64,000 nucleotides of DNA, taken from Halichondria panicea. Taxonomy: Eukaryota; Porifera; Demospongiae; Suberitida; Halichondriidae. How positions within the stretch are numbered: position 1 is the stretch's first letter; the number at the start of each line of letters is the position of its first letter. Shown here piece by piece: positions 1-64,000 of the stretch. The notes beneath the pieces were generated by a model. That model made no database searches. It was not told the DNA's origin and was given only the letters and a program-made list of their open reading frames with translations. The stretch lies in the NCBI RefSeq assembly GCF_963675165.1, contig NC_087377.1, positions 4,402,042 to 4,466,041 of the forward strand, read 5' to 3'. A program made the translations under genes and the position numbers.

Positions 1-111
1 TCTAAGTAACAATTATATGCATGTATATCTACTAGGGAAATGATACGTATAATTGTAAGCTGTTATTAAAACATTATGCACACATACCTGTCATCCATTT
101 GGTATACCATT
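1..111. repeat. Left copy of a local duplication (partner 3242-3352)
   Basis: The first ~110 bases recur almost unchanged at 3242-3352, sharing the CTAAGTAACAATTATATGCA start and the CACACATACCTGTCATCCAT block. The right copy lies just after the stop codon of the terminal exon at 3057-3223. By analogy the window probably opens just downstream of a paralogous terminal exon that lies outside it. The duplication is seen; the off-window exon is an inference. Confidence 0.8.
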
Positions 112-1439
112 TACATTTTTTGAGGGCACGGAGAAGTGAAAATTAAACTCCCACACACCAGTATTCACATGCAAAGCTATCAGTGGGTGTGCATGGTTTC
201 CTGGCATTGAAACGCGAATATTAGAACCCACAAAATGTTCGCAAATAGCGAATATTTGCACCAGCAAAAATTTCCCGCGATACGTACGGTATTAGACCCT
301 GATAAATTATGCTTTTTTTCACCCATTATTCTATTCTTTAATTCTTGAAAAATGTGCCTGTTATTCTCATAAAAAATCCGATTATTCTTTGATTATACAT
401 ACAAAATTAAGACGTAGAAATAAACACAACACACATGCAAACTGACTCAAAACATAATTAAACGTGTTATCTAGCTTGCTGAATTGAACTGATCCATACC
501 TAAAAGGGCGGCTGATTCATGAGACTAAATATTCACCTTCAGCCATTTTTTGTCTCATGAACACATCGTTATGCAAAACATAATGTAAGGATCTTTACCA
601 AAAGCCTATACGTATAATTGCTGTTCGTCAATGTGTACATGATAAACGAATGTATATATAAAGGCACTGCATGCATGTGTAATGTGGGATATCATATCTA
701 GTATCACAAAACCCTGGAATGTGTAAGCATAGTGTGCATGAATAACTGTATGGAGGCTGTGCGTGTGCGTGCGTGAGAGAGAGGGATGGTAGCTTTGTAT
801 AGGTATTACAAAACCCGGTACACTAATGGAGATGACATCACTGATAATACACAGCACGAGATGCGGATTGTTGATTGTTCGAGAAAAATATACTAAGGAG
901 TATAATGGTCTAAACCACAACAAGATAAGGTATCTATACGTATAGCTTCAGTCTATACGATCCTAAATCCGTTTGCAAGTGTACTATGTAAACTGTGACA
1001 TTTTGCCACGAAAATTGGCAGCTTGTAAAACAGATAATTATAATACTCAAGCATCCGTATAATAATTATTATAATAGTATAATTATAGTATGATGGGGTA
1101 CATAGCTACATATCGGGCAATTTGACCGAGGATTTCCAAATTATAAAAAGACCAACAATGTGTTATAATTATTAAAGCTACGGAATGTCATTACTATAGT
1201 AGCCACACCCTGACAGGCTAATTTGTTCAATGCCTTCTGCATGTCCAGATATATAATTATGTATACGTTATACTCGCCACATTTTCTACGATACAGATAT
1301 ACACAACAGCTCTATATAATAAGAGCAAGTGCCTGGGGACAAGTACGGAGATATGGGGTCGATAAAATCCATTAAAGATATGATTGGTAAGCACAATTAA
1401 GTCATACTCTAATAATAACATTATCATAAATATATACAG

Positions 1440-1615
1440 GGCAATACGCACGCCCAGTTGCTGTTGCAGTGGTACTGGTTGCAATCAGCCTGGCTGTGGT
1501 CTTCATCTTTTGCAGACAAAATGGTTACCGACAGAATCGTCGACTAAATATACCACCTCACATTGTACAAGCTATTGACGAGGGGGATGGGGGTGTCATG
1601 GTGATAGGTCGATGA
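1440..1615 (+). CDS. Terminal exon of a single-pass membrane protein (partial gene)
   Basis: The exon follows a TATATACAG acceptor and stays open to TGA at 1613-1615. It begins QYARPVAVAVVLVAISL, a strongly hydrophobic stretch of about 20 residues (to VVFIFC), then a basic stop-transfer run (RQNGYRQNRR) and a short tail ending in EGDGGVMVIGR. That is the usual layout of the last exon of a type I membrane protein. The ectodomain exons are not recognisable in the preceding 1.4 kb and are probably upstream of the window. No family can be named from the tail. Membrane-tail exons also occur at 3057 and 41220, so this may belong to a local cluster of such genes. Confidence 0.5.
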
Positions 1616-2445
1616 CGGTATGCCTACGCCCACAACACTCGATTGACACAACGAAACACTGTATACCACCTTAATTTATATATTTATATTACAAAAAGTC
1701 ATCTTATTCATTTGAGTTCTGAATCATTCAGTATCAAATGTGACACTAAAATTATATACCTGCATGTATAATATGTATATCTCTCACTGCTACTGTGTAA
1801 TTATATAATTATGGATATACTACGCGAGTGTGTGTTTAGCAAGGAACTATATGAGCTAGAGTTACCCGATACTTACAGATGTTGTAGATACCTCAGCCTT
1901 TGGGGTTTGAGAACACATACTATAGATACCTCACATGCCCGTGATCTAACTATTACGTAGTGGTTGTTAAAAATGATAATCATTAAGGCTTTCACAATAT
2001 GACCCAGTACATGAAAGGATTGCCAAATATCAAAGTGTCATCACTTCAACCACATTAATTAAAAGAAAACCACGAAAGATCTTCAGATTCACTTCAAAGA
2101 AAACTTGTAAGAGACATGCACACGTATATCACTACTGTGCGTATGCATGAACCTCCAAGACTATCTGCATATCTATCTATGACCTCAAGCTACGACCGCC
2201 GTGACAACATTATCAGATTCGTATACAAAGTGTCTCTATTCAGTTTCAATGAATGAAAACACATACTTATAGTGTATACCCACAAACAGATTACATACAT
2301 GACTCGATCTGTAGCCAATGCGTTGTGTATATAGAAAAGATTCTAGTCACTATAATTAATATTATACTCAATGTTGGATGATGCAGATCGAGGACATTAA
2401 CACAAAATACTTCCTATTTCAGGTTTATACTCAGAAAAAGAGCTT

Positions 2446-2676
2446 AACACACACGTACACACGTGCACACACACACACACACACACGCACACACGCACGC
2501 ACACACACACACACGCACGCACACACACACACATGCACACACACAAACACACACACAAGCACACAACGCACGCACGCACACACACACACACACGCACACA
2601 CATATGCACGCACACACACATGCACACACACACACACGCACACACGCACGCACACACACACAAACACACACACGCA

Positions 2677-2708
<32 letters not shown>

Positions 2709-2776
2709 CACACACACGCACACACACATACACACACACACACGCACGCACGCACGCACACACACACACACGCACG

Positions 2777-2822
<46 letters not shown>
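2446..2822. repeat. Long imperfect AC/ACGC dinucleotide microsatellite
   Basis: About 375 bp of (AC)n with scattered GCAC variants, ending in a pure run of about 40 bp. It makes long open frames of His/Thr on one strand and Cys/Val on the other, none of which is a gene. It lies between the two terminal membrane-protein exons. Confidence 0.97.
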
Positions 2823-2825
<3 letters not shown>

Positions 2826-3056
2826 GGTCAATTATATGGACTGTGTTCTGCTGCTGGCAATTACGATCTGTGCTTGTACGTACGAACTAGCGAAACGTAC
2901 ACACATAAGTTTGTTTTCTTCTAATAATTATTATGAAACCTATATAGAAAGCAGATACTTTTATGTACACGGGAGGCAGTTTTATTACGGACATTTAGGT
3001 AGACAACAATATTTTCTTGCACAGCAATATAACTGTATTTTCCTAAATATTTGCAG

Positions 3057-3223
3057 CATTTGCAACGCTCTTTCTGTATATCTTGTACAAAGTGTTGACT
3101 GATAACAACTGCACATTCCCCCTGTGTCCATGCTACCAACCTCCCGATGACAATCATGATGATGACCCTAACACGGCCTACCAAAGAGGGCCTTACAGTC
3201 AAGCTAAAGAGAAGCCTGACTAA
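3057..3223 (+). CDS. Terminal exon of a second membrane protein (partial gene)
   Basis: After a TATTTGCAG acceptor the frame reads FATLFLYILYKVL, the end of a transmembrane helix, then a cytoplasmic tail rich in Cys, Pro and Asp (CTFPLCPCYQPP, DDNHDDDPN) ending AYQRGPYSQAKEKPD and TAA. The tail holds two tyrosines in polar context. The helix is incomplete, so an upstream exon must carry the rest; I could not place it between 2822 and 3056. The 3' flank is duplicated at the start of the window, which suggests a tandem paralogue. Confidence 0.45.
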
Positions 3224-3241
3224 ATGCAAAGGCAAAACTGC

Positions 3242-3352
3242 TCTAAGTAACAATTATATGCATGTATATCTACTAGGGAAATGATACGTGTAATTGTAAG
3301 CTGCTAAAGGATAGAAGTACATTGTGCACACATACCTGTCATCCATTTGGTG
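3242..3352. repeat. Right copy of the local duplication (partner 1-111)
   Basis: Near-identical to the first 110 bases of the window, with a few substitutions and a small insertion. It begins about 20 bases after the TAA of the exon at 3057-3223, so it is the 3' flank of that gene. A tandem gene duplication of about 3.2 kb would explain the pair. Confidence 0.8.
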
Positions 3353-4900
3353 TGATATACAGTAAGCTATTAAGCACATTCTTGAATATTGTAAATCACA
3401 ATCAATACTTCCTGATATACATATACATGCAGCCATGTATGCACTCTATGATCAATTCCTTTGTGGTCAACTTGTGTTGGTGCATACATGTTATACCTTA
3501 TTACGTAATATTTACTACAATTTAAACCATAATTTGCTGCTGTCAAGTTGTACTTTTGGACTCTAGCATTTATTGTTAACACATGTAACATTTCCTCTCT
3601 TTGTTCATGTGAGCCCCACCCAGGGCCTCCATCACTGTATTTTGTGCTCCTGCAGCCATTTGTACTCACTTTGCTCTCTATCTTATAAGAATTGTTGGCA
3701 CAGCAATAGTGAAGTCAATTTGCACGAATGCTTGCTATAGTTGAGCTACAGTATTTCAATTGCATATAGCGGAATAGAACCTATTTCTATTTAGATCTAG
3801 CCTGTCTAGTATCACTTAGCTAACTATTTGTCTATCCGAGAAAGGGCTCAAACAACTTGTATACTACATTCCCATGCATTAATTCACTTCCTATATATAC
3901 GTACTGTTCACTTAATTGAATGAACTACTGTATAAAGTGGGTATAATTAATTTTAGTATAAAAGTCTGCCTAATTAAATATTTCGTATTGTACAGCTCGG
4001 CATAGTGACGTTGAACGTAGTGCGGTAGAATAATTTCGTAGTTTTAATTTTCGTATTATGCTCTCACAATAATTAATAATTATATACAAATACAGTATAG
4101 AATCTCGCTATTCCGGCTGTCTGAAGTATATGGCCACCTCGTTATATACCTGCCATTTGGTTTGGCACGGAATGCTATATGTTTACTGCACAAAACTCAT
4201 GCACCCTGCATGAAATGCGGCACTCGCTATTCCGTATACTGGCCAGTGCTGGCTGCCCCAAAACAAAGTTTTCAGTATAATTATTACGGCCGGATATGTG
4301 TGGTTTGGCAAATTAATAATAATTATTGGATAGAGAGCAGAATGAATCATTATCTATATAGTTATTCCTTCATTACCCTCGAGGCAGAACCGTGATTAGA
4401 TTCGAGGTAAGGTCGTCTTTTTAGCCGCGGCTATTAATTTTTATGAAATACAGCCACCTTGATATTCCAGCCAAGTTGCACTGTCCCAAGGGTGACCAGA
4501 TTAACGAGAGTCTACTGTATAATTATGAAAATAACCCGCTATACGGTAGATACATGCTTTTTGTGGGTATATGTACCTCCTCTGGTCAGTCATGTGTATC
4601 ACCGTATGCACACAGTTGAATTTTAGATTATTCAGAGAGCTGACTAATCAGCAACATCATTAATTATTGATACCCACCTTTCAGTATAAATAGTCACAAG
4701 TGGGTCTGTCCGTCGTAACACTTGCTGTGCACAGATATAGCTATATATATATAGAAGGTTTAGTTTTTCTTGCATGCTTCTATTAAAGCCATGCACCCTG
4801 AAACTGAATGCAACAAACTAACAATGTGGTTGATAAAAAATCCATTTAAGGGTATAATTTATTATTATGCGAGTATACCGTACATACATGATAGCTGGAC
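3353..4900. other. Intergenic stretch, no gene seen
   Basis: AT-rich sequence with stop codons in all frames. Around 4100-4530 it carries a degenerate dispersed-repeat motif (AATCTCGCTATTCCGGCTGT, later AACGAGAGTCTACTGTA) of the non-coding type common in the window. Nothing else was recognised. Confidence 0.5.
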
Positions 4901-4901
4901 A

Positions 4902-4945
4902 GTTAGAAATCCGGTGCAAGCTCAGAATGAAAGCGGGGGGAATAG
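4902..4945 (+). pseudogene. Relic of a membrane-protein tail, cut by a MITE
   Basis: The frame VRNPVQAQNESGGNS matches the tail frame at about 41340 (SKPVQAQDESGGTQ) in protein and DNA. It stops immediately before the palindromic MITE at 4954. Only about 15 codons remain, so this is a fragment rather than a gene. Confidence 0.4.
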
Positions 4946-4953
4946 CTAATAGT

Positions 4954-5051
4954 TAGCCTCGATCCCAGGCCGAGTTTTCGCTTTTATAACGGTTAGGCGA
5001 ACTAGTTGTTCGCCTAACCGTTATAAAAGCGAAAACTCGGCCTGGGATCAA
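4954..5051. mobile_element. Palindromic MULE-like MITE, copy 1
   Basis: A near-perfect hairpin with arms of about 45 bp. The left end reads TAGCCTCGATCCCAGGCC and the right arm ends GGCCTGGGATCAA. It is flanked by the 9-bp direct repeat GCTAATAGT (4945-4953 and 5052-5060), a target-site duplication of the length typical of Mutator-like elements. It has no coding capacity. Its inner TTTTCGCTTTTATAAC sequence recurs at 47320. Confidence 0.8.
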
Positions 5052-5059
5052 GCTAATAG

Positions 5060-6255
5060 TCTGAAATTAAAAATAAATTATTTATACACATTTGTATAAA
5101 AAGTTGAGAATATCGAAAATTAAAACTAAATTTGGTGGGAACAAATGGACACACGATACTCATTGTGAGGGGAGAAAGAGAAGATATTAGAGACATTAAT
5201 TCGATTTGCTGCAAAACGCAACCGATATGACTTCCCCTATATGGTACACAATAGTACCAATTGAATCAGTTTGATCAATTTAAAGCTAAGTTCCAAGTTC
5301 AACTTGACAACAATTCATTGTTGTCGAAACTAAAACATTATTATTTCCACCATTGTTTTTACTGTAAATAGCTTTCTTTGTATAAAATTATGTATAATAC
5401 ACTACTCAATCATAATAATTACTTGTTTCACAGAATTAAAGTGTGTTTATAACTGCATGGAACAAAGCATATTTCCCAGCTCTCATTGCAGTGAAGTATA
5501 GTGGCAGCACCATGAAACGTTTGTCCGAACTCCAGAAAGTTAGAGTATACCTCTCCTGCTCTTACTGTATACAATAATACATGCATGGTAATCTAGTTTG
5601 AAGTGCTCTAAGGCACAGCTTAGGTATTAGGAAGTGGAACACACAGTATCTTTTTTTGTCTTGTGTGATCGGAAGAGATAGCATTGAAAGACTTGGGAAC
5701 CGGCAGACCAGAGAGTACTGAGTACTGACACCCCCTTTGGAGCTCACTTCCTCATCACTTTGCATAAGTAGCTCATTACTAGCCTATGTCTAAGTGTATC
5801 TGGTGTCTCCTCAAGAGCACAGCTTGCCATAATACTGCTATAAAATCATCACTGGCATTTTGAGTGCACACACCCCTTTATGCTCATTACGCGCCCCTCT
5901 CAGAGTAGGTTGGACACGATCACGTGCACCACTTTTTTGCTGAGCTGGCACAGAAATTGACAAGGATTTTCTATGAACTTCTAGCTAGCTGGTGTTGGAC
6001 GATCATTGGAGACTGAAGGCAACATTTATGTATCTCTCTGGCTACTTTGAATATAAAGTATTCATTAACCAACCCGATCCCTAGCGATCCCCTCTATTCT
6101 GGCGAGTTATCAGTGCATACAGTGTTTACTAGATTCTTGCCAGCCAGTACAATGCAAGCTGCATACAGCACCGCTGAACTATACTCTACCCTATAGTCTA
6201 GCTAATCTTGGTCCAGCCAAACAACAGACACAGCTAGTCCGGTGTTACAAGTCAG
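5060..6255. other. Intergenic stretch, no gene seen
   Basis: AT-rich non-coding sequence. A minus-strand open frame of 67 codons at 5562-5765 has no recognisable domain or splice context and is not called. No RNA gene was recognised. Confidence 0.4.
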
Positions 6256-6705
6256 CAAAGCAAGAGTTAGACTGGGGGCCAGACCTAATAGCTCGGGGGC
6301 AAAATCAAGAGAGCTAGGATTAGGTCTGGAGACTCTTGCAGCATTTCCGTTAGCCTCCTTCACAAGGCCTCTCTTCGAGGAAGAGCGGCCTGGGATCGAG
6401 GCTACATTTCCGTGTGCTCTAGCGGAATGTGGCCAGAGCCAATGAAATGCATATCCTATGTCATGTAATGTTTAACTTGAAATGCGAGTATTGCCTCTGT
6501 GGAATTTAGATTACAGCCAATGGAATTTAGATACAGCCGAGAGTATTGCTACATCTACTCCTTCTTTATAACCTCCAATATCACAATCTCCTCCCTATTG
6601 ACATTCCAAGAGCACATGGAAGTGCTGCAAGAGTCTCCAGACCTCTTTCTCTCTTCCCCCTCCCCCATCTGAGAAAAAGATCTGGCCCCCAGACTAAGCA
6701 AGAGT
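6256..6705. repeat. Inverted-repeat element interrupted by a small MITE
   Basis: The segments GGTCTGGAGACTCTTGCAGC (6323) and its complement near 6625-6645 face each other, as do GACTGGGGGCCAGA (about 6271) and TCTGGCCCCCAGAC (about 6682). This gives a foldback of about 440 bp. The MITE at 6351-6404 sits inside the left part. A 67-codon open frame here is incidental. Confidence 0.6.
6351..6404. mobile_element. MULE-like micro-MITE, copy 2 (54 bp)
   Basis: The left end is TAGCCTCCTTCAC and the right end GGCCTGGGATCGAGGCTA. Perfect 9-bp duplications of CATTTCCGT flank it (6342-6350 and 6405-6413). At 54 bp it is among the smallest elements in the window, and the clean duplication makes the insertion call strong. 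Confidence 0.85.
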
Positions 6706-6889
6706 ATCCATAACTTTTTTATTACAGTTATTCGGTATCTATGGTAACGTGAGCAGAGACCTTAGGAATGTCACATGATTGATGACGTGTGGCCAACCTC
6801 CTCTGCGCCCCAGCAAATTTACTGCACAAAACATAAGCTCACGTGATGATTCATTAGTGACCTTTTGACCCTCTACACCCTCCTCTGGA

Positions 6890-7290
6890 TTGGAGTTATG
6901 CTCTCGTCTGATTTCTTGTTTCCACGTTTTTTTGGTGGCTCCTCCCCTGGCCAATCCTAGCCACATTGCAAATGTTTTTCTAGTCGGATTCCCTTTCTTT
7001 TGCAGTACAAAAGTACAAATTTACGTATCATGACATGCATAAGTGGAACGTCAGAAGGCAGTACAGAAGTTCAAGAAGGGAAGACAGGACTAATCAGGTA
7101 TCTTCTCGAATATATCCGGACCATTAAATAGTAATGAGTAATAATTATAATGCTTGATATAATTATGTTGAATTTATGAATCAGTATTAAATGGCAGCCA
7201 TTTTAATAGCATGATATCTAGCCAGTGCATATAGCATACCGAAAGGGAGCTAGAGCTGAACACAGTGTGAAGAAAAGCAACACCTCAGGC
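6890..7290. repeat. Dispersed repeat, partner at 61925-62900
   Basis: The block GGATTGGAGTTATGCTCTCG to TCCCTTTCTTTTGCAGTAC recurs at 62338-62465, and inverted near 61930-62020. The GTTCAAGAAGGGAAGACAGG and AGCATACCGAAAGGGAGCTA parts recur at about 62710-62880. No coding potential was seen. Confidence 0.6.
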
Positions 7291-7639
7291 TCTGGAAAAG
7301 CACTGCACTGATTTTAGAAAACAAAATTTTTTTTTTCGTATACCTTACCCAAACGAGTGGATGAAGTAAGTACAAAATGAGTAGAGAGTTATACATGAAA
7401 CACAAGTTAGTAAATCTAAGTAACTTAACAAAAATAATATGGGTAAAGTTTGTACAAACAAGTAGAAGAGTTAGTAAATCTAGGTATGCCCATCCAGCAC
7501 AAGTGATAGAGTGGGAGACCTGTGAATGAGCATGGTAGTGTTACCTCGCCAAAGAGCTATACAAAGAGGTGTTTAGTGGTGACTATGTCACGGTCGGCGC
7601 CTGAACGAAGACAAATTGAACGGCGGATGGTTGAGGCGA

Positions 7640-9590
7640 AGTCCTTAGCTAAGCCTCCAAGCCACTAGAGGAAGGAAAGTCAAACCCACACTAGACTGAG
7701 CAGCGTTAAAAACAACGTCACGGATGGCGTTGTGACGGCTGATACGGTTGCTGTTGCCCCCACATCCCACCTGGTGATCACCAAGGGAGTCAGCAACACC
7801 ATGACACTCAGGGCAGGTGAACTGGTCATTGTGCAGCAGGACATGAGCGGAACTCACGATCTTGGTGGTGAAGTTCAAGTGAGGGAGAGGGGATTACATT
7901 TAGCCAGTCGTGAGCATGAGGGAGTCCAGTGGAGAGGGCCAGTGCTCGTGACCTAGTGATGGTGGCTGATTCTAACAGGCTCTTCAGCACGGATTCATCA
8001 ATGGCAGCAGAAAGGGCTTCCTGTCTGAGGGGAATATCGATATCGATCTGCCAGTCAGGACGAGCAGAGGAGGAGGCAATGGCTGACACTGTTTCATATA
8101 AGAAGATCGAGGGGGGAGGAGAGCGGCCTAGAAGTCCTTCAACCAAGGGAGCTGAGCAGAGAGATGAGTCCAAGTGTATGCAGCAGGAGCATGAGGTGGG
8201 GCGCTACGCAGCCCAAGCCCTCCTTTACTACAAGGGAGGGATGCCTTCTGCCACGACCAGTCCGATAAAGGGAACAATGGAACAGTCAAAATCATGAGCA
8301 GTATAGTGCCAACGGCGACCCGGGGGGGGCAGGCCCGGAGCCTAGGACTGAGACAACTTTGGGAAGTGCAAGGCATGAGCGAAGCAGAGTGGTTTGTGCT
8401 TGGGAGTCTTCAAGGGTGTGGAGAAGGTTGTTTGATCTTGTCTACACGAGTTTGAAATGAAGCCTCACAAAAATCAGGGGGTCCGACTGGGCAACCGAGG
8501 AGCGAGAAGCCTTCACGGACTATGGGGATAGCCGAAGGAAGGCAAAACCAAGGGGGCCTAAAGGATCCCCTTGTTGAACTCCGCTGCAGCTGAGTAGGGA
8601 GTGGCTTCCCAGCAAAAGGTTGGGATGGTTGGAGTAGCAACCATCCCAACCCATGCAGGGGGAGAGAGAGGGAATGTGCTTTCGGAACTCCTGAAAACAT
8701 GCTTCCCCGATCGATGGCATTAGTAAAATCGACAAGGAGAGTCCAGCACCTGTCACTGGGGCTTGAGGAGAAGTGGCTGGATACTGCGTGGATGATTGCT
8801 TCGCAGCCCCCTTTTGCGCCAACGCCCAGCTAGTTTGGGAGAAAGTGGGGAAGAGCAGTGGGTCGGGTCGAGAATTCGAGGCATTTCGAAGTGAGCCAAC
8901 GAAGAGACACCGATGGCAATCGGGCGCAGGCCTCTACACTTCTTCCTAATAGTAATCAGAGTTGCCCCACAGAGGTGAGGTATAATGGTGGGTGGCAGGT
9001 TTACCATGCTAGTTAGAGAGAAGAGCAGCCTATATTCGTTTGATCGGGTGACGGGCAAAGGACAGCCTCACGGAGGTGGCTAGGGCGGAGATCAGAGAGA
9101 AATCCAGGGGGAAATCTTTTTGAGACAGTTGACTCAATTAATTTGATTGGTGATGAGGTAGGGCCAGGGGGAACTGGGGGTGCTTGCTTAGCATGTCTTT
9201 CAGGACCATTTTGTCAGCTGGGGCCGCTCCCGCTTTTCTGTATATTGGCCGTTCTGAGTGGCATGTATATATAAGGCCCTTTTGGCATTTTGTTTATGGA
9301 GGTTCGTCGGATGTTTGTGATGAGAGGCTTGAGCTTGACTACTCTCCACTGCGTCAGTCCAGAGGCCTAGGCAGTCGCCATCCTCCCAACGTTTGAGGCG
9401 AGACTTTACTAGCTTAAGGATTTTTCTCCAGCGGAGGCGATGGCCAGAAGCAGGGCTTGCTAGGACACACTTGGCTAGCATAAGCAATTTCAGCCAGAGA
9501 GTAGAGTCAGTTGGGTTGGCGACAGTGGATGAGAGAGAGGTATATATACTCAGAGAGGAGTCTCGGGCGTCGTTGGGGACATGATGGAGA
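7640..9590 (-). pseudogene. Degenerate non-LTR retrotransposon (R2-like, restriction-like endonuclease type)
   Basis: Pieces of one minus-strand protein appear in order, in shifting frames. The first is an N-terminal segment (9200-9487) with RLKRWEDGDCLGLW. Next come reverse-transcriptase segments with GLRPIAIGVSSL (about 8940) and the RT box GVQQGDPLGPL (about 8580). The C-terminal part carries a zinc-knuckle-like motif, CPECHGVADSLGDHQVGCGG then NSNRISRHNAIRD (about 7715-7812), typical of non-LTR elements with a restriction-like endonuclease. Frameshifts and stops separate the pieces and no FADD box was found, so the copy is dead. The segment just upstream of its 5' end (9573 onward) recurs at 12328. 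Order and motifs are seen; the clade is an inference. Confidence 0.7.
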
Positions 9591-10200
9591 GTGGGAATGT
9601 GGGTACTGAGGACTAAATCCAGAGATTGGAGGTTGGGGGGCTGGCGTTATTGAGAATCAGGAAAAGAGCCCAGTGTGTGAGATCTGATGGGATCAGGGAT
9701 TGAGTTTAGGGGAGGTCCAGAGGAAACGACGATGTGCCTTGAGCTAGAGTATTATGGCATCTCCCAGCCTCACAATGAGAGCGTGGGGAGCCAGATCTGA
9801 CACAGGCACATCTCAGACACACATCTCAGACACTTAGCAGAACCATTGCACCGGCAACAACGACGCAGTGGGGCGGTGGCCAAAGGTTGAGAGGCCATAA
9901 GAGGGGGCAGCTGGCCGGTCACAAATGGAGGTCGAGCACGAGCACAAGAGACAAAACAAAAACTAACCACTGAGCTAAACTACCAACTATAAACTATTAC
10001 TACCAACTAAACTACTACTACCAATCAAATCACATGGGAGTGATCGCCATATATTATCACACAACTACAACTGCACTAAATCTACACTACTACCAACTAA
10101 ACACCTTCTTACTCTTTGCATAAGAAAATTGCTATAACGGTGGGACTAATAGTGGCATAGAGCCTAGCATCAAGCATAATTGAGGGCACTTTTATAGCTT
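9573..10200. repeat. Repeat unit adjoining the non-LTR relic (partner 12328-12770)
   Basis: GTTGGGGACATGATGGAGAG and what follows, and the later block ACACCTTCTTACTCTTTGCA to GGCATAGAGCCTAGC, are repeated in the same order and orientation at 12328-12750. The second copy lacks about 230 bp from the middle. The pair brackets the nested elements at 10307-11958. Confidence 0.75.
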
Positions 10201-10306
10201 GTTGCCCAGTGAGTGCATGGCCAGTGCTCAGTATATGGCATGTTGCATCACTACCATGCCATGGCAACCATATATTGCACATATATGCACTGCACTGTGT
10301 GTAAAT

Positions 10307-11958
10307 TATGGGGTGCCATTTGTCTAAAATTGACATAAAATTATATTCAAAACACTTACAAACATAAGTATGTCACCTATGTATAAGTACGACACTTATA
10401 TATTATAAGAGGATGACTTATACATAAGTACATGACCTATACATAAGAGTGTGACTTATGTATAAGTACCTCACCTATATAAGAGGGGGACTTATACATA
10501 AGTCAGAGCCAGAGGAAGCAAATATGAAGTGGTCAGGCCGGACCCATAAAGGGGGGTCCAGGGTCCTCCCCCGGGAAATTTTTTTGAATGGTGCTTGCTG
10601 GTGCATTCTGGTGCATTTTGAGTAATATTTAATGAATTTTAAAATTGACATTTTAATTGAGACAATCACAAAAATTAATATTGGTACAGGTATATCTAAA
10701 ACTTTCCTGAGACGGTGAATGATACCTTAAGGAAGGAAATGTTCTTCTGGTTTGGAGAAGCACCAATGTGAGGACACTGAAAGGAACTCGATTGCAGTTT
10801 GGAGAGAGACATTTTCTTCTGGCTTGCTAGATCTGACACTAGATAGTCTGATCCTGCGGTACTACTAGTCTATTACAGTATCTAGCATTACCGGCACCGT
10901 TGAGTAACGATTATTACCAAACTGATTAATTTTTCATTTTTAATGTTAACGACTGTTACCAAATAAATAAGTGAACGTGAGAAAAGTGGTCAGGTTTCGG
11001 CCTGACCAACCTGAGCGGTTCCGCCGGCCCTGAGTCATAAGTACATCACCTATATATAAGAGGGTGACTTATACATAAGTACATCACCTATATAATTAGA
11101 GGGTGACTTATGCATAAGTACATCACCTGTATATGCTATTATAATTTTTACGTACTGATAAACAAGTGGCATTTTTAAATGCGGGAGAAGGTGTTGTAGA
11201 ATTTTACTAATGCGAGCAGAAAGCAATCCAGGCCTGATTCGAGGCAAAGAAAATATCGCGTGATTTACATGTTGCACATGTGCGTAACTTTGAGCTATCA
11301 GCAGGGGAGGTACGACAGGCGTGGTGCAGCTCAAGCAATTAGCCTTTGATTGAGCAATAATTATCCGCCCACGTTGTATGTTTTTGCTGAGTGTAATCAG
11401 AGACTAATTACTTGAGCTGCACTGCGCCTCTCGGACCTCCTCAGTCTATATAGCTATAGCTAGAGAAGGATCGCCAGGATCAAGAGGTCTTAATCATAAA
11501 GCTGCTTCCGGAGGACTTTACACTCAGCTAGCTCCACGTGAAAAGCCCTCCTTGGCTTTTTGATCCTGACGATCCTCCTCTAGCTAGCTACGTACATATA
11601 TACGTACAGCAATGAGTACGAGTAGTAATAGCGTTACTATCATCATGAGCACTCTATCAAACGCACTAGCGGTTCAAATACAGCCAGCTAGGCTGCTAGC
11701 CAGTGTTGTCAGTCACCATGGAAACAGTGGGGCGATGCAATATAATAATATATATAGGTTATGTATACTTATACATAAGTCCCCCTCTTATAATATTTTT
11801 TATATAGGTGATGTACTTATACATAAGTCACCCTCTTATAATTATGTATAAGTGGCGTACTTATACATAGGACTAAGGTGGCATACTTATAATTTATAAG
11901 TGAAAAATAATAGTTAGAACATAATTTTATGTGAATTTTAGACAAACGGCACCCCATA
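10307..11958. mobile_element. Inverted-repeat element with CTTATACATAAGT repeats, host of nested insertions
   Basis: The left end TATGGGGTGCCATTTGTCTA is mirrored by TTAGACAAACGGCACCCCATA at the right end. The six bases GTAAAT stand on both sides (10301-10306 and 11959-11964), a possible target duplication. Both arms continue into repeats of (A)CTTATACATAAGT alternating with CACCTATATAAGAGGG. The interior carries a second insertion (10504-11032) and a palindrome (about 11455-11590) with AGGATCGCCAGGATCAA facing TTGATCCTGACGATCCT. No gene was recognised inside. Confidence 0.65.
10504..11032. mobile_element. CAG...CTG-ended insertion inside the CTTATACATAAGT array
   Basis: The sequence interrupts the repeat array between CATAAGT and AGTCATAAGT. 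Its ends are CAGAGCCAGAGGAAGC and, inverted, CAGGGCCGGCGGAACCGC, an imperfect match. GTGGTCAGGCCGG near the left end and GTGGTCAGGTTTCGGCC near the right also resemble each other. The CAG...CTG ends recall the hAT-like group at 23558, 41552 and 55587, but no clean 5-bp duplication is visible. Confidence 0.5.
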
Positions 11959-12327
11959 GTAAATGCAGTAGATTTCTTTAAGAGATCCATTTGGAACTTA
12001 TGCCCCACCATCCCACCGAATAACTCATTTGGTCCCATTTATAGGCTATAATTATAGTAGTAGCCTACTACTTTTAAAACTGGAAGTGGTAAAAAAACCT
12101 AAAAATTTACTATGGCATTCAGCAAACTAATGAAACACTAAATTCCTTCAAAACACATGTCTTTTATTATTATGACCAGTCAGACGAGTTTAACGTCATT
12201 GGGCAACAAGTTAGTTATTAATTGCAGGCGCCCTCGTGCAACATGCCATATATTGTTCGGCCCGAGGGCATTATGTCATCCAGTGCAATATATCGCATGT
12301 TGCACTCTGGCTAGGCACTTACATCCG

Positions 12328-12770
12328 TTGGGGACATGATGGAGAATGGGAATGTGGGTACTGAGGACCAGATCCAGAGTGGGGAGATTGGCGTTATTGA
12401 GAATCAGGAAAAGAGCCCGGGGTGTGAGATCTGATGATCAGGGATTGAGTTTAGGGGAGGTCCAGAGGAAGACGACGATGTGCCTTGAGGTAGAGTATTA
12501 TGGCATCTCCAATCACTGAGCTAAACTATATATATAGACCATAGATAATGACTAGACCAACTAAACTATTACTAAACTGCTACTACCAATCAAATCACAT
12601 TAACATTAAGGGAGTGATCACCATTACCACACAACTACAACTACACTAGATCTACACTACTACCAACTAAACACCTTCTTACTCTTTACATAAGAAAATT
12701 GCTATAACGGTGGGACTAATAGTGGCATAGAGCCTAGCAATAAGTATAATTGAGAATAGGGCACTTATAA
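12328..12770. repeat. Second, internally deleted copy of the 9573-10200 repeat
   Basis: Starts GTTGGGGACATGATGGAGAA and ends around GCATAGAGCCTAGCAATAAG. The bases equivalent to about 9760-9960 are missing: the TGGCATCTCC block is joined directly to ACTGAGCTAAACTA. Confidence 0.75.
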
Positions 12771-12952
12771 TTAGCATAATTGAGTCTGGTAGATCTAATT
12801 TTAATTTCACATCTTATAATGTAGCTAGATAGACATCTAAATTTCAATAGATCTGTACTGTAAGCACTAGCCACTAAGCAGGCATGGAGGACTATTTTTT
12901 CTTTCGGCACAGAGGAGATTATATTTCGCTTTCTGTAATGCTACCTCAGGTA

Positions 12953-13027
12953 TAGCCTCGGTCCCGGGCCAATTTTTTTGAAGTTGAAAAATACTATTTA
13001 GAGATAACGAGGCTGGGAACGAGGCTA
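12953..13027. mobile_element. MULE-like MITE, copy 3 (75 bp)
   Basis: The left end is TAGCCTCGGTCCCGGGCC and the right end GAGGCTGGGAACGAGGCTA. The 9-bp target duplication CCTCAGGTA is perfect (12944-12952 and 13028-13036). It lies just beyond the 3' end of the receptor kinase gene. Confidence 0.85.
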
Positions 13028-13328
13028 CCTCAGGTAGTGCTATCAATACAGCTATACGTACAAATAATATAAATTGTCTTTTCATTGATGTCTTTAAACT
13101 GAAATAATGGGTACACCAAACTGAGAATAGTCAAAAAGAATAATAGGCAAAATAAAAAGCATAATTTGCCAAGGCCTAACCATAGATATTCGAATATCTC
13201 TGGTAGTGCTCATGAAGTGTACATTTTAGGCATACAATCATGATTGGTCTAATTAGCCAAAAAGAGAACAGAGAATCTATACGTCTACACTCTACAAGTT
13301 GTTATAACCCAAATACAGTGCAGTGCAC

Positions 13329-13666
13329 CTAAACAGTAGTAGTTTCGTGTGAAGATTGTCTCTGCAGTACTTGAGCATATCCGGTGGTGTCTCGATAGTC
13401 ACTGTAACCTTCAGGGTCATGCTCTGGCAGTTGTGGGTCACTGTTGAAATGGTGAGCTGAGTCAGTAACTTGTTCGGCTGGATTTTCCTGTAACTCTTGT
13501 TCACGTCTTATCCCATAAGTGAGATTGGTCTCTGTGGTTACTTGTTCAGCTTGCAACTGGTCTTCAGTTCTTAACCCGTATGCAGCGTTTTTTTCCATGG
13601 CAACCTCCTCAGCAACGGCCTCAGCAAGTATCATCTGCTCTTCGGCCGAGTGGACGTGATCATACT
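13329..13666 (-). CDS. Receptor kinase last exon: Tyr-rich cytoplasmic tail
   Basis: The exon begins [11 protein letters not shown] and ends HETTTV. It contains a degenerate internal repeat ([20 protein letters not shown], then [12 protein letters not shown]) and tyrosines in YDHV, YGLR, YGIR, EGYSDY and GYAQV contexts. Such sites often act as SH2/PTB docking motifs in receptor kinases; that use is inferred. The copy at 46618-46946 keeps most of these tyrosines, while the linker shows more changes. Confidence 0.85.
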
Positions 13667-16600
13667 CTGCAGAATAGATTCACTCTATCAAATAACCATA
13701 ATAATATTATACAAAGAATGCAAAAACACAATCAGGGGGACTCCATTATAAAAAAACAGTATTGGCTATAATTATAATCAGTGTTTATTCTGACCAGGCA
13801 GTGCATGGAAGGAGAAGCTTCTCCCCTATAATTATTATACAAATCAGCTCTTCCCTCCTATATTCCTCCCTTCCACCATTGAGAAGATCTAATACTATTT
13901 GGCAATCAAATTGCATATCTGTGAAACTAAACACAAAATCTCTCAAGGGAGAGCTAGGACCCGGCCCTGGATCGCCCTCTCACTTAATCTAGAGATACCC
14001 TGATAATAAATAATGAACAAATTAACGGTGTCTGCTTAAAGTAACAAAAATATCAATGCAGTGTCTTTATAACTTAGAGTGACCTATCAATTGCTTACTG
14101 TGTTCATCCTCAGTGATAGCGATGGCAGCTAGCTCCATGTTCAGTTCCACGTAGCCCACCATGGTGCTCAGAACTTTCTCCAACTTGGCTGCTAGCTCAT
14201 CGAAGGAAGGCCTCTCTTCAGAATCCTCGTACCAACAGCTGTTCATCAGCGAAATCCTGTAGTAACAATCAGATATGAACAATGGTTACGCTATTATAAT
14301 TATATAATATACAAGCAAAAGTTGCCATAATTATGACATTGTTTCATCAAAGATAAAATAAAAGTACCGCGGCCGGGTGTTCACGCCTCGGTGGATAAGC
14401 TACATAACACTATAATACTGTAATAACTTTTATATATTATCATGATGAACATTTTTGCATTCAGAGTCCAGAGTGGGTAATAATCAATTCATGCATGATT
14501 GTTGTTAAAACGATTGATGCCAAAATCTAAGTATGGCTGCATCCTCTCTTCTCACTCTTGCAGCTATATATAGCTTACCAATAGCTAGCGTTTTCGTGCA
14601 GAGCTAATTAAATAGAAGCAACTGATCTACGCACTAAAGGCTGCATGCAATTGCACTCCAAGTAATTCCTGCATGTGTTAGTTGCAAATGTGTTTCTGGT
14701 CAGCCACACGCATACTCATTTAGTGCCCGCTTAAAATGACGATTATTGCTGATGTCAGCCATTATTTAAAGACACCATCAAAATAAACTCTACCCAGAAA
14801 GGAATTGTTGATTTTGGATCTCAATGACATCATCAATAATGGATAACGAGAACCTTCTGCCCTAGCTCATGCTATTTTGACACACAGACAGACAGACACA
14901 CACAAACACACTATCGATCGTATATACCTCGCTTGCGCATGCGTATCGACGCAATGAATCACCTGCTAGTATCAATGTATATACACTAACATATCTGTAG
15001 AGCAGGCAATATTCTGGGGAGGTTCCAATCTCTTGCCCTCTCTGAGTAGAGCCACTAAGGACATTGGGTCCACTCCAGGGTAGGGGGTCCGGCCACTACT
15101 GAAAATCTCCCATACAGTCACACCATACGACCACTGCATTAACAAATTTCATATTCGTAAAGTTAATCAAGCTTTGAGAGCACAAAACTGAACACAATAA
15201 TGTATGCCGTATTTAGTTGCCCTCCTTGATTAAACCCATCTCGTTTAAACGCCCATTGTAAAAGCTCTATGTCTGTCAATAAACGCCCCCAGCACTGTAG
15301 GTGGAGCTGTAGTATAGCACATGGAACCAGTTACAAGCATTGGCAGCAGAAACTATTTATGATGGCAAAGAGGGAGAAACACCACTCCAACGACTTAGTA
15401 AGATTTAAGCTGAGAGCTGTGGCAACAGTCAACTGCTGCTGTGCAAGAGTTTGAAGTAGACATAACAATAAACGCCCGTTTCGAATAAACACCCATCTTG
15501 TTTAAACGCCCCCTCTATACAGATTTGCTAGAAGTAAACGCCCGGGCGTTAAATACAGTACATATATAGACCGTCATACATAACTGGAGTATATAGAGCA
15601 TTACACACGCAGTGTCCCGTAACTAATAGCAACATACCACATCTGTCTTCTCGTTGAATATAGCATCATTTAGACTCTCCATTGCCAACCATTTGTACGG
15701 CAGTTTGACTCCCTCAGCTTCACCCTGTCTGAAGTATCCTTGCGCATACGTGTCCTCAGCCAAACCAAAATCACCAACTTTGACGTCACCATTTGAATCC
15801 AACCTACGAGAATTATTATTTCATGAACATTTGCTGACCTATAATGATCAAACATGAAATATGTGTAAATCCTTCATGTTATTGTGTGCACTCGTGCGCA
15901 GCATGCAGCAAATAAGATCAGACAAACCAATTCAGTGCCTCACATGCAGTTCCTGGCAGCCAGATCTCGATGGACGAAGTTGTGCCGAGCAAGATACGCC
16001 ATTCCAAGAGCTATCTGATGACACATCTTTAACAGCAGCTTCCTCACAGCTAACACCTATAATTATGGTAGCAACAAATAATTTACAGATTTGGATCCAA
16101 AAAAGCAATCGCTAATTTAAACACACCATTTGATTGGCCTTTCAATAACTACTAAATGCATTGTAATCGGACATTCCTAACTCAAGTTATCCATGCTCAA
16201 AGGTATCAACACCATTAATTTTTCAGAAGAAATAGTATCCCAGTACAATGAACTATGTCTCTATATCTATAATTATAGCTGGTCATCCTTGGTAGACTAA
16301 CAGTGGCTGTTGTATAACAAAAAGGTGGCCTGCCAATTAACACATGCATGCTATGCATGGAGACTTTTGGGGTCCATTATAACAGGGCTGTATAGAGGGT
16401 GGACTGCTTACAATAACATATATATGGTGACCACAACAAACAGGTTTCACTGTACAGTGTCACCACAATAGATGCTTCACTGCGTATATAACCATAATAA
16501 TATAGACAGGCTTCATCGTAGTCAAACTATATAGATTTGCATAGAGTTCAAATATACCTTCTCAGAATCCTCTCCCTCTGCCAATTCTAGCGCAGATCTC

Positions 16601-19600
16601 TCTTTTTTCAAGTAGTCTAGTAGACTCCCATTGGTCATATACGGCATCACCATAGAAACACCGGGTCCAGCGTCGAGACACACCCCAATCAGGGACATGA
16701 CGTGAGGGTGGTGGAACTCTTGCATCTTAGTGATCTCACTCACCATGCTCTGTACGTCACTCTGAGTGAATAGACCTGGAGGGAGGTGGATGGGGTAGAC
16801 ACTGTTTTGGAGGTGTCTATATAATTATATAAGCCCAAATAAGGCACTGCTTTAGTATCCCGAGTGTATAGTGAGGAGACTATATACAAGTGCCTGAAAG
16901 ATTCTAAATCACATAAACACCGACAAAATAGTGTTTAACTCATTTGATACTATGGTGCTCATGGGTAAACCCTGCCCTGGCTACAATTCAATCAATAGAC
17001 GTGGGAAGTAAGTTATCAGTATACATAATAGTACTGTCAAGGGCGTATGAAGAGAAGAGGGCATGCAACTAACAATGTATACTGTGTATGTGTCGTATTA
17101 TTGATAAGTCAGCAGGATATGCTATGATTTAGCCAACCGCCCACTAGGGAATAAAAGCTAGTCAGAGTATAAAGTGCACTGCAATACATTCTTTAACATA
17201 ACTCCCCGCCCATTTATAATACGATAGATTGTAGCTGCATGCCCTCTTCTCTTCATATGCCCTTGGTACTGTATATAGCAGTTATATTTCGAGGCTGTAA
17301 ATGTTCGCGGTTTTCACTGATTTAGAATAATTATACCGCAAACAATTATACCCACGAATTTAATATCGCATGCTGCAAAAATTAAATCCGCAAAAACTTT
17401 TCTAACGGTCATTCCGCGAAATTTATACCCTTGAAATAATTATATAACTAGTATATCCTCTGAGGAACCTTTCCCATGTATAGTTCCCATGTATCAACTA
17501 GTGTGTAATACTATAGCAAACTGACAACTATTAATTTTAAGCAAGAAATAAAAAATAAAGAAAGAACTAAAATATTTTATGGAAGTCTCAAATCTTTTTT
17601 TGACAGACACATGCATAAATAGATCAGCTATATAATTATACCTTTCAGAGTCTTCAAAGCCACACCCCTCATGGCAACGTTGTTCCAGTCCATTAGTAGT
17701 CCTTTGTATACAATCCCAAAGGCTCCTGGAATAAAATTATAGTTCAATTAAATTAAACTGACAGAGAACCAATTTTTTTAATCTACAAATAGTTACCTTG
17801 ACCGACTGCATCTTGCAGTTTCAGATTAGAGCTGGGAATTCTCATTGATTCTGGAACATACTTTATGATTTCTCGCATTTGATAATCTGCATGCAGATTG
17901 AGCATAATTTATTATACAGAAGCAGATGGAGTGTCTTACTACGCGGATTTTGTATCGTCTACCTAAATCATGCCATATACAACTGCTAAGTGCTGCTCAT
18001 GATATTAAATCACACATGTACAGCACATAGCACATTATAAGGAGTGTGGCAGACGATAGTGAATCCGCAATACTCTGCATAATATAGTAAGACGCTCCAT
18101 CCCCTCATCTGCTCCTGTTACAGTACATACTAATACATACCCTTAAGAGTACTACTTCGATCAGACAGCCTCCTCATTCTATAATGAGAGAGATTAAATC
18201 CAATCAACAATACACAACAAGATTGTCTTGGTAGCTAGCTATAGTTTCAAATACTGCAAACACTGCTGGGGCACATCTTTTACCTATTATAGTATTGTAT
18301 ATAGGTCGCCATCATAAAGGCCTCACCTTATAGTAGACATTATTCTTAGTCTCTCTTGTTTGTTTTGTCTCAACCTTAAAAAACAGAGACAGCAAATTAT
18401 TGCCAGTATAGCATGAGCAGCCACAACCACAACAACAACGATGCTGATAATCACTGGGTCAGACACACCTCCTCCTTGATTGGTTGGTTGGATAGTCGAC
18501 ATTGTTGGGTCTAAACATGCACAGAGGGAAATGATCAGGTAAATACTATGTCAACAGAATTCTTTAGGATCCTCTGAAAAGAGACGGGTAAATTAAGCAG
18601 TGATCTACATTTTCTAGAATGTAGAACACACTCTTTCTTATACGGCACTCTTTTTAATAATTATGTGCTCATAAGGACAGCAAATTATCACCATGCAGTA
18701 CTGTAGTTATATAATTGGTAAGGGGAAAGGGAAGACTCAAAAAGTCTACTACACTGTATACCATACACACACATACATTTATATACCCAGGGCTTACTTG
18801 TTGTGCACACAGGTTCAGTACCCGTCCAATATCCATCGAAGCATATCCTAGTGGCATCTCCATTAAGGTTGAATCCGTCATCACAAATGTACGTTGCAAC
18901 AGTTCCATTCGGTTTAGTGGCATTCAAGGGAAAGCCAATGAAACTTAGTGTACCGTAATCAATTTGAAGCAGGTCAGAGCAAAAGACTACAATAATGAAA
19001 AAATGTGTTTAAACATAATAGGGTAAAAATTAATGTTGGGATCACATTAACTATAATTAGAATAGCAATTATACACATGCAGAAAAAATGCAGTAGGAAC
19101 CTCTGAAAACCAGACAATTTGATTATGTTGTGAGAGAAGAGTGCCCAAATCAAGAGTATATGATAGAGAAGAGAGTATCGAACGTAGGCATACTGTACAT
19201 CAGATGTATGCGAAGAGTAACGTCACTTCCTGTATCTGTCACAAGCTTGGAATTTGCACACTGACCAATCCAAGCGTAGGTGATGTAAATCTACTTTCTT
19301 GGATTGGTCAGTGTGCAAATTCCAAGCTTGTGACAGATACAGGAAGTCATGTTACTCTCCGTATACATCTGATGTACAACTACGTTCGACACTCTCTCTC
19401 TATCAAAAACTCTTGCCAAAAATGACTACGTGTACAGAATACCATGCATTCTATGAAAACTGCATGCATGTTCTTGTAAGTGCACGGTATTTAGTACAGT
19501 ATCCTTTCTTATAATTATTTTATATTCAGTTTGAGTCGTGTAAGTTGAGGCTACTTACTGTTATACTACATACAAATATTACTCATACATAACCTACTTT

Positions 19601-22600
19601 CTATGCACACAGGTACCGTGCCTGTCCAATTTCCAGTGTCACATATCCTATCGGCATCTCCATCCAACTTGAATCCATTGATACAAGTATATGTTGCAAC
19701 AGTTCCATTCGGTCTAGTGCCACTAATCATATCTTCCTCCATATTATATTCCAAGGTACCAATCTCCATTTCAATTTGAGGTAGGTCAAAACAAACAGCT
19801 ACAATTAATAATACAATTAGTATTAGCAGGTATAAAGGCTATAAATATATATCGCCTTCCTAGGTGATACATATTTATAGTTTATAGGAAGGCGATGGGC
19901 AGTTTAACACAGAAAGGAGAGAAAGGGATCCGGTACCATCTGTGTTTCGCCTCGAGGCTTACTTTTAACGTGGGAGTCTAAACATGAATAATTCATGATA
20001 ATTGTTTTTGCCGTCTGTAAAAAAGTCTACAAGCAGTTCTACTGCTAAACATCAACTTCACCTCATTTGTGTGGCCATGCATTTTAGACATAGCACACTA
20101 CTTAGTAACACAACCTTAGCTATATCATAGGTACTATATAGGATGAAAAAGCCTCTGACAGAGGCTCTGTGTACCTCTAGCTACTTCACGAAAATCAAGA
20201 TTCATTTCTAAATGATACCTACCACCAGGGGGTATGTGTTTAAGTTGGAGGGGTCTTTGAGAAGTAGGCATTAGACACAATAAGTTTCCCGGGTTTTCGC
20301 GAGAGTTTTAGGGCGAAATACGGATGGTTTCAGGCCCATCTGTGTACATGCACTCAATGTAAAAGCATCACGTGAACTGCCTCCGTTGCCAATCACTTTC
20401 TCTTCAATCTATGGTTTAACTGTCACAGTGCGTGGGTGTTCAGGGGAGGCCGGACAACATCACTGTGACACGAGCACAAATATCGCTGAGTCAGGCAAGT
20501 TTTTTTTAATTGAGTTGAATATGAAATTTATCAACTAAATTACTCGTCATAGTTATTCAGAGAAGTCTGAAAGTAGGAGTATAGCTTCCCAGTACAATCT
20601 AGAAGTACATTGCCCCGACCGGCCTACTTGTTTTGTGCTACAAGCTGATGAGAGTCATCGACAGTAGAATCTCTCTTACAGCTCCAGACATTCAGTCTGT
20701 GTGTCTATAGTAGTAGCTCACAAACATTGGAACTGCTTACAATCTCAAGGAGAGCTTCAGTTGTGGTAAAGAGGCTTGCAAAACCTCCTTTTCAGACCGA
20801 TTTCCCCCCATTTTAATGCTTTATTGGAGAAAAATTGGTTTGGAATGAGGCTAAGAATTTAATCTTGTTATAAGTAACAGTTAATCCTTGTCCGACCCCA
20901 GTATATTTACCCAGTAATTATGTACGTTAATTCTAATGGCCTGATTGCAAGAAACTACAGATCAAAATATGTTCTGCTAACTTTGTTCATTCGTAAAAGT
21001 TTTTGCCACAAAACATGTGGTACATAGTTTAGTTTCAATGTGAGTTATACATATACAGTAAACGAACTTGTCAATAATTGTAGACACATGAGGTGATAAG
21101 CATGACAAGTGTACATACCTTGATCGTCTATAATGGTGATGGTGTAAGATCGTCGGGGTAGATAACAGTTTCCATAATCTTCACATTCAACTACAATCTC
21201 TAATACTTCAACTGGTTCCGGAATGTCATCATCAATTATGGGCACGATAAATTGAACATTGGGAGCTGAATTACCAATTCTCCATTCCAAGTTACTATTG
21301 CCTGTACCTCGGAACAAGCCAGTTGAATTGAAGTCCTTTCCTGCATGATCATGATAGTGGTTACTTACACAACAGTAAATTTTGAGCAATGGCGAAACAG
21401 AGTGAACACATTTTAACAACGTGACAACTCATTCATCTTACCTGCTGTTGCAGAAAAATTTCTAGTGACAGCAAAAGCTCTCGTTATTACCGAACGATCC
21501 CCTTTTGTTATCATGAACTCCATAACTACTAAACCCATTGTTTCCATGACAACAAGGTCTTGAGCTTGGATCCATGCCACTGGAGAAAGGAAGTGAGTTA
21601 AATTAACAATGTACATTTATTGACTATAGAACTTACATCCTATTGGTATCATCTTAAATGGTAGAGGGTGTGCAAATGAACCAATATTACCGTGTACATA
21701 CCCCCAGAATGATACATCATCAGAAAATTGTATATCAAAGGTTCCTTGGCCGAAGAAACCAGTAGCTCCCTGCCCACACACCATTGATTCAAAACAGTCA
21801 AACCTACAATTGATGGTGGTGAAACCATCCGACGGTGTCAATACATCTCCGTTGACTAGTAGCTCCTGATCAATGTTTAGTTCCTGGAGAGTATAGCTTA
21901 AGGAATCACCTAGTAGACTTATGAAACTGTACTGTGTCAAATAGGAATCAACAGGTGGTATATACACCATCGAGTAACTCATGACTGTAACTGGGCGTGT
22001 TGATTGGACGCTACAAAATGCATGACTATTGTATGGTGTTCTACATTCAACGTATTGGCCTCGATTTATAACAGCAGTGAAAAATACCCCAGAACCTGAA
22101 AGGGGCACTCTATTATTACTCACAGAGCCTCGCTCACATGGGCAGTTGACTTGTATAGAGACTTCATCACTGACAGAGCCTATTCGAAAATGATTAGATG
22201 TAAATAATTCAAATGGTGCAAGAAAGAAAACATCGCCGTAGGTTGGGTGTGGTGGAATTTGCTCTACAAAATTATTAATATACATAAAGCCACTGAAAAC
22301 AGACAATGGCTTGTTAGATGTAATGATAGTTCCAGTTAAATCGTCATCACTGCTAAGCAACAGAGTATCAAAGCGATTGAAACGTCGTCCATAGATTGCT
22401 TCTTCCTCAGACAAGGTACCCGGAGTTGTACGTTGCACACTTGGATTCACCCAGGAGGGATGAGTGTATGGTTGTGATGGTCTAACACGAATAGTTGTGT
22501 TATCTTGACAGGGTGTCATGAGAAACTGGCTACCAAAGTATTCTGATGATAATACGAAATATTGGTAGTCTCTTGCCGTTGGAAACCCGACACAATTAAT

Positions 22601-23037
22601 AGCCATGAAGGCACCAGCGGTATTATCGATATTACTGTTAAGAGCGTATACTGTGAGCTCATCATTCTGATTATCTGCAGTTAAGATCAGTCCCTTTGGT
22701 CTATCAACTTCATCATCATTCATTAGGTCACTCCCTACTGATAAGTCTGGTGGTCCAGTAAAGTCTGGTGGACCAGGTGGTTCATTAAAGTCTGCACCAG
22801 CTTGCAATTGAATGACAGTAAACTCTCCCTTCTGTGCTGTGCCAGTACGAGAGTATAATCCACTGTCAAGTGATGCCTCATTGAATCCTGTTAGGCCAGA
22901 ATACCTCGTTTTGATAGTGAAATAAGACACATTCTGTTCCGTCGTGATATAAAGTGTTATTTCAGGTGCAGGGGAAAACAAATTTCTCATAAATGCAAGA
23001 GCAAATGTACTGCCTCTGGTTGTAGGAGCATTGGAAT
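13329..23037 (-). CDS. Receptor tyrosine kinase: IgGFc-binding-like, Calx-beta, 2x Sushi, TM, kinase
   Basis: Fifteen exons can be joined on the minus strand with GT-AG sites and matching phases: 23037-21637, 21579-21442, 21340-21119, 19798-19598, 18986-18798, 18510-18327, 18178-18141, 17886-17797, 17725-17642, 16775-16558, 16056-15944, 15803-15638, 15133-14991, 14256-14099, 13666-13329. They total 3683 nt and encode about 1226 residues to the stop. Order: a large IgGFc-binding-like ectodomain, a Calx-beta repeat, two Sushi/CCP modules, one transmembrane helix, a short juxtamembrane segment, a tyrosine kinase domain and a Tyr-rich tail. The product would be a plasma-membrane receptor phosphorylating tyrosines; the ligand is unknown. 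The signal-peptide exon was not found upstream, where a MITE and other repeats fill 23.1-25.3 kb. No frame break was seen, so the gene is probably functional. A truncated copy of its 3' end is at 46618-47310. Confidence 0.85.
14380..14990. repeat. Dispersed repeat in a kinase-gene intron (also 24290-24770, 44985-45850)
   Basis: The block AGCTTACCAATAGCTAGCGT, the CATGATTGTTGTTAAAACGA block and the CGCTTGCGCATGCG end with its nearby CACACAGACAGACAG tract recur, inverted or direct, at 24290-24770. Related parts occur at 35160-35220 and 44985-45340. The element is non-coding and lies in the intron between exons 15133-14991 and 14256-14099. Confidence 0.6.
14991..17886 (-). CDS. Receptor kinase exons: tyrosine kinase N-lobe to substrate region
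   Basis: Six exons give the catalytic core. Gly loop [11 protein letters not shown] and the ATP lysine in VALKTLKG (17725-17642). Helix-C region [19 protein letters not shown] and hinge [15 protein letters not shown] (16775-16558). Catalytic loop [12 protein letters not shown] (16056-15944), which is the tyrosine-kinase form. DFG in [17 protein letters not shown] and the segment [12 protein letters not shown] (15803-15638). Then [19 protein letters not shown] (15133-14991). All catalytic residues are present. The usual APE motif reads AME, and the activation loop has two tyrosines in TYAQGYFRQ. The C-lobe ends in the next exon (14256-14099) with [15 protein letters not shown]. Confidence 0.9.
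17285..17450. repeat. Dispersed repeat with CGAGG...GTTCGCGG arms, intronic
   Basis: ATTTCGAGGCTGTAAATGTT at the left and CCGCGAAATTTATACCCTTG at the right are near-mirror ends. Related sequence stands at 23285-23405 and 47529-47762, and part of it at 210-290. It lies in the intron between the 17642 and 16775 exon ends. Confidence 0.55.
18327..18510 (-). CDS. Receptor kinase exon: transmembrane segment
   Basis: After a linker ([18 protein letters not shown]) comes the hydrophobic run [19 protein letters not shown] then IICCLCFL, ending in basic [11 protein letters not shown] on the cytoplasmic side. This fits a type I membrane protein. A 38-nt exon (18178-18141) then supplies part of the juxtamembrane region ([13 protein letters not shown]). 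Confidence 0.85.
18798..18986 (-). CDS. Receptor kinase exon: Sushi/CCP module 2
   Basis: A 189-nt phase 1-1 exon with [36 protein letters not shown] and YWTGTEPVC. It keeps all four cysteines and the Trp, and shares the PNGTVATY block with module 1. It is the last ectodomain module before the membrane. Confidence 0.85.
19157..19413. mobile_element. Palindromic MITE in the intron between the Sushi exons
   Basis: Two arms of about 115 bp face each other around a loop of about 24 bp. The left arm runs from AAGAGTATATGATAGAGA to TGACCAATCCAAG and the right from CTTGGATTGGTCA to CTCTATCAAAAACTCTT. The match is nearly perfect in the inner 70 bp and weaker outside. No coding sequence and no clear target duplication were seen. 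Confidence 0.8.
19598..19798 (-). CDS. Receptor kinase exon: Sushi/CCP module 1
   Basis: A 201-nt phase 1-1 exon with the four-cysteine CCP pattern: [24 protein letters not shown], and NWTGTVPVC with the conserved Trp. It is closely similar to the next module, so recent exon duplication is likely. CCP modules mediate protein-protein contacts at the cell surface. Confidence 0.85.
19920..20420. repeat. Dispersed repeat, partner 63445-63960
   Basis: TCGAGGCTTACTTTTAACG, CTAAACATGAATAATTCA, AGCAGTTCTACTGCTAAACA and TAAGTTTCCCGGG occur in the same order at 63467-63800. The copies differ by many substitutions. No protein frame is conserved between them. This copy fills much of the intron between the Calx-beta and first Sushi exons. 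Confidence 0.7.
21119..21340 (-). CDS. Receptor kinase exon: Calx-beta repeat
   Basis: The exon reads from GKDFNSTG through [20 protein letters not shown] to [10 protein letters not shown]. The DDDIPEPVE segment followed by a TITIIDD strand is the diagnostic end of a Calx-beta repeat. Such repeats bind Ca2+ in exchangers and integrin beta4; calcium binding here is inferred from the acidic cluster. The exon is phase 1-1, so it could be added or skipped without changing frame. Confidence 0.8.
21637..23037 (-). CDS. Receptor kinase exon: IgGFc-binding-like ectodomain
   Basis: A single 1401-nt exon entered after ATTATAG and left at a GTAAGT donor (GGA T|GTAAGT). It begins [17 protein letters not shown], the usual opening of IgGFc-binding N-terminal domains. 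Further features are [15 protein letters not shown], an NCPCERG cysteine pair, and [16 protein letters not shown], repeated-strand motifs of the same family. This domain is extracellular in mucin-like and receptor proteins of sponges and vertebrates. Its use as the ectodomain of a tyrosine kinase is unusual. The following small exon (21579-21442) has no recognised domain. Confidence 0.75.
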
Positions 23038-23284
23038 CTATAATTATATAAAAAATAGAGCACATAATTATAACAGTATACTATTGTGACCCCAGAGGCG
23101 GTATGACATGTAGCTATGAAACATAATTATGCCAACTTCGCACTTCGCAAATATAAATCGCAAAACTTAATGGATCCTTGCCAAAACGCAATAGTTAAGC
23201 CACACCAGGTCAAATTTTCTGCTAATTGGCTCATTCATAAATATTCGGCACCTGCAAGTAAACAGATACCGTATAGCAGGTGTA

Positions 23285-23425
23285 TTTCGAGGGTATAAAT
23301 TTCGTGGAATAGAGCAGCCTTTGCAACATGCATGCATACGATATTAAATTCGTGGTTGTAAATGTTCGCAGTATTTAATCCGCGAACATTTATACCCTCG
23401 AAATATAGTACCCGCTATACGGTAT
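23285..23425. repeat. Dispersed repeat related to 17285-17450
   Basis: TATTTCGAGGGTATAAATTT at the left is mirrored by AACATTTATACCCTCGAAAT at the right, forming a hairpin-capable element. It is followed by the CGCTATACGGTAT string that also ends the element at 47529-47762. Confidence 0.6.
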
Positions 23426-23557
23426 ATGTAGGAATCACTATAAATGCAGTGTAATAGGCCTAGACTTTTAATATCACATGACCGCAAATAAAATCAATGT
23501 ACTGAACTTGAAGTGATTCATACACGCATGTAGGACCTCCTATATGTAATATTATAG

Positions 23558-24195
23558 CAGGGCCGTAAGAACCAGGGGGGCTGGGGGGGCAGTTTCCCCC
23601 CCACTCTGAAAACTAGGGGGGCAGAGCCCCCTGGTTTTCAGACAGTAAAATGGGGTGGGGCTCCTCTGCAGAGTCCAGCAGATCACAGTCCTGCATGATA
23701 TTATATTTAATCTAACCACATTGGTTATACATGCATGTAGTAAGTAACTAAAGCACATGCAGCTGAAATTTATATAGCTAGAGCTCACTATGGCACAATA
23801 TTCATTCTTTTTTCTCTTCAGTACCTCACCCTGCCCATTATGAAGAAGGTATATAGGCGAACTAATACCTTCTTCTTACGAAGCTCGATGAATCCCCAGC
23901 GTCCATTCTTACTTTATATACACAAGTTGCTATAACTGATTCGCTTGCTTTGAAGCAATTGCTCGTGACTTTGCTTCCACTAACACACGTCGAATAAATT
24001 ATTTTGCTATAGCTCTCACATGCTGATTATTTCATTTAAGTATCTTTATCCTGTTTATCTCTGAGAACGTAAAAAGTTTGCCTCCGGCGGGATGGGAGAG
24101 GGAATTTCCCCTCCCGGATCAACCCCCTGCGTCGCAAAGAGAGGGTCCATTCCTTTTTTCTGCCCCCTCACCTAAAAAATCTTCTTACGGCCCTG
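23558..24195. mobile_element. hAT-like non-autonomous element, 638 bp, TSD TATAG
   Basis: The terminal inverted repeats are CAGGGCCGTAAGAA and TTCTTACGGCCCTG. The 5-bp TATAG flanks both sides (23553-23557 and 24196-24200). Internal G-rich and C-rich blocks lie near the ends. No transposase frame was seen. A CAGGG end with a 5-bp duplication fits the hAT5-like group. It sits where the missing first exon of the receptor kinase might be sought. Confidence 0.85.
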
Positions 24196-24289
24196 TATAG
24201 CACACATTTTTTGGAACCATGCAGTGGAACACAGCCATGTCATATAATTATTATATGGCAAGGCTTCCAATAATTATGCCTTGATGCGC

Positions 24290-24770
24290 ATGCGCAAGCG
24301 AGGTATACGGTAGTGTGTTTGTGTGTCTGTGTGTGTGTAGACCGCTACAGCTGCTCAAGGATGAATCAAGTGCAAGTAAGAGTTTCTACAGGCTTCTAGT
24401 CATGTTTACTTGGATCTTAATTCGTGGATTTGCAAAATAATGCTTCGTTCTCGAGTTATGCCTAGTTTTGCTTACTTGGAATATGCCATTGCAGCCTTTT
24501 CAGAAGAGTCCGTAGCAAAACTTGTTCACCGAGTGTTACTACTCTACTTAGCTCTGCACTAGAACGCTAGCTATTGGTAGCTGCAAGAGTGAGCAGAGAG
24601 CTGCAAGGCTCTGCTGACTTGCACAATTGCAGCCATTACTTGAACTTTTGTCATCGATCGTTTTTAACAACAATCATGGTTGATCATTACCCACTATTCG
24701 CATGCAGAAAATTAAAGATGTTCATCATAATCAATGTGTGTATAAAAGCTAGCTATTAGTAGTTTTATGT
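24290..24770. repeat. Dispersed repeat (partners 14380-14990 and 44985-45850)
   Basis: Carries GATGCGCATGCGCAAGCGAG, a TGTGTGTCTGTG tract, AACGCTAGCTATTGGTAGCT and ATCGATCGTTTTTAACAAC in inverted order relative to 14500-14950. It provides an uninterrupted version of the site into which the 45341-45783 element inserted. Confidence 0.6.
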
Positions 24771-25125
24771 TATGTAGCTTTTGGTACCTCCACCGAGGCA
24801 TCAGCACCTGCGGTGCTTTCATTATCTTGTCATTATCAATAACAATATGCAATTACCGGACCGGATGTGATTCATTGCCAGCAATTGCCATTGTATTTTG
24901 GACACTATTGTTCTAGCATCCTGTCTAAATATTTGTTCTATTTATATGAAAATTCAAATATTACTCAATCATTTTAACTACTGCGGAAATAAATGCTACT
25001 ATAGACTATTGTAGTGCGTGCGCAAGATCTTCGCTGAACTAGCTACGTTCACTGCACTGGTGCTGGTGAGTAATATTATTGTTTACCTGTTGGTTGAGCT
25101 CATGTAGACTTCTGTGGTAGATTCT

Positions 25126-25266
25126 ATCCTGTGGCAGATCTCTCTAGTCACTGTTACAGGCCGGTACAAGTAATAACAAAATACTGAGCATGCAGTACTG
25201 CCAGCTCAGTATTTTGTTATTACTTTTACCGGCCTGTAACAGTGACTAGAGAGATCTACCACAGTA
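25126..25266. mobile_element. Palindromic MITE-like hairpin
   Basis: The left arm TGTGGCAGATCTCTCTAGTC to AACAAAATACTGAGC is mirrored by GCTCAGTATTTTGTT to GACTAGAGAGATCTACCACA, with a loop of about 14 bp. The arms are about 60 bp and nearly perfect. It lies 70 bp downstream of the end of the minus-strand ORF at 25335. It is either an independent insertion or an end structure of the cluster; no mirrored partner was found near 31 kb. Confidence 0.8.
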
Positions 25267-25334
25267 AATAATTATATAGAACAGTACAGTATAGTAGTCA
25301 GTTCTCAGTCATATTCTTCTCAGTCCTGTTCTAG

Positions 25335-25712
25335 TTACAACACTTTTACTAAATTAAATTTAACTTTCTTTCTTGGCTCTTTGTTGTCCGCTTCTTTTGT
25401 GCTTTCTTCTTTTGTTTTTTTGGCTCTAAATCCTAGCAACGTGTAGTCTGGATTTAAAACTTCTGACACCTGGACATCGTATGTTTGGCTGAGCCTCACA
25501 ACTTTCTTTAAATAGTTCTGGGCCTTTTTCTGAGACCCCATCGGAAAATAATGTGTTCCAGTATCATCTGCTGTTGTAAAATAAAATTGTTTTCCCTCAG
25601 TTCCCATCTTTACTAGCGACCCAATAGGAAAGGAGTTCCTGTGGTGCCTGATCTCTCGTAAGTCGGAGTCGATGTAGTACGGGTACGGGTGGAAGTGGCA
25701 GCAATTTCCCAT
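25335..25712 (-). CDS. Unrecognised 125-residue protein with MGNCC start
   Basis: I do not recognise the family. The ATG at 25712 gives MGNCCHFHPYPYYIDSDLRE and is preferred because a Gly-2 followed by cysteines resembles a myristoylation/palmitoylation signal. A start at 25862 would add 50 residues but would stand only 15 bp from the divergent ATG at 25878. The middle (GSLVKMGTEGKQFYFTTADD) looks like short beta strands. The C-terminus is Lys-rich (RAKKTKEESTKEADNKEP) and ends VKFNLVKVL. No intron is needed. It is divergent from the chromodomain gene and part of the packed 25.3-30.9 kb cluster, whose joint origin is an inference. Confidence 0.5.
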   Translation of the reverse strand: MGNCCHFHPYPYYIDSDLREIRHHRNSFPIGSLVKMGTEGKQFYFTTADDTGTHYFPMGSQKKAQNYLKKVVRLSQTYDVQVSEVLNPDYTLLGFRAKKTKEESTKEADNKEPRKKVKFNLVKVL

Positions 25713-25877
25713 CTCAATTCTTTCTCTGTTCTTTTTTGTATAGTAATTTACTGATTCACATGACAGTAATAGCATGCAATCAATGGTAGTAAAGTGTGTC
25801 AAATGAATAGAGATAAAATCTTTATGGTCACTAATTATTAATCTTCCAGCAGACCTGTTCATGCAGATCGACCTGTT
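25713..25877. promoter_or_regulatory. Short divergent intergenic region
   Basis: Only 165 bp separate the two start codons at 25712 (minus) and 25878 (plus), so both genes probably share a bidirectional promoter. No TATA box is obvious. The inference rests on spacing and orientation alone. Confidence 0.35.
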
Positions 25878-26702
25878 ATGGACTCGTCAAAGAGGCAACG
25901 ACCTGAGAAAGGATACTATTCCTACCTCCATAATATAAGCTCGGCTGACATGGACTTATCTAGCATGCGGGAAGCACGAGATGTGAGAACCACTCTGAGC
26001 TGTAAGTCTGATGACAGTCTGCCAGAAGGGGTCTTCCTTGTTGAGAGGATAATTCATCATCGACTAACTAAGGTACGTAACATTTTATGATATATAGCCC
26101 TATACGATTGATTCTATTTCTAGGGGAAAACGGAGTATTTGGTAAAGTGGGCTGGTTACTCATTGGAACAGTCTTCATGGGTCGCTAAGGAAGATGTGAC
26201 TATCTCTACTATCCAGTAAGATTATTAAGTATGGCATGGCAGTGCACTGTGTATTACTATAATTATATCTGCACATTTCCCCCCTTTCAGATCATACAAT
26301 ACACCACAAGCACCACATACCGAGCTTATAAGCGACGCAACAAGAAGATTTGTTCTGTCCATTCAATGTAGTTTAAATTTAGGTACTGTAAAATCCTGTA
26401 ATTTAACTATAGATTTCCGGCTAGATGTATTTCGTTACCTATTTAAAGATCGAGGAACCCAAATGACCCGCGGAAAGCTCCAACTTCAACAAACTGATTT
26501 TAACGATGAATATTTTATAGGTAGTTGGTATATTTTGTATGATAGATATGGCAATGGCTGCACAGTAGATTTTCCTATTGTAGTATGTCCTAGAATTAAG
26601 TATGGACCGAAAACATATAGAAATAGCAATGGTGAAATGTTAGAGTCACCTAGACTACTATCTGAAATTGTATGTGTAAATCTGGTGAAAAAACGTTGTT
26701 GA
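25878..26702 (+). CDS. Chromodomain protein, three exons, 232 residues
   Basis: Exons 25878-26072, 26124-26215 and 26291-26702 join in frame (699 nt, stop TGA). After a basic start (MDSSKRQRPEKGYYSY) residues 50-92 form a chromodomain: EGVFLVERIIHHRL, then EYLVKWAGYSLEQSSWV. The VEKI-like strand and the YLVKWxGY and SSWV aromatic-cage positions are all present. The C-terminal 130 residues (SIQCSLNLGTVKS, YFIGSWYILYDRYG, GPKTYRNSNGEMLE) are not recognised. Chromodomains bind methylated histone tails and also occur in transposon proteins. Introns are 51 and 75 bp. The gene is divergent from the MGNCC ORF and convergent with the kinase gene; its role in a mobile element is inferred. Confidence 0.7.
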
Positions 26703-26990
26703 TCATTGTTAATTGTTAATTGTTAATGCATGCATGGCCCAACCTGAGCAGCCAATACGCACTATGTGACTCATAACTAACTGCTTCAGGCCAATTCTCT
26801 ACCATAATGCTTTTAATGACTCTCAAACAAATGGCTGGGTCAACACGCATCCCGACTTACAGCTAACCTTGTCAGCCTTCCATTAGAGAGCACGGATTTG
26901 CCTACAATTATACATAGACTATGTCATAGTTAAAGCTAGCACCAGATTTAAACATGAACGAATGAATGTAAGACATAATTAGTCACATAG

Positions 26991-28117
26991 TCATTCAACA
27001 TTAAGAGAAATGGTTTCTAAGCTAGGACGGTCATGAGCATGATAAGAAAGACATTCCTTAATTACATGGGCAAGTTCAGTTGACTTAATTACAATGGAGT
27101 TCATCTTCTTCATTATTCTACCTAATGAGTATATATCGCTCTGTGTGCTCTGTAAAACAAGCCCATCGCGGAGGTCTGGAGCTACTTGAGTGTGTTCTTT
27201 TATGTAAATAACTTTCTGTTCCTCGGTCAGGCAGTACTTCTTAGCATGCTTTTCTTTACATGCCTTTCCAAAATCCACAATACATGGCCGGATACATTCT
27301 AACAAAGTAGTCCCTAATACTACGTTGTCTACTTTAAGATCATTGTGAAGAATACTCAGCTTGTGCATGTATGATAGACCATCACAAATTTGGATCAGTA
27401 TTTGCATCCATGTCTTAGGGCTTAATTTAATTTCGTTAGTCGAATACAAGGCAGAATATAATGAAACTTGTTGCTGCTTCACGCTTACATTAGACATTAC
27501 TAAAGCTCTCCTGGTGGAACAAATACCAAAACAGTGTGGTATATAAGGGCTGGAATTTAATGTAAGTAATATACTGGCTTCATGCCTAATCGATTCGATT
27601 GAGGAGTCGGAAGTAAATGTTTTGACACAGACGTCAAAACACTCTTTAAAAATCATACGAGAGCATGTTCCAAACCGACCATTTCCTATATGAACATCAC
27701 CACCCCCATCTGCTAAACATTTCTCACTTATCTCTGGAACTACAGTAACTCCTCGCATAATATCAGCATTCGTACACATTCTTGGAGTTGCCTTGGGTAG
27801 ACTGATTGCACTCGTCTTCATGGCTGCTGTTAGTAACTTTAGTGGTCGTTGGTGACTGCAGGATGTTCCCAGAGTTCCTGTCCGTAATTGCTTAGCTCGA
27901 TACACGTTGAGTTCCCTGTATGAACAATATTATTTACTGGCTGTTAATCAGCAACTTACAGTTTATAATCTATTGCCTTCTTCTTCCAATTCTGAACATT
28001 TTTCTCGGCACATTCAAGGCTCTTCTTCTCCATACACAGCTGCTTGCCAATTTTGTCAACTCTAGCTTTTCGATTGAGCCTCTTGAGCTTGGATCTTGAG
28101 AATGTCTGGTCAGCCAT
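26991..28117 (-). CDS. Protein kinase, two exons, 360 residues
   Basis: Exon 28117-27960 joins exon 27915-26991 across a 44-bp intron (donor GTAAGT, acceptor ATACAG) without breaking frame. The first 50 residues are basic and coiled-coil-like (SKLKRLNRKARVDKIGKQ). The kinase domain has its Gly loop GNGRFGT (about 130-136), Lys 151 in VCVKTF, Glu 165 in HEASIL, catalytic LHNDLKVDNVVL (Asp 245, Asn 250), VDFGKAC (Asp 267), APD in place of APE, SDIYSLG and HDRPSL. Every catalytic residue is present, but HRD reads HND, so activation-loop control may differ. Ser/Thr versus Tyr specificity cannot be told; DLKVDN suggests Ser/Thr. It is divergent from the DDE-like gene 214 bp away. Confidence 0.8.
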
Positions 28118-28331
28118 TTTGTAATAAGTCTAAGAGAACCAGAGGTCGCAAAATACCCGCCATAATGCATCTGAGAAGTGTTATCATGCTATTGAATGAG
28201 TACTGTGGTTAATTTAGTGGGTGATAACACCGCAGCCTATTCACCCGCCCACTCATATTGACATGGCTAATTAATTTTGTTACATAACAGCTCAAGGGAC
28301 CTTTTGTTCCATTATCCCGGGCCTCCTAGCT
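28118..28331. promoter_or_regulatory. Bidirectional promoter region between kinase and DDE-like genes
   Basis: 214 bp lie between the two divergent ATGs (28117 minus, 28332 plus). The stretch includes a CACCCGCCCACTC GC-box-like string. Shared promoter use is inferred from the head-to-head arrangement. Confidence 0.4.
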
Positions 28332-30911
28332 ATGGCAGTAAACAAGCAGTCCAGAAGAGCAGAGAGCCTGTCCATCACCATCTCAAATTCAGCAAAGAAG
28401 TACTCTGACTTCAGCCACACAGAACCACAAGTACAGCCAAACTTCTCTCTCTCTATTCCTATCGAGTTGCTGCATCATTGGTACATGAACAAGAAGGCAG
28501 AAGAGACATTCATTAGCTTAGTTAATAGCATGGTAACAATAGTTAAACTAGCACAAAGCGATCGTCTGGAGAAAAGGCTTGCAGAACAAGCTAGCAAGGT
28601 AGCAAGAAGGATACGGGGGCTAAAAGGAAGAAGGAGGTATGCCGTACTTGCTGGAGAATACAACCTCTTCGTGCTTGATGGAGAAGCAGAATCGTATTCT
28701 GAAATTGAGCAGCAACTATCCACTGAATCTCCACAGCCAACAACAATCCCCGAAACAAGTAGACCTACCACAGCACACATCAACAAAGGCAAAAAAGTTC
28801 ACGAGGTATCACCACGACAGGTAAAACGAAAGCTAGCACACTGTAAGAGCTCTGCAGAGCAAGCGCTTTGGTTTTGTGAATCATTCGGTCTTCAGCCAGA
28901 ATCTTTAGAGCTACGCAAACAGACAGGATCTCCCATCAAATTCAATTTTTTATCTAGCCCATCTCACAAGCCACAACATCAAACGCCAGCTCTTTCACCA
29001 AACGATTCTGCGAGGGTACAGCAAGCTCTTTATGTACTTGACAGGTTTGCTGTGAGTGACGAAGCTTATCATGAATTGAGCGTCGCATCTGATTTACCAC
29101 CACTGTACCGAATCAAGGATGCTCGCCTCTCAATTAACAACTCTCTCGACATCCGACATCTCGAAGGTCCTTATCCTGGTGCTTATAGACCACCGAAAGC
29201 TGCAATCCAGGAAGAGCTAGCTAAGATCGTAAGTAAAGAAGAAATTATACATTATTATTATGGATTATTATTTTAGGTTCATTCAGGGAAAGCTATCACC
29301 CAACCAGTAAAAGTAAAACTCAGTGGTGACGGAGCCAGATTCACAAGATCATCCAATATCATACTTCTCTCATTTGCATTTCCAGAAATTCAAGACAATG
29401 TTTTATCAGGCATGGGTAAGCTTAACAATAAAAATATTAAACGAGAAAGTGGTGAAAATATTTTTATATTGACATTCATACAGGCAATCATACTTTTGCT
29501 GGCCTAAAAGCCGAAGAGTCGTATGAAACAATTAGTTCAGGACTATCTGAGGTATTGAAGGAGTTGAACGACATCATTTCACACCCACTACTCACTGTTG
29601 ATGAAACAGAGTACCGCCTTGAGTTTTTCCTGGGTAGTGATTACAAGGTGAGAATGTATAGTTAATTACTGACTATAAAAATTGCATTATTAGTTTCTTT
29701 TACTGAGTATGGGCCTCAACAAAGCAACCTCTATGTACGCTTGTGTCTGGTGTACCATCAAGAAGGATGAAAGGTATATCTATAATTATTATATGCTTAA
29801 ACCTAGCTTCCCCATTTGCCGCTATAGGTGGGATATGTCAAAGGATAGGGCTGACTACACCGTAACAAATGCAAGAACATTGAGTTCCCTACAAGCAAAA
29901 GGCGCACTTCCCAGCAGTAAACCAGCAAGTGTACGACTAGGATCAATTACAACACCACTACTGAACATAGAGCCAGACCATATAATACCCGATGAGCTAC
30001 ACCTACTCCTACGTATAGCTGACGTTTTAACAAGAAATCTCATTCTAGAGATAGTGGCATCTGCTAAACAAGACAGACAAGGAAACGCACATATACTCAC
30101 TCACCTACAAACACTACAGACGATCGTTAAAGACTGTGGTATCACGTTCAGGGTATGGGAAGCAAGGGGTCCAGATGGCAAAGCTTCTGGACATTACGAA
30201 TGGACATCACTGCAGGGGAACGACACCAAGAAGTTTCTGGAACGTCTCCCAGTGAGGTTTGCTGACCTACTGAAGGAAGAAATTCAAGCTAAAATGGCCC
30301 AACTTTGGACAGTGAGTACTAATTAAATTTCCCTTCGCATTTTACAAACATAATTATTTATATGGTCTGGCTCTATAGGAATTTCTCTCTTTGTATAAGA
30401 TGGTTTCTAGCTGGACTCCACCTCCCAGTGAAGTGGTTGAGCAAAAGGTATAGTGTTAGTTTACTAGTAGGGAGAACCATTGTATCTAATTTACTATAAT
30501 CTATCATGATAGGCGAAAGACTGGATAAGGCTTTTCTTGAGCTTGAAGCACAAGTGTCAAGGGTTTCAGGAAAAGAATATTACGCCCTATATGCACACAC
30601 TGGTCTTTCACTTCCCTTACTTTATTTCAAAATACGGAAATGTCAAGATGTTTAGTGGACAAGGTGAGTTCGAGTGTAAAGAGATAACATTTTAATCACC
30701 TTTTTCTCTAGGGGTGGAGAAAAATAATGATGACGCCAAGAGACACTACTTCTCCAGTAATCTGCATGACCCAGTGGGGGAGGTTCTGAAAGCTGAAGCG
30801 AGAATAGACGAGACATCACAATTTAAGCGAAAGAAACGAAAGTACATACGAAAAACTCCATTAGATTTAGTAGACATGAACAAACAGCCACGACTTGACT
30901 CTGAATCATGA
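28332..30911 (+). CDS. Eight-exon gene with DDE-like residue pattern (putative transposase-like protein)
   Basis: Exons 28332-29228, 29277-29415, 29484-29647, 29694-29773, 29828-30311, 30379-30447, 30513-30663 and 30712-30911 join in frame (2184 nt, 727 residues); introns are 46-68 bp. The first 300 residues are basic and polar. The conserved-looking core follows: KLSGDGARFTRSSNIILLSF (Asp 317), FFLGSDYKFLLLSMG, YACVWCTIKKDERWDMS with a CxxC pair (417, 420), IEPDHIIPDELHLLLRIAD (Asp 482) and KMFSGQGVEKNNDDAKRH (Glu 664). D...D...E spacing with an H after the second D and a late E in an EKNN context resembles an RNase H-fold transposase. That reading is an inference; I cannot name the family. 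The tail is basic (KRKKRKYIRK), possibly nuclear-localising. The cluster genes may act together. Confidence 0.7.
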
Positions 30912-32160
30912 TTAATTCTACCCAACATAATAATATAGTATACTATATATCCTGATAGATTGTACACATTTACTATCTTCAAGTAAATGACTGCTAGCCT
31001 ATACTTACTTGCAGCCATATACACTCACTTTACATTGCTGGTACATTGCGATTAATGGGGAATTCCCCAAATTAGTGGCTCTACGCAGCTCTTGGGTATG
31101 TGTAGATAATGCGATACGTCATTGATAATTGTGGATTTTTTGACAAAACTGGACACATTTTGGAACCGCTTAGTCCACTTTATATCGAGCAGCAGCCGCT
31201 TTAAGCAGCAGAGTAGGCCGTATATTTTTGCTGGCAATCGGCAAAAATGAAAATATATGTGTAAGAATGCCGCAAATCAAACACAAAAATACAAAATAAT
31301 CAAATTTTACAATACAATACACGAGACAAGCGCTGAAACATTGATCAACAAAAGCAGTTAGGGAACTTATACAAGCTGGCTGGCTAGCTTCTTGTGGGAT
31401 TCCAAGGTTAGCTAAGGTGTATTTCTTCTTCTTTGTATCGGCAAATCAACTGAAAGTAGCTCCCTACAAGGGAAAAAGGGAAGCATAGCCTTTGGTCTCA
31501 TAAGAACACATATAAAATCATACCGTAATATACAGAAAATTACTAACTGATTTACTGACATATTTTAATTGGTGTCCAGTCATTGCTGGCAATGGCATGT
31601 ATTATGAATTGCTGTACAAACTCTAGTCACTTTATAACAGCACATCATACGATTATGTTGAGTATGATACATAATTAAACGTTGATAGACTATAGCTTCA
31701 TTGCTTTCATGTCTGACTCACGTATACTGACAGGTGAAGGCAGTATGGGCAGCCCTCCCCCCCAATAGACTGCGACTCAAACCAAATTAAATTTTACACG
31801 CATTAAATCTTTTACTAGAGTATAATTACGTATAATATTTTATACGCAGGCGCCTCGTGGGAAGCTCTTTATGTTGTTACAGTATCTAAATGAAAGAGGT
31901 ATTATTAATACATCATGTATACAAGAGAAAATAACTGCATGGCCGATTAAGTAGCATAGCCATGTTCTAACTGATTTAGATCCCAAAAGTGGCAAAACCT
32001 ATTGGCTATTACAAATGCACTATAATTAAAGCTAGCAACAGTCAACCTAATAATAAACAGTCGACGTACATCATTTCTTCTAATATCTGAAGTTGGCATC
32101 TCTGTGTCTCTACTAAATCTGTGGTCTCTATATCAAATCAACCCTGTTCTACCTCAGTTT
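30912..32160. other. Intergenic stretch, no gene seen
   Basis: AT-rich sequence with no convincing frame. If the cluster is one mobile element its right end should lie here, but I could not find an inverted partner of the sequence left of 25335. Confidence 0.4.
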
Positions 32161-32189
32161 AGTGGGTAGTCCTAGCTCCACCCACAAAA

Positions 32190-32515
32190 CGGAAACATCC
32201 AGCGCTCCTCCCCCAGCTTGGCAGCAAACAAGCCCATGCAGCACACTTCCCAAGAAACAAGCGGCTTGTACTACTCTCATAAAGACATCTAAGCTAGAAT
32301 TTGCAGCAAATAAGCCCAGCAAACAAACGGCTCCTATACTACTCTCAAATAAAGCGAAAGGAAAAAGCCAAAGCTAGAATCCGGGCCCAGCACTTCCTAC
32401 ATCCATATCCAGCTCCTCCCCCATGCAGCCTTGCAGCAAAAAAGCACAGCACACTGCCCAAGAAAGGAGCGGCTCCTACCACTCTCGAACAAAGCCAATA
32501 GAAGAAACTATATAG
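32190..32515. repeat. Degenerate tandem repeat, about 3 units
   Basis: Units share AGCTCCTCCCCCA-type starts, (TTG)CAGCAAA(T/C)AAGCCCA, CAAGAAA(C/G)(A/G)AGCGGCT and CTACTCTC. The spacing is roughly 100-130 bp. The open frames here follow the repeat and are not genes. Confidence 0.5.
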
Positions 32516-32661
32516 AGCTTCCGAGTCTCTTCTATTTTAGTTCTGTTAGTATGTTACTAGACAAAGCATCTATATAGCTACAGTATAATTATGTTATTAC
32601 ATGTGTGTATTCTTGTAAATGACAATACACAAGTATAGGATATATATATATATATATATAC

Positions 32662-32806
32662 CACATTTAAGAGGAGGATATGTACCCGTATATCCTTCAC
32701 TACAGTGGTTACTCCGAGGCGGTAGCTGGCATATCTGACTTATACCACCTGACCGCAGCACTATAGAAGGACCTCCCCCTAGCAACAATTCAGTCCACGA
32801 TGCAGA
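32662..32806 (-). CDS. Possible isolated exon, Cys-containing
   Basis: Entered after a pyrimidine tract and GCAG acceptor and left at a GTATAT donor. It reads SASWTELLLGGGPSIVLRS, then ISQICQLPPRSNHCSEGY and TGTYPPLKC. It has three cysteines and no recognised domain. It does not splice in frame to the exon at 33861-34056. It could be a chance open frame. Confidence 0.25.
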
Positions 32807-33310
32807 CTGCAAAAAAAAACAAGACTATACCGGATTTGTAGCCGTCAAAGAGCTAGTTGATATGAGCAACATGTCGATTCCTACAGATGCTCATGAGCTT
32901 CCTTGGTCCAAGCGTTGACCATTCAACGTCTCTTACTGGAGTTGCAAGCTCTTCTTGGATAAAATGTATCTAAATCACGCCCATGGACCCATGGAAGCTT
33001 AGCCATAATTATTGTTGGAGAGAAGCTTCTGCCGTCGCTTTGAGTCTTAGTACCGTCAAGCATGGCTCTTTTCTCTTTGCTTACTTTCTTGAAAAGGTTG
33101 AAAACTAAAAAAACAACTTGAAAGCTATGCATGCCTGGGGCTGTATAATATTTTTCTATAGTATTCTACAGCTGTTGACCAATGAGATCAATTAGTGGTG
33201 ACGTAAGTGTGGTATAATGTAATGTTGTAGTTTGTAGCCCAGAGCAATCTATATAGTCATAGTTCCTTGCTAAATACTACAGTTGACTTGTCCTGTTGGA
33301 AGTGTGGTGT

Positions 33311-33510
33311 AACGTTTGTTGTGAGCTTATACATATACTTCTACTTTCTCTTTTATATCATCTGTAGGAACATAGATACATGATCCAAGTTACAGAAGTC
33401 GACTCAGTTGACCTGTGATGTGTATAGTGCTAGATCTAGTAATCAGATCCACGTTTGTTGTGAGCTTATTTGTATTAAATTCCTACGGTCTCTTTTATAT
33501 CATCTGTATA
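33311..33510. repeat. Direct repeat about 141 bp apart
   Basis: ACGTTTGTTGTGAGCTTAT followed by TCTCTTTTATATCATCTGTA occurs at 33312-33366 and again at 33452-33508. It is non-coding. Confidence 0.6.
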
Positions 33511-33860
33511 ATGCATTGATAAGTAAATAGATCTAGCTATAATTATACTGTCAACTCTAATTAATACCCTTTTACAAACCCCTACCCTATCCCAGGAGGG
33601 GGGTGGGTGGGGATTTGCATTGATACTTATACAATAATTTATGTAATACACCATTATAATTATAAAGGCACATCGATCGGGTTGACAAGCTTAGCTACAA
33701 TGAGCACTCACGTCTAGCTATATTTACTCGTACAATAATTATGATAATGTAACACTACATAATTTGGTATTATGGACAAGACATCCAAACTATCATAAGC
33801 AATTCTTTGACACCAAAAACAAGTGTAAGTTAATGAAAATTGAGAATAGATTTCACATAC

Positions 33861-34056
33861 CAGACTCTAGATTTATAGATCTAGTGGCTTGTCTTTTCTG
33901 TCTGGCTTTACTGAAGCTGCCAGCAAAGGTGCTTGTAATTGAAGCCTCAGCAGTGGGTGCTCTACAGACTGGACAGTCAGGACAGTTGCCATCTTGTACT
34001 GACTCTTGTATCAGTCCACACAGAATTGCAACACATGCAATAAGCTTAATATACAT
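33861..34056 (-). CDS. Possible first exon of a small secreted protein
   Basis: The ATG at 34056 starts MYIKLIACVAILCGLIQESV, a good signal peptide. Next come QDGNCPDCPVC, a tight cysteine cluster, and a basic stretch with a possible furin-like site (KARQKRQA). It ends at a GTATGT donor (phase 1). No matching next exon was identified downstream on the minus strand. The family is unknown. The cysteine cluster followed by a basic cleavage site suggests a processed secreted peptide; that is an inference. Confidence 0.4.
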
Positions 34057-34213
34057 AACAGCTATAGATTGGCAATTGCAACTCCTAGCTAGGTCTACTG
34101 AAAAAATTAATGTTACAGATAATAATACTACTCACTTAAACAAACAGGAAGACGTAATTAATTATATAGATGTATCAATTAATTACCTCATGTGGGTGAG
34201 AATTGTTTCCTAA

Positions 34214-36300
34214 CTTCTTCAAATACCATGGTCATTTCTTTTAAAAACATGACCTGGCCTTATGACTTTCAATGACAACAGACAAGTTCTAGGGTTATAC
34301 AAGTATAACAATATTTTATTCAGTTATACATGCAAGCAGCAACTAAAAGCATAACTAACTCAAGGTGACATGATAATTATTTTCACAAGCATTAATTATA
34401 TTTTTGCGAATGAGAGTAAAATCGCAAAAATGTGTACTCGCAGATAACTGTAAATTGCAATGAATCTCAACCACTGGGAGTGATTAAAAACCTCGTAAAT
34501 CCGGACAAAAATTAATGCAAACTGAAAAAGAGGAGGGGCTGTCAGTATAATTATAGAATAGACTACTGCGCATGCGCAATCCAAGACTCACTGTATTGGA
34601 GAGAAAGTTGAGATAAAAGGCTATTCTAGCTAGCAGCTTCCCTTCTGGTCACAGTAATATCATAATACATGTATAAAAGTGTCTTCGTTAATGATATTCA
34701 TAATCAATTAATAACATTCGTTAATCCGGAAATGTCATGTACTTCGGATGGGGTCTGGTCCGGCTCTATTCGGATTAGCGAGGTTCTACTGTAGTTGAAT
34801 GTAATTTATTATTTGATTTAGATTACACCGACAGTGAGATTTTCCTTGCGATTCTTAATCAGCACACTCTCAACCCAGTGCTAGGAACGGTAGTAACGTG
34901 GTACTTGAGTGCACTAACAGGTATGCAATCACGTCAAAAGAATGGCTTCATGCATTGATAGTCCTGGAGTCATTATTTCGACTAATGGCATGTCGCTTTA
35001 CAGCATAGGAAATGTGACAGCCTGCTCTTAATATCTATATGCACACACGTATGTTACAGAACGCAGCCTGGAAGAATTGAACCAATTGCTGCAACTATAA
35101 GTAAGCAGTATAATCATAGTTCCTTCACGGTCTAAATCACAATTCATAATTACAATAATAACGAGTGTTGCAAGCATGCGCTTGCTAATATATGCCTCTC
35201 GCCATGTTATGCTTTCGCTCAAGTGTTATAGTACTTTCTATAATGAATGTTACATTGAAGTTAGCTTATCTATAATTATATTAAACTTACTGAGAAGAAA
35301 AGACTACATGCATCTATTGTTGTTATCTATTGTTACAGTATTATGTGGCTTACCAGGACCTCAAGAATGAAGAAAATTGATTCTTCCAAGATCAGTTCAG
35401 TTACTATTGAGAAGAAAAGACTTGTGTACATGCATATTGTTGTTATATATGGTAGTGTTTTGGCTTACCAGGCTCAAGAAAAATATGACTCTGCCAGGAG
35501 AATCTGGATTCTGGATATTATTTTCTCACACGTGGGGAATGAGTGCGCATGTGCATTACATCCACAGTAAAGAGTGTGAGATCAATTTCACAAATGGCTA
35601 CTAATGCTAGCTGTTTTAACAGATATTTTTTTACTCTTGTAGCTAACAAAAAGCTAGCGCTTTAGTGCAAGGCTAACTCATATGTTGAATAGAAAGTTTG
35701 TGCGAACAGATGATGCTATAAAAGATTCTGAAGAGACTGCAACAGCCTTCAAGTGAGTCAACCTAGCCATAACTCGAGAAAGAAACTTTAGTTTGCTAAT
35801 CCACGAATCGAGAGCATGGCTAGAAGCCTATAGAAGCTGTTAGTTTTCGTCGTATTGCAACCGTTGAGCAGTTACAGCTTTAGTGCAGTCTATGCATGCA
35901 ACAAGCAATGGACAAATTGGAAACTATAATTATATTGGATCCCACTGTGTTATACGTAATAAAAAAACATGTGGGAGCAACACGGAAGACGGTAAGCTGA
36001 AAACCCTGTTTAAGCTAGTTTTGTAGAAAAAAAGATGATGAATCACGAGTATTAGAGTTAGTATAACAATTTAATTGTCATTGCACACTTCACTGATGTG
36101 CAGATTTGATGGATACCATTGGCTGTAGGTCACATGATCAGCAATGTAACATATTCTGCCAGGGCAGTTGTTAGAAAATAAGCCATGACGTGCAATTACT
36201 GCATGGTCCAGATGTGCTATATTAATTGCACTGCTTCATTGTATAAAACCCCAGTGCTTGTGATGAATGATGTACGTGTACATCTACAGCACTTGACTTT
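34214..36300. other. Repeat-rich intergenic stretch
   Basis: Contains fragments of the dispersed repeat seen at 14380 and 44985 (35155-35225, 35625-35900) and a local direct repeat, GAGAAGAAAAGACT...GGCTTACCAGG, at about 35290 and 35410. An exon-like frame at 34822-34920 is discussed under rejected items. No gene is called. Confidence 0.4.
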
Positions 36301-36302
36301 CA

Positions 36303-37634
36303 GTTCAGTCAGGAGGTGATCTCCATAGCAGAAGAGATTGAAGCAGTAAGCGTCTGTTTGGAGATAGCTAGCAACCTGCCCAGAAATGTGGAAATAAGAG
36401 TTGTCTCACAAGATGGAAATGCCACTGGTATATATAACTATATAATCATGCAGTGTAGCCATGTTGTTCACTCCCCCTCTCTATATAAAGCCGAGGGACT
36501 ACACTGCTGTCTACACCATGGTCGCGTTCCTCAGTGGAACTGCTCGTGATGGTCCAGGATCTCACATGTGCTTAGACATTAAGATATCTGATGATAGTAT
36601 GGTTGAGATGAATGAGGTGTCCTGTTGACAGCACACTCTCTTGCTCCTAATGTCAACATCATCAATACTGCCACTGTTATTATCGTCAATAGTGATGGTA
36701 TATAGGTGAAATACTGATGTGTGATCATTGCACAAATGTGGCGTTGGCTTGTTTCAATCCAATACAGACTCTGCCACTATTATCATGGTCCATAATAATA
36801 GTTATATATATCCTAACCGTTCGTTTACAGTTGAAAGTGGACCTATACAACTACACTTCATCTGTACGAGGGCCCACAACTGACAATGGTAGTGTAGAAG
36901 TTGAGTTACAGAATGGCTTCAGGTTCCTGGAACAACAGTATACTTACGTCATAGTAAGTTTTCCAAATTGTGTTACATAGATTCACCATAATATTAGGTG
37001 GGCAGCAATGGACATGTAACACTAAACGGATCCGCTACGTTTATTACTAACGTAGAATCGCTCCCTTTTTCTTCATCTCCATTTCTAGAGCCCCCTTCTT
37101 GTCAAATATCAATCCATCTATAGGGGAGGACTAGTATTCTACAGAGAGACCCAAGACGATCTGCTCTTCACACGAGCTACCAATGAAGTGAGGACTGCCT
37201 TCCCTAACCACCCCACCTTCACTCCTGTGTCCTTGTTCATTGCAACTTGGCTTCAAGTTCCACCCGTATCTGGTGATGGGGTTAGTTTAGTAACAAGTAT
37301 GATCACCACAATTAATTATTCATTATTATACAGACGAATACTTTCCAAATCATTATGGCAACAGATGGTCAAGCTTCATTTGTCACCTTTATATACGATG
37401 ACACACAATGGACAGACGATGGTTAGGATGGTTTTGCTCCACTGGCTGGAATCGATGGTAGTGATAATTATGGTTCGCTCTGTGGCTCTACCTGGGTCTT
37501 CGTCAAATGATAATTATCAGGAACCTCACAACCACTAGCAATGTGGAGGTGCCTGGTTTGTGGATTTACAGGGTGGATTCTTCAGACATCATTGCTCCTG
37601 CATGGAGGAACTCGCTAGCCACCATGTCATGCAC

Positions 37635-37640
<6 letters not shown>
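36303..37640 (+). pseudogene. Decayed Calx-beta/NIDO-domain gene
   Basis: Exon-like pieces occur in order on the plus strand. A Calx-beta repeat is spread over 36303-36427 (FSQEVISIAEEIEAVSVC) and about 36490-36695 (RDYTAVYTMVAFLSGTARDG, then DDSMVEMNEV). A piece at 36828-36953 reads DLYNYTSSVRG...EVELQNGF. A NIDO domain follows at 37087-37276 (RGGLVFYRETQDDLLFTRAT, TFTPVSLFIATW) and from 37334 (NTFQIIMATDGQASFVTFIY, DGFAPLAGIDGSDNYG, VEVPGLWIYRVDS). A one-base loss after NEV causes a stop, and a TAG interrupts the NIDO domain after WTDDG. NIDO domains occur in nidogen-like extracellular proteins. The breaks indicate a pseudogene unless the sequence contains errors. Confidence 0.6.
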
Positions 37641-37665
<25 letters not shown>

Positions 37666-39640
37666 GTCAGCTTTACCGTGCAGCTACGCTTCGAGGCCGA
37701 TAACTAGCAGCAACCACATGCACACACACACACAATGCATGACATTGGTGGGAGGAGACTTGTCTATCTTGACCATACCCATGTTTCAATCGTTATATGA
37801 TGCATGCGATGTCCACTGAATGAATCTATACTCTTGGAAGCGTTTTAACGGAGAGTTCAAGTAGTGGAGCAAGCAAAATATTCGACATTTTCACTTAATT
37901 GTGATGTCACTGCAATAATGTGTTTACGTGACGATGTTTACCTCACTGTATATCAACAGCTATAGAGGCAAGTTGTTTCGCCGGTCAGTTTAGTTTACAT
38001 TGAGTGTATATTATTATACCACGGTAAGTAAGCACTGTACGTACATGTATAGCTGTATATGGAAACAGTTTGGTTACTTAGCTAAAAACACTGTGGATTT
38101 TTGTCTAAACACAAGAATATTATGTAAACTACTGAACGTAGATCAGTAACACACTATAGCTACAAACATACGTATAGTTATGTAAGACAATGTGCATATG
38201 TCTTTTCATACAAAATTAATGTCACACATTCACAATTTCCCCACATCATTGCAGGTACAGAAACCATGTGTATCCAATGGTTACTACACTGGATACAACG
38301 ACTAATTGTAATACTCATCTACGGAAGACCAATACAAGAAAATGGATGTCCCTACTGTCAGAACAGTTGCTATGTCACAATGTCTGGTGTGGTCCCGCTG
38401 AGGAGAAGGTGCCCCATACACCAAGACACACAAGACAGTTGAACAACGTCATGATCAACTCACAATAATCACTTATGACATTATTACGTGTATACATTAT
38501 AATTATCCTGGTAATGGTCACCTAATTGAAATTGATGACTCGGCTAATTCATAACAGTTACACACCACACACAATGTTTTCCCTTGCCAATAGCTTAGAG
38601 CTACGTAGTGTATACCAATGTCACAGGGTCAATACGTACACTTAAACCATGTATTATTATTAATATAAATTATAGTGATGTGGACCAAGTACGTATATAT
38701 GCAGTCTATTTAAATGATTAATCCAATGCACAGACATACCTCTTTTGTAGCCTAACATCATGTAAACGAGTAAAAATGGACGTCATGAATGTAAAAGAAA
38801 TATCGGGTTAATTATTAAGCAAGTTCACGATTACTGATAATTATTATAGAGTCATCTGTTGAAGGATAGTTGGAGGTGATTCCGAAGGGGCGGCCTAAAA
38901 GGTGATTAGTATCAACCAGTGTGTGTGTGGGCACATCCCCATAACTATAACCATGCACCATAATAATTTTATAATCACATTCTTGGTACAGTACCGCGAC
39001 TATGATTTAGTCTGACGAATCAGCAGCCCTTCTTTAGGTAAGACCGTCTGAACAGTACTCTTGTCTTGAGAAGGTTGATGACAAAACCTATGAGCAAATT
39101 CGTGACCTAACGCCCCTACGTATTTGTTAATTGTACACAAGCGCAGATATGCATCTCAACATCAACAACCTACTTCAATCTATTTGTGTTTTGCGTGTGG
39201 TGCTAACTCTGGTTATGCTTCGCAGCAGCTTCTATGTATGAAGCGTTTACCATGCATGTATGCGTAATGATATCCAAATTCGTTAAGCAATGTGCAGCCT
39301 CCAAGTTAACCACCTGACTGGACTTCTGCAATCTGATTGGTCAAGACGGAATTCTGGACATTATTGCAGTGATTCACAAGACTAATATAGTATTTGTATT
39401 AGTGTATATCGTCTTACTAGAATATTTTGCTGGTGACAAACCTTTGCGAATGAGCCAAATCAGAAGAAAAATTGACCCTTTGTTTTTGACTATTGCGTTC
39501 TGGTTTGTGTGTATTTACCCAGTTAGGTTTGCAGATTTTATTGTTGCGAATTGATCAACCCTCGCAAAGTTCACATAATTACGTTTGATATGTTAGTAAC
39601 ACAATAATTATTAGACAGGTTATAATGTAATTAACCTCCC
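37641..39640. other. Intergenic stretch, no gene seen
   Basis: Short AC tracts at 37628-37670 and 37720, then AT-rich unique sequence. Open frames are short and lack splice or domain support. Confidence 0.35.
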
Positions 39641-39721
39641 ATAAATGTATAATGTAGAAGTACATGCATGCATGCATCGATCAGTCTACTTCTACATTAT
39701 ACATTTATGGGAGGTTAATTT
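39636..39721. mobile_element. Small palindromic MITE
   Basis: Arms of about 33 bp: ATTAACCTCCCATAAATGTA... is mirrored by ...TACATTTATGGGAGGTTAAT around a loop containing ATGCATGCATGCAT. It has no coding sequence. Confidence 0.7.
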
Positions 39722-41219
39722 ACAGTACACAATTTAATGAGCTTTCCATCTTGGAGCTCAATATCAGTTTACATATAATCACTAGGCTAGACTATTAACA
39801 CACCATATTATAGTGGGTACATCAAAATTAGTTTTGGCCTGAAGAGTGTCCATATTTATACTGACGTTCTCCATAATTTTATATAGGGATGGTCCTTTAT
39901 AGGAGGTTCCAATCTAAGTCTAAGCAACACTATAATAATGCTATGTCTGATGTATATTATAGCAGTAGACCATAATATATACATTGCCACGGGGTATTTA
40001 CCACATTCTAACAGACTTCAGTGTGGTATCATAGTAACCATCAGTCCGCCCTAAGACCCCAAATGTAGTAAGACAGGTATAGTGCTATACCAGTTGCCTC
40101 ATGAATATATCAGAGCTATCTAAGTTGTAAGAAGACAGTTTACCATACGATAAACACTTTAAATTATGAATATTTGGGTCAAACTAGCATGCATGAAGTT
40201 GTGTAAAATGATTGCGGAAAGTTTGAATTTTTGAGCAAGCTGTTCACCATCGATGTAGCAAGCTAAAAATTGATTGAACAATTAAGAAGGATCTGAATAA
40301 CAATATATATTCAAGGTAAATGCCATACAAATGAATGGTGTTTGTAAAGCAGTTACACAAACTTTGACATAAATACACAACTTGGAAATAGCATAGAACA
40401 CATAATAAATGACTTCAAGCCTTCTAGCTTGCTGCTAAGCATGCACATGCATCAGATGCACAAGTTGATAATTTAGGCAGTCACTGGTTCCTTTTACATC
40501 TGGAGATATACAGCCATGAGTTCCACCAAGCACAGAGACTATTCAGAATGAGCTATCTTAAATTGAATTTGTGCGCAAGATGTTCACACTATCTCAATCT
40601 AGTCCAAACTTGCTGAGTCAATACATTCCATATTAAACTAATTTGTCTCCTAGTAACAAGTTCTAGTTCAGTAAATGGCCTGTGTTATATGAGCTTTGGA
40701 AATTCAGAAAAAATCACCCTTCACTACAATCTGGCAGAGTTGTTGGGTGTCATCATTATGAATCTCATTATGTATTATGAAAACAATGTTTTTGTGATGT
40801 CATCCTTATGAAACCATTAAAATACTTGCGTAGTATGTATTTCCTGTCTTGTCTTACAAATACTGAAAAGTTGGGGGTCTTAGGGCAGACTGCATGCACT
40901 ATAATACAAGCAGACACATCCAAATAAACATTATTATACTACAACACAGCTTCTCTTAAAGCTCATTTAGCGACAAATGTCAGATTTTTGACAGCTATAG
41001 TATAAGCTAGGAAGTATACACTGAGGCAGACCACTATATACAGGGGGGCAGAAATGAACGGTAAAGTTAACACACATACATAATGTTCCACTGATTAACA
41101 ACAATATACTATATTATGTTTATATAGTACAATACATGCAGCAGTGAATTTGTGATAGATGTAGCAGTTTGAAATGTAGCAGTTGAAAGTAGCAGTTTGA
41201 ACTCTAGAATTAATGTGTA
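39722..41219. other. Intergenic stretch, no gene seen
   Basis: AT-rich sequence with scattered stops. CAGTCCGCCCTAAGACCCC near 40045 and GGGGGTCTTAGGGCAGACTG near 40876 are partial inverted matches, so this may be a decayed inverted-repeat element of about 830 bp. Confidence 0.4.
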
Positions 41220-41224
41220 TACGT

Positions 41225-41457
41225 GTAGGTACTGTCGAGACAGTGAAGGTTGCTTGCTTTCTATTTACTGTGGTGGCAATTGTGATGATATTGGTTGTGC
41301 ATGGTTGTAATTGTTTTCAAGAGGAAAGAAGTTAGCAAGCCAGTGCAAGCTCAGGATGAGAGTGGGGGAACTCAGATGGACGGCCTCAAATGTACATATA
41401 ACGGTATACACACTGATTCTGAACAGTATATTCAAAGAACAGCCAAAAAGAAATAAT
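41225..41457 (+). pseudogene. Transmembrane-tail exon with a frameshift
   Basis: One frame gives TVETVKVACFLFTVVAIVMI then LVVHG, a transmembrane helix, and hits a stop at AGTTAG. The +1 frame from the end of the helix reads VVIVFKRKEVSKPVQAQDES, GGTQMDGLKCTYNG and HTDSEQYIQRTAKKK before a stop, a plausible cytoplasmic tail. The two halves lie in different frames, so the exon looks broken by a single-base change. The tail matches the relic at 4902-4945. It may have been the end of the Calx-beta/NIDO gene upstream, but nothing links them directly. Confidence 0.45.
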
Positions 41458-41551
41458 TTAAAAAAGAAGAAAAAGCGGAAAAACAAAGAGAGAGAAAAAC
41501 ACATAATAATATTATTATTATGACATGATTCATGTATAATGAAGGAAGCTA

Positions 41552-42164
41552 CAGGGGCGTAGCCAGACTTTTGAGACAGGGGTTTCTGCAGAAAAATCAG
41601 CGGCGCGATAGCGCCGCGAAATTTCTGAGGCCACGCCCACTTCCAGTACCACACCCTCTTGATTGGGGCACACCTACTGTTATTGACTATATATTGTTCA
41701 TGACTTTTTTACATGTTTGTGAGAAGCTAGCTAGCTATAGACGTAACATACTAGGCATGCAGGTGCCAATTGTGTATTGCTAGTCTAGCTGAGCAACAAT
41801 TAAATGTCATTTACCTGAGAGGTTTCATGTGGCTGAGATTGTTCTAAACTTGTACTTGTACACTTCCTGAATAAAGTTGTACTTAGAGCTGAGTCTGAGA
41901 ATACTGGAGCATTCAGGATTGATACTAGATCTAGAACTTAAGTCTTGGTCTTCTTTGTTTGAGGTAGCTAGCTAGCTGAGACTAACTAGCTGAGACAAAG
42001 CCAAAGTGAAACGCTTCACGGTGCTCTGATTATTGATTTGCAGCCACGTGTGAAAAGATGGGCAGGGCTGCATGATTTCAATTATAGGGAGCCCTGCCCA
42101 ATTTTCTCAGCAGCTCCTGGGGGGGTTTCTGGGCAACCAGGAAACAATGGTAGCTACGCCCCTG
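41552..42164. mobile_element. hAT-like non-autonomous element, 613 bp, TSD AGCTA
   Basis: The ends are CAGGGGCGTAGCCAGACTT and, inverted, CAGGGGCGTAGCTACC. The 5-bp AGCTA stands at 41547-41551 and 42165-42169. It contains no transposase frame. Confidence 0.85.
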
Positions 42165-42169
42165 AGCTA

Positions 42170-43525
42170 GATACATGGTGCATGTATGAATAATGGTGTC
42201 AGTTTGAACAGTGAATTGTTATATAAAGGCCTGCATGTGCATGCTTGCTAAATTAAGCTCATGCTTAGTATAGTACATATCGTATTCTATATACCGAGAT
42301 TACGCTCACCCTAATTACATGCTACACAGCAGCTACAGGTGGGATGAGCTTAATTTCGAAACGGTATTTTGTCTCGAAATCAACCACCCATGTGTTTGCC
42401 TCAAAATTACGCCCACTCATTAAGAAACTATTTCTTTTCTGTCTGTGTCTGAGGCCTGCATGCCAGCTATATAAGCTCCTGAAATACAATACATCATGCA
42501 GTTTAATTATACATCATAGGTAAAGTGGCTAGGTATCACACGAAGGTATACTAGTCAAGAAACTTTTATACGAGTGTTAAATTTACATTATTACAGTGAA
42601 ACATCCATTCTTTTATTATTATGACTTTACAGCCGGTATAACGATATGTAATGTTTGTGAGAAAGGCTGGCTGACAGACTGTGCTGCATGGTGCAACACA
42701 GTTGACATTTAACTATAATTACATGTTGAGCTATGAACATCTGTTGCACGGGCACATTAAGTGATAAGTATATACATGGGTTGTCAGAGTCAACGTTTTG
42801 TTTAAAGTGCTCCCAGAAATATTATAGTGATAGACATTATTCTTGATTAGAGTTAGTGGAGCGCTGGTGTCCGTGGTAGGCATCGAGTTCCACAATACGA
42901 TTGAGGTTTGTTGTTACAACTGAAGCGGGTGCGACCATGCAGTAACAACATTTTTACGTGGTCTCTTATGTTAAAATTGTCTGATACTTCCTTCAATGAC
43001 TTGACTAGAAACATTACAATTGTCTTGAATTTCAAACCAGTACATTAGTGGTAGTAGATTAAATTTGGACAGCCTCGATCTGTACGAGCTTGAATAACAA
43101 TTTAAATTTTAACAATTTTTAATTACTCCCAAAGAGCAACCATGCACACGCCATATGACAGCCAAGAGCTCAGGTCTGGATTGAAAGTACAACGTAAATC
43201 AACTTCTCAGGAACGGCCACCTCTCTACTCCGTACAATGGCAGCTTTCTAAGTCCCCAATCGCAATGAGCTATATTATAATAACCTCCCAGAACTGACAT
43301 CCACACCCAGAATTAGCAGAAAATTATTACTACGATAGTGACAATCGTGAAAACTTAAGTCTCTCTACAGCCTTTTCAAAGCTTTGTATAGCTAGAGTAA
43401 GAAAAGGTCCAAGGTTCATTTGATGCATACATGACTCGTCTGTGGTTGTCAATCAAAACCTATCAACAAAAAATCATAATTGCATCCAAGCAAACACATG
43501 CACACAACAATAGCACACACAGTGT
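42170..43525. other. Intergenic stretch downstream of the methyltransferase gene
   Basis: Unique-looking AT-rich sequence with no recognised gene. The 3' UTR of the methyltransferase gene probably lies at its right edge. Confidence 0.35.
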
Positions 43526-44299
43526 TCACTTGATGGCCATAACCACTTGACCATCGATCATCTTCATGTACTTCTCGAGGTTATAGGGGCCACTGTACTC
43601 CGGGTCAGCCTTGTAGGGGACCAGCTCAACACGAGAGAAACCAGCTGACTTTAGAGCCATGACAACCGCTTCATAATCCCATACACATACTTCGAATTTG
43701 AAACCTTTAATTGTTGACGCCATTTTCCTCGGCACACGTACATCACCGCTCCATTCATCAAGACGAATCACTCGTTGGTCAAATGTTTCAAGCTTTTCTT
43801 TAATTAGATGCGTGCTCTCTCTACCCAATGAGCAAGATATCGAACAAAATTCTCCACCGGATTTCAAGTTCATATAAACACAATTAGCAATACCGAGAAG
43901 TTCATCAAAATGCTCAGCAAAACAGAACAAATGCGCAGCCACGCAAACGTCAGCTTGAAAAATCTCCCTAGGAACCTTGGCATCATGACAGACGTACTCA
44001 ATTCGTCCATCTTGTACACCTGCCTCCACGTCCGACTGTCTTGAGAGGTCCAGCTGTTTCTGAACAATGTCTACTCCCACCACTTTGCTGGCTCCGTACT
44101 CTGAAATAAACCTCCTAGCTTTAATCCCCAGCCCACACGGTAGATCCAGTACAGTCTTGTCCCTCAGATTAGGCAAACAAGCGTATAAATTGAAGTATTT
44201 GGCAGCAACTGCAGGAATATTACGATCCGATATAACAGATGTATAAGTGTCCAACTTGTCATCAGAATGGTAGTCTTCCAACATTGCTTCAGCAGCCAT
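43526..44299 (-). CDS. Class I SAM-dependent methyltransferase, intronless, 257 residues
   Basis: A single exon from ATG at 44299 to the stop at 43526. Motif I is VLDLPCGLGIKA (residues 50-61), the glycine-rich SAM-binding loop. VVGVDIV follows with the acidic residue that binds the SAM ribose. A CHDAKVPREIFQADV segment corresponds to motifs II/III, and VAAHLFCFAEHFDELLG to the post-strand region. The length is typical of a small soluble methyltransferase. The substrate cannot be deduced. The protein resembles bacterial small-molecule methyltransferases in its motif wording, and the lack of introns in a window where other genes have many is compatible with bacterial transfer or retroposition; both are inferences. 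Codon use does not obviously differ from that of its neighbours. Confidence 0.85.
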   Translation of the reverse strand: MAAEAMLEDYHSDDKLDTYTSVISDRNIPAVAAKYFNLYACLPNLRDKTVLDLPCGLGIKARRFISEYGASKVVGVDIVQKQLDLSRQSDVEAGVQDGRIEYVCHDAKVPREIFQADVCVAAHLFCFAEHFDELLGIANCVYMNLKSGGEFCSISCSLGRESTHLIKEKLETFDQRVIRLDEWSGDVRVPRKMASTIKGFKFEVCVWDYEAVVMALKSAGFSRVELVPYKADPEYSGPYNLEKYMKMIDGQVVMAIK

Positions 44300-44339
44300 T
44301 ACTTGCTAGCTAGAATGTCTCTAGCTATAGACAACAACA

Positions 44340-45340
44340 AAGGAGCATGCTATCAACTTGTCAATATTGATCAATGTTGATATTGGATTGTGTGGTAGAT
44401 TGGAGTGTCATGAATGCGATTATCCTTTGCTGAGCTGTACCCTACATTTAACAGGCTGAAGGACACTATAGATCTATAACCTTTTTGGCTAACTATAGAG
44501 CTAGCAACATCATTCAACATCGTTACATTATTATTTTGTATTTTCAAGTTGATGAATTCGCAACAAAAAAATCTAAAAACAAAAATACGATCCTTGCCAG
44601 AGCGCAAAAAATTGTTCAGCTGATTTGGCTCAGTCACAAAGGTAAAATATTCCATGGTATCTACAATCAAACGTAGCAGTACAAGGGGAAAGTACCCATC
44701 CTACAATGCAATGTAGTGAACAGGAAAACTACAACTGAGCCCAACAATACAATAGGAGATAAACCACAAGAGCTTACCCTGTTAACTTTGTTGTTCTTTG
44801 CGTATATCCTCTTTAATACCAGCCACGATAATATGATTGTACAGCGTCTGTGGTGGATAATAATGAGAAACACAATCATGCATTTGGTTTGTAAGTGTGT
44901 GACTTAGCAAACGAGGAGATTTTGTGGCAACTAAAACCATTCCTCCCCAAATGCACAAATGCATCAACATGATATGGTAATGATAACGAGTGCTGCAAGC
45001 TACGCTGTGCTAATGCTTCTCGCCATTTTGCTTTCGTTTAAAAACTATTAAGAGTTATGGAAGAGGTAATTATAATTATATAAGTTATTGTTGACAGAAT
45101 TGAATTCCACACAGTCATTATAGGAGAGGAGCTTAATTAATGGATGCCTCAGTGGAGGTGCCAAAATAAACTATAGCTTTTTATACACACATTATTATTT
45201 TTGTTTTTTTAGAATCCAGGGAAATTCAAATAGTGGGTAATGATCGACTATGATTGTTATTAAAAACGATCGATGCCAAAAGTAATGGCTGCATCAGCGG
45301 AGCCTTGCAGCTCTCTTCTCACTCTTCCAGCTACCATTGC
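44340..45340. repeat. Repeat-rich 5' flank of the methyltransferase gene
   Basis: ATCAACTTGTCAATATTGAT to TGTGGTAGATTGGA resembles 56985-57045. The segment from 44985 (GATAACGAGTGCTGCAAGCT...) to 45340 is the dispersed repeat also found at 14380 and 24290. No gene was seen. Confidence 0.5.
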
Positions 45341-45783
45341 CAGGGTTTCATCTAGTGGGGGTCCCCCCCAAAAGAGAGGCGAAAATAGGAGGGGAGAGAG
45401 AGGGAGGGGGGGGGGGGAGAGAGAGAGGGGGAGAGAAAGGGGTACTATACACAACATTATCTAGACACGATCTTTTGCTATACATGTAGCTTTGCTAGAG
45501 GATGATAGGTCATCACCTACGTCTTATCACCATTGCTTTTGTATATAATTAGTACATGTGGTTTCTACAGTGTTTTATAGATAACGGTCCACAATTTCAA
45601 ACCAGTTACATGGAGTTGCCTGTCAATGCACATTGCCAGGAGTACATCGCTAGTAGGCACCAACAACAAACAATATAGGGGGTGTTGTGACCGGGAGTGG
45701 GCGTGGCCTCACATTTTTCGCCCTCACGCGCGCGTTTTTTTTTCAAACTTCCCCCCAAACTTAAAATCCTGGATGAAACCCTG
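45341..45783. mobile_element. CAGGGTTTCATC-ended non-autonomous element
   Basis: The ends CAGGGTTTCATCTAG and, inverted, CAGGGTTTCATCCAG differ at one base. The flanks ATTGC and ATAGC match at 4 of 5 positions. It splits the dispersed repeat whose intact form at 24555-24585 reads straight through. The left interior is a G/A-rich run. Confidence 0.7.
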
Positions 45784-46617
45784 ATAGCGTTCTATAGTGC
45801 AGAGCAGCTACTAAGTAGAGTAGCAACACTCTATTGAAAAGTTTTTCTAGCACTAAAATACGATGATGCATCTCATATAATTATAACACATGTGTTTTGC
45901 TGTGCAAACACACCAAGCTCATATATGTGCCAACTGTCCCGAATTGACCGGGACTGTTCCAGATTTAGCACGCCTTGTCCCGAACGGAACCTGCTATTCA
46001 CCTCAGATATACAAACATGCGCAGTGAGCTAGTGAAGCCACCATGATTGAGAGCTGAGCTGTGATGCTACTGGGACGTCCCCGCAACAATTAATATCTTC
46101 TTCCATGTATATAGGAAAACATGGAAGAAGATATGAAAATCGGATTAAATCATTGTGAATTCGTTTGGCACAATGGCAGCTCCCGTGTTTTGTCCCTGAA
46201 AGTTGGCTGGGGAAGTTGGCACCTATGGCTATGCAAGCTACTGATGGCTACCTCATCCTTGTAGAGATCACCATCTATCTTGATGAGGTTCTGCAGCCGG
46301 GGCAGGTTGGTAGGCAGTGTCCATTGCTTGTAGATTAACTGTTGTGAGCCAAGTGCGCATGCGTGTAGTAAAAAGGGTGGGGCTGCTTGCAAGAAAATCA
46401 CTCAGAAAGTAAGGAGTTATCCAACTCTGTTGAGGCCTCCCATAGGAGGGAGCTTAAAGCTACATGTTAAACTGCTATATAAGTCAGCAACAGGCTAGTC
46501 CAGGAAGAACTGTCTGCTTTAGAGAAGATCATGTGGGTGAACGCACTCCCGATACATCATTCTACAAATCAGTACAATTTCACAATATTTACCAAAAATA
46601 CAACAAAACGGTGCAAA

Positions 46618-47310
46618 TTATATACTTGTTCGTTTCAATTTAAAAGTTTTATAAACAGAAGTTTCGTGTGAAGATCGTCTGTGCAGTATTTTAGCATATC
46701 CAGTGGGGTCTCGATAGTCACTGTAACCTTCATGGTTGTGCTTTGGCGGGTCACTGTTGAAATGATCAGTAACTTGTATTTCATTTCTCAGTCCATAAGC
46801 GAAATTGGTTTCCGTGGCTACTTGTTCAGCTTGTAACTGATCTTCAGCACTTATCCTGTATGCAGCATTTTCTTCCATAGCAACATCCTCAGCAACGGTC
46901 TCAGCAAGTTTTTTTTGTTCTTTGGCCGAGTGGACGTGATCATACTCTACAAAATAGAGCACACCCTAACTTAGAGTGAACTATCAATTGCATGCTTACT
47001 GTGTTCATCCTCAGTGATGGGGACTAGCTCCATGTTCAGTTCCACGTAGCCCACTATGGTGCTCAGAACTTTCTCCAACTCGGCTGCTAGCTCATCGAAG
47101 GATGGCCTCTCGTCAGAATCCTCGTACCAACAGCTGGTCATCAGCGAGAACCTGTAACGAAGAATTCAACATGATTATATAGACAGAAAATGTTTACAGT
47201 ATAGTTAAACACAACATTACAATCGAAAAGTTGCCACGACATGTTTAAATATTAATGTCGAAAATTTCCTACATCTCTGTGGAGCAGGAAATATTTTGGG
47301 GAGGTTCTAG
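46618..47310 (-). pseudogene. 5'-truncated copy of the receptor kinase 3' end
   Basis: Three exons match the end of the gene at 13329-23037. 47310-47273 is part of the C-lobe exon (LEPPQNISCSTEM). 47151-47000 reads [20 protein letters not shown]. 46946-46618 is the tail, starting KYDHVHSAKEQKKLAE, with YGLR, EGYSDY and GYAKI retained. Splice sites and frames are intact, so the copy was made from genomic DNA rather than RNA. It ends abruptly at 47308-47310, where a TAGCTTCGATTCCAGGCC MITE-like end begins. No N-lobe, membrane or ectodomain exons follow. Confidence 0.8.
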
Positions 47311-47400
47311 CTTCGATTCCAGGCCGAGTTTTCGCTTTTATAACAGTTAGGCGAACAACTAGGCCTGGTACTAGTTGTCTGCGCATGCGTCAGTCGTTCG
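47308..47400. mobile_element. MULE-like MITE left end, fused to the truncated kinase copy
   Basis: TAGCTTCGATTCCAGGCCGA and the following GTTTTCGCTTTTATAACAGT match the palindromic element at 4954-5051. The right end is not adjacent. A right-end-like sequence stands at about 50375-50396 (GCTTGGAATCGAGGCTA), but no 9-bp duplication links the two. Confidence 0.55.
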
Positions 47401-47528
47401 TCAGATTCTGACGAATGGATATTCTCGTTCACTCCCCTTCTCTCGGGAGAAAGGGACTGGCAAGCTGCCGTGTTGAGGGTTGTCCCAGTGCGTGAGGAAT
47501 GTCACGCTGCCACAAGAATGTATACGTC

Positions 47529-47762
47529 ACAAATACCGTATAGCGCGAAATTTTCGAGGCACTTATATTTCGTGGATTAGCCTCTAAAAGCTATTTCGTT
47601 GCACAATGTTCGTGGAATGACTGCTTACCGGAAGCCACGCCTTTAAATCTATGCATGCTATAGCAGGTAATTCAATTTTCGTGGACTTAATTTTCGTGTA
47701 GGATTCTAACCCACGAAATCCGCGAAAATTAAGCCCCTCGAAAATTTCGCGCTATACGGTAC
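47529..47762. mobile_element. MITE with TACCGTATAGCGCGAAATTT ends
   Basis: The left end TACCGTATAGCGCGAAATTT TCGAGG is mirrored by CCTCGAAAATTTCGCGCTAT ACGGTA. The arms are about 26 bp and the interior about 180 bp. A terminal TA is compatible with a TA target. The same end string recurs near 23410 and at other places. Confidence 0.75.
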
Positions 47763-47934
47763 TCATGTGCCACCGCCCACACGCTGACTATTACTGCACA
47801 AAATATTACCGGCCTCCAGTATAAGTACATTCACTGGCGGTCTGTTATCGAGGCTGAACTAATATCACCCACGCATTACGCATTTTGTGGTTTGTTCTAA
47901 TTGCATTCCAACAGGACAACTCTCAACACAGCAA

Positions 47935-48430
47935 CTTGCCAGTCCTTGTGGTTTATTAGACTCCTCCCACACTGTGGGAGCGGCCTTCGATGTGGACGAG
48001 CCTGTGCTTTTTTTCCTCTGCTGTGCTGTACTGTACCCCACTCCCCCCCAGCACTTAATGATATTTATAACACTATTGTGTGGTCGGAGCGCTCCCATAA
48101 TGGTATTCATAGTTGGTTTGTGGTTAATTAGGCTCCTCCCACACTGCTTTGAAGTGGACGAGCCTTTTCCTCTGCTGTACTGTACTGTACCCCCTCCCCA
48201 GCACTTAATGATATTCATAGCGCTGTTATGTGGTCGGAGCGCTCCCATAATGGTATTCATAGTTGTCATGTGGTTAATTAGGCTCCTCCCACACTGCTTT
48301 GTTGTGGACAAGCTTTTTCCTCTGCTGTACTGTACCCCCCCAGCACTTAATGATATTCATAGCACTATTATGTGTTCGTAGCGCTCCTATAATGATATTC
48401 ATAGTCCCTGTGGTGTATTAGGCTCCTCCC
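47935..48430. repeat. Tandem repeat, about 3.3 units of 150-165 bp, upstream of the piggyBac ORF
   Basis: Each unit holds GTGGTTAATTAGGCTCCTCC, CCTCTGCTGTACTGTACCCC, CAGCACTTAATGATATTCAT and GGAGCGCTCCCATAATGGTA. Open frames within it are repeat artefacts. It ends at the GT microsatellite (48440-48472) that precedes the transposase frame. Confidence 0.85.
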
Positions 48431-48439
48431 GTTTCGTGC

Positions 48440-48474
<35 letters not shown>

Positions 48475-50047
48475 TGACGACGAGGACACAGAAGACAGAG
48501 GAGGAGGAGGAGGAGGAGACAAGCTGGTGGATGGTATGGCTCCAACTCCGGAACAAAGGAAGCTGGCAAGGCAGGATGGATTACGAAAAGCTAAGTCCAC
48601 TGGGAAATATCCCGAGTTCAAGGGTGTAGTTGGTGCTGCAGATAAAGTTAACCCCTCTAACACTATAGACTTTGTGAAACTATTGTGGCCAGATAGCTTG
48701 TGTGAGCACATAGCCGAGCAAACAAACCTGTATGCCACACAGTGTGGTGCTAAAAGTTGGAAGGGTACACATAGAGACGAGATTTGGGTATTTATTGGCA
48801 TAATACTGGAGATGGGTATTCATAGGCTCCCCGAGTATACTGACTACTGGTACACAAATCGGCTCTTAGGAGTACAGGCTGTTAAAGACACCATGCCTTT
48901 CAATAGATTTAAATCCTTGCGGCGCTATCTCCATTGTGACGACAATACGTGCATAGTTGATAGCAGAAAGATAACAAGCAAGATACATACAGTTTTGGAA
49001 ACGCTCAGTACAAACTACTTGGCCAAATATCATCCTAGCCAAGAGCTTTCCGTAGATGAAATGATGATTAAGTACAAGGGTAGAAAAGGGGGTAAAATTC
49101 ATATGCCCAGAAAGCCTGTAAAGCTAGGTTTCAAGGTGTGGTGCTGCTCTTGTTCTTGTTGTGGGTATCTATGTACGTTTGATGTGTATAGTGGTAGGCT
49201 CACCGGTTCTTCCGGGAAAAAGGTGTCAGAGAACGGACTTCTGGTGAGGATAGTGAAGCAATTAGTTGAGCCTTTTCATACAATGAATCATGTGGTCTAC
49301 ATGGACAACTTTTATACATCTGGTCCGTTGATTGTATACTTACGTAAGCATGACGTATTCGTAGTGGGTACAATGAAAAAGTCAGCCGCTGGTTTTCCCT
49401 CAGGTGTGGTACCTCATAAAGGTGAGTATGTATCTAAGACTGTGGATGATATCTGTTACTTTGTGTTCAATGACCGTAAGGTGGTGTGTTTTGCTACTAA
49501 TGTATTTCCTGAGACAATGCCAGACGCTGTGTTCAGATTGCAGGCAGATGGTACTCTATGCGCACAGAGTGTTCCCCCTTGTCTCCCTACCTATAACTTG
49601 TATATGGGAGGGGTTGACAATACAGGGCGTATGAGGAAGACGTATGGATATGATAGAAAGTGTCGCCGGTATTGGTTCAGGATCTTGTTTCATTTTGTGG
49701 ATATTACTGTTAATAATGCGTATATTCTGTACAAGCACAATTGTGTGAGGGTAGGTGAAAAGCCTAAGTGTTTGAAAGGGTTTCGTTTGGAAGTGATTGG
49801 TAGTCTGTTGAGTATGTCACGTACATGTGCTAGAGGTGTGTCTGGTCTCAACCTTGGTAATCCTCCCTCGCAGGACATCCGTGTGAGTGTCAGCAGAGTG
49901 GGACTGAGCAGAGGTAGATGTCAAATATGTGTGCAAGACAGGATACCCAGCAAGGAGCAAAAGCACACAGCAATGGCTTGCCCCAACTGTACCATCAGGA
50001 TCTGCCATGAACATGCTATTATATTGGACATCAATGTAGTAAACTAG
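48440..50047 (+). CDS. piggyBac-like transposase (intact ORF)
   Basis: The open frame runs to TAG at 50047. Its first 12 codons are the translated GT microsatellite; the in-frame ATG at 48536 (MAPTPEQRKLARQDG) is a better start for this exon, or an upstream exon supplies the acidic N-terminus. The DDE_Tnp_1_7 hallmarks are present: WVFIGIILEMGIHRLPEYTD, ELSVDEMMIKYKGRKG (Asp 206), HVVYMDNFYTSGPL (Asp 289), NLYMGGVDNTGRM (Asp 393) and YWFRILFHFVDITVNNAY. The C-terminus has the cysteine-rich finger CQICVQDR...MACPNCTIRICHEHA. The family cuts and pastes at TTAA. No frame break was seen, so the copy is young or domesticated. TTAA-flanked terminal repeats were not identified. Confidence 0.9.
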
Positions 50048-50395
50048 ACTAGGTGTGAACGTGCTAATAAATATTAATTGTGTACATGTCATTTTCAAGT
50101 GTTTTTTCTCTCATCCAGCTGCTTGTCTTTCAAGACTAGACCTGGTTTTCCAACACAGGATAACGCGTACGCGAGAGCAGAAGAGAAGGTAGCAGCCATT
50201 ACACAACTTGGACTAGATTTCTTTTTTCAATGACATCATTATAAATGAAAGGATATCAATGTTTTACAAACTAATGCGGAATAAGAATACTGATAAATAT
50301 ACTGCAATTTACGATTACCCAGATTCTGGGTAATTCTGGCGCATGCGTAAACAGTGTATACCAGGCCGCCTTTCTCAGCGGCTTGGAATCGAGGC

Positions 50396-50590
50396 TAAGG
50401 TGTTATCAACGAAGGGGTACAAGGGTAGCTAAGAAACGGGGGCCTGAGGGTCCTGGTAACAGTAACAATGCTCCCATTGGTCAGGGAGAGTATAGGTATC
50501 TAAGGGAACGAGAGGTAACCAGTTGCCAGGCTTCACTCTCAAGCTGTTTACATAACTGTAAAGTGCATGGCCTCTCGGTTCTCGGAAATA
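50396..50590 (+). repeat. Split direct repeat A1
   Basis: Begins AAGGTGTTATCAACGAAGGG and ends CTCTCGGTTCTCGGAAAT. It is essentially identical to 55327-55520, and similarity stops sharply on both sides. Confidence 0.9.
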
Positions 50591-51174
50591 CTTCTCAAAG
50601 ACTCTACTCCTCAGACTATGGATGGCAAGACCAGGGCTGTCTCGAATTGGAGGCACAAACGCTGTGGCAACAGTACTGTTGGAGGCTTGAGCAGCTCCAC
50701 TACGGCAGCCCCTCCTCCAGTTTGCACGGGAGAAAGGCAGGCAGGTCTGGCCTGGGAACCCACTCTGACAAGGACTGGTGTAACTGCAGGCGGGTCCGAC
50801 CTAGAGCTGGTCTATACAGTATAGTGACAGCAAGCAAGCATAAGCATGGTTGCAGAAAACGTACGGTTAGTTTGTAGCCAATGTAGCCAAGCATTCGTAT
50901 ATGGCTTTGTGGTAAGAGACAATAGCTAGCTAGGTTTCATGCAAACAGTTCGGCATTTGTGGCAAGAAATTGCATGGTTAGTTCCAAAGTTAGTGCATTA
51001 TTATACTACAGGTGTGTATACTACAGGTGTGTGTGCAGAGGCAATAATTATACATGTGCATTATTATTATTAAGTGTTCAGTTCAACGTTGTATATAATT
51101 CAACGTGGTAAATTAATATTCGGCTGTGTTGGTTGATGAAGAAAGTTCAAACCACAGTTTAAGTGTAATGGCCC

Positions 51175-51470
51175 CTAGCGGGAACTCCTCAGTGTGGGGA
51201 AGGTGTGGGCCGGTCAGTGGCCAGTAAAGGAAACTCCAAGTGTACGGAAACCCCTCAGTGTGGGGAAGATGTGGGCCGGTTAGTGGCCAGTAAAGGAAAC
51301 TCCCAAGTGTATGGAAACCCCTCAGTGTGGGGAAGGTGTGGGCCGGTCAGTGGCCAGTAAAGGAAACTCCAAGTGTTGTAGACAGAGTCCCCTCAGGGTG
51401 GGAAGGCGGGGGACGTTCAGTGGCCAGTGGAGGAAATGCTATAAGTGTACGGAAGGTGGGGGGTCAGTCA
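51175..51470. repeat. Minisatellite, four units of about 75-85 bp
   Basis: Units contain CCTCAGTGTGGGGAAGGTGT, GGGCCGGTCAGTGGCCAGTA and AAGGAAACTCCAAGTGTA. The fourth is diverged. It lies in the 5' interior of the retrotransposon. Two overlapping open frames here mirror the repeat and are not called. Confidence 0.85.
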
Positions 51471-53219
51471 GAACATGTTACATTGAACCCAAGTCCCGCC
51501 GCGCCCCTAACCAATTTACTCTGGCCGCCCAGTCCCCAAAAAATAGCGATGGACCGAAAATGTAGAGGAGATCGAAAAAAAAAATAATGATAGGTACCAT
51601 TGCCATGGTGAATAACCTATTGGACAACAGGCCAGTGATGGAACGTGGAAGAATAATAGTTAACCCGAACTTCACCGGTCTAGGCCTATATACTCATTGT
51701 AGTGGCAGTAGGTTTATGGTTTCCGCGTCGGAAACCCGTTGTTATGGAAGGTCCCTATAATTATTATAATTAGAGTGTCATTGTGGCACAGTCATGCAGG
51801 TCAGTCAGTATGATCACTGATGTGTTTCGTTGTGAGGGGGGGTACCCTCCGCTAGGATCAGGCAGTGTTGTGGCTGGAAAGGACACCCTAAATCACGGTG
51901 CCAGGTTATGGCGGCAGTTGGGGGGTCAGGTGTGACAGGCATGGGAATGATAGTTCCACTGGCCCTGCCAGTTGGAGCCAATCCCATAGAAAGTGGTCAA
52001 GCGGATCGTGAACTTATCGTTGGTGGGAGATGGGAGATCTCAGGCCCGAGGTATGAATGAAGGGGAGGAGAAAAGTTCTGAATGTGCTTGTGTTGCCCAA
52101 AAACCAAACAGTATAGACGTATCAGGCAATGCATGGGTCTTGTGTTTCGCCGGATGTTAGGGCGTTTCCACATCCGGTGCACATCCGGTGCCGTATAAGC
52201 CACCTGATCTGGCCGATGACACTGAGAATATCCCGGACAATCCACCAAAGGCCGACTGGAAATGGCGAGGGGGTGATACAAAGCCGGGGGTGGTGGCTTA
52301 TCGTAGTGAAGGCCAGGGCCCACGAGTTTGGTATGGATAAGCCAGTGTGACAAATGCCATTTTGCTCACATATAGTTTGGCTCAGAATGTGCAAAGGGCG
52401 GATGAGATGGGTCAGGTCATGTCTGGTGGGTACCAAAAGGGCTCACCCAAACTGAGACAGATACTCGTGTTTGTAGATAACCTGGATAATAGTGTAATGA
52501 GTGTCAAGTGTAAAAAAAAAAAAAAAAAAAAATGTATACATGTACATGTACATGTATGCGGTGTGTGGTTATAGAATATCAACGACTGGGGTTGTCCGAC
52601 CATTATATAAATGGCTATAACCGGGAGTTGTGACTCAGGTGAGACACATTTCCCACCCTTAATTATACTTAAATTATATTAGGCCTTGTCCGCCCTCGGG
52701 TGAGACCAGTAGGGAGTGGGGAACATTAAGTTGTATCTTCACTCACTACCCTAATAAGATGGCAGTTTTAACTATAGAAATGTACCTTTGTACGGGGATC
52801 TTAGCTGTTGGGAGAAGGTTGGGTTGAGTGGTTACAAGCAATAGTGACTCCATTGGTGTGGAATCATTGAAAATCAATGTTGGAGGATCACCCTGAGAAC
52901 TTACCATGAGGGGGATCTAATAGTTTTGTATGTTTCAGATCAGGTGTGTGTCCCTTCGGCTAGACGATGCAGCATCCAGTTAGTATTTGGAAAAGGAAGT
53001 GCAGAGGATTGCCATTTTAAAGTGAGCAGATTAGGGGTTTTTCCCAAGTTAGGGAGGTTGATTGTTGATATCTCTCGGATGGCAAGAGTGTTAATGACGG
53101 AATCGACCCGGAGTTGTGTTTGTTAACGTATATGGCCAAGTGGATGACGTTGTGAAAAGATTGTTGGATTAGGCCAACCTAGCTACAGGTTTGGTCCGGT
53201 GGTACACCCAGTGGATCAA

Positions 53220-54180
53220 AGGTTGTGGGCCATGGAATGACATGAAAGAGTCTTTATGGACGCAGTATTGTTATTATTTTGGGGCTGAGATCGGCACCCA
53301 ACACTGTGACCGAGTGTGGATGGTAAAGCGTCTGGGGGTTGCCACTGTCACTGGTAAAATAGTGTGTTAAATAGTGCTGGTGGCACCGCTTATTGAATAT
53401 GTGTGGCACTATAATTATTGGGACGAATTTATTGTGTGTGGAGCAGATAACTGTGCAATCAGTGGCTTACAGCTGAAAGACATTTGCAGACCTAGCAAAA
53501 GAGAAGCAGAAAGTCCCATTTACATTTCTGGGGTTCAAAATTAACTCTGTAGAGGAGCAAGTTCGACTGCCGATGGCAAAAGTAGGGTGTTGTTGGAAGA
53601 GTGAATGCAATGTAAAAACCAAAAAAAAAAAACCAAAAAAAACCAAAAAACCAAAAAAACCGGAGTTGCTGTCAATCGTTGGGGAAGCTGCAGCACACAG
53701 CAACAGTAGAGTTTGGTCGGGATTGCTTGACCAAAGTGCCGGTGTCAACAAGTATAAACTAATTGAATGCTGGAGCTCATTCAGAGTTTTGTGTGGTTGG
53801 AACGGTATAAAAATGTTGGCTCTCTAAGCAAGTTGGTCCTCACAACAGTTCTAGCTGACGTCCGAGGCCTCAGGCTGCAGGGGTTGTGTGGCATTCTACG
53901 AGGACGAATGGTGTCAACTGGCATAGAGTATACTAAAGTAGAGGATAAAACATAACATGGCGATCAAGGAGTTCGTGTCAATTGTGGTGGCGGCGGTATT
54001 GGAGGGAAGGCACTGGGAAGAGCGATGGTAAATTGTCGATGAAATAACCAAGTGGTGGTAGCAGTCATCAAGAGTTGTGCGTGTAAAGACGCTTTTCTCA
54101 TGCACCTATAATTATGGGCTTTAGTGGACAATTTGTCACGAGATCGCTTATCTGATTTTCGCCAGGCACATCAAGAGGCT
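53220..54180 (+). pseudogene. Reverse transcriptase/RNase H relic of the split-repeat retrotransposon
   Basis: KVPFTFLGFKINSVEEQVRL then PMAK (53505-53580) matches the post-catalytic RT segment of DIRS/Ty3-type elements. ELLSIVGEAAAHSNSRVW follows at about 53660. MAIKEFVSIVVAAVLEGRHW (53957-54016) resembles the RNase H segment of DIRS-type polyproteins. An A-rich AACCAAAAAA tract at 53615-53660 has expanded between them, and stops and frame changes are frequent. No functional protein is possible. Confidence 0.55.
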
Positions 54181-54953
54181 CAGTGTCTTCCTGTCGAGTA
54201 CTACCGAGATGTTTGTCCGTAATGGTTAGCCAAGTTCTCCAGAAGAACCTACAGGGTTGGACAGAATAAGTAGAGACTTATGTACATTGTATGGTATTGT
54301 GAATGGGTGTCAAAGTAAATAATGTATAGTTATGTGTACATGTATCTTACGGCTTATCCTACGGTGTGCACAATAAAAACATATCTGTCAGCAGACTGAC
54401 ATGATTTTGAGGACCCACTATAGACTGGCCAAGAGGCCGAAACTGCAACTGGTCTAAAAGAGAATACGCAGACTGGGAGTGTGTAGTAGCTCAAAGCGGG
54501 TCAGTTTAACAGTAAAATTTGTAAAAATAATGGTGAAAGCAGCTCGGGCAAATAGGGGAAACTGAATGAGCCAATTATGTTGTGCATGGGGATGCAGTGC
54601 ATGTACTGTGTTTTTGGAATCAGAGATTTGAAGATAGGGCAATCAAGAAATGGTAGATAATACGTTCCAGGCTTACTGTAATATAGAACCCGGCACTAAG
54701 AGGGCAGCGATGTCATCAAGGTTGATAGAAGGAGGGACTCTCATGCACTCTTCATGAATGGAGAGACACCATCTCACACTGGCAGTGGCATAAGGTTTTA
54801 TTATGAAGTATTCAGCATCACTGCATATTGTCATTGTTAACCATCACATCATGTAATTATGATGACTGAGTAGTAAGGTGTATAATTATATTAGTGATAA
54901 AAAAGGAATATGGGGGGTTATATACTTGGAGGGAAAGGCAAGCCTTTTTAGTG

Positions 54954-55220
54954 GAGGGTTTAGGCTGTCAGGCATCCTAAAATTAGGCCATCCAAGTATA
55001 TTTTCGCAATGGATGGAGGGGAAAAATAGGGCCAGTATATTCTAGGCCATTAGATATATTTTCAGGCAATGTAAGTGATGCTATGACAGCAGGATTTATA
55101 GGTGGCAGGATCTGCAGATGATATATGCCTACCGGCACTCCCCCCACAATAGGAGCCACGTGGAGCTATCCACATGGTTTTGTGTGTCTTAGAAAGTATA
55201 TCAGATCAGCGAAACTAGTT
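54954..55220 (+). repeat. Split direct repeat B1
   Basis: Starts near GAGGGTTTAGGCTGTCAGGC and ends GATCAGCGAAACTAGTTAA. The partner is 56033-56306, with a few substitutions. Confidence 0.9.
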
Positions 55221-55326
55221 AAATGCTGTTTAACGCCAGTTAAACATAGTTAACTAGGGAACGGCTTCGGGGGTGTGGTCCAGAAAAGATAAAAGGGGAG
55301 GGGCTGCTCGGGTGCAGTATCACCGT

Positions 55327-55520
55327 AAAGGTGTTATCAACGAAGGGGTACAAGGGTAGCTAAGAAACGGGGGCCTGAGGGTCCTGGTAACAGTAACAAT
55401 GCTCCCATTGGTCAGGGAGAGTATAGGTATCTAAGGGAACGAGAGGTAACCAGTTGCCAGGCTTCACTCTCAAGCTGTTTACATAACTGTAAAGTGCATG
55501 GCCTCTCGGTTCTCGGAAAT
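55327..55520 (+). repeat. Split direct repeat A2
   Basis: Matches A1 (50396-50590) base for base over about 190 bp, then diverges into CCCACCCACCCACC. Near-identity suggests either recent activity or gene conversion. Confidence 0.9.
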
Positions 55521-55586
55521 CCCACCCACCCACCACCTTTTTTGTCCCATGAGTAGGAGTAATGTTGTCTACTATACTTACCTCAT

Positions 55587-55973
55587 CAGGGGCGGATCCA
55601 GGAAAAACAAAAGGGGGGGGCTAGCTAGAAAGGGAATTTTTTGCAAGATTTGATCTTTGAACTTTTATATTAACGAGTAGAATACGTTGACCTCTGCACT
55701 TACTTTTAATACTATGGTGATACTGTACTGATCAGATGTACGTACGTACGTACAGCTAGCTAGCTAGCTAGGTACGTCCAGCTAGCTACCCTAGATCCTT
55801 TATACTCCTAGTACAGTAGTAGCTGTTGTCTAGCATCTCTCAAGTGATTTCAAGTGAGTCTACAGATGCATAATTGGTGGCAAAATTGTTGTAGAGTCAG
55901 ACTACAACACATGGTAGTTTTTTCAAAAGGGGGGGGCTTCAGCCCCTCAAAATCACCCCTGGATCCGCCCCTG
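55587..55973. mobile_element. hAT-like MITE, 387 bp, TSD CTCAT
   Basis: Perfect 16-bp terminal inverted repeats, CAGGGGCGGATCCAGG and CCTGGATCCGCCCCTG. The flanks are CTCAT at 55582-55586 and 55974-55978. The interior includes a CTAGCTAGCTAGCTAG microsatellite. It inserted into the split-repeat retrotransposon and is therefore younger. Confidence 0.92.
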
Positions 55974-56032
55974 CTCATGGGACCAGTGCTGGAGGCATAT
56001 TTAGTTGTATGTATGGGCAAGATCCTGCTTCT

Positions 56033-56306
56033 CAGTTTAGAGGGTTTAGGCTGTCAGGCATCCTAAAATTAGGCCATCCAAGTATATTTTTTCGCAATGG
56101 ATGGAGGGGAAAAATAGGGCCAGTATATTCTAGGCCATTAAATATATTTTCAGGCAATGTAAGTGATGCTATGACAGCAGGATTTATAGGTGGCAGGATC
56201 TGCAGATGATTTATGCCTACCGGCACGCCCCCCACAATAGGAGCCACGTGGAGCTATCCACACGGTTTTGTGTGTCTTAGAAAGTATATCAGATCAGTGA
56301 AACTAG
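56033..56306 (+). repeat. Split direct repeat B2
   Basis: Second copy of B1. It contains a short open frame, but the B1 copy differs and no domain was recognised. Similarity ends at ACTAGTTAA. Confidence 0.9.
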
Positions 56307-56319
56307 TTAATGACCATAA

Positions 56320-56422
56320 ACGTTGTTATCCGGATCCGCCAGATACCGGCAGAAGATTAGCGCATGCGCAAGCAGTCGATACCAGGCCCACTCTTTGAGG
56401 AAGTGCGGCCTGGGATCGAGGC
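56320..56422. mobile_element. MULE-like MITE right end, copy like 50320-50396
   Basis: GCGCATGCGCAAGCAGTCGA, TACCAGGCC and GCGGCCTGGGATCGAGGCTA occur in the same order as at 50339-50396. So both sides of the retrotransposon are bordered by the same repeat in the same orientation. A left end with a 9-bp duplication was not found. Confidence 0.55.
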
Positions 56423-56429
56423 TATTTCA

Positions 56430-57628
56430 GCGTTCAAATTCAGAGGAGGTTGGTCACGATTGTTAATTAATCTTCTAATTTTCTTTGTAACCTCCAATTC
56501 CGTGGTAACTTGAGAGAAAGTAGCTATATCCTAGCTAAGCCAAAAGGCTGCAAACGATCATAGCTTTTATACTAGTAGGAAATGATGCTAACAAATAATC
56601 AATACTCAGTGATACTAGAAAGTGAGTAGCATAGTCATACTCGAAGTAATAAGCCAGAAACTAAGATTAGTAACAAAGTTCCAGTTGTTGCTGCACTTTC
56701 CTTGTTTCTTTGACTCCTGTCTTAATATAGCAGGTGTAGCAACGATAGTTTTAAACTACTACGACTCCTAGACTAACAGGAGACGTAATACAAGACAGAT
56801 AAACGCTCAAGAATGCGAGATAAAAGTGCTGACTCAGCGGGTTGGTAGGTTGGGGTTCTTTCAATGGCTTCTGTGCATTTACTGTAGGAATTGGAGGTTA
56901 CAAAGAAAATTAGAAGATTAATTAACAATCGTGACCAACCTCCTCTGGTTCAAATTGTTGTACAACAACAATCTGGGAGGGAGCGTGCTATCAACTTGTG
57001 AATGTTGCATGATATTGGATTCTGTGGCAGATTGGATAGTATCATGAATGCGATTATCCTTTGAAGTTGTGCTGAGCTGTTCAATTAGGACACTTAAAAA
57101 AAAAAAAGGTTTAAAACAAGCTATACAGCATGTAGGACTGAGTAGTATCCATTGGTAGACCCTCTGGACTATCTTGGTAGCCATAGAATATTTTCGAAGA
57201 GGAAGCAGCAAGCCATTTGTGTACACAGGCACTTCACAAGTGGACACAAGCTCTACAATACTCTACATGCTTGCTAAGCAGCTTAGTTGACCAGAGTGCA
57301 GCTTTTAAAGGCCACACATACTTCCATCGAGGCAGCAGCATTGCTGCAAGGCATAAAATCGATGGTTAGTTTGTGCACAGCCATTGACCCACGCCCATCT
57401 CTACAAGCCATAGCCACTTCATTGGGGGCGGCGATAACATCAAGCTAATTTGGTGGGTTGGGCTCAGATGCAAACTAAAGTGACGGAACTGTTCCAGGTT
57501 GTTCCTGATTGTGAACGGGAAAGGGATACATGTATAATTTCTTACATTCTTTGATTAATTAAATGTTAATTGTTTTGAGGTTTGACCATCTGGTATAGTG
57601 AACTCACAGAGATAGAGAAAGCTAATTT
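56430..57628. other. Intergenic stretch with an inverted repeat
   Basis: GGAGGTTGGTCACGATTGTT to ATTTTCTTTGTAACCTCCAA (56444-56499) is mirrored at 56888-56945 (TTGGAGGTTACAAAGAAAAT to CGTGACCAACCTCC), giving a foldback of about 500 bp. A fragment similar to 44345-44420 follows at 56985. No gene was seen. Confidence 0.6.
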
Positions 57629-58108
57629 ATGGCTCGGGCTATAACTCCTGACTACTTGTTCCTTCTAAGGAAGGAAACCCAAGGAGAGGAGGCTCCAGGG
57701 ATGTTCTGGTGGCTCATGTACAGTCCACAACCGGTTCAAGTAGTACAAGGTGAATTGCTTGCTCTAATTCCTCCACAAGAGATGACTACACGCTATGATA
57801 AAACACCACCTCACAACTTTCGCACCAAGAAAAACCCCAGTGTCACACTGTACAGTATAAAAGATGACGTATCTCCAGTATATGGCAAAGAGCTACAGCT
57901 TTTGGAAGCCATCAAGAAGCCATGCGATCGATTCACTGTGCTCACTGAGGACAATAAGCTGGAATGGGGTGGCAGGCTGAAGATAGGTGACCAGGTCTAT
58001 GTGAGGCTCCCCACAAGTGCACCCACCTGGTCTGCTGGTGTATTGAGACATGTTGGACCTATGCATATGGCGTCATTACCAGGGAGGAACTTTGGAGTGG
58101 AGATTACA
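57629..58108 (+). CDS. CYLD-like N-terminal exon ending in a CAP-Gly start
   Basis: The exon starts at ATG 57629 (MARAITPDYLFLLRKETQGE) and should end before the GTGAGT donor at 58109, giving 160 codons. The frame otherwise runs three codons on to a stop. The order of segments matches the N-terminal region of the deubiquitinase CYLD: YLFLLRKE, a middle segment ELQLLEAI...DRFTVLTEDNKLEWGGRL, and a CAP-Gly opening IGDQVYVRLP, SAGVLRHVGPM, LPGRNFGVEIT. CYLD removes K63 and linear ubiquitin chains in NF-kB control; only the N-terminal part is here. No following exon with the GxFxGxxYF core was found in the next 1.4 kb, so this may be a partial duplicate or a gene with a long first intron. Confidence 0.55.
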
Positions 58109-58109
58109 G

Positions 58110-59528
58110 TGAGTGCATAAAGTTATATTATAGTTATATGGGTTGGGTATATGTAAAATAGGCCATGCAAAGTCATCACGCATCAAATTTGGCACTCTGC
58201 CAAAAAAGTTAAATATAATCACGTGACCCTCATTAACGACGTGCAATTACTGCCTTGATGACCGCATGTTCAAATAACAGCCGCGGCTAATGCAGCTAAA
58301 AATGTCCTTAAAATTACATCACAAACGATTAATAATCATTGTTGCATGTTTGAGCAAAAGATCAAAGAAACCACAGTGCAAATAATATATGGCATATTGC
58401 ACAGTGAAGACAGGCACATCAAAGCTAACAAGTCACCGCAGTGCAATATACCATATATTTGCACAGCTTGAACAAAAGTTGGAATGATCTTGTTCCTACA
58501 ACTCACTTTTTTGTGGTATCAAAATAAGGAATGCAGAAGGCATGAATCTCATTATAAGTATACTTTTCCCACGCAACAAATCAGTTATTGCATATAATCA
58601 CTAGTGCAATATCTGGCATATTGCACTGTGGTCATGCAATAACTAATACATACAGTCTACACTAAGACTACAAATTTGGCTTCAAATGATGTAATTGTGG
58701 TTTTGCATCATAGAGTAAATTTCCTTGTGGTTACATAACAATTCTGTTTGTGGCTTGTAAATACTACAGTAATTCTCCGTAAATTTAATTATGGCTTCTG
58801 ATACGTCACTGTTTACTATAAAGAAACAACTTTTTTAGTTTTTCCAGCATACATACCCAGGTCCTGAAGTGCAAGCCAGGTTCCAGAGTCACAGTACTAT
58901 AATAGCTATAGTATATTCATGAACTGGCCACAGGAAAATTAGGATCCAGAACTGGGGAGTACTAATTTGCCCAGAAATCAAAGTCACCAAACAGGATATA
59001 TCCTAGCCAATGTTAGAACACAAGACCTGCTATAAAAAAATTTTGGCAAAGCGGATGCTGTTTATTTCTTTGCAACTAGCTATCTAGGCAGTTTCAAGAA
59101 ACTCTGGACACTCAAGTGGCAAGTAGGCAAGAGCTAAACTTACTCATCTTTGTCAATGCTTACTTTGTTGTATCTTAGTCAAACCTGGGTCATTAGTGTT
59201 CTACTTGTAGTTACCAGTGTTGTCGATAGTCTAGGCCTATCTGTATCTGTCCAGCACCCCCCAGTACTGATTTCCCCAGAAATCAAAGTCACAGAAAATT
59301 TATATCACCAGTTTTCTTTCATTCAATAATTATTATAACTATTCAGTTCCTTCTTACCACTTTATTTTTATATCATTCAGTAGCTTATTTATTCAGCATT
59401 ATTTCTATATCATTGAAAAGTTATCCTTGACAAAAGGAGTGTTACTGTTTTCGTTACTACCGTGAACTATGAATATCATTAACTCCCATAAGGGGCCATA
59501 TAAATTGACAAATGAACTGTATAATTAT
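58110..59528. other. Stretch without a recognised exon
   Basis: Contains several copies of a GCAATATNNNGCATATTGCAC-like motif (58385-58465, 58605-58640) and AT-rich unique sequence. If the CYLD-like exon is live, this is intron. Confidence 0.4.
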
Positions 59529-60303
59529 GGCGCTCCATTTGTTTCATTATTCAATAGTGAAAAATATTGTCAATGCCGAAATATGTTGACAATGATGTAA
59601 TGTGATTGTCAATAATTGGGTTACCTATTGTCAATGATTATCCGATTCATTGTCAATAACTATCGTCATGTTTGTCAATAATTGGGTGCCTATTGTCAAT
59701 AATTATCCGATTCATTGTCAATAAACTATCGTGATGTTGTCAATAATTGGGTTGCCTGTTGTCAATGATTATCTGATTCATTGTCAATAATATCGTCATG
59801 TTTGTCAATAATTGTTGGAATTATTGTCAATAATTATCATCATTATTGTCAATGATTGCTCAATTTTATTGTCAATGATTATCATCATTATATTGTCAAT
59901 GATTGCTCAATTTTATTGTCAATAATTATCATCATTTATTGTCAATGATTGTTCAAAGTATTGCCAATAATTATTCACCCGTTTTTATTCGATGTCCCTG
60001 CTCCATTCCGGAATGGGTCACCATATTTTACTGCGCATGCGCATGAACTACCAAGAGCCACGTGGCAGGAGTTGACTCACTGTACACGTACACAAAAAGA
60101 CCAGAGATTAAAGACTTACTGCAATTAACTCACGACCTCCCCAGAACACGTACTGCAGGAAGCTTTAGCAAGGGTCTTGAAGTCGAATGGCAGCCAACGA
60201 GCAGGAAGCTCAGGTAAAATAACTCTGATATATATAAATTAAATTGTACTATGGTTGCACCAAAGATCAAAGGCTTCAGTTGTAGTTTATACTACTTATA
60301 CAA

Positions 60304-60372
60304 CCTGTCTGACCACAGCCATGGTATATGGCTGTTATACCCTAGTGTATAACAGCCATATACCATGGCTTG
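60304..60372. repeat. Palindrome inside the foldback element
   Basis: GACCACAGCCATGGTATATG GCTGTTATAC is mirrored by GTATAACAGC CATATACCATGGCTTGTGGTC around CCTAGT. Arms are about 30 bp. Confidence 0.85.
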
Positions 60373-60570
60373 TGGTCAAACTACATGTACAGCTAGAACT
60401 GAATACAGTATCCCACCTTTGCAACAAAATTGACACACTGTTTCAATTAAAACAATGACACACTACTCAATTCAATCAATATTAGCAATATTAGAGCTAT
60501 ATAGAGAGACTCCAATACAAAACAGACTACTAATGATTTTAGTCAACATAAAAAGAGCCAAGTTCGAGCG

Positions 60571-60903
60571 ATGAATAGTTCCAAAAAGGAGGCAAATTTG
60601 GAAGAACTCCGTGAACCGAACGATACTGGTTTGTTTGTGTTGCTTTTTTTCAACTTTCAACATTGGTTGTCACAACCTGCTTATTACATTGCTGCATGGG
60701 ACCAGGAGCATGGGTCCAGACTGCCAAGTGTTTCTCAGACTAAAGAGACTGCACTGCACTGGGCCAGTACAGTAGGCTTGTGGAATGATATTTTCGGGTA
60801 CATTTGCACTCTTTGTAGACAAGTAGCACCAGTGTACTTTCTTGAAGTGCCTTCTATAAAGATGCAGAAACACAGCCTTCACAATTGCTTGCTTGAATCA
60901 TAG
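60571..60903 (+). CDS. Hypothetical 110-codon ORF inside the foldback element
   Basis: MNSSKKEANLEELREPNDTG begins an acidic, Lys-rich segment, then FVLLFFNFQHWL and a mixed remainder ending HSLHNCLLES. No domain was recognised and no TATA, splice or conservation support is available. It could be a chance frame. Confidence 0.2.
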   Translation: MNSSKKEANLEELREPNDTGLFVLLFFNFQHWLSQPAYYIAAWDQEHGSRLPSVSQTKETALHWASTVGLWNDIFGYICTLCRQVAPVYFLEVPSIKMQKHSLHNCLLES

Positions 60904-61064
60904 ACGCTTGCTTGAATCAGCCATCGCTTTTTAAAAAGATAGCAAATTCATTGCATAGCTATAGCAACAGTGACGTCAAACAGTAGTTATAAGCATATTC
61001 ATTGAAGAAGCATGACAGGAAGTAGCTAAACATAGTAGTACAGTTCTAAACATAGTACAAGCCA

Positions 61065-61202
61065 GTTAAACTATGGCCTCTCGTGGTGTATTTGCTTTAC
61101 ACGCTCGAGTAATCAGATAAACCAACTCGGCTGCGCCTCGTGGTTTATCAGATTACTCTCGCGTGTAAATCAAATATACCACTCGAGGCCATTGTTTAAC
61201 TA
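61065..61202. mobile_element. Palindromic MITE nested in the foldback element
   Basis: TTAAACTATGGCCTCTCGTG to AGTAATCAGATAAACCA is mirrored by TGGTTTATCAGATTACT to CACTCGAGGCCATTGTTTAA. Arms are about 58 bp with a loop of about 18 bp. Confidence 0.8.
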
Positions 61203-61924
61203 TAACTTATACTACACTAGGCCAGCTAGCTATGTACATAGTAAGCTTCCTGCTCGTTGGCTGCCATTCGACTTCAAGACCCTTGCTAAAGCTTCCTGCA
61301 GTACGTGTTCTGGGGAGGTCGTGAGTTAATTGCGGTAAGTCTTTAAAGTTCATGCGCATGCGCAGTAAAATATGGTGACCCATTCCGGAATGGAACAGGG
61401 ACATTAAATAAAAACGGGTGAATAATTATTGGCAATACTTTGAACAATCATTGACAATAATGATGATAATTATTGACAATAAAATTGAGCAATCATTGAC
61501 AATAATGATGATAATTATTGACAATAATTCCAACAATTATTGACAAACATGACGATATTATTGACAATGAATCAGATAATCATTGACAACAGGCAACCCA
61601 ATTATTGACAACATCACGATAGTTTATTGACAATGAATCGGATAATTATTGACAATAGGCACCCAATTATTGACAAACATGACGATAGTTATTGACAATG
61701 AATCGGATATCATTGACAATAGGTAACCCAAGTATTGACAATCACATTACATCATTGTCAACATATTTCGGTATTGACAATAATATTATTTTTCACTATT
61801 GAATAATGAAACAAATGGAGCGCCATATATAATACACACTTCCGGTGTAGACTGAATAGTATGGCTATATACTCGTGCAATAAGGGATCCATATTGCACT
61901 CTCAATCATACTATTAATCAAAAC

Positions 61925-62465
61925 TAAAAAACATTTGCAATGTGAACGTTGCTAGGATTGCCAGGAAAAGAAAAGTGCGAAAAAGCGAAGAAACAAGAAA
62001 TTCGGCGAGTGCAACTCCAATCCGTTACAACGTCATTCACATGTACTGTTTCAATAAGTTATAATTATTATTTTTGTTTTGGTACTTTCCTGGCCAATCC
62101 TTTCACATTGCAAGTTATATAATTGTAGTGATGTTAATTATGTGCATTTTTTGCAGGCTATAGTTATGTGTTTATGACTCCCTTACAGTGTTGAGCAAAC
62201 ACGCAAGTGTTGGATGTGTGGGTGGAAGTATTCCAAGTTATTCATGACCAGCATGCAGATACCAACCTGTATTTCGATTTTAAAATTCCTTATCAACAGT
62301 AGGCCACTCGACTGTACATGTTCATGACGTTGTAACGGATTGGAGTTATGCACTCGCCGAATTTCTTGTTTCTTCGCTTTTTCGCGCTTTTCTTTTCCTG
62401 CATGGCAATCCTAGCAATGTTCACATTGCAAATGTTTTTTAGTTTTGATTCCCTTTCTTTTTTCA
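61925..62465. repeat. Inverted repeat related to 6890-7010
   Basis: AAAACATTTGCAATGTGAAC to CCGTTACAACGTCAT (61929-62035) is mirrored at 62325-62440 (ATGACGTTGTAACGG to GTTCACATTGCAAATGTTTT). A related one-armed copy is at 6890-7010. The minus-strand open frame of 61 codons inside is not called. Confidence 0.7.
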
Positions 62466-62589
62466 TACAGTAGTACATTAATGATAAGATAAAATTAATG
62501 TGACGTTGATTAATTTGTCATCGTCCTGTAATCTTGTTGAAGATAATATATAAGTGGTCATTGGACAGAATTATAATTATTATACTCCT

Positions 62590-62960
62590 CAATAGTCTCG
62601 ATCCCAGGCCGCACTTCACTCAGGGAATTGAGGAGTTAGCCTCCTTCACCAGCATTCTTTTCTCAATAATGAAAGTGAAATACCTATGAGGAACATCAAG
62701 AAGCAAGAGAAGTTCAAGAAGAGAAGACAGGACTGGAATAAACATTATTCAGTATTTTATTCAGTCATTTATCTATACTGTAGATGTACTTCCAAGTGCA
62801 AAAGCATGGAGGCCTATGGTAGATCCAGTCAGTGCATACGTCTAGCATAAATAGCATACCTGAAGTGAGAGAATGCAGAGCTGAGCTGAAGAAAGGAGGT
62901 TTTGTGTTTATCGATGTCACAGCCATGCCCACCTCATAAGTTGCCATGTGCGTTGCTGTG
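62590..62960. repeat. Dispersed repeat, partner of 7050-7290
   Basis: Begins TAGTCTCGATCCCAGGCCGC, a MULE-like MITE end. Then come GAAGTTCAAGAAGAGAAGAC and AGCATACCTGAAGTGAGAGA, matching 7065-7090 and 7227-7250. No coding sequence was seen. Confidence 0.55.
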
Positions 62961-63444
62961 GCAGTCATTTAAAGATGGCGGAATTGCGTAGGTAAGAAAA
63001 GTGGAGCCTGAGAGGTCATCTGCCTCTTGGAAGCGAACGCAATTCTGAGAAAAACGCCCATGGTCCGGGTTCTAGTCGACTAGTGGCTGTATCTAGAATC
63101 TTCTGAACATGTCTGTACAAGGAGGAAATGCTTTCCAAGAATGTTACTTACTTACTTAGTCAGTCAGTCAGCGACGCGGTGAAATATGAAAATAGTGCAA
63201 TTTTTCAAATATCAATAGTTATCTGTATTATATTCATAGACTATAATATCACACATTTATACAGATAAAAGGCTAACTAAGCTATCTATCCAGTTAGTTT
63301 CTTGATGTGGCCTTTCCCTGCAGAAATAGAGCAGTCTAAACACGAGTCAAAATTTGTGCAATAATTGCACTGTCAACTATGTACAACCGTAGATAGAGTA
63401 GAAGAGGGATTGGAAACGGAAGTATACCCTCGAAGTACCATCCG

Positions 63445-63960
63445 TGTATCTCCGCGGTTTTAATCGAGGCTTACTTTTTAACACGAGGGCTAAACATGAA
63501 TAATTCAGGAGAATTGTTTTGCTCTCTTGTAAGAAGTCCACGAGCAGTTCTGCTGCTAAACATCAACTTTCTCTAATACTTGAGGCCATTTGGGACACAG
63601 GACACTATTTAGTTACAAAGCCTTAGCTATATCAAAGGTACTATAGGAACACAAGCATGAAAAAGCGCTCTGTGTACCTCTAGCTACTTCACGACAATCG
63701 AGATTATATTTTCTTTGTTTCCAATTGATACCTACTATCAGGGGGCATGTGATTCAGTAATGGGGGTAGCTCTGAGATGTATGCAATAAGTTTCCCGGGC
63801 TTTTGCGGGAGTTATGAGGAGATACACGGATGGTCCCAGAGCCACTACGTAGACTTCATTGTAAAACATCACGTGAATCACTTCCGTTTCCAATCCCTCT
63901 TCTACTCTATCTATGGTACAACCCAGAGGAGGAATGCCAGTGTCAAAAGGTCATGCACTA
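63445..63960. repeat. Dispersed repeat, partner of 19920-20420
   Basis: The same blocks as the intronic copy in the receptor kinase gene occur in the same order, including CTAAACATGAATAATTCA and TAAGTTTCCCGGGC. A 62-codon open frame at 63777 is not conserved in the partner and is not called. Confidence 0.7.
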
Positions 63961-64000
63961 ATTAAAACACCACGTGGCCTTATGTTTTACATGTAAAACT

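Follow-up and report, generated by a model that had tools for sequence, protein, structure and literature searches.

A recently active four-gene DNA element of the sponge Halichondria panicea with its own kinase and chromatin-reading protein

A compact cluster of four genes in the genome of the sponge Halichondria panicea is a complete, recently active DNA element of about 6.7 kb, which carries its own kinase and chromatin-reading protein and inserts without target-site duplication. The cluster lies in the window, a stretch of 64,000 nucleotides of contig NC_087377.1 (assembly GCF_963675165.1) whose numbering is used throughout. We assign a probability of roughly 0.8 to reading the element as an autonomous DNA (class II) transposon with a putative DDE transposase, zero-stagger joining, and an accessory chromodomain protein and kinase. 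The original prediction was that the cluster could be one mobile or domesticated element. Mobility is strongly supported by 20 loci, shared exact ends, empty sites and recurring gene neighbours; domestication is not supported, the copies being nearly identical and dispersed.

Ends, copies and insertion sites

In a BLASTN comparison with 19 fetched loci, the limits of the shared block fell within a few bases of positions 24873 and 31594 in most of them, and both limits carry the same perfect inverted repeat (Table 1). The termini read CATTG..CAATG, that is, 5'-CA..TG-3'. With at most one mismatch allowed, the terminal inverted repeat matches twice in the 64 kb; over 100 shuffles the mean was 0.13, and a single shuffle also gave two matches. 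No terminal inverted repeats had originally been found outside 25.1 or 31 kb; the cluster as first delimited falls short of the true ends by about 0.5 kb at its left side and 0.7 kb at its right. Alignment of full clusters, which had been proposed as a check, yielded exact common ends within the sponge's own genome, and comparison with the empty sites shows none of the target duplications that were also to be sought. The palindrome near the left end has arms that are 91% complementary with a spacer of 0 nt, and its DNA fold scores z = -18.9; of the 19 fetched loci, 17 have an inverted self-match for its core (25129-25264), which is partial in L022 and absent in L027.

Table 1. Features of the element, in window coordinates
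Feature	Position	Strand	Details
Whole transposon	24873..31594	.	6722 bp; BLASTN against 19 fetched loci; end sequences exact in 16 copies, the window's among them
Left terminal inverted repeat CATTGCCAGCAAT	24873..24885	+	13 bp, perfect; subterminal TGGACAC at 24899
Near-perfect palindrome	25121..25272	.	76-bp arms; downstream of MGNCC gene
MGNCC gene	25335..25712	-	One exon, 125 aa
Chromodomain protein gene	25878..26702	+	232 aa; exons 25878-26072, 26124-26215, 26291-26702
Protein kinase gene	26991..28117	-	360 aa; exons 28117-27960 and 27915-26991
Region between divergent kinase and transposase starts	28118..28331	.	214 bp
Putative DDE transposase gene	28332..30911	+	727 aa, eight exons; spliced model
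Further TTGCCAGCAA motif, right side	31228	-	
Subterminal TGGACAC near right end	31572	-	
Right terminal inverted repeat CATTGCCAGCAAT	31582..31594	-	13 bp, perfect

The genome holds 20 loci of the element, 16 of them (window included) with both ends, which lie in one piece in the window and 13 fetched copies and are split by nested insertions in two more. Between the window copy and these complete copies there are 0-18 substitutions, with none at all in L009, L013 and L018, and all four genes are intact in 10 of the 16. The MGNCC gene is found at 20 loci, at 12 of which it is full-length with a 100% identical protein. Searches with the end sequences for non-autonomous derivatives returned few partial matches beyond the known copies (on contigs C9 and C3) and no large population.

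Nearly all DNA transposons leave a short duplication of host DNA when they insert. Paralogous empty sites could be aligned for nine insertions, and in seven the two flanks meet with no base gained or lost; the remaining two show a one-base difference beside the joint, in 89-92% paralogues. In L009 and L014, the reading frame of the joined empty-site sequence is open across the joint. Direct repeats flanking 15 insertion sites occur at chance level, and the targets are mixed and share no core sequence, position -4 being the main mark. Target flanks had full-length paralogues in at least 9 of 12 cases, against at least 3 of 12 random window segments (Fisher P = 0.04; 40 candidate places scored of 4018 and 1844, with a small control from one window), which is only suggestive of an insertion preference for repeats.

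Gene content, relics and related kinases

The four genes at 25335-30911 have the order and orientation originally described (-,+,-,+), with spliced models open from start to stop, gaps of 165 and 214 bp between divergent starts, and ten introns that measure 44-75 bp, all below the 80 bp first stated. The larger gap, between kinase and transposase, is the site of other insertions in copies L012 and L018. The calls of a chromodomain and a kinase also held. The chromodomain (residues 54-99; Pfam Chromo, E = 2e-12) has that of CBX2 as its top PDB sequence match (1.6e-7). The kinase matches Pfam Pkinase (PF00069, E = 8e-22), with LRRK2 as its top PDB sequence match (9e-9); by eye, its domain is TKL-like, with G-loop, VK, HND, DFG and APD motifs, and its N-terminus is basic and coiled-coil-like. 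The MGNCC protein gave Pfam matches at noise level only and no NCBIfam match; its N-terminus would presumably permit N-myristoylation and palmitoylation.

The earlier description of the fourth protein as DDE-like finds no support in Pfam, where matches up to E = 10 are noise, nor is there a PDB sequence match, but candidate residues can be recognized by eye: D317, D398, C417xxC420 (CVWC), H639x4H644 (HTLVFH) and E664. Its 727-codon frame is open in 15 of the 16 copies. A protein query found no relatives in the viral contigs and prokaryote genomes searched; similar unannotated proteins are probably present in cnidarians and sponges.

The gene set can be followed into relics. The older relic L041 keeps chromodomain (+), kinase (-) and transposase (+) genes, which are 39-58% identical in amino-acid sequence and saturated at silent sites; its transposase is 49% identical and retains D, D, C(2)C and PDELH, and the MGNCC gene was sought there and not found. 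L049 retains the E, the H(4)H stretch being disrupted in the alignment, and L043 preserves the chromodomain-kinase-transposase order in reverse, its transposase being represented by the 5' part. Other relics keep parts of the gene set. The younger relics have dN/dS of about 0.6-0.8 (0.18/0.29 for the L043 kinase, 0.36/0.46 for the L042 transposase), as expected of dead copies, and constraint is therefore argued from L041 and L031 alone, in which silent sites are saturated or nearly so.

Related kinases occur elsewhere in the genome. From 43 matches (E up to 1e-8) we condensed 15 loci by hand, after setting aside the copies of the window family itself and the five matches in a cluster at 541-592 kb of contig C9, and compared them with 27 Transposase_21 matches and, as a control, 30 KDZ loci from 59 matches. 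Four of the 15 kinase loci, two of which form one duplicated pair, lie within 7 kb of an EnSpm Transposase_21. The clustering with Transposase_21 over 15-25 kb may in part be an effect of regions rich in repeats; the KDZ control gave 0 of 15. The L044-type elements among them have a kinase that is 33% identical to the window kinase and can be aligned with it over the catalytic domain, probably over the N-terminus too, and the sequence ..CTGTG near their presumed end. They differ in that their transposase is detected by PF02992 and that kinase and transposase genes are convergent, on C1 and C3, rather than divergent. Two L044-type kinase copies on C1 stand at a constant offset of 39942 bp, with every one of the 6001 compared bases matching, the pattern that segmental duplication would give.

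Known transposon groups and alternative explanations

The lineage most likely belongs in or beside the CACTA/EnSpm-Mirage-Chapaev-Transib (CMCT) clade, which includes Plavaka. CACTA elements carry repeated subterminal motifs, and so does the window element. The marks of the clade given in PMC12730594 are CA..TG termini and, in the stretch from the second D to the E, C(2)C and H(3-4)H; the window element has the same termini and, by eye, C(2)C at 417-420 (also in L041) and H(4)H at 639-644, ahead of E664. In contrast, the clade makes target duplications of 2-5 bp where the window element has 0 bp at seven of nine empty sites, and it is the window element that adds MGNCC, chromodomain and kinase genes. 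Transposase_21 (PF02992) has 27 matches in the genome and none in the window element, and in an hhalign comparison of the transposase with one EnSpm fragment of the same genome, the score was equalled or exceeded by 15 of 60 shuffles. The Kyakuja-Dileera-Zisupton (KDZ) group was considered and rejected, PF18758 having 59 matches in the genome and none in the element. That a kinase is not a usual cargo, as originally remarked, is fair but not absolute: the TET+ IS3EU transposons of rust fungi, as described in the same paper (PMC12730594), carry an alpha-kinase gene, opposite in orientation to the transposase as here, along with a TET/JBP gene and 6-bp duplications, whereas the window element has a conventional eukaryotic kinase (PF00069), a chromodomain protein and 0 bp.

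That four host genes were copied by segmental duplication has a negligible probability, since homology ends at the same sequences in the 16 complete copies, which have different flanks and are spread over eight contigs, and since there are empty sites. Seamless insertion would also be explained if an outside enzyme, whether a recombinase of the tyrosine or serine type or the transposase of a different transposon, moved the element with its four genes as passengers. Cryptons and other recombinase elements typically duplicate 0 bp, and the 727-aa protein has no recognized transposase domain; yet perfect terminal inverted repeats with CA..TG ends, the open frame in 15 of 16 copies, candidate D, D kept in L041 at 49% identity and E in L049, and the want of a common core at the targets make this reading improbable. 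Among the eukaryotic DDE transposons described so far, Spy-like elements are, to our knowledge, the only kind to leave no target-site duplication. Membership of their group (PIF/Harbinger-ISL2EU-Spy) would account for the lack of duplications shared with Spy, as described in PMC4482050, but is very improbable: that paper gives AAATTT as the Spy target, found at 0 of 16 insertion sites here, where targets are mixed with position -4 as the main mark, and the four-gene element's transposase is not recognizably related, with no Pfam match to a PIF/Harbinger-type transposase.

A last alternative concerns the kinase, which could be a host gene captured incidentally, with no part in the life cycle of the element. 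Its frame is broken in five of the 16 copies and therefore the kinase is not strictly needed in cis; four of the five share one altered length and near-identical sequence, and hence a lineage with a broken kinase was still able to spread. A cluster on C9 consists of kinase matches with 23-25% identity, which may be host genes. Against this stand the conservation of the catalytic motifs between the window family and L041 (dN 0.35, silent changes saturated), the recurrence of the chromodomain-kinase arrangement in L041, L043, L031 and L052, and the related kinases near a second transposase type (EnSpm Transposase_21), and we regard incidental capture as unlikely.

Proposed mechanism and significance

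On the autonomous-transposon reading, the 727-aa protein would be a DDE transposase that binds terminal and subterminal TTGCCAGCAA and TGGACAC motifs, excises the element and links its two 3' ends, with zero stagger, to target phosphates that face each other directly, perhaps slightly favouring targets with a purine (mostly G) at the fourth base to the left of the joint. The chromodomain protein may read methylated histone tails and thereby steer or protect the element in host chromatin, and phosphorylation by the kinase, which could be supplied in trans, may tune the transposase, the chromodomain partner or host repair. Tentatively, at somewhat short of even odds, we propose an undescribed superfamily-level lineage that combines zero-stagger joining at almost any sequence with a regulatory kit (kinase, chromodomain reader, possibly membrane-anchored MGNCC), the kinase being old, selected and shared with EnSpm-type elements. 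Our literature search found no paper on a DNA transposon that carries both a conventional kinase and a chromodomain protein; the family may already have a name in Repbase.

If the proposal is true, we know of no earlier cut-and-paste transposons that bring conventional protein-kinase signalling of their own. Integration by opposite joints without stagger is, as far as we know, almost undescribed; DNA transposons are defined and found by target-site duplication, and a DDE-type element leaving none may escape routine pipelines. The near-identical copies and clean empty sites make this element a tractable test case, and a transposon-borne conventional kinase and chromodomain protein would offer a direct test of how phosphorylation serves a parasite in controlling transposition and chromatin.

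A recently active four-gene transposon

The four-gene cluster is a real multi-gene DNA transposon, recently active and inserting seamlessly. The genes lie where the original prediction had placed them (see table), with 165 and 214 bp separating the divergent gene starts and with ten introns of 44–75 bp each, and its proposal that they form one mobile element is borne out by 20 loci, shared ends and empty sites. Queried with the MGNCC protein, the 131-Mb genome from which the window comes gave 21 matches, distributed over 20 loci; 12 are full-length with 100% identity. Comparison of the 19 other loci with the window by BLASTN delimited a block common to most of them, about 24873–31594. Both element ends are present at 16 of the 20 loci, in one piece in the window and 13 other copies and split by a nested insertion in two (L012 and L018); the other loci, L020, L022, L023 and L027, have undergone truncation or rearrangement. 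The ends are formed by perfect 13-bp inverted repeats, CATTGCCAGCAAT, with TGGACAC just inside them, and an extra TTGCCAGCAA is located close to the right end. Main-alignment identity of the complete copies is 99.4–100%. Relative to the window copy, L009, L013 and L018 carry no substitutions (L009 shows small length changes) and the greatest count among the 16 complete copies is 18, which points to recent activity. The nested insertions in L012 and L018, ~10.5 and 11.7 kb long at element positions about 3283 and 3351–3356, both fall between the kinase and transposase starts; that in L018 shows a 6-bp overlap resembling a target duplication.

Features of the element and of the surrounding window
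Feature	Position	Strand	Remarks
MGNCC gene	25335-25712	-	
Chromodomain gene	25878-26702	+	
Kinase gene	28117-26991	-	
Long gene (putative transposase)	28332-30911	+	
Long palindrome	25121-25272		near-perfect; inside element, 3' flank of MGNCC
Two overlapping open stretches	8413-8933	-	resemble remnants of reverse transcriptase by eye; Pfam gave nothing at E 0.01
Open frame, 487 aa	21620-23080		IgGFc-binding domain, E=4e-24
Open transposase	48422-50044		Pfam DDE_Tnp_1_7, E=2e-67; piggyBac-type
Element with very long inverted repeats	59526-61827		made of repeated TTGTCAATRATT-like units
Second pair of inverted repeats	61916-62450		follows the preceding element

Alignment of several full clusters, suggested in the original prediction as a way to find shared ends and target duplications, yielded the former but not the latter: no consistent direct repeat was found in the flanks of 14 copies. 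Counted at 15 sites, leaving out the TG-repeat site L026, flanks matched in four cases at one base, none at two, one at three and none at four to ten. Joined flanks of 12 sites were compared with the genome, 40 of 4018 candidate places being scored, and at least nine sites have a paralogous unoccupied copy, of which one was aligned per site. Seven of the nine (L009, L010, L011, L014, L021, L024, L025) join base for base without gain or loss, a mismatch adjoining the joint in L021, and L015 and L016 show a one-base difference beside the joint relative to paralogues 89–92% identical; for L013, L017 and L019, no unoccupied paralogue was among the matches listed. L009 inserted into a repeated unit, and the reading frame is open through the joint in the joined flanks of L009 and L014. 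The targets are marked mainly by a purine at −4, found in all 16 sites and being G in 12 (P ~1e-5 for this one position, assuming 22% G and without correction for having inspected 20 positions). Both mobility and zero duplication of the element are well shown. Duplication-free insertion, at AAATTT, is described for Spy elements (PMC4482050), and an alpha-kinase gene in TET+ IS3EU elements of fungi (PMC12730594); the literature searched, Repbase lying outside it, gave no account of the present combination of genes and insertion.

The encoded proteins

Ten of the 16 complete copies have every one of the four genes open (counted singly, chromodomain 16, transposase 15, MGNCC 15, kinase 11). Four of the five broken kinases share one changed length in near-identical elements, indicating that elements with a broken kinase have spread as a lineage, presumably aided in trans. 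The TKL-like kinase appears by eye to carry active-enzyme motifs, and its closest sequence match is LRRK2 (E=9e-9). The chromodomain matches those of CBX/HP1 and, read from the alignment, has F, W and Y at the aromatic cage positions, of which chromodomains as a rule have three. Sequence and domain searches gave no convincing relative of MGNCC, and the roles of these three proteins are hypothetical. A transcript of the palindrome beside MGNCC would form a hairpin of roughly 70 bp that might feed or block small-RNA silencing.

Searches of Pfam and PDB with the transposase gave no match. Among old relics, L041 keeps the candidate catalytic residues D317 and D398 as well as PDELH and, at 417, the C(2)C, and L049 keeps candidate E664, its H(4)H at 639 being disrupted. 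PMC12730594 gives as marks of the CMCT clade the order D-D-C(2)C-H(3-4)H-E, CA..TG ends and duplications of 2–5 bp; the window element is like these transposons in residue order and ends but makes no duplication. In our comparison with an EnSpm fragment of the genome, similarity was not statistically significant. Judging from sequence, the transposase may resemble those of the CMCT clade in mechanism and be related to them; we infer its DDE chemistry and clade, and do not file the element there because the duplication is lacking and the similarity is not statistically shown.

Age of the gene unit and a second kinase-bearing lineage

The relic L041 (contig C13) contains chromodomain (+), kinase (−) and transposase (+) genes in the order of the window element, with amino-acid identities to the window family of 39, 58 and 49%, respectively, over alignable codons. 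L043 (C3) is a degraded copy with the L041-type order reversed, in which just a 5' portion of the transposase survives; the distinct L042, about 10 kb from it on C3, is a transposase relic of opposite orientation. Chromodomain and kinase pieces stand face to face in L031 and L052, and L030 is a divergent MGNCC–chromodomain pair. The L041 kinase has dN 0.35 with silent sites saturated, and the younger L043 and L042 have dN/dS of about 0.6–0.8, as expected of dead copies; since relics contain stops, such estimates mix selection with later decay. From these relics we conclude that the chromodomain, kinase and transposase genes constitute an old travelling unit rather than a one-off capture. Membership of MGNCC is seen only in the window family and L030; it was sought in L041 and not found. 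At C13:2548078–2548188 of the genome (G000) there is a sub-threshold match to Transposase_21, the EnSpm-type domain (E=0.007), ~3 kb from a window-family transposase relic at C13:2551154.

The next nearest full-length kinase, at locus L044, is 33% identical to that of the element and alignable with it over the catalytic domain, the N-terminal alignment being less sure (3 of 1000 shuffles as good). Repeated homology stops at L044:5713 relative to a C2 copy and at 5698 relative to a C3 copy; this stop and the sequence ..CTGTG at 5713 make an element end there likely. Positions 1–2160 of L044 are a separate repeat of ~2.16 kb with many copies, mostly 85–94%, apparently nested beside the kinase. 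Of 15 kinase loci, four (including one duplicated pair) have Transposase_21 <7 kb away and eight have it <25 kb away, the expectation under uniform placement being 0.04 and 0.15 loci, and KDZ loci, used as comparison, are near none of the 15. Kinase and transposase face each other on C1 and C3, and their remnants in L053 lie on one strand ~1 kb apart. That this proximity reflects regional clustering of repeats is a residual possibility; we read it as suggesting that the kinase is common to CMC-type transposons, through descent or exchange. A cluster of kinase matches at C9:541351–592709, 23–25% identical to the L044 kinase, may consist of host genes that were the source of the transposon kinases.
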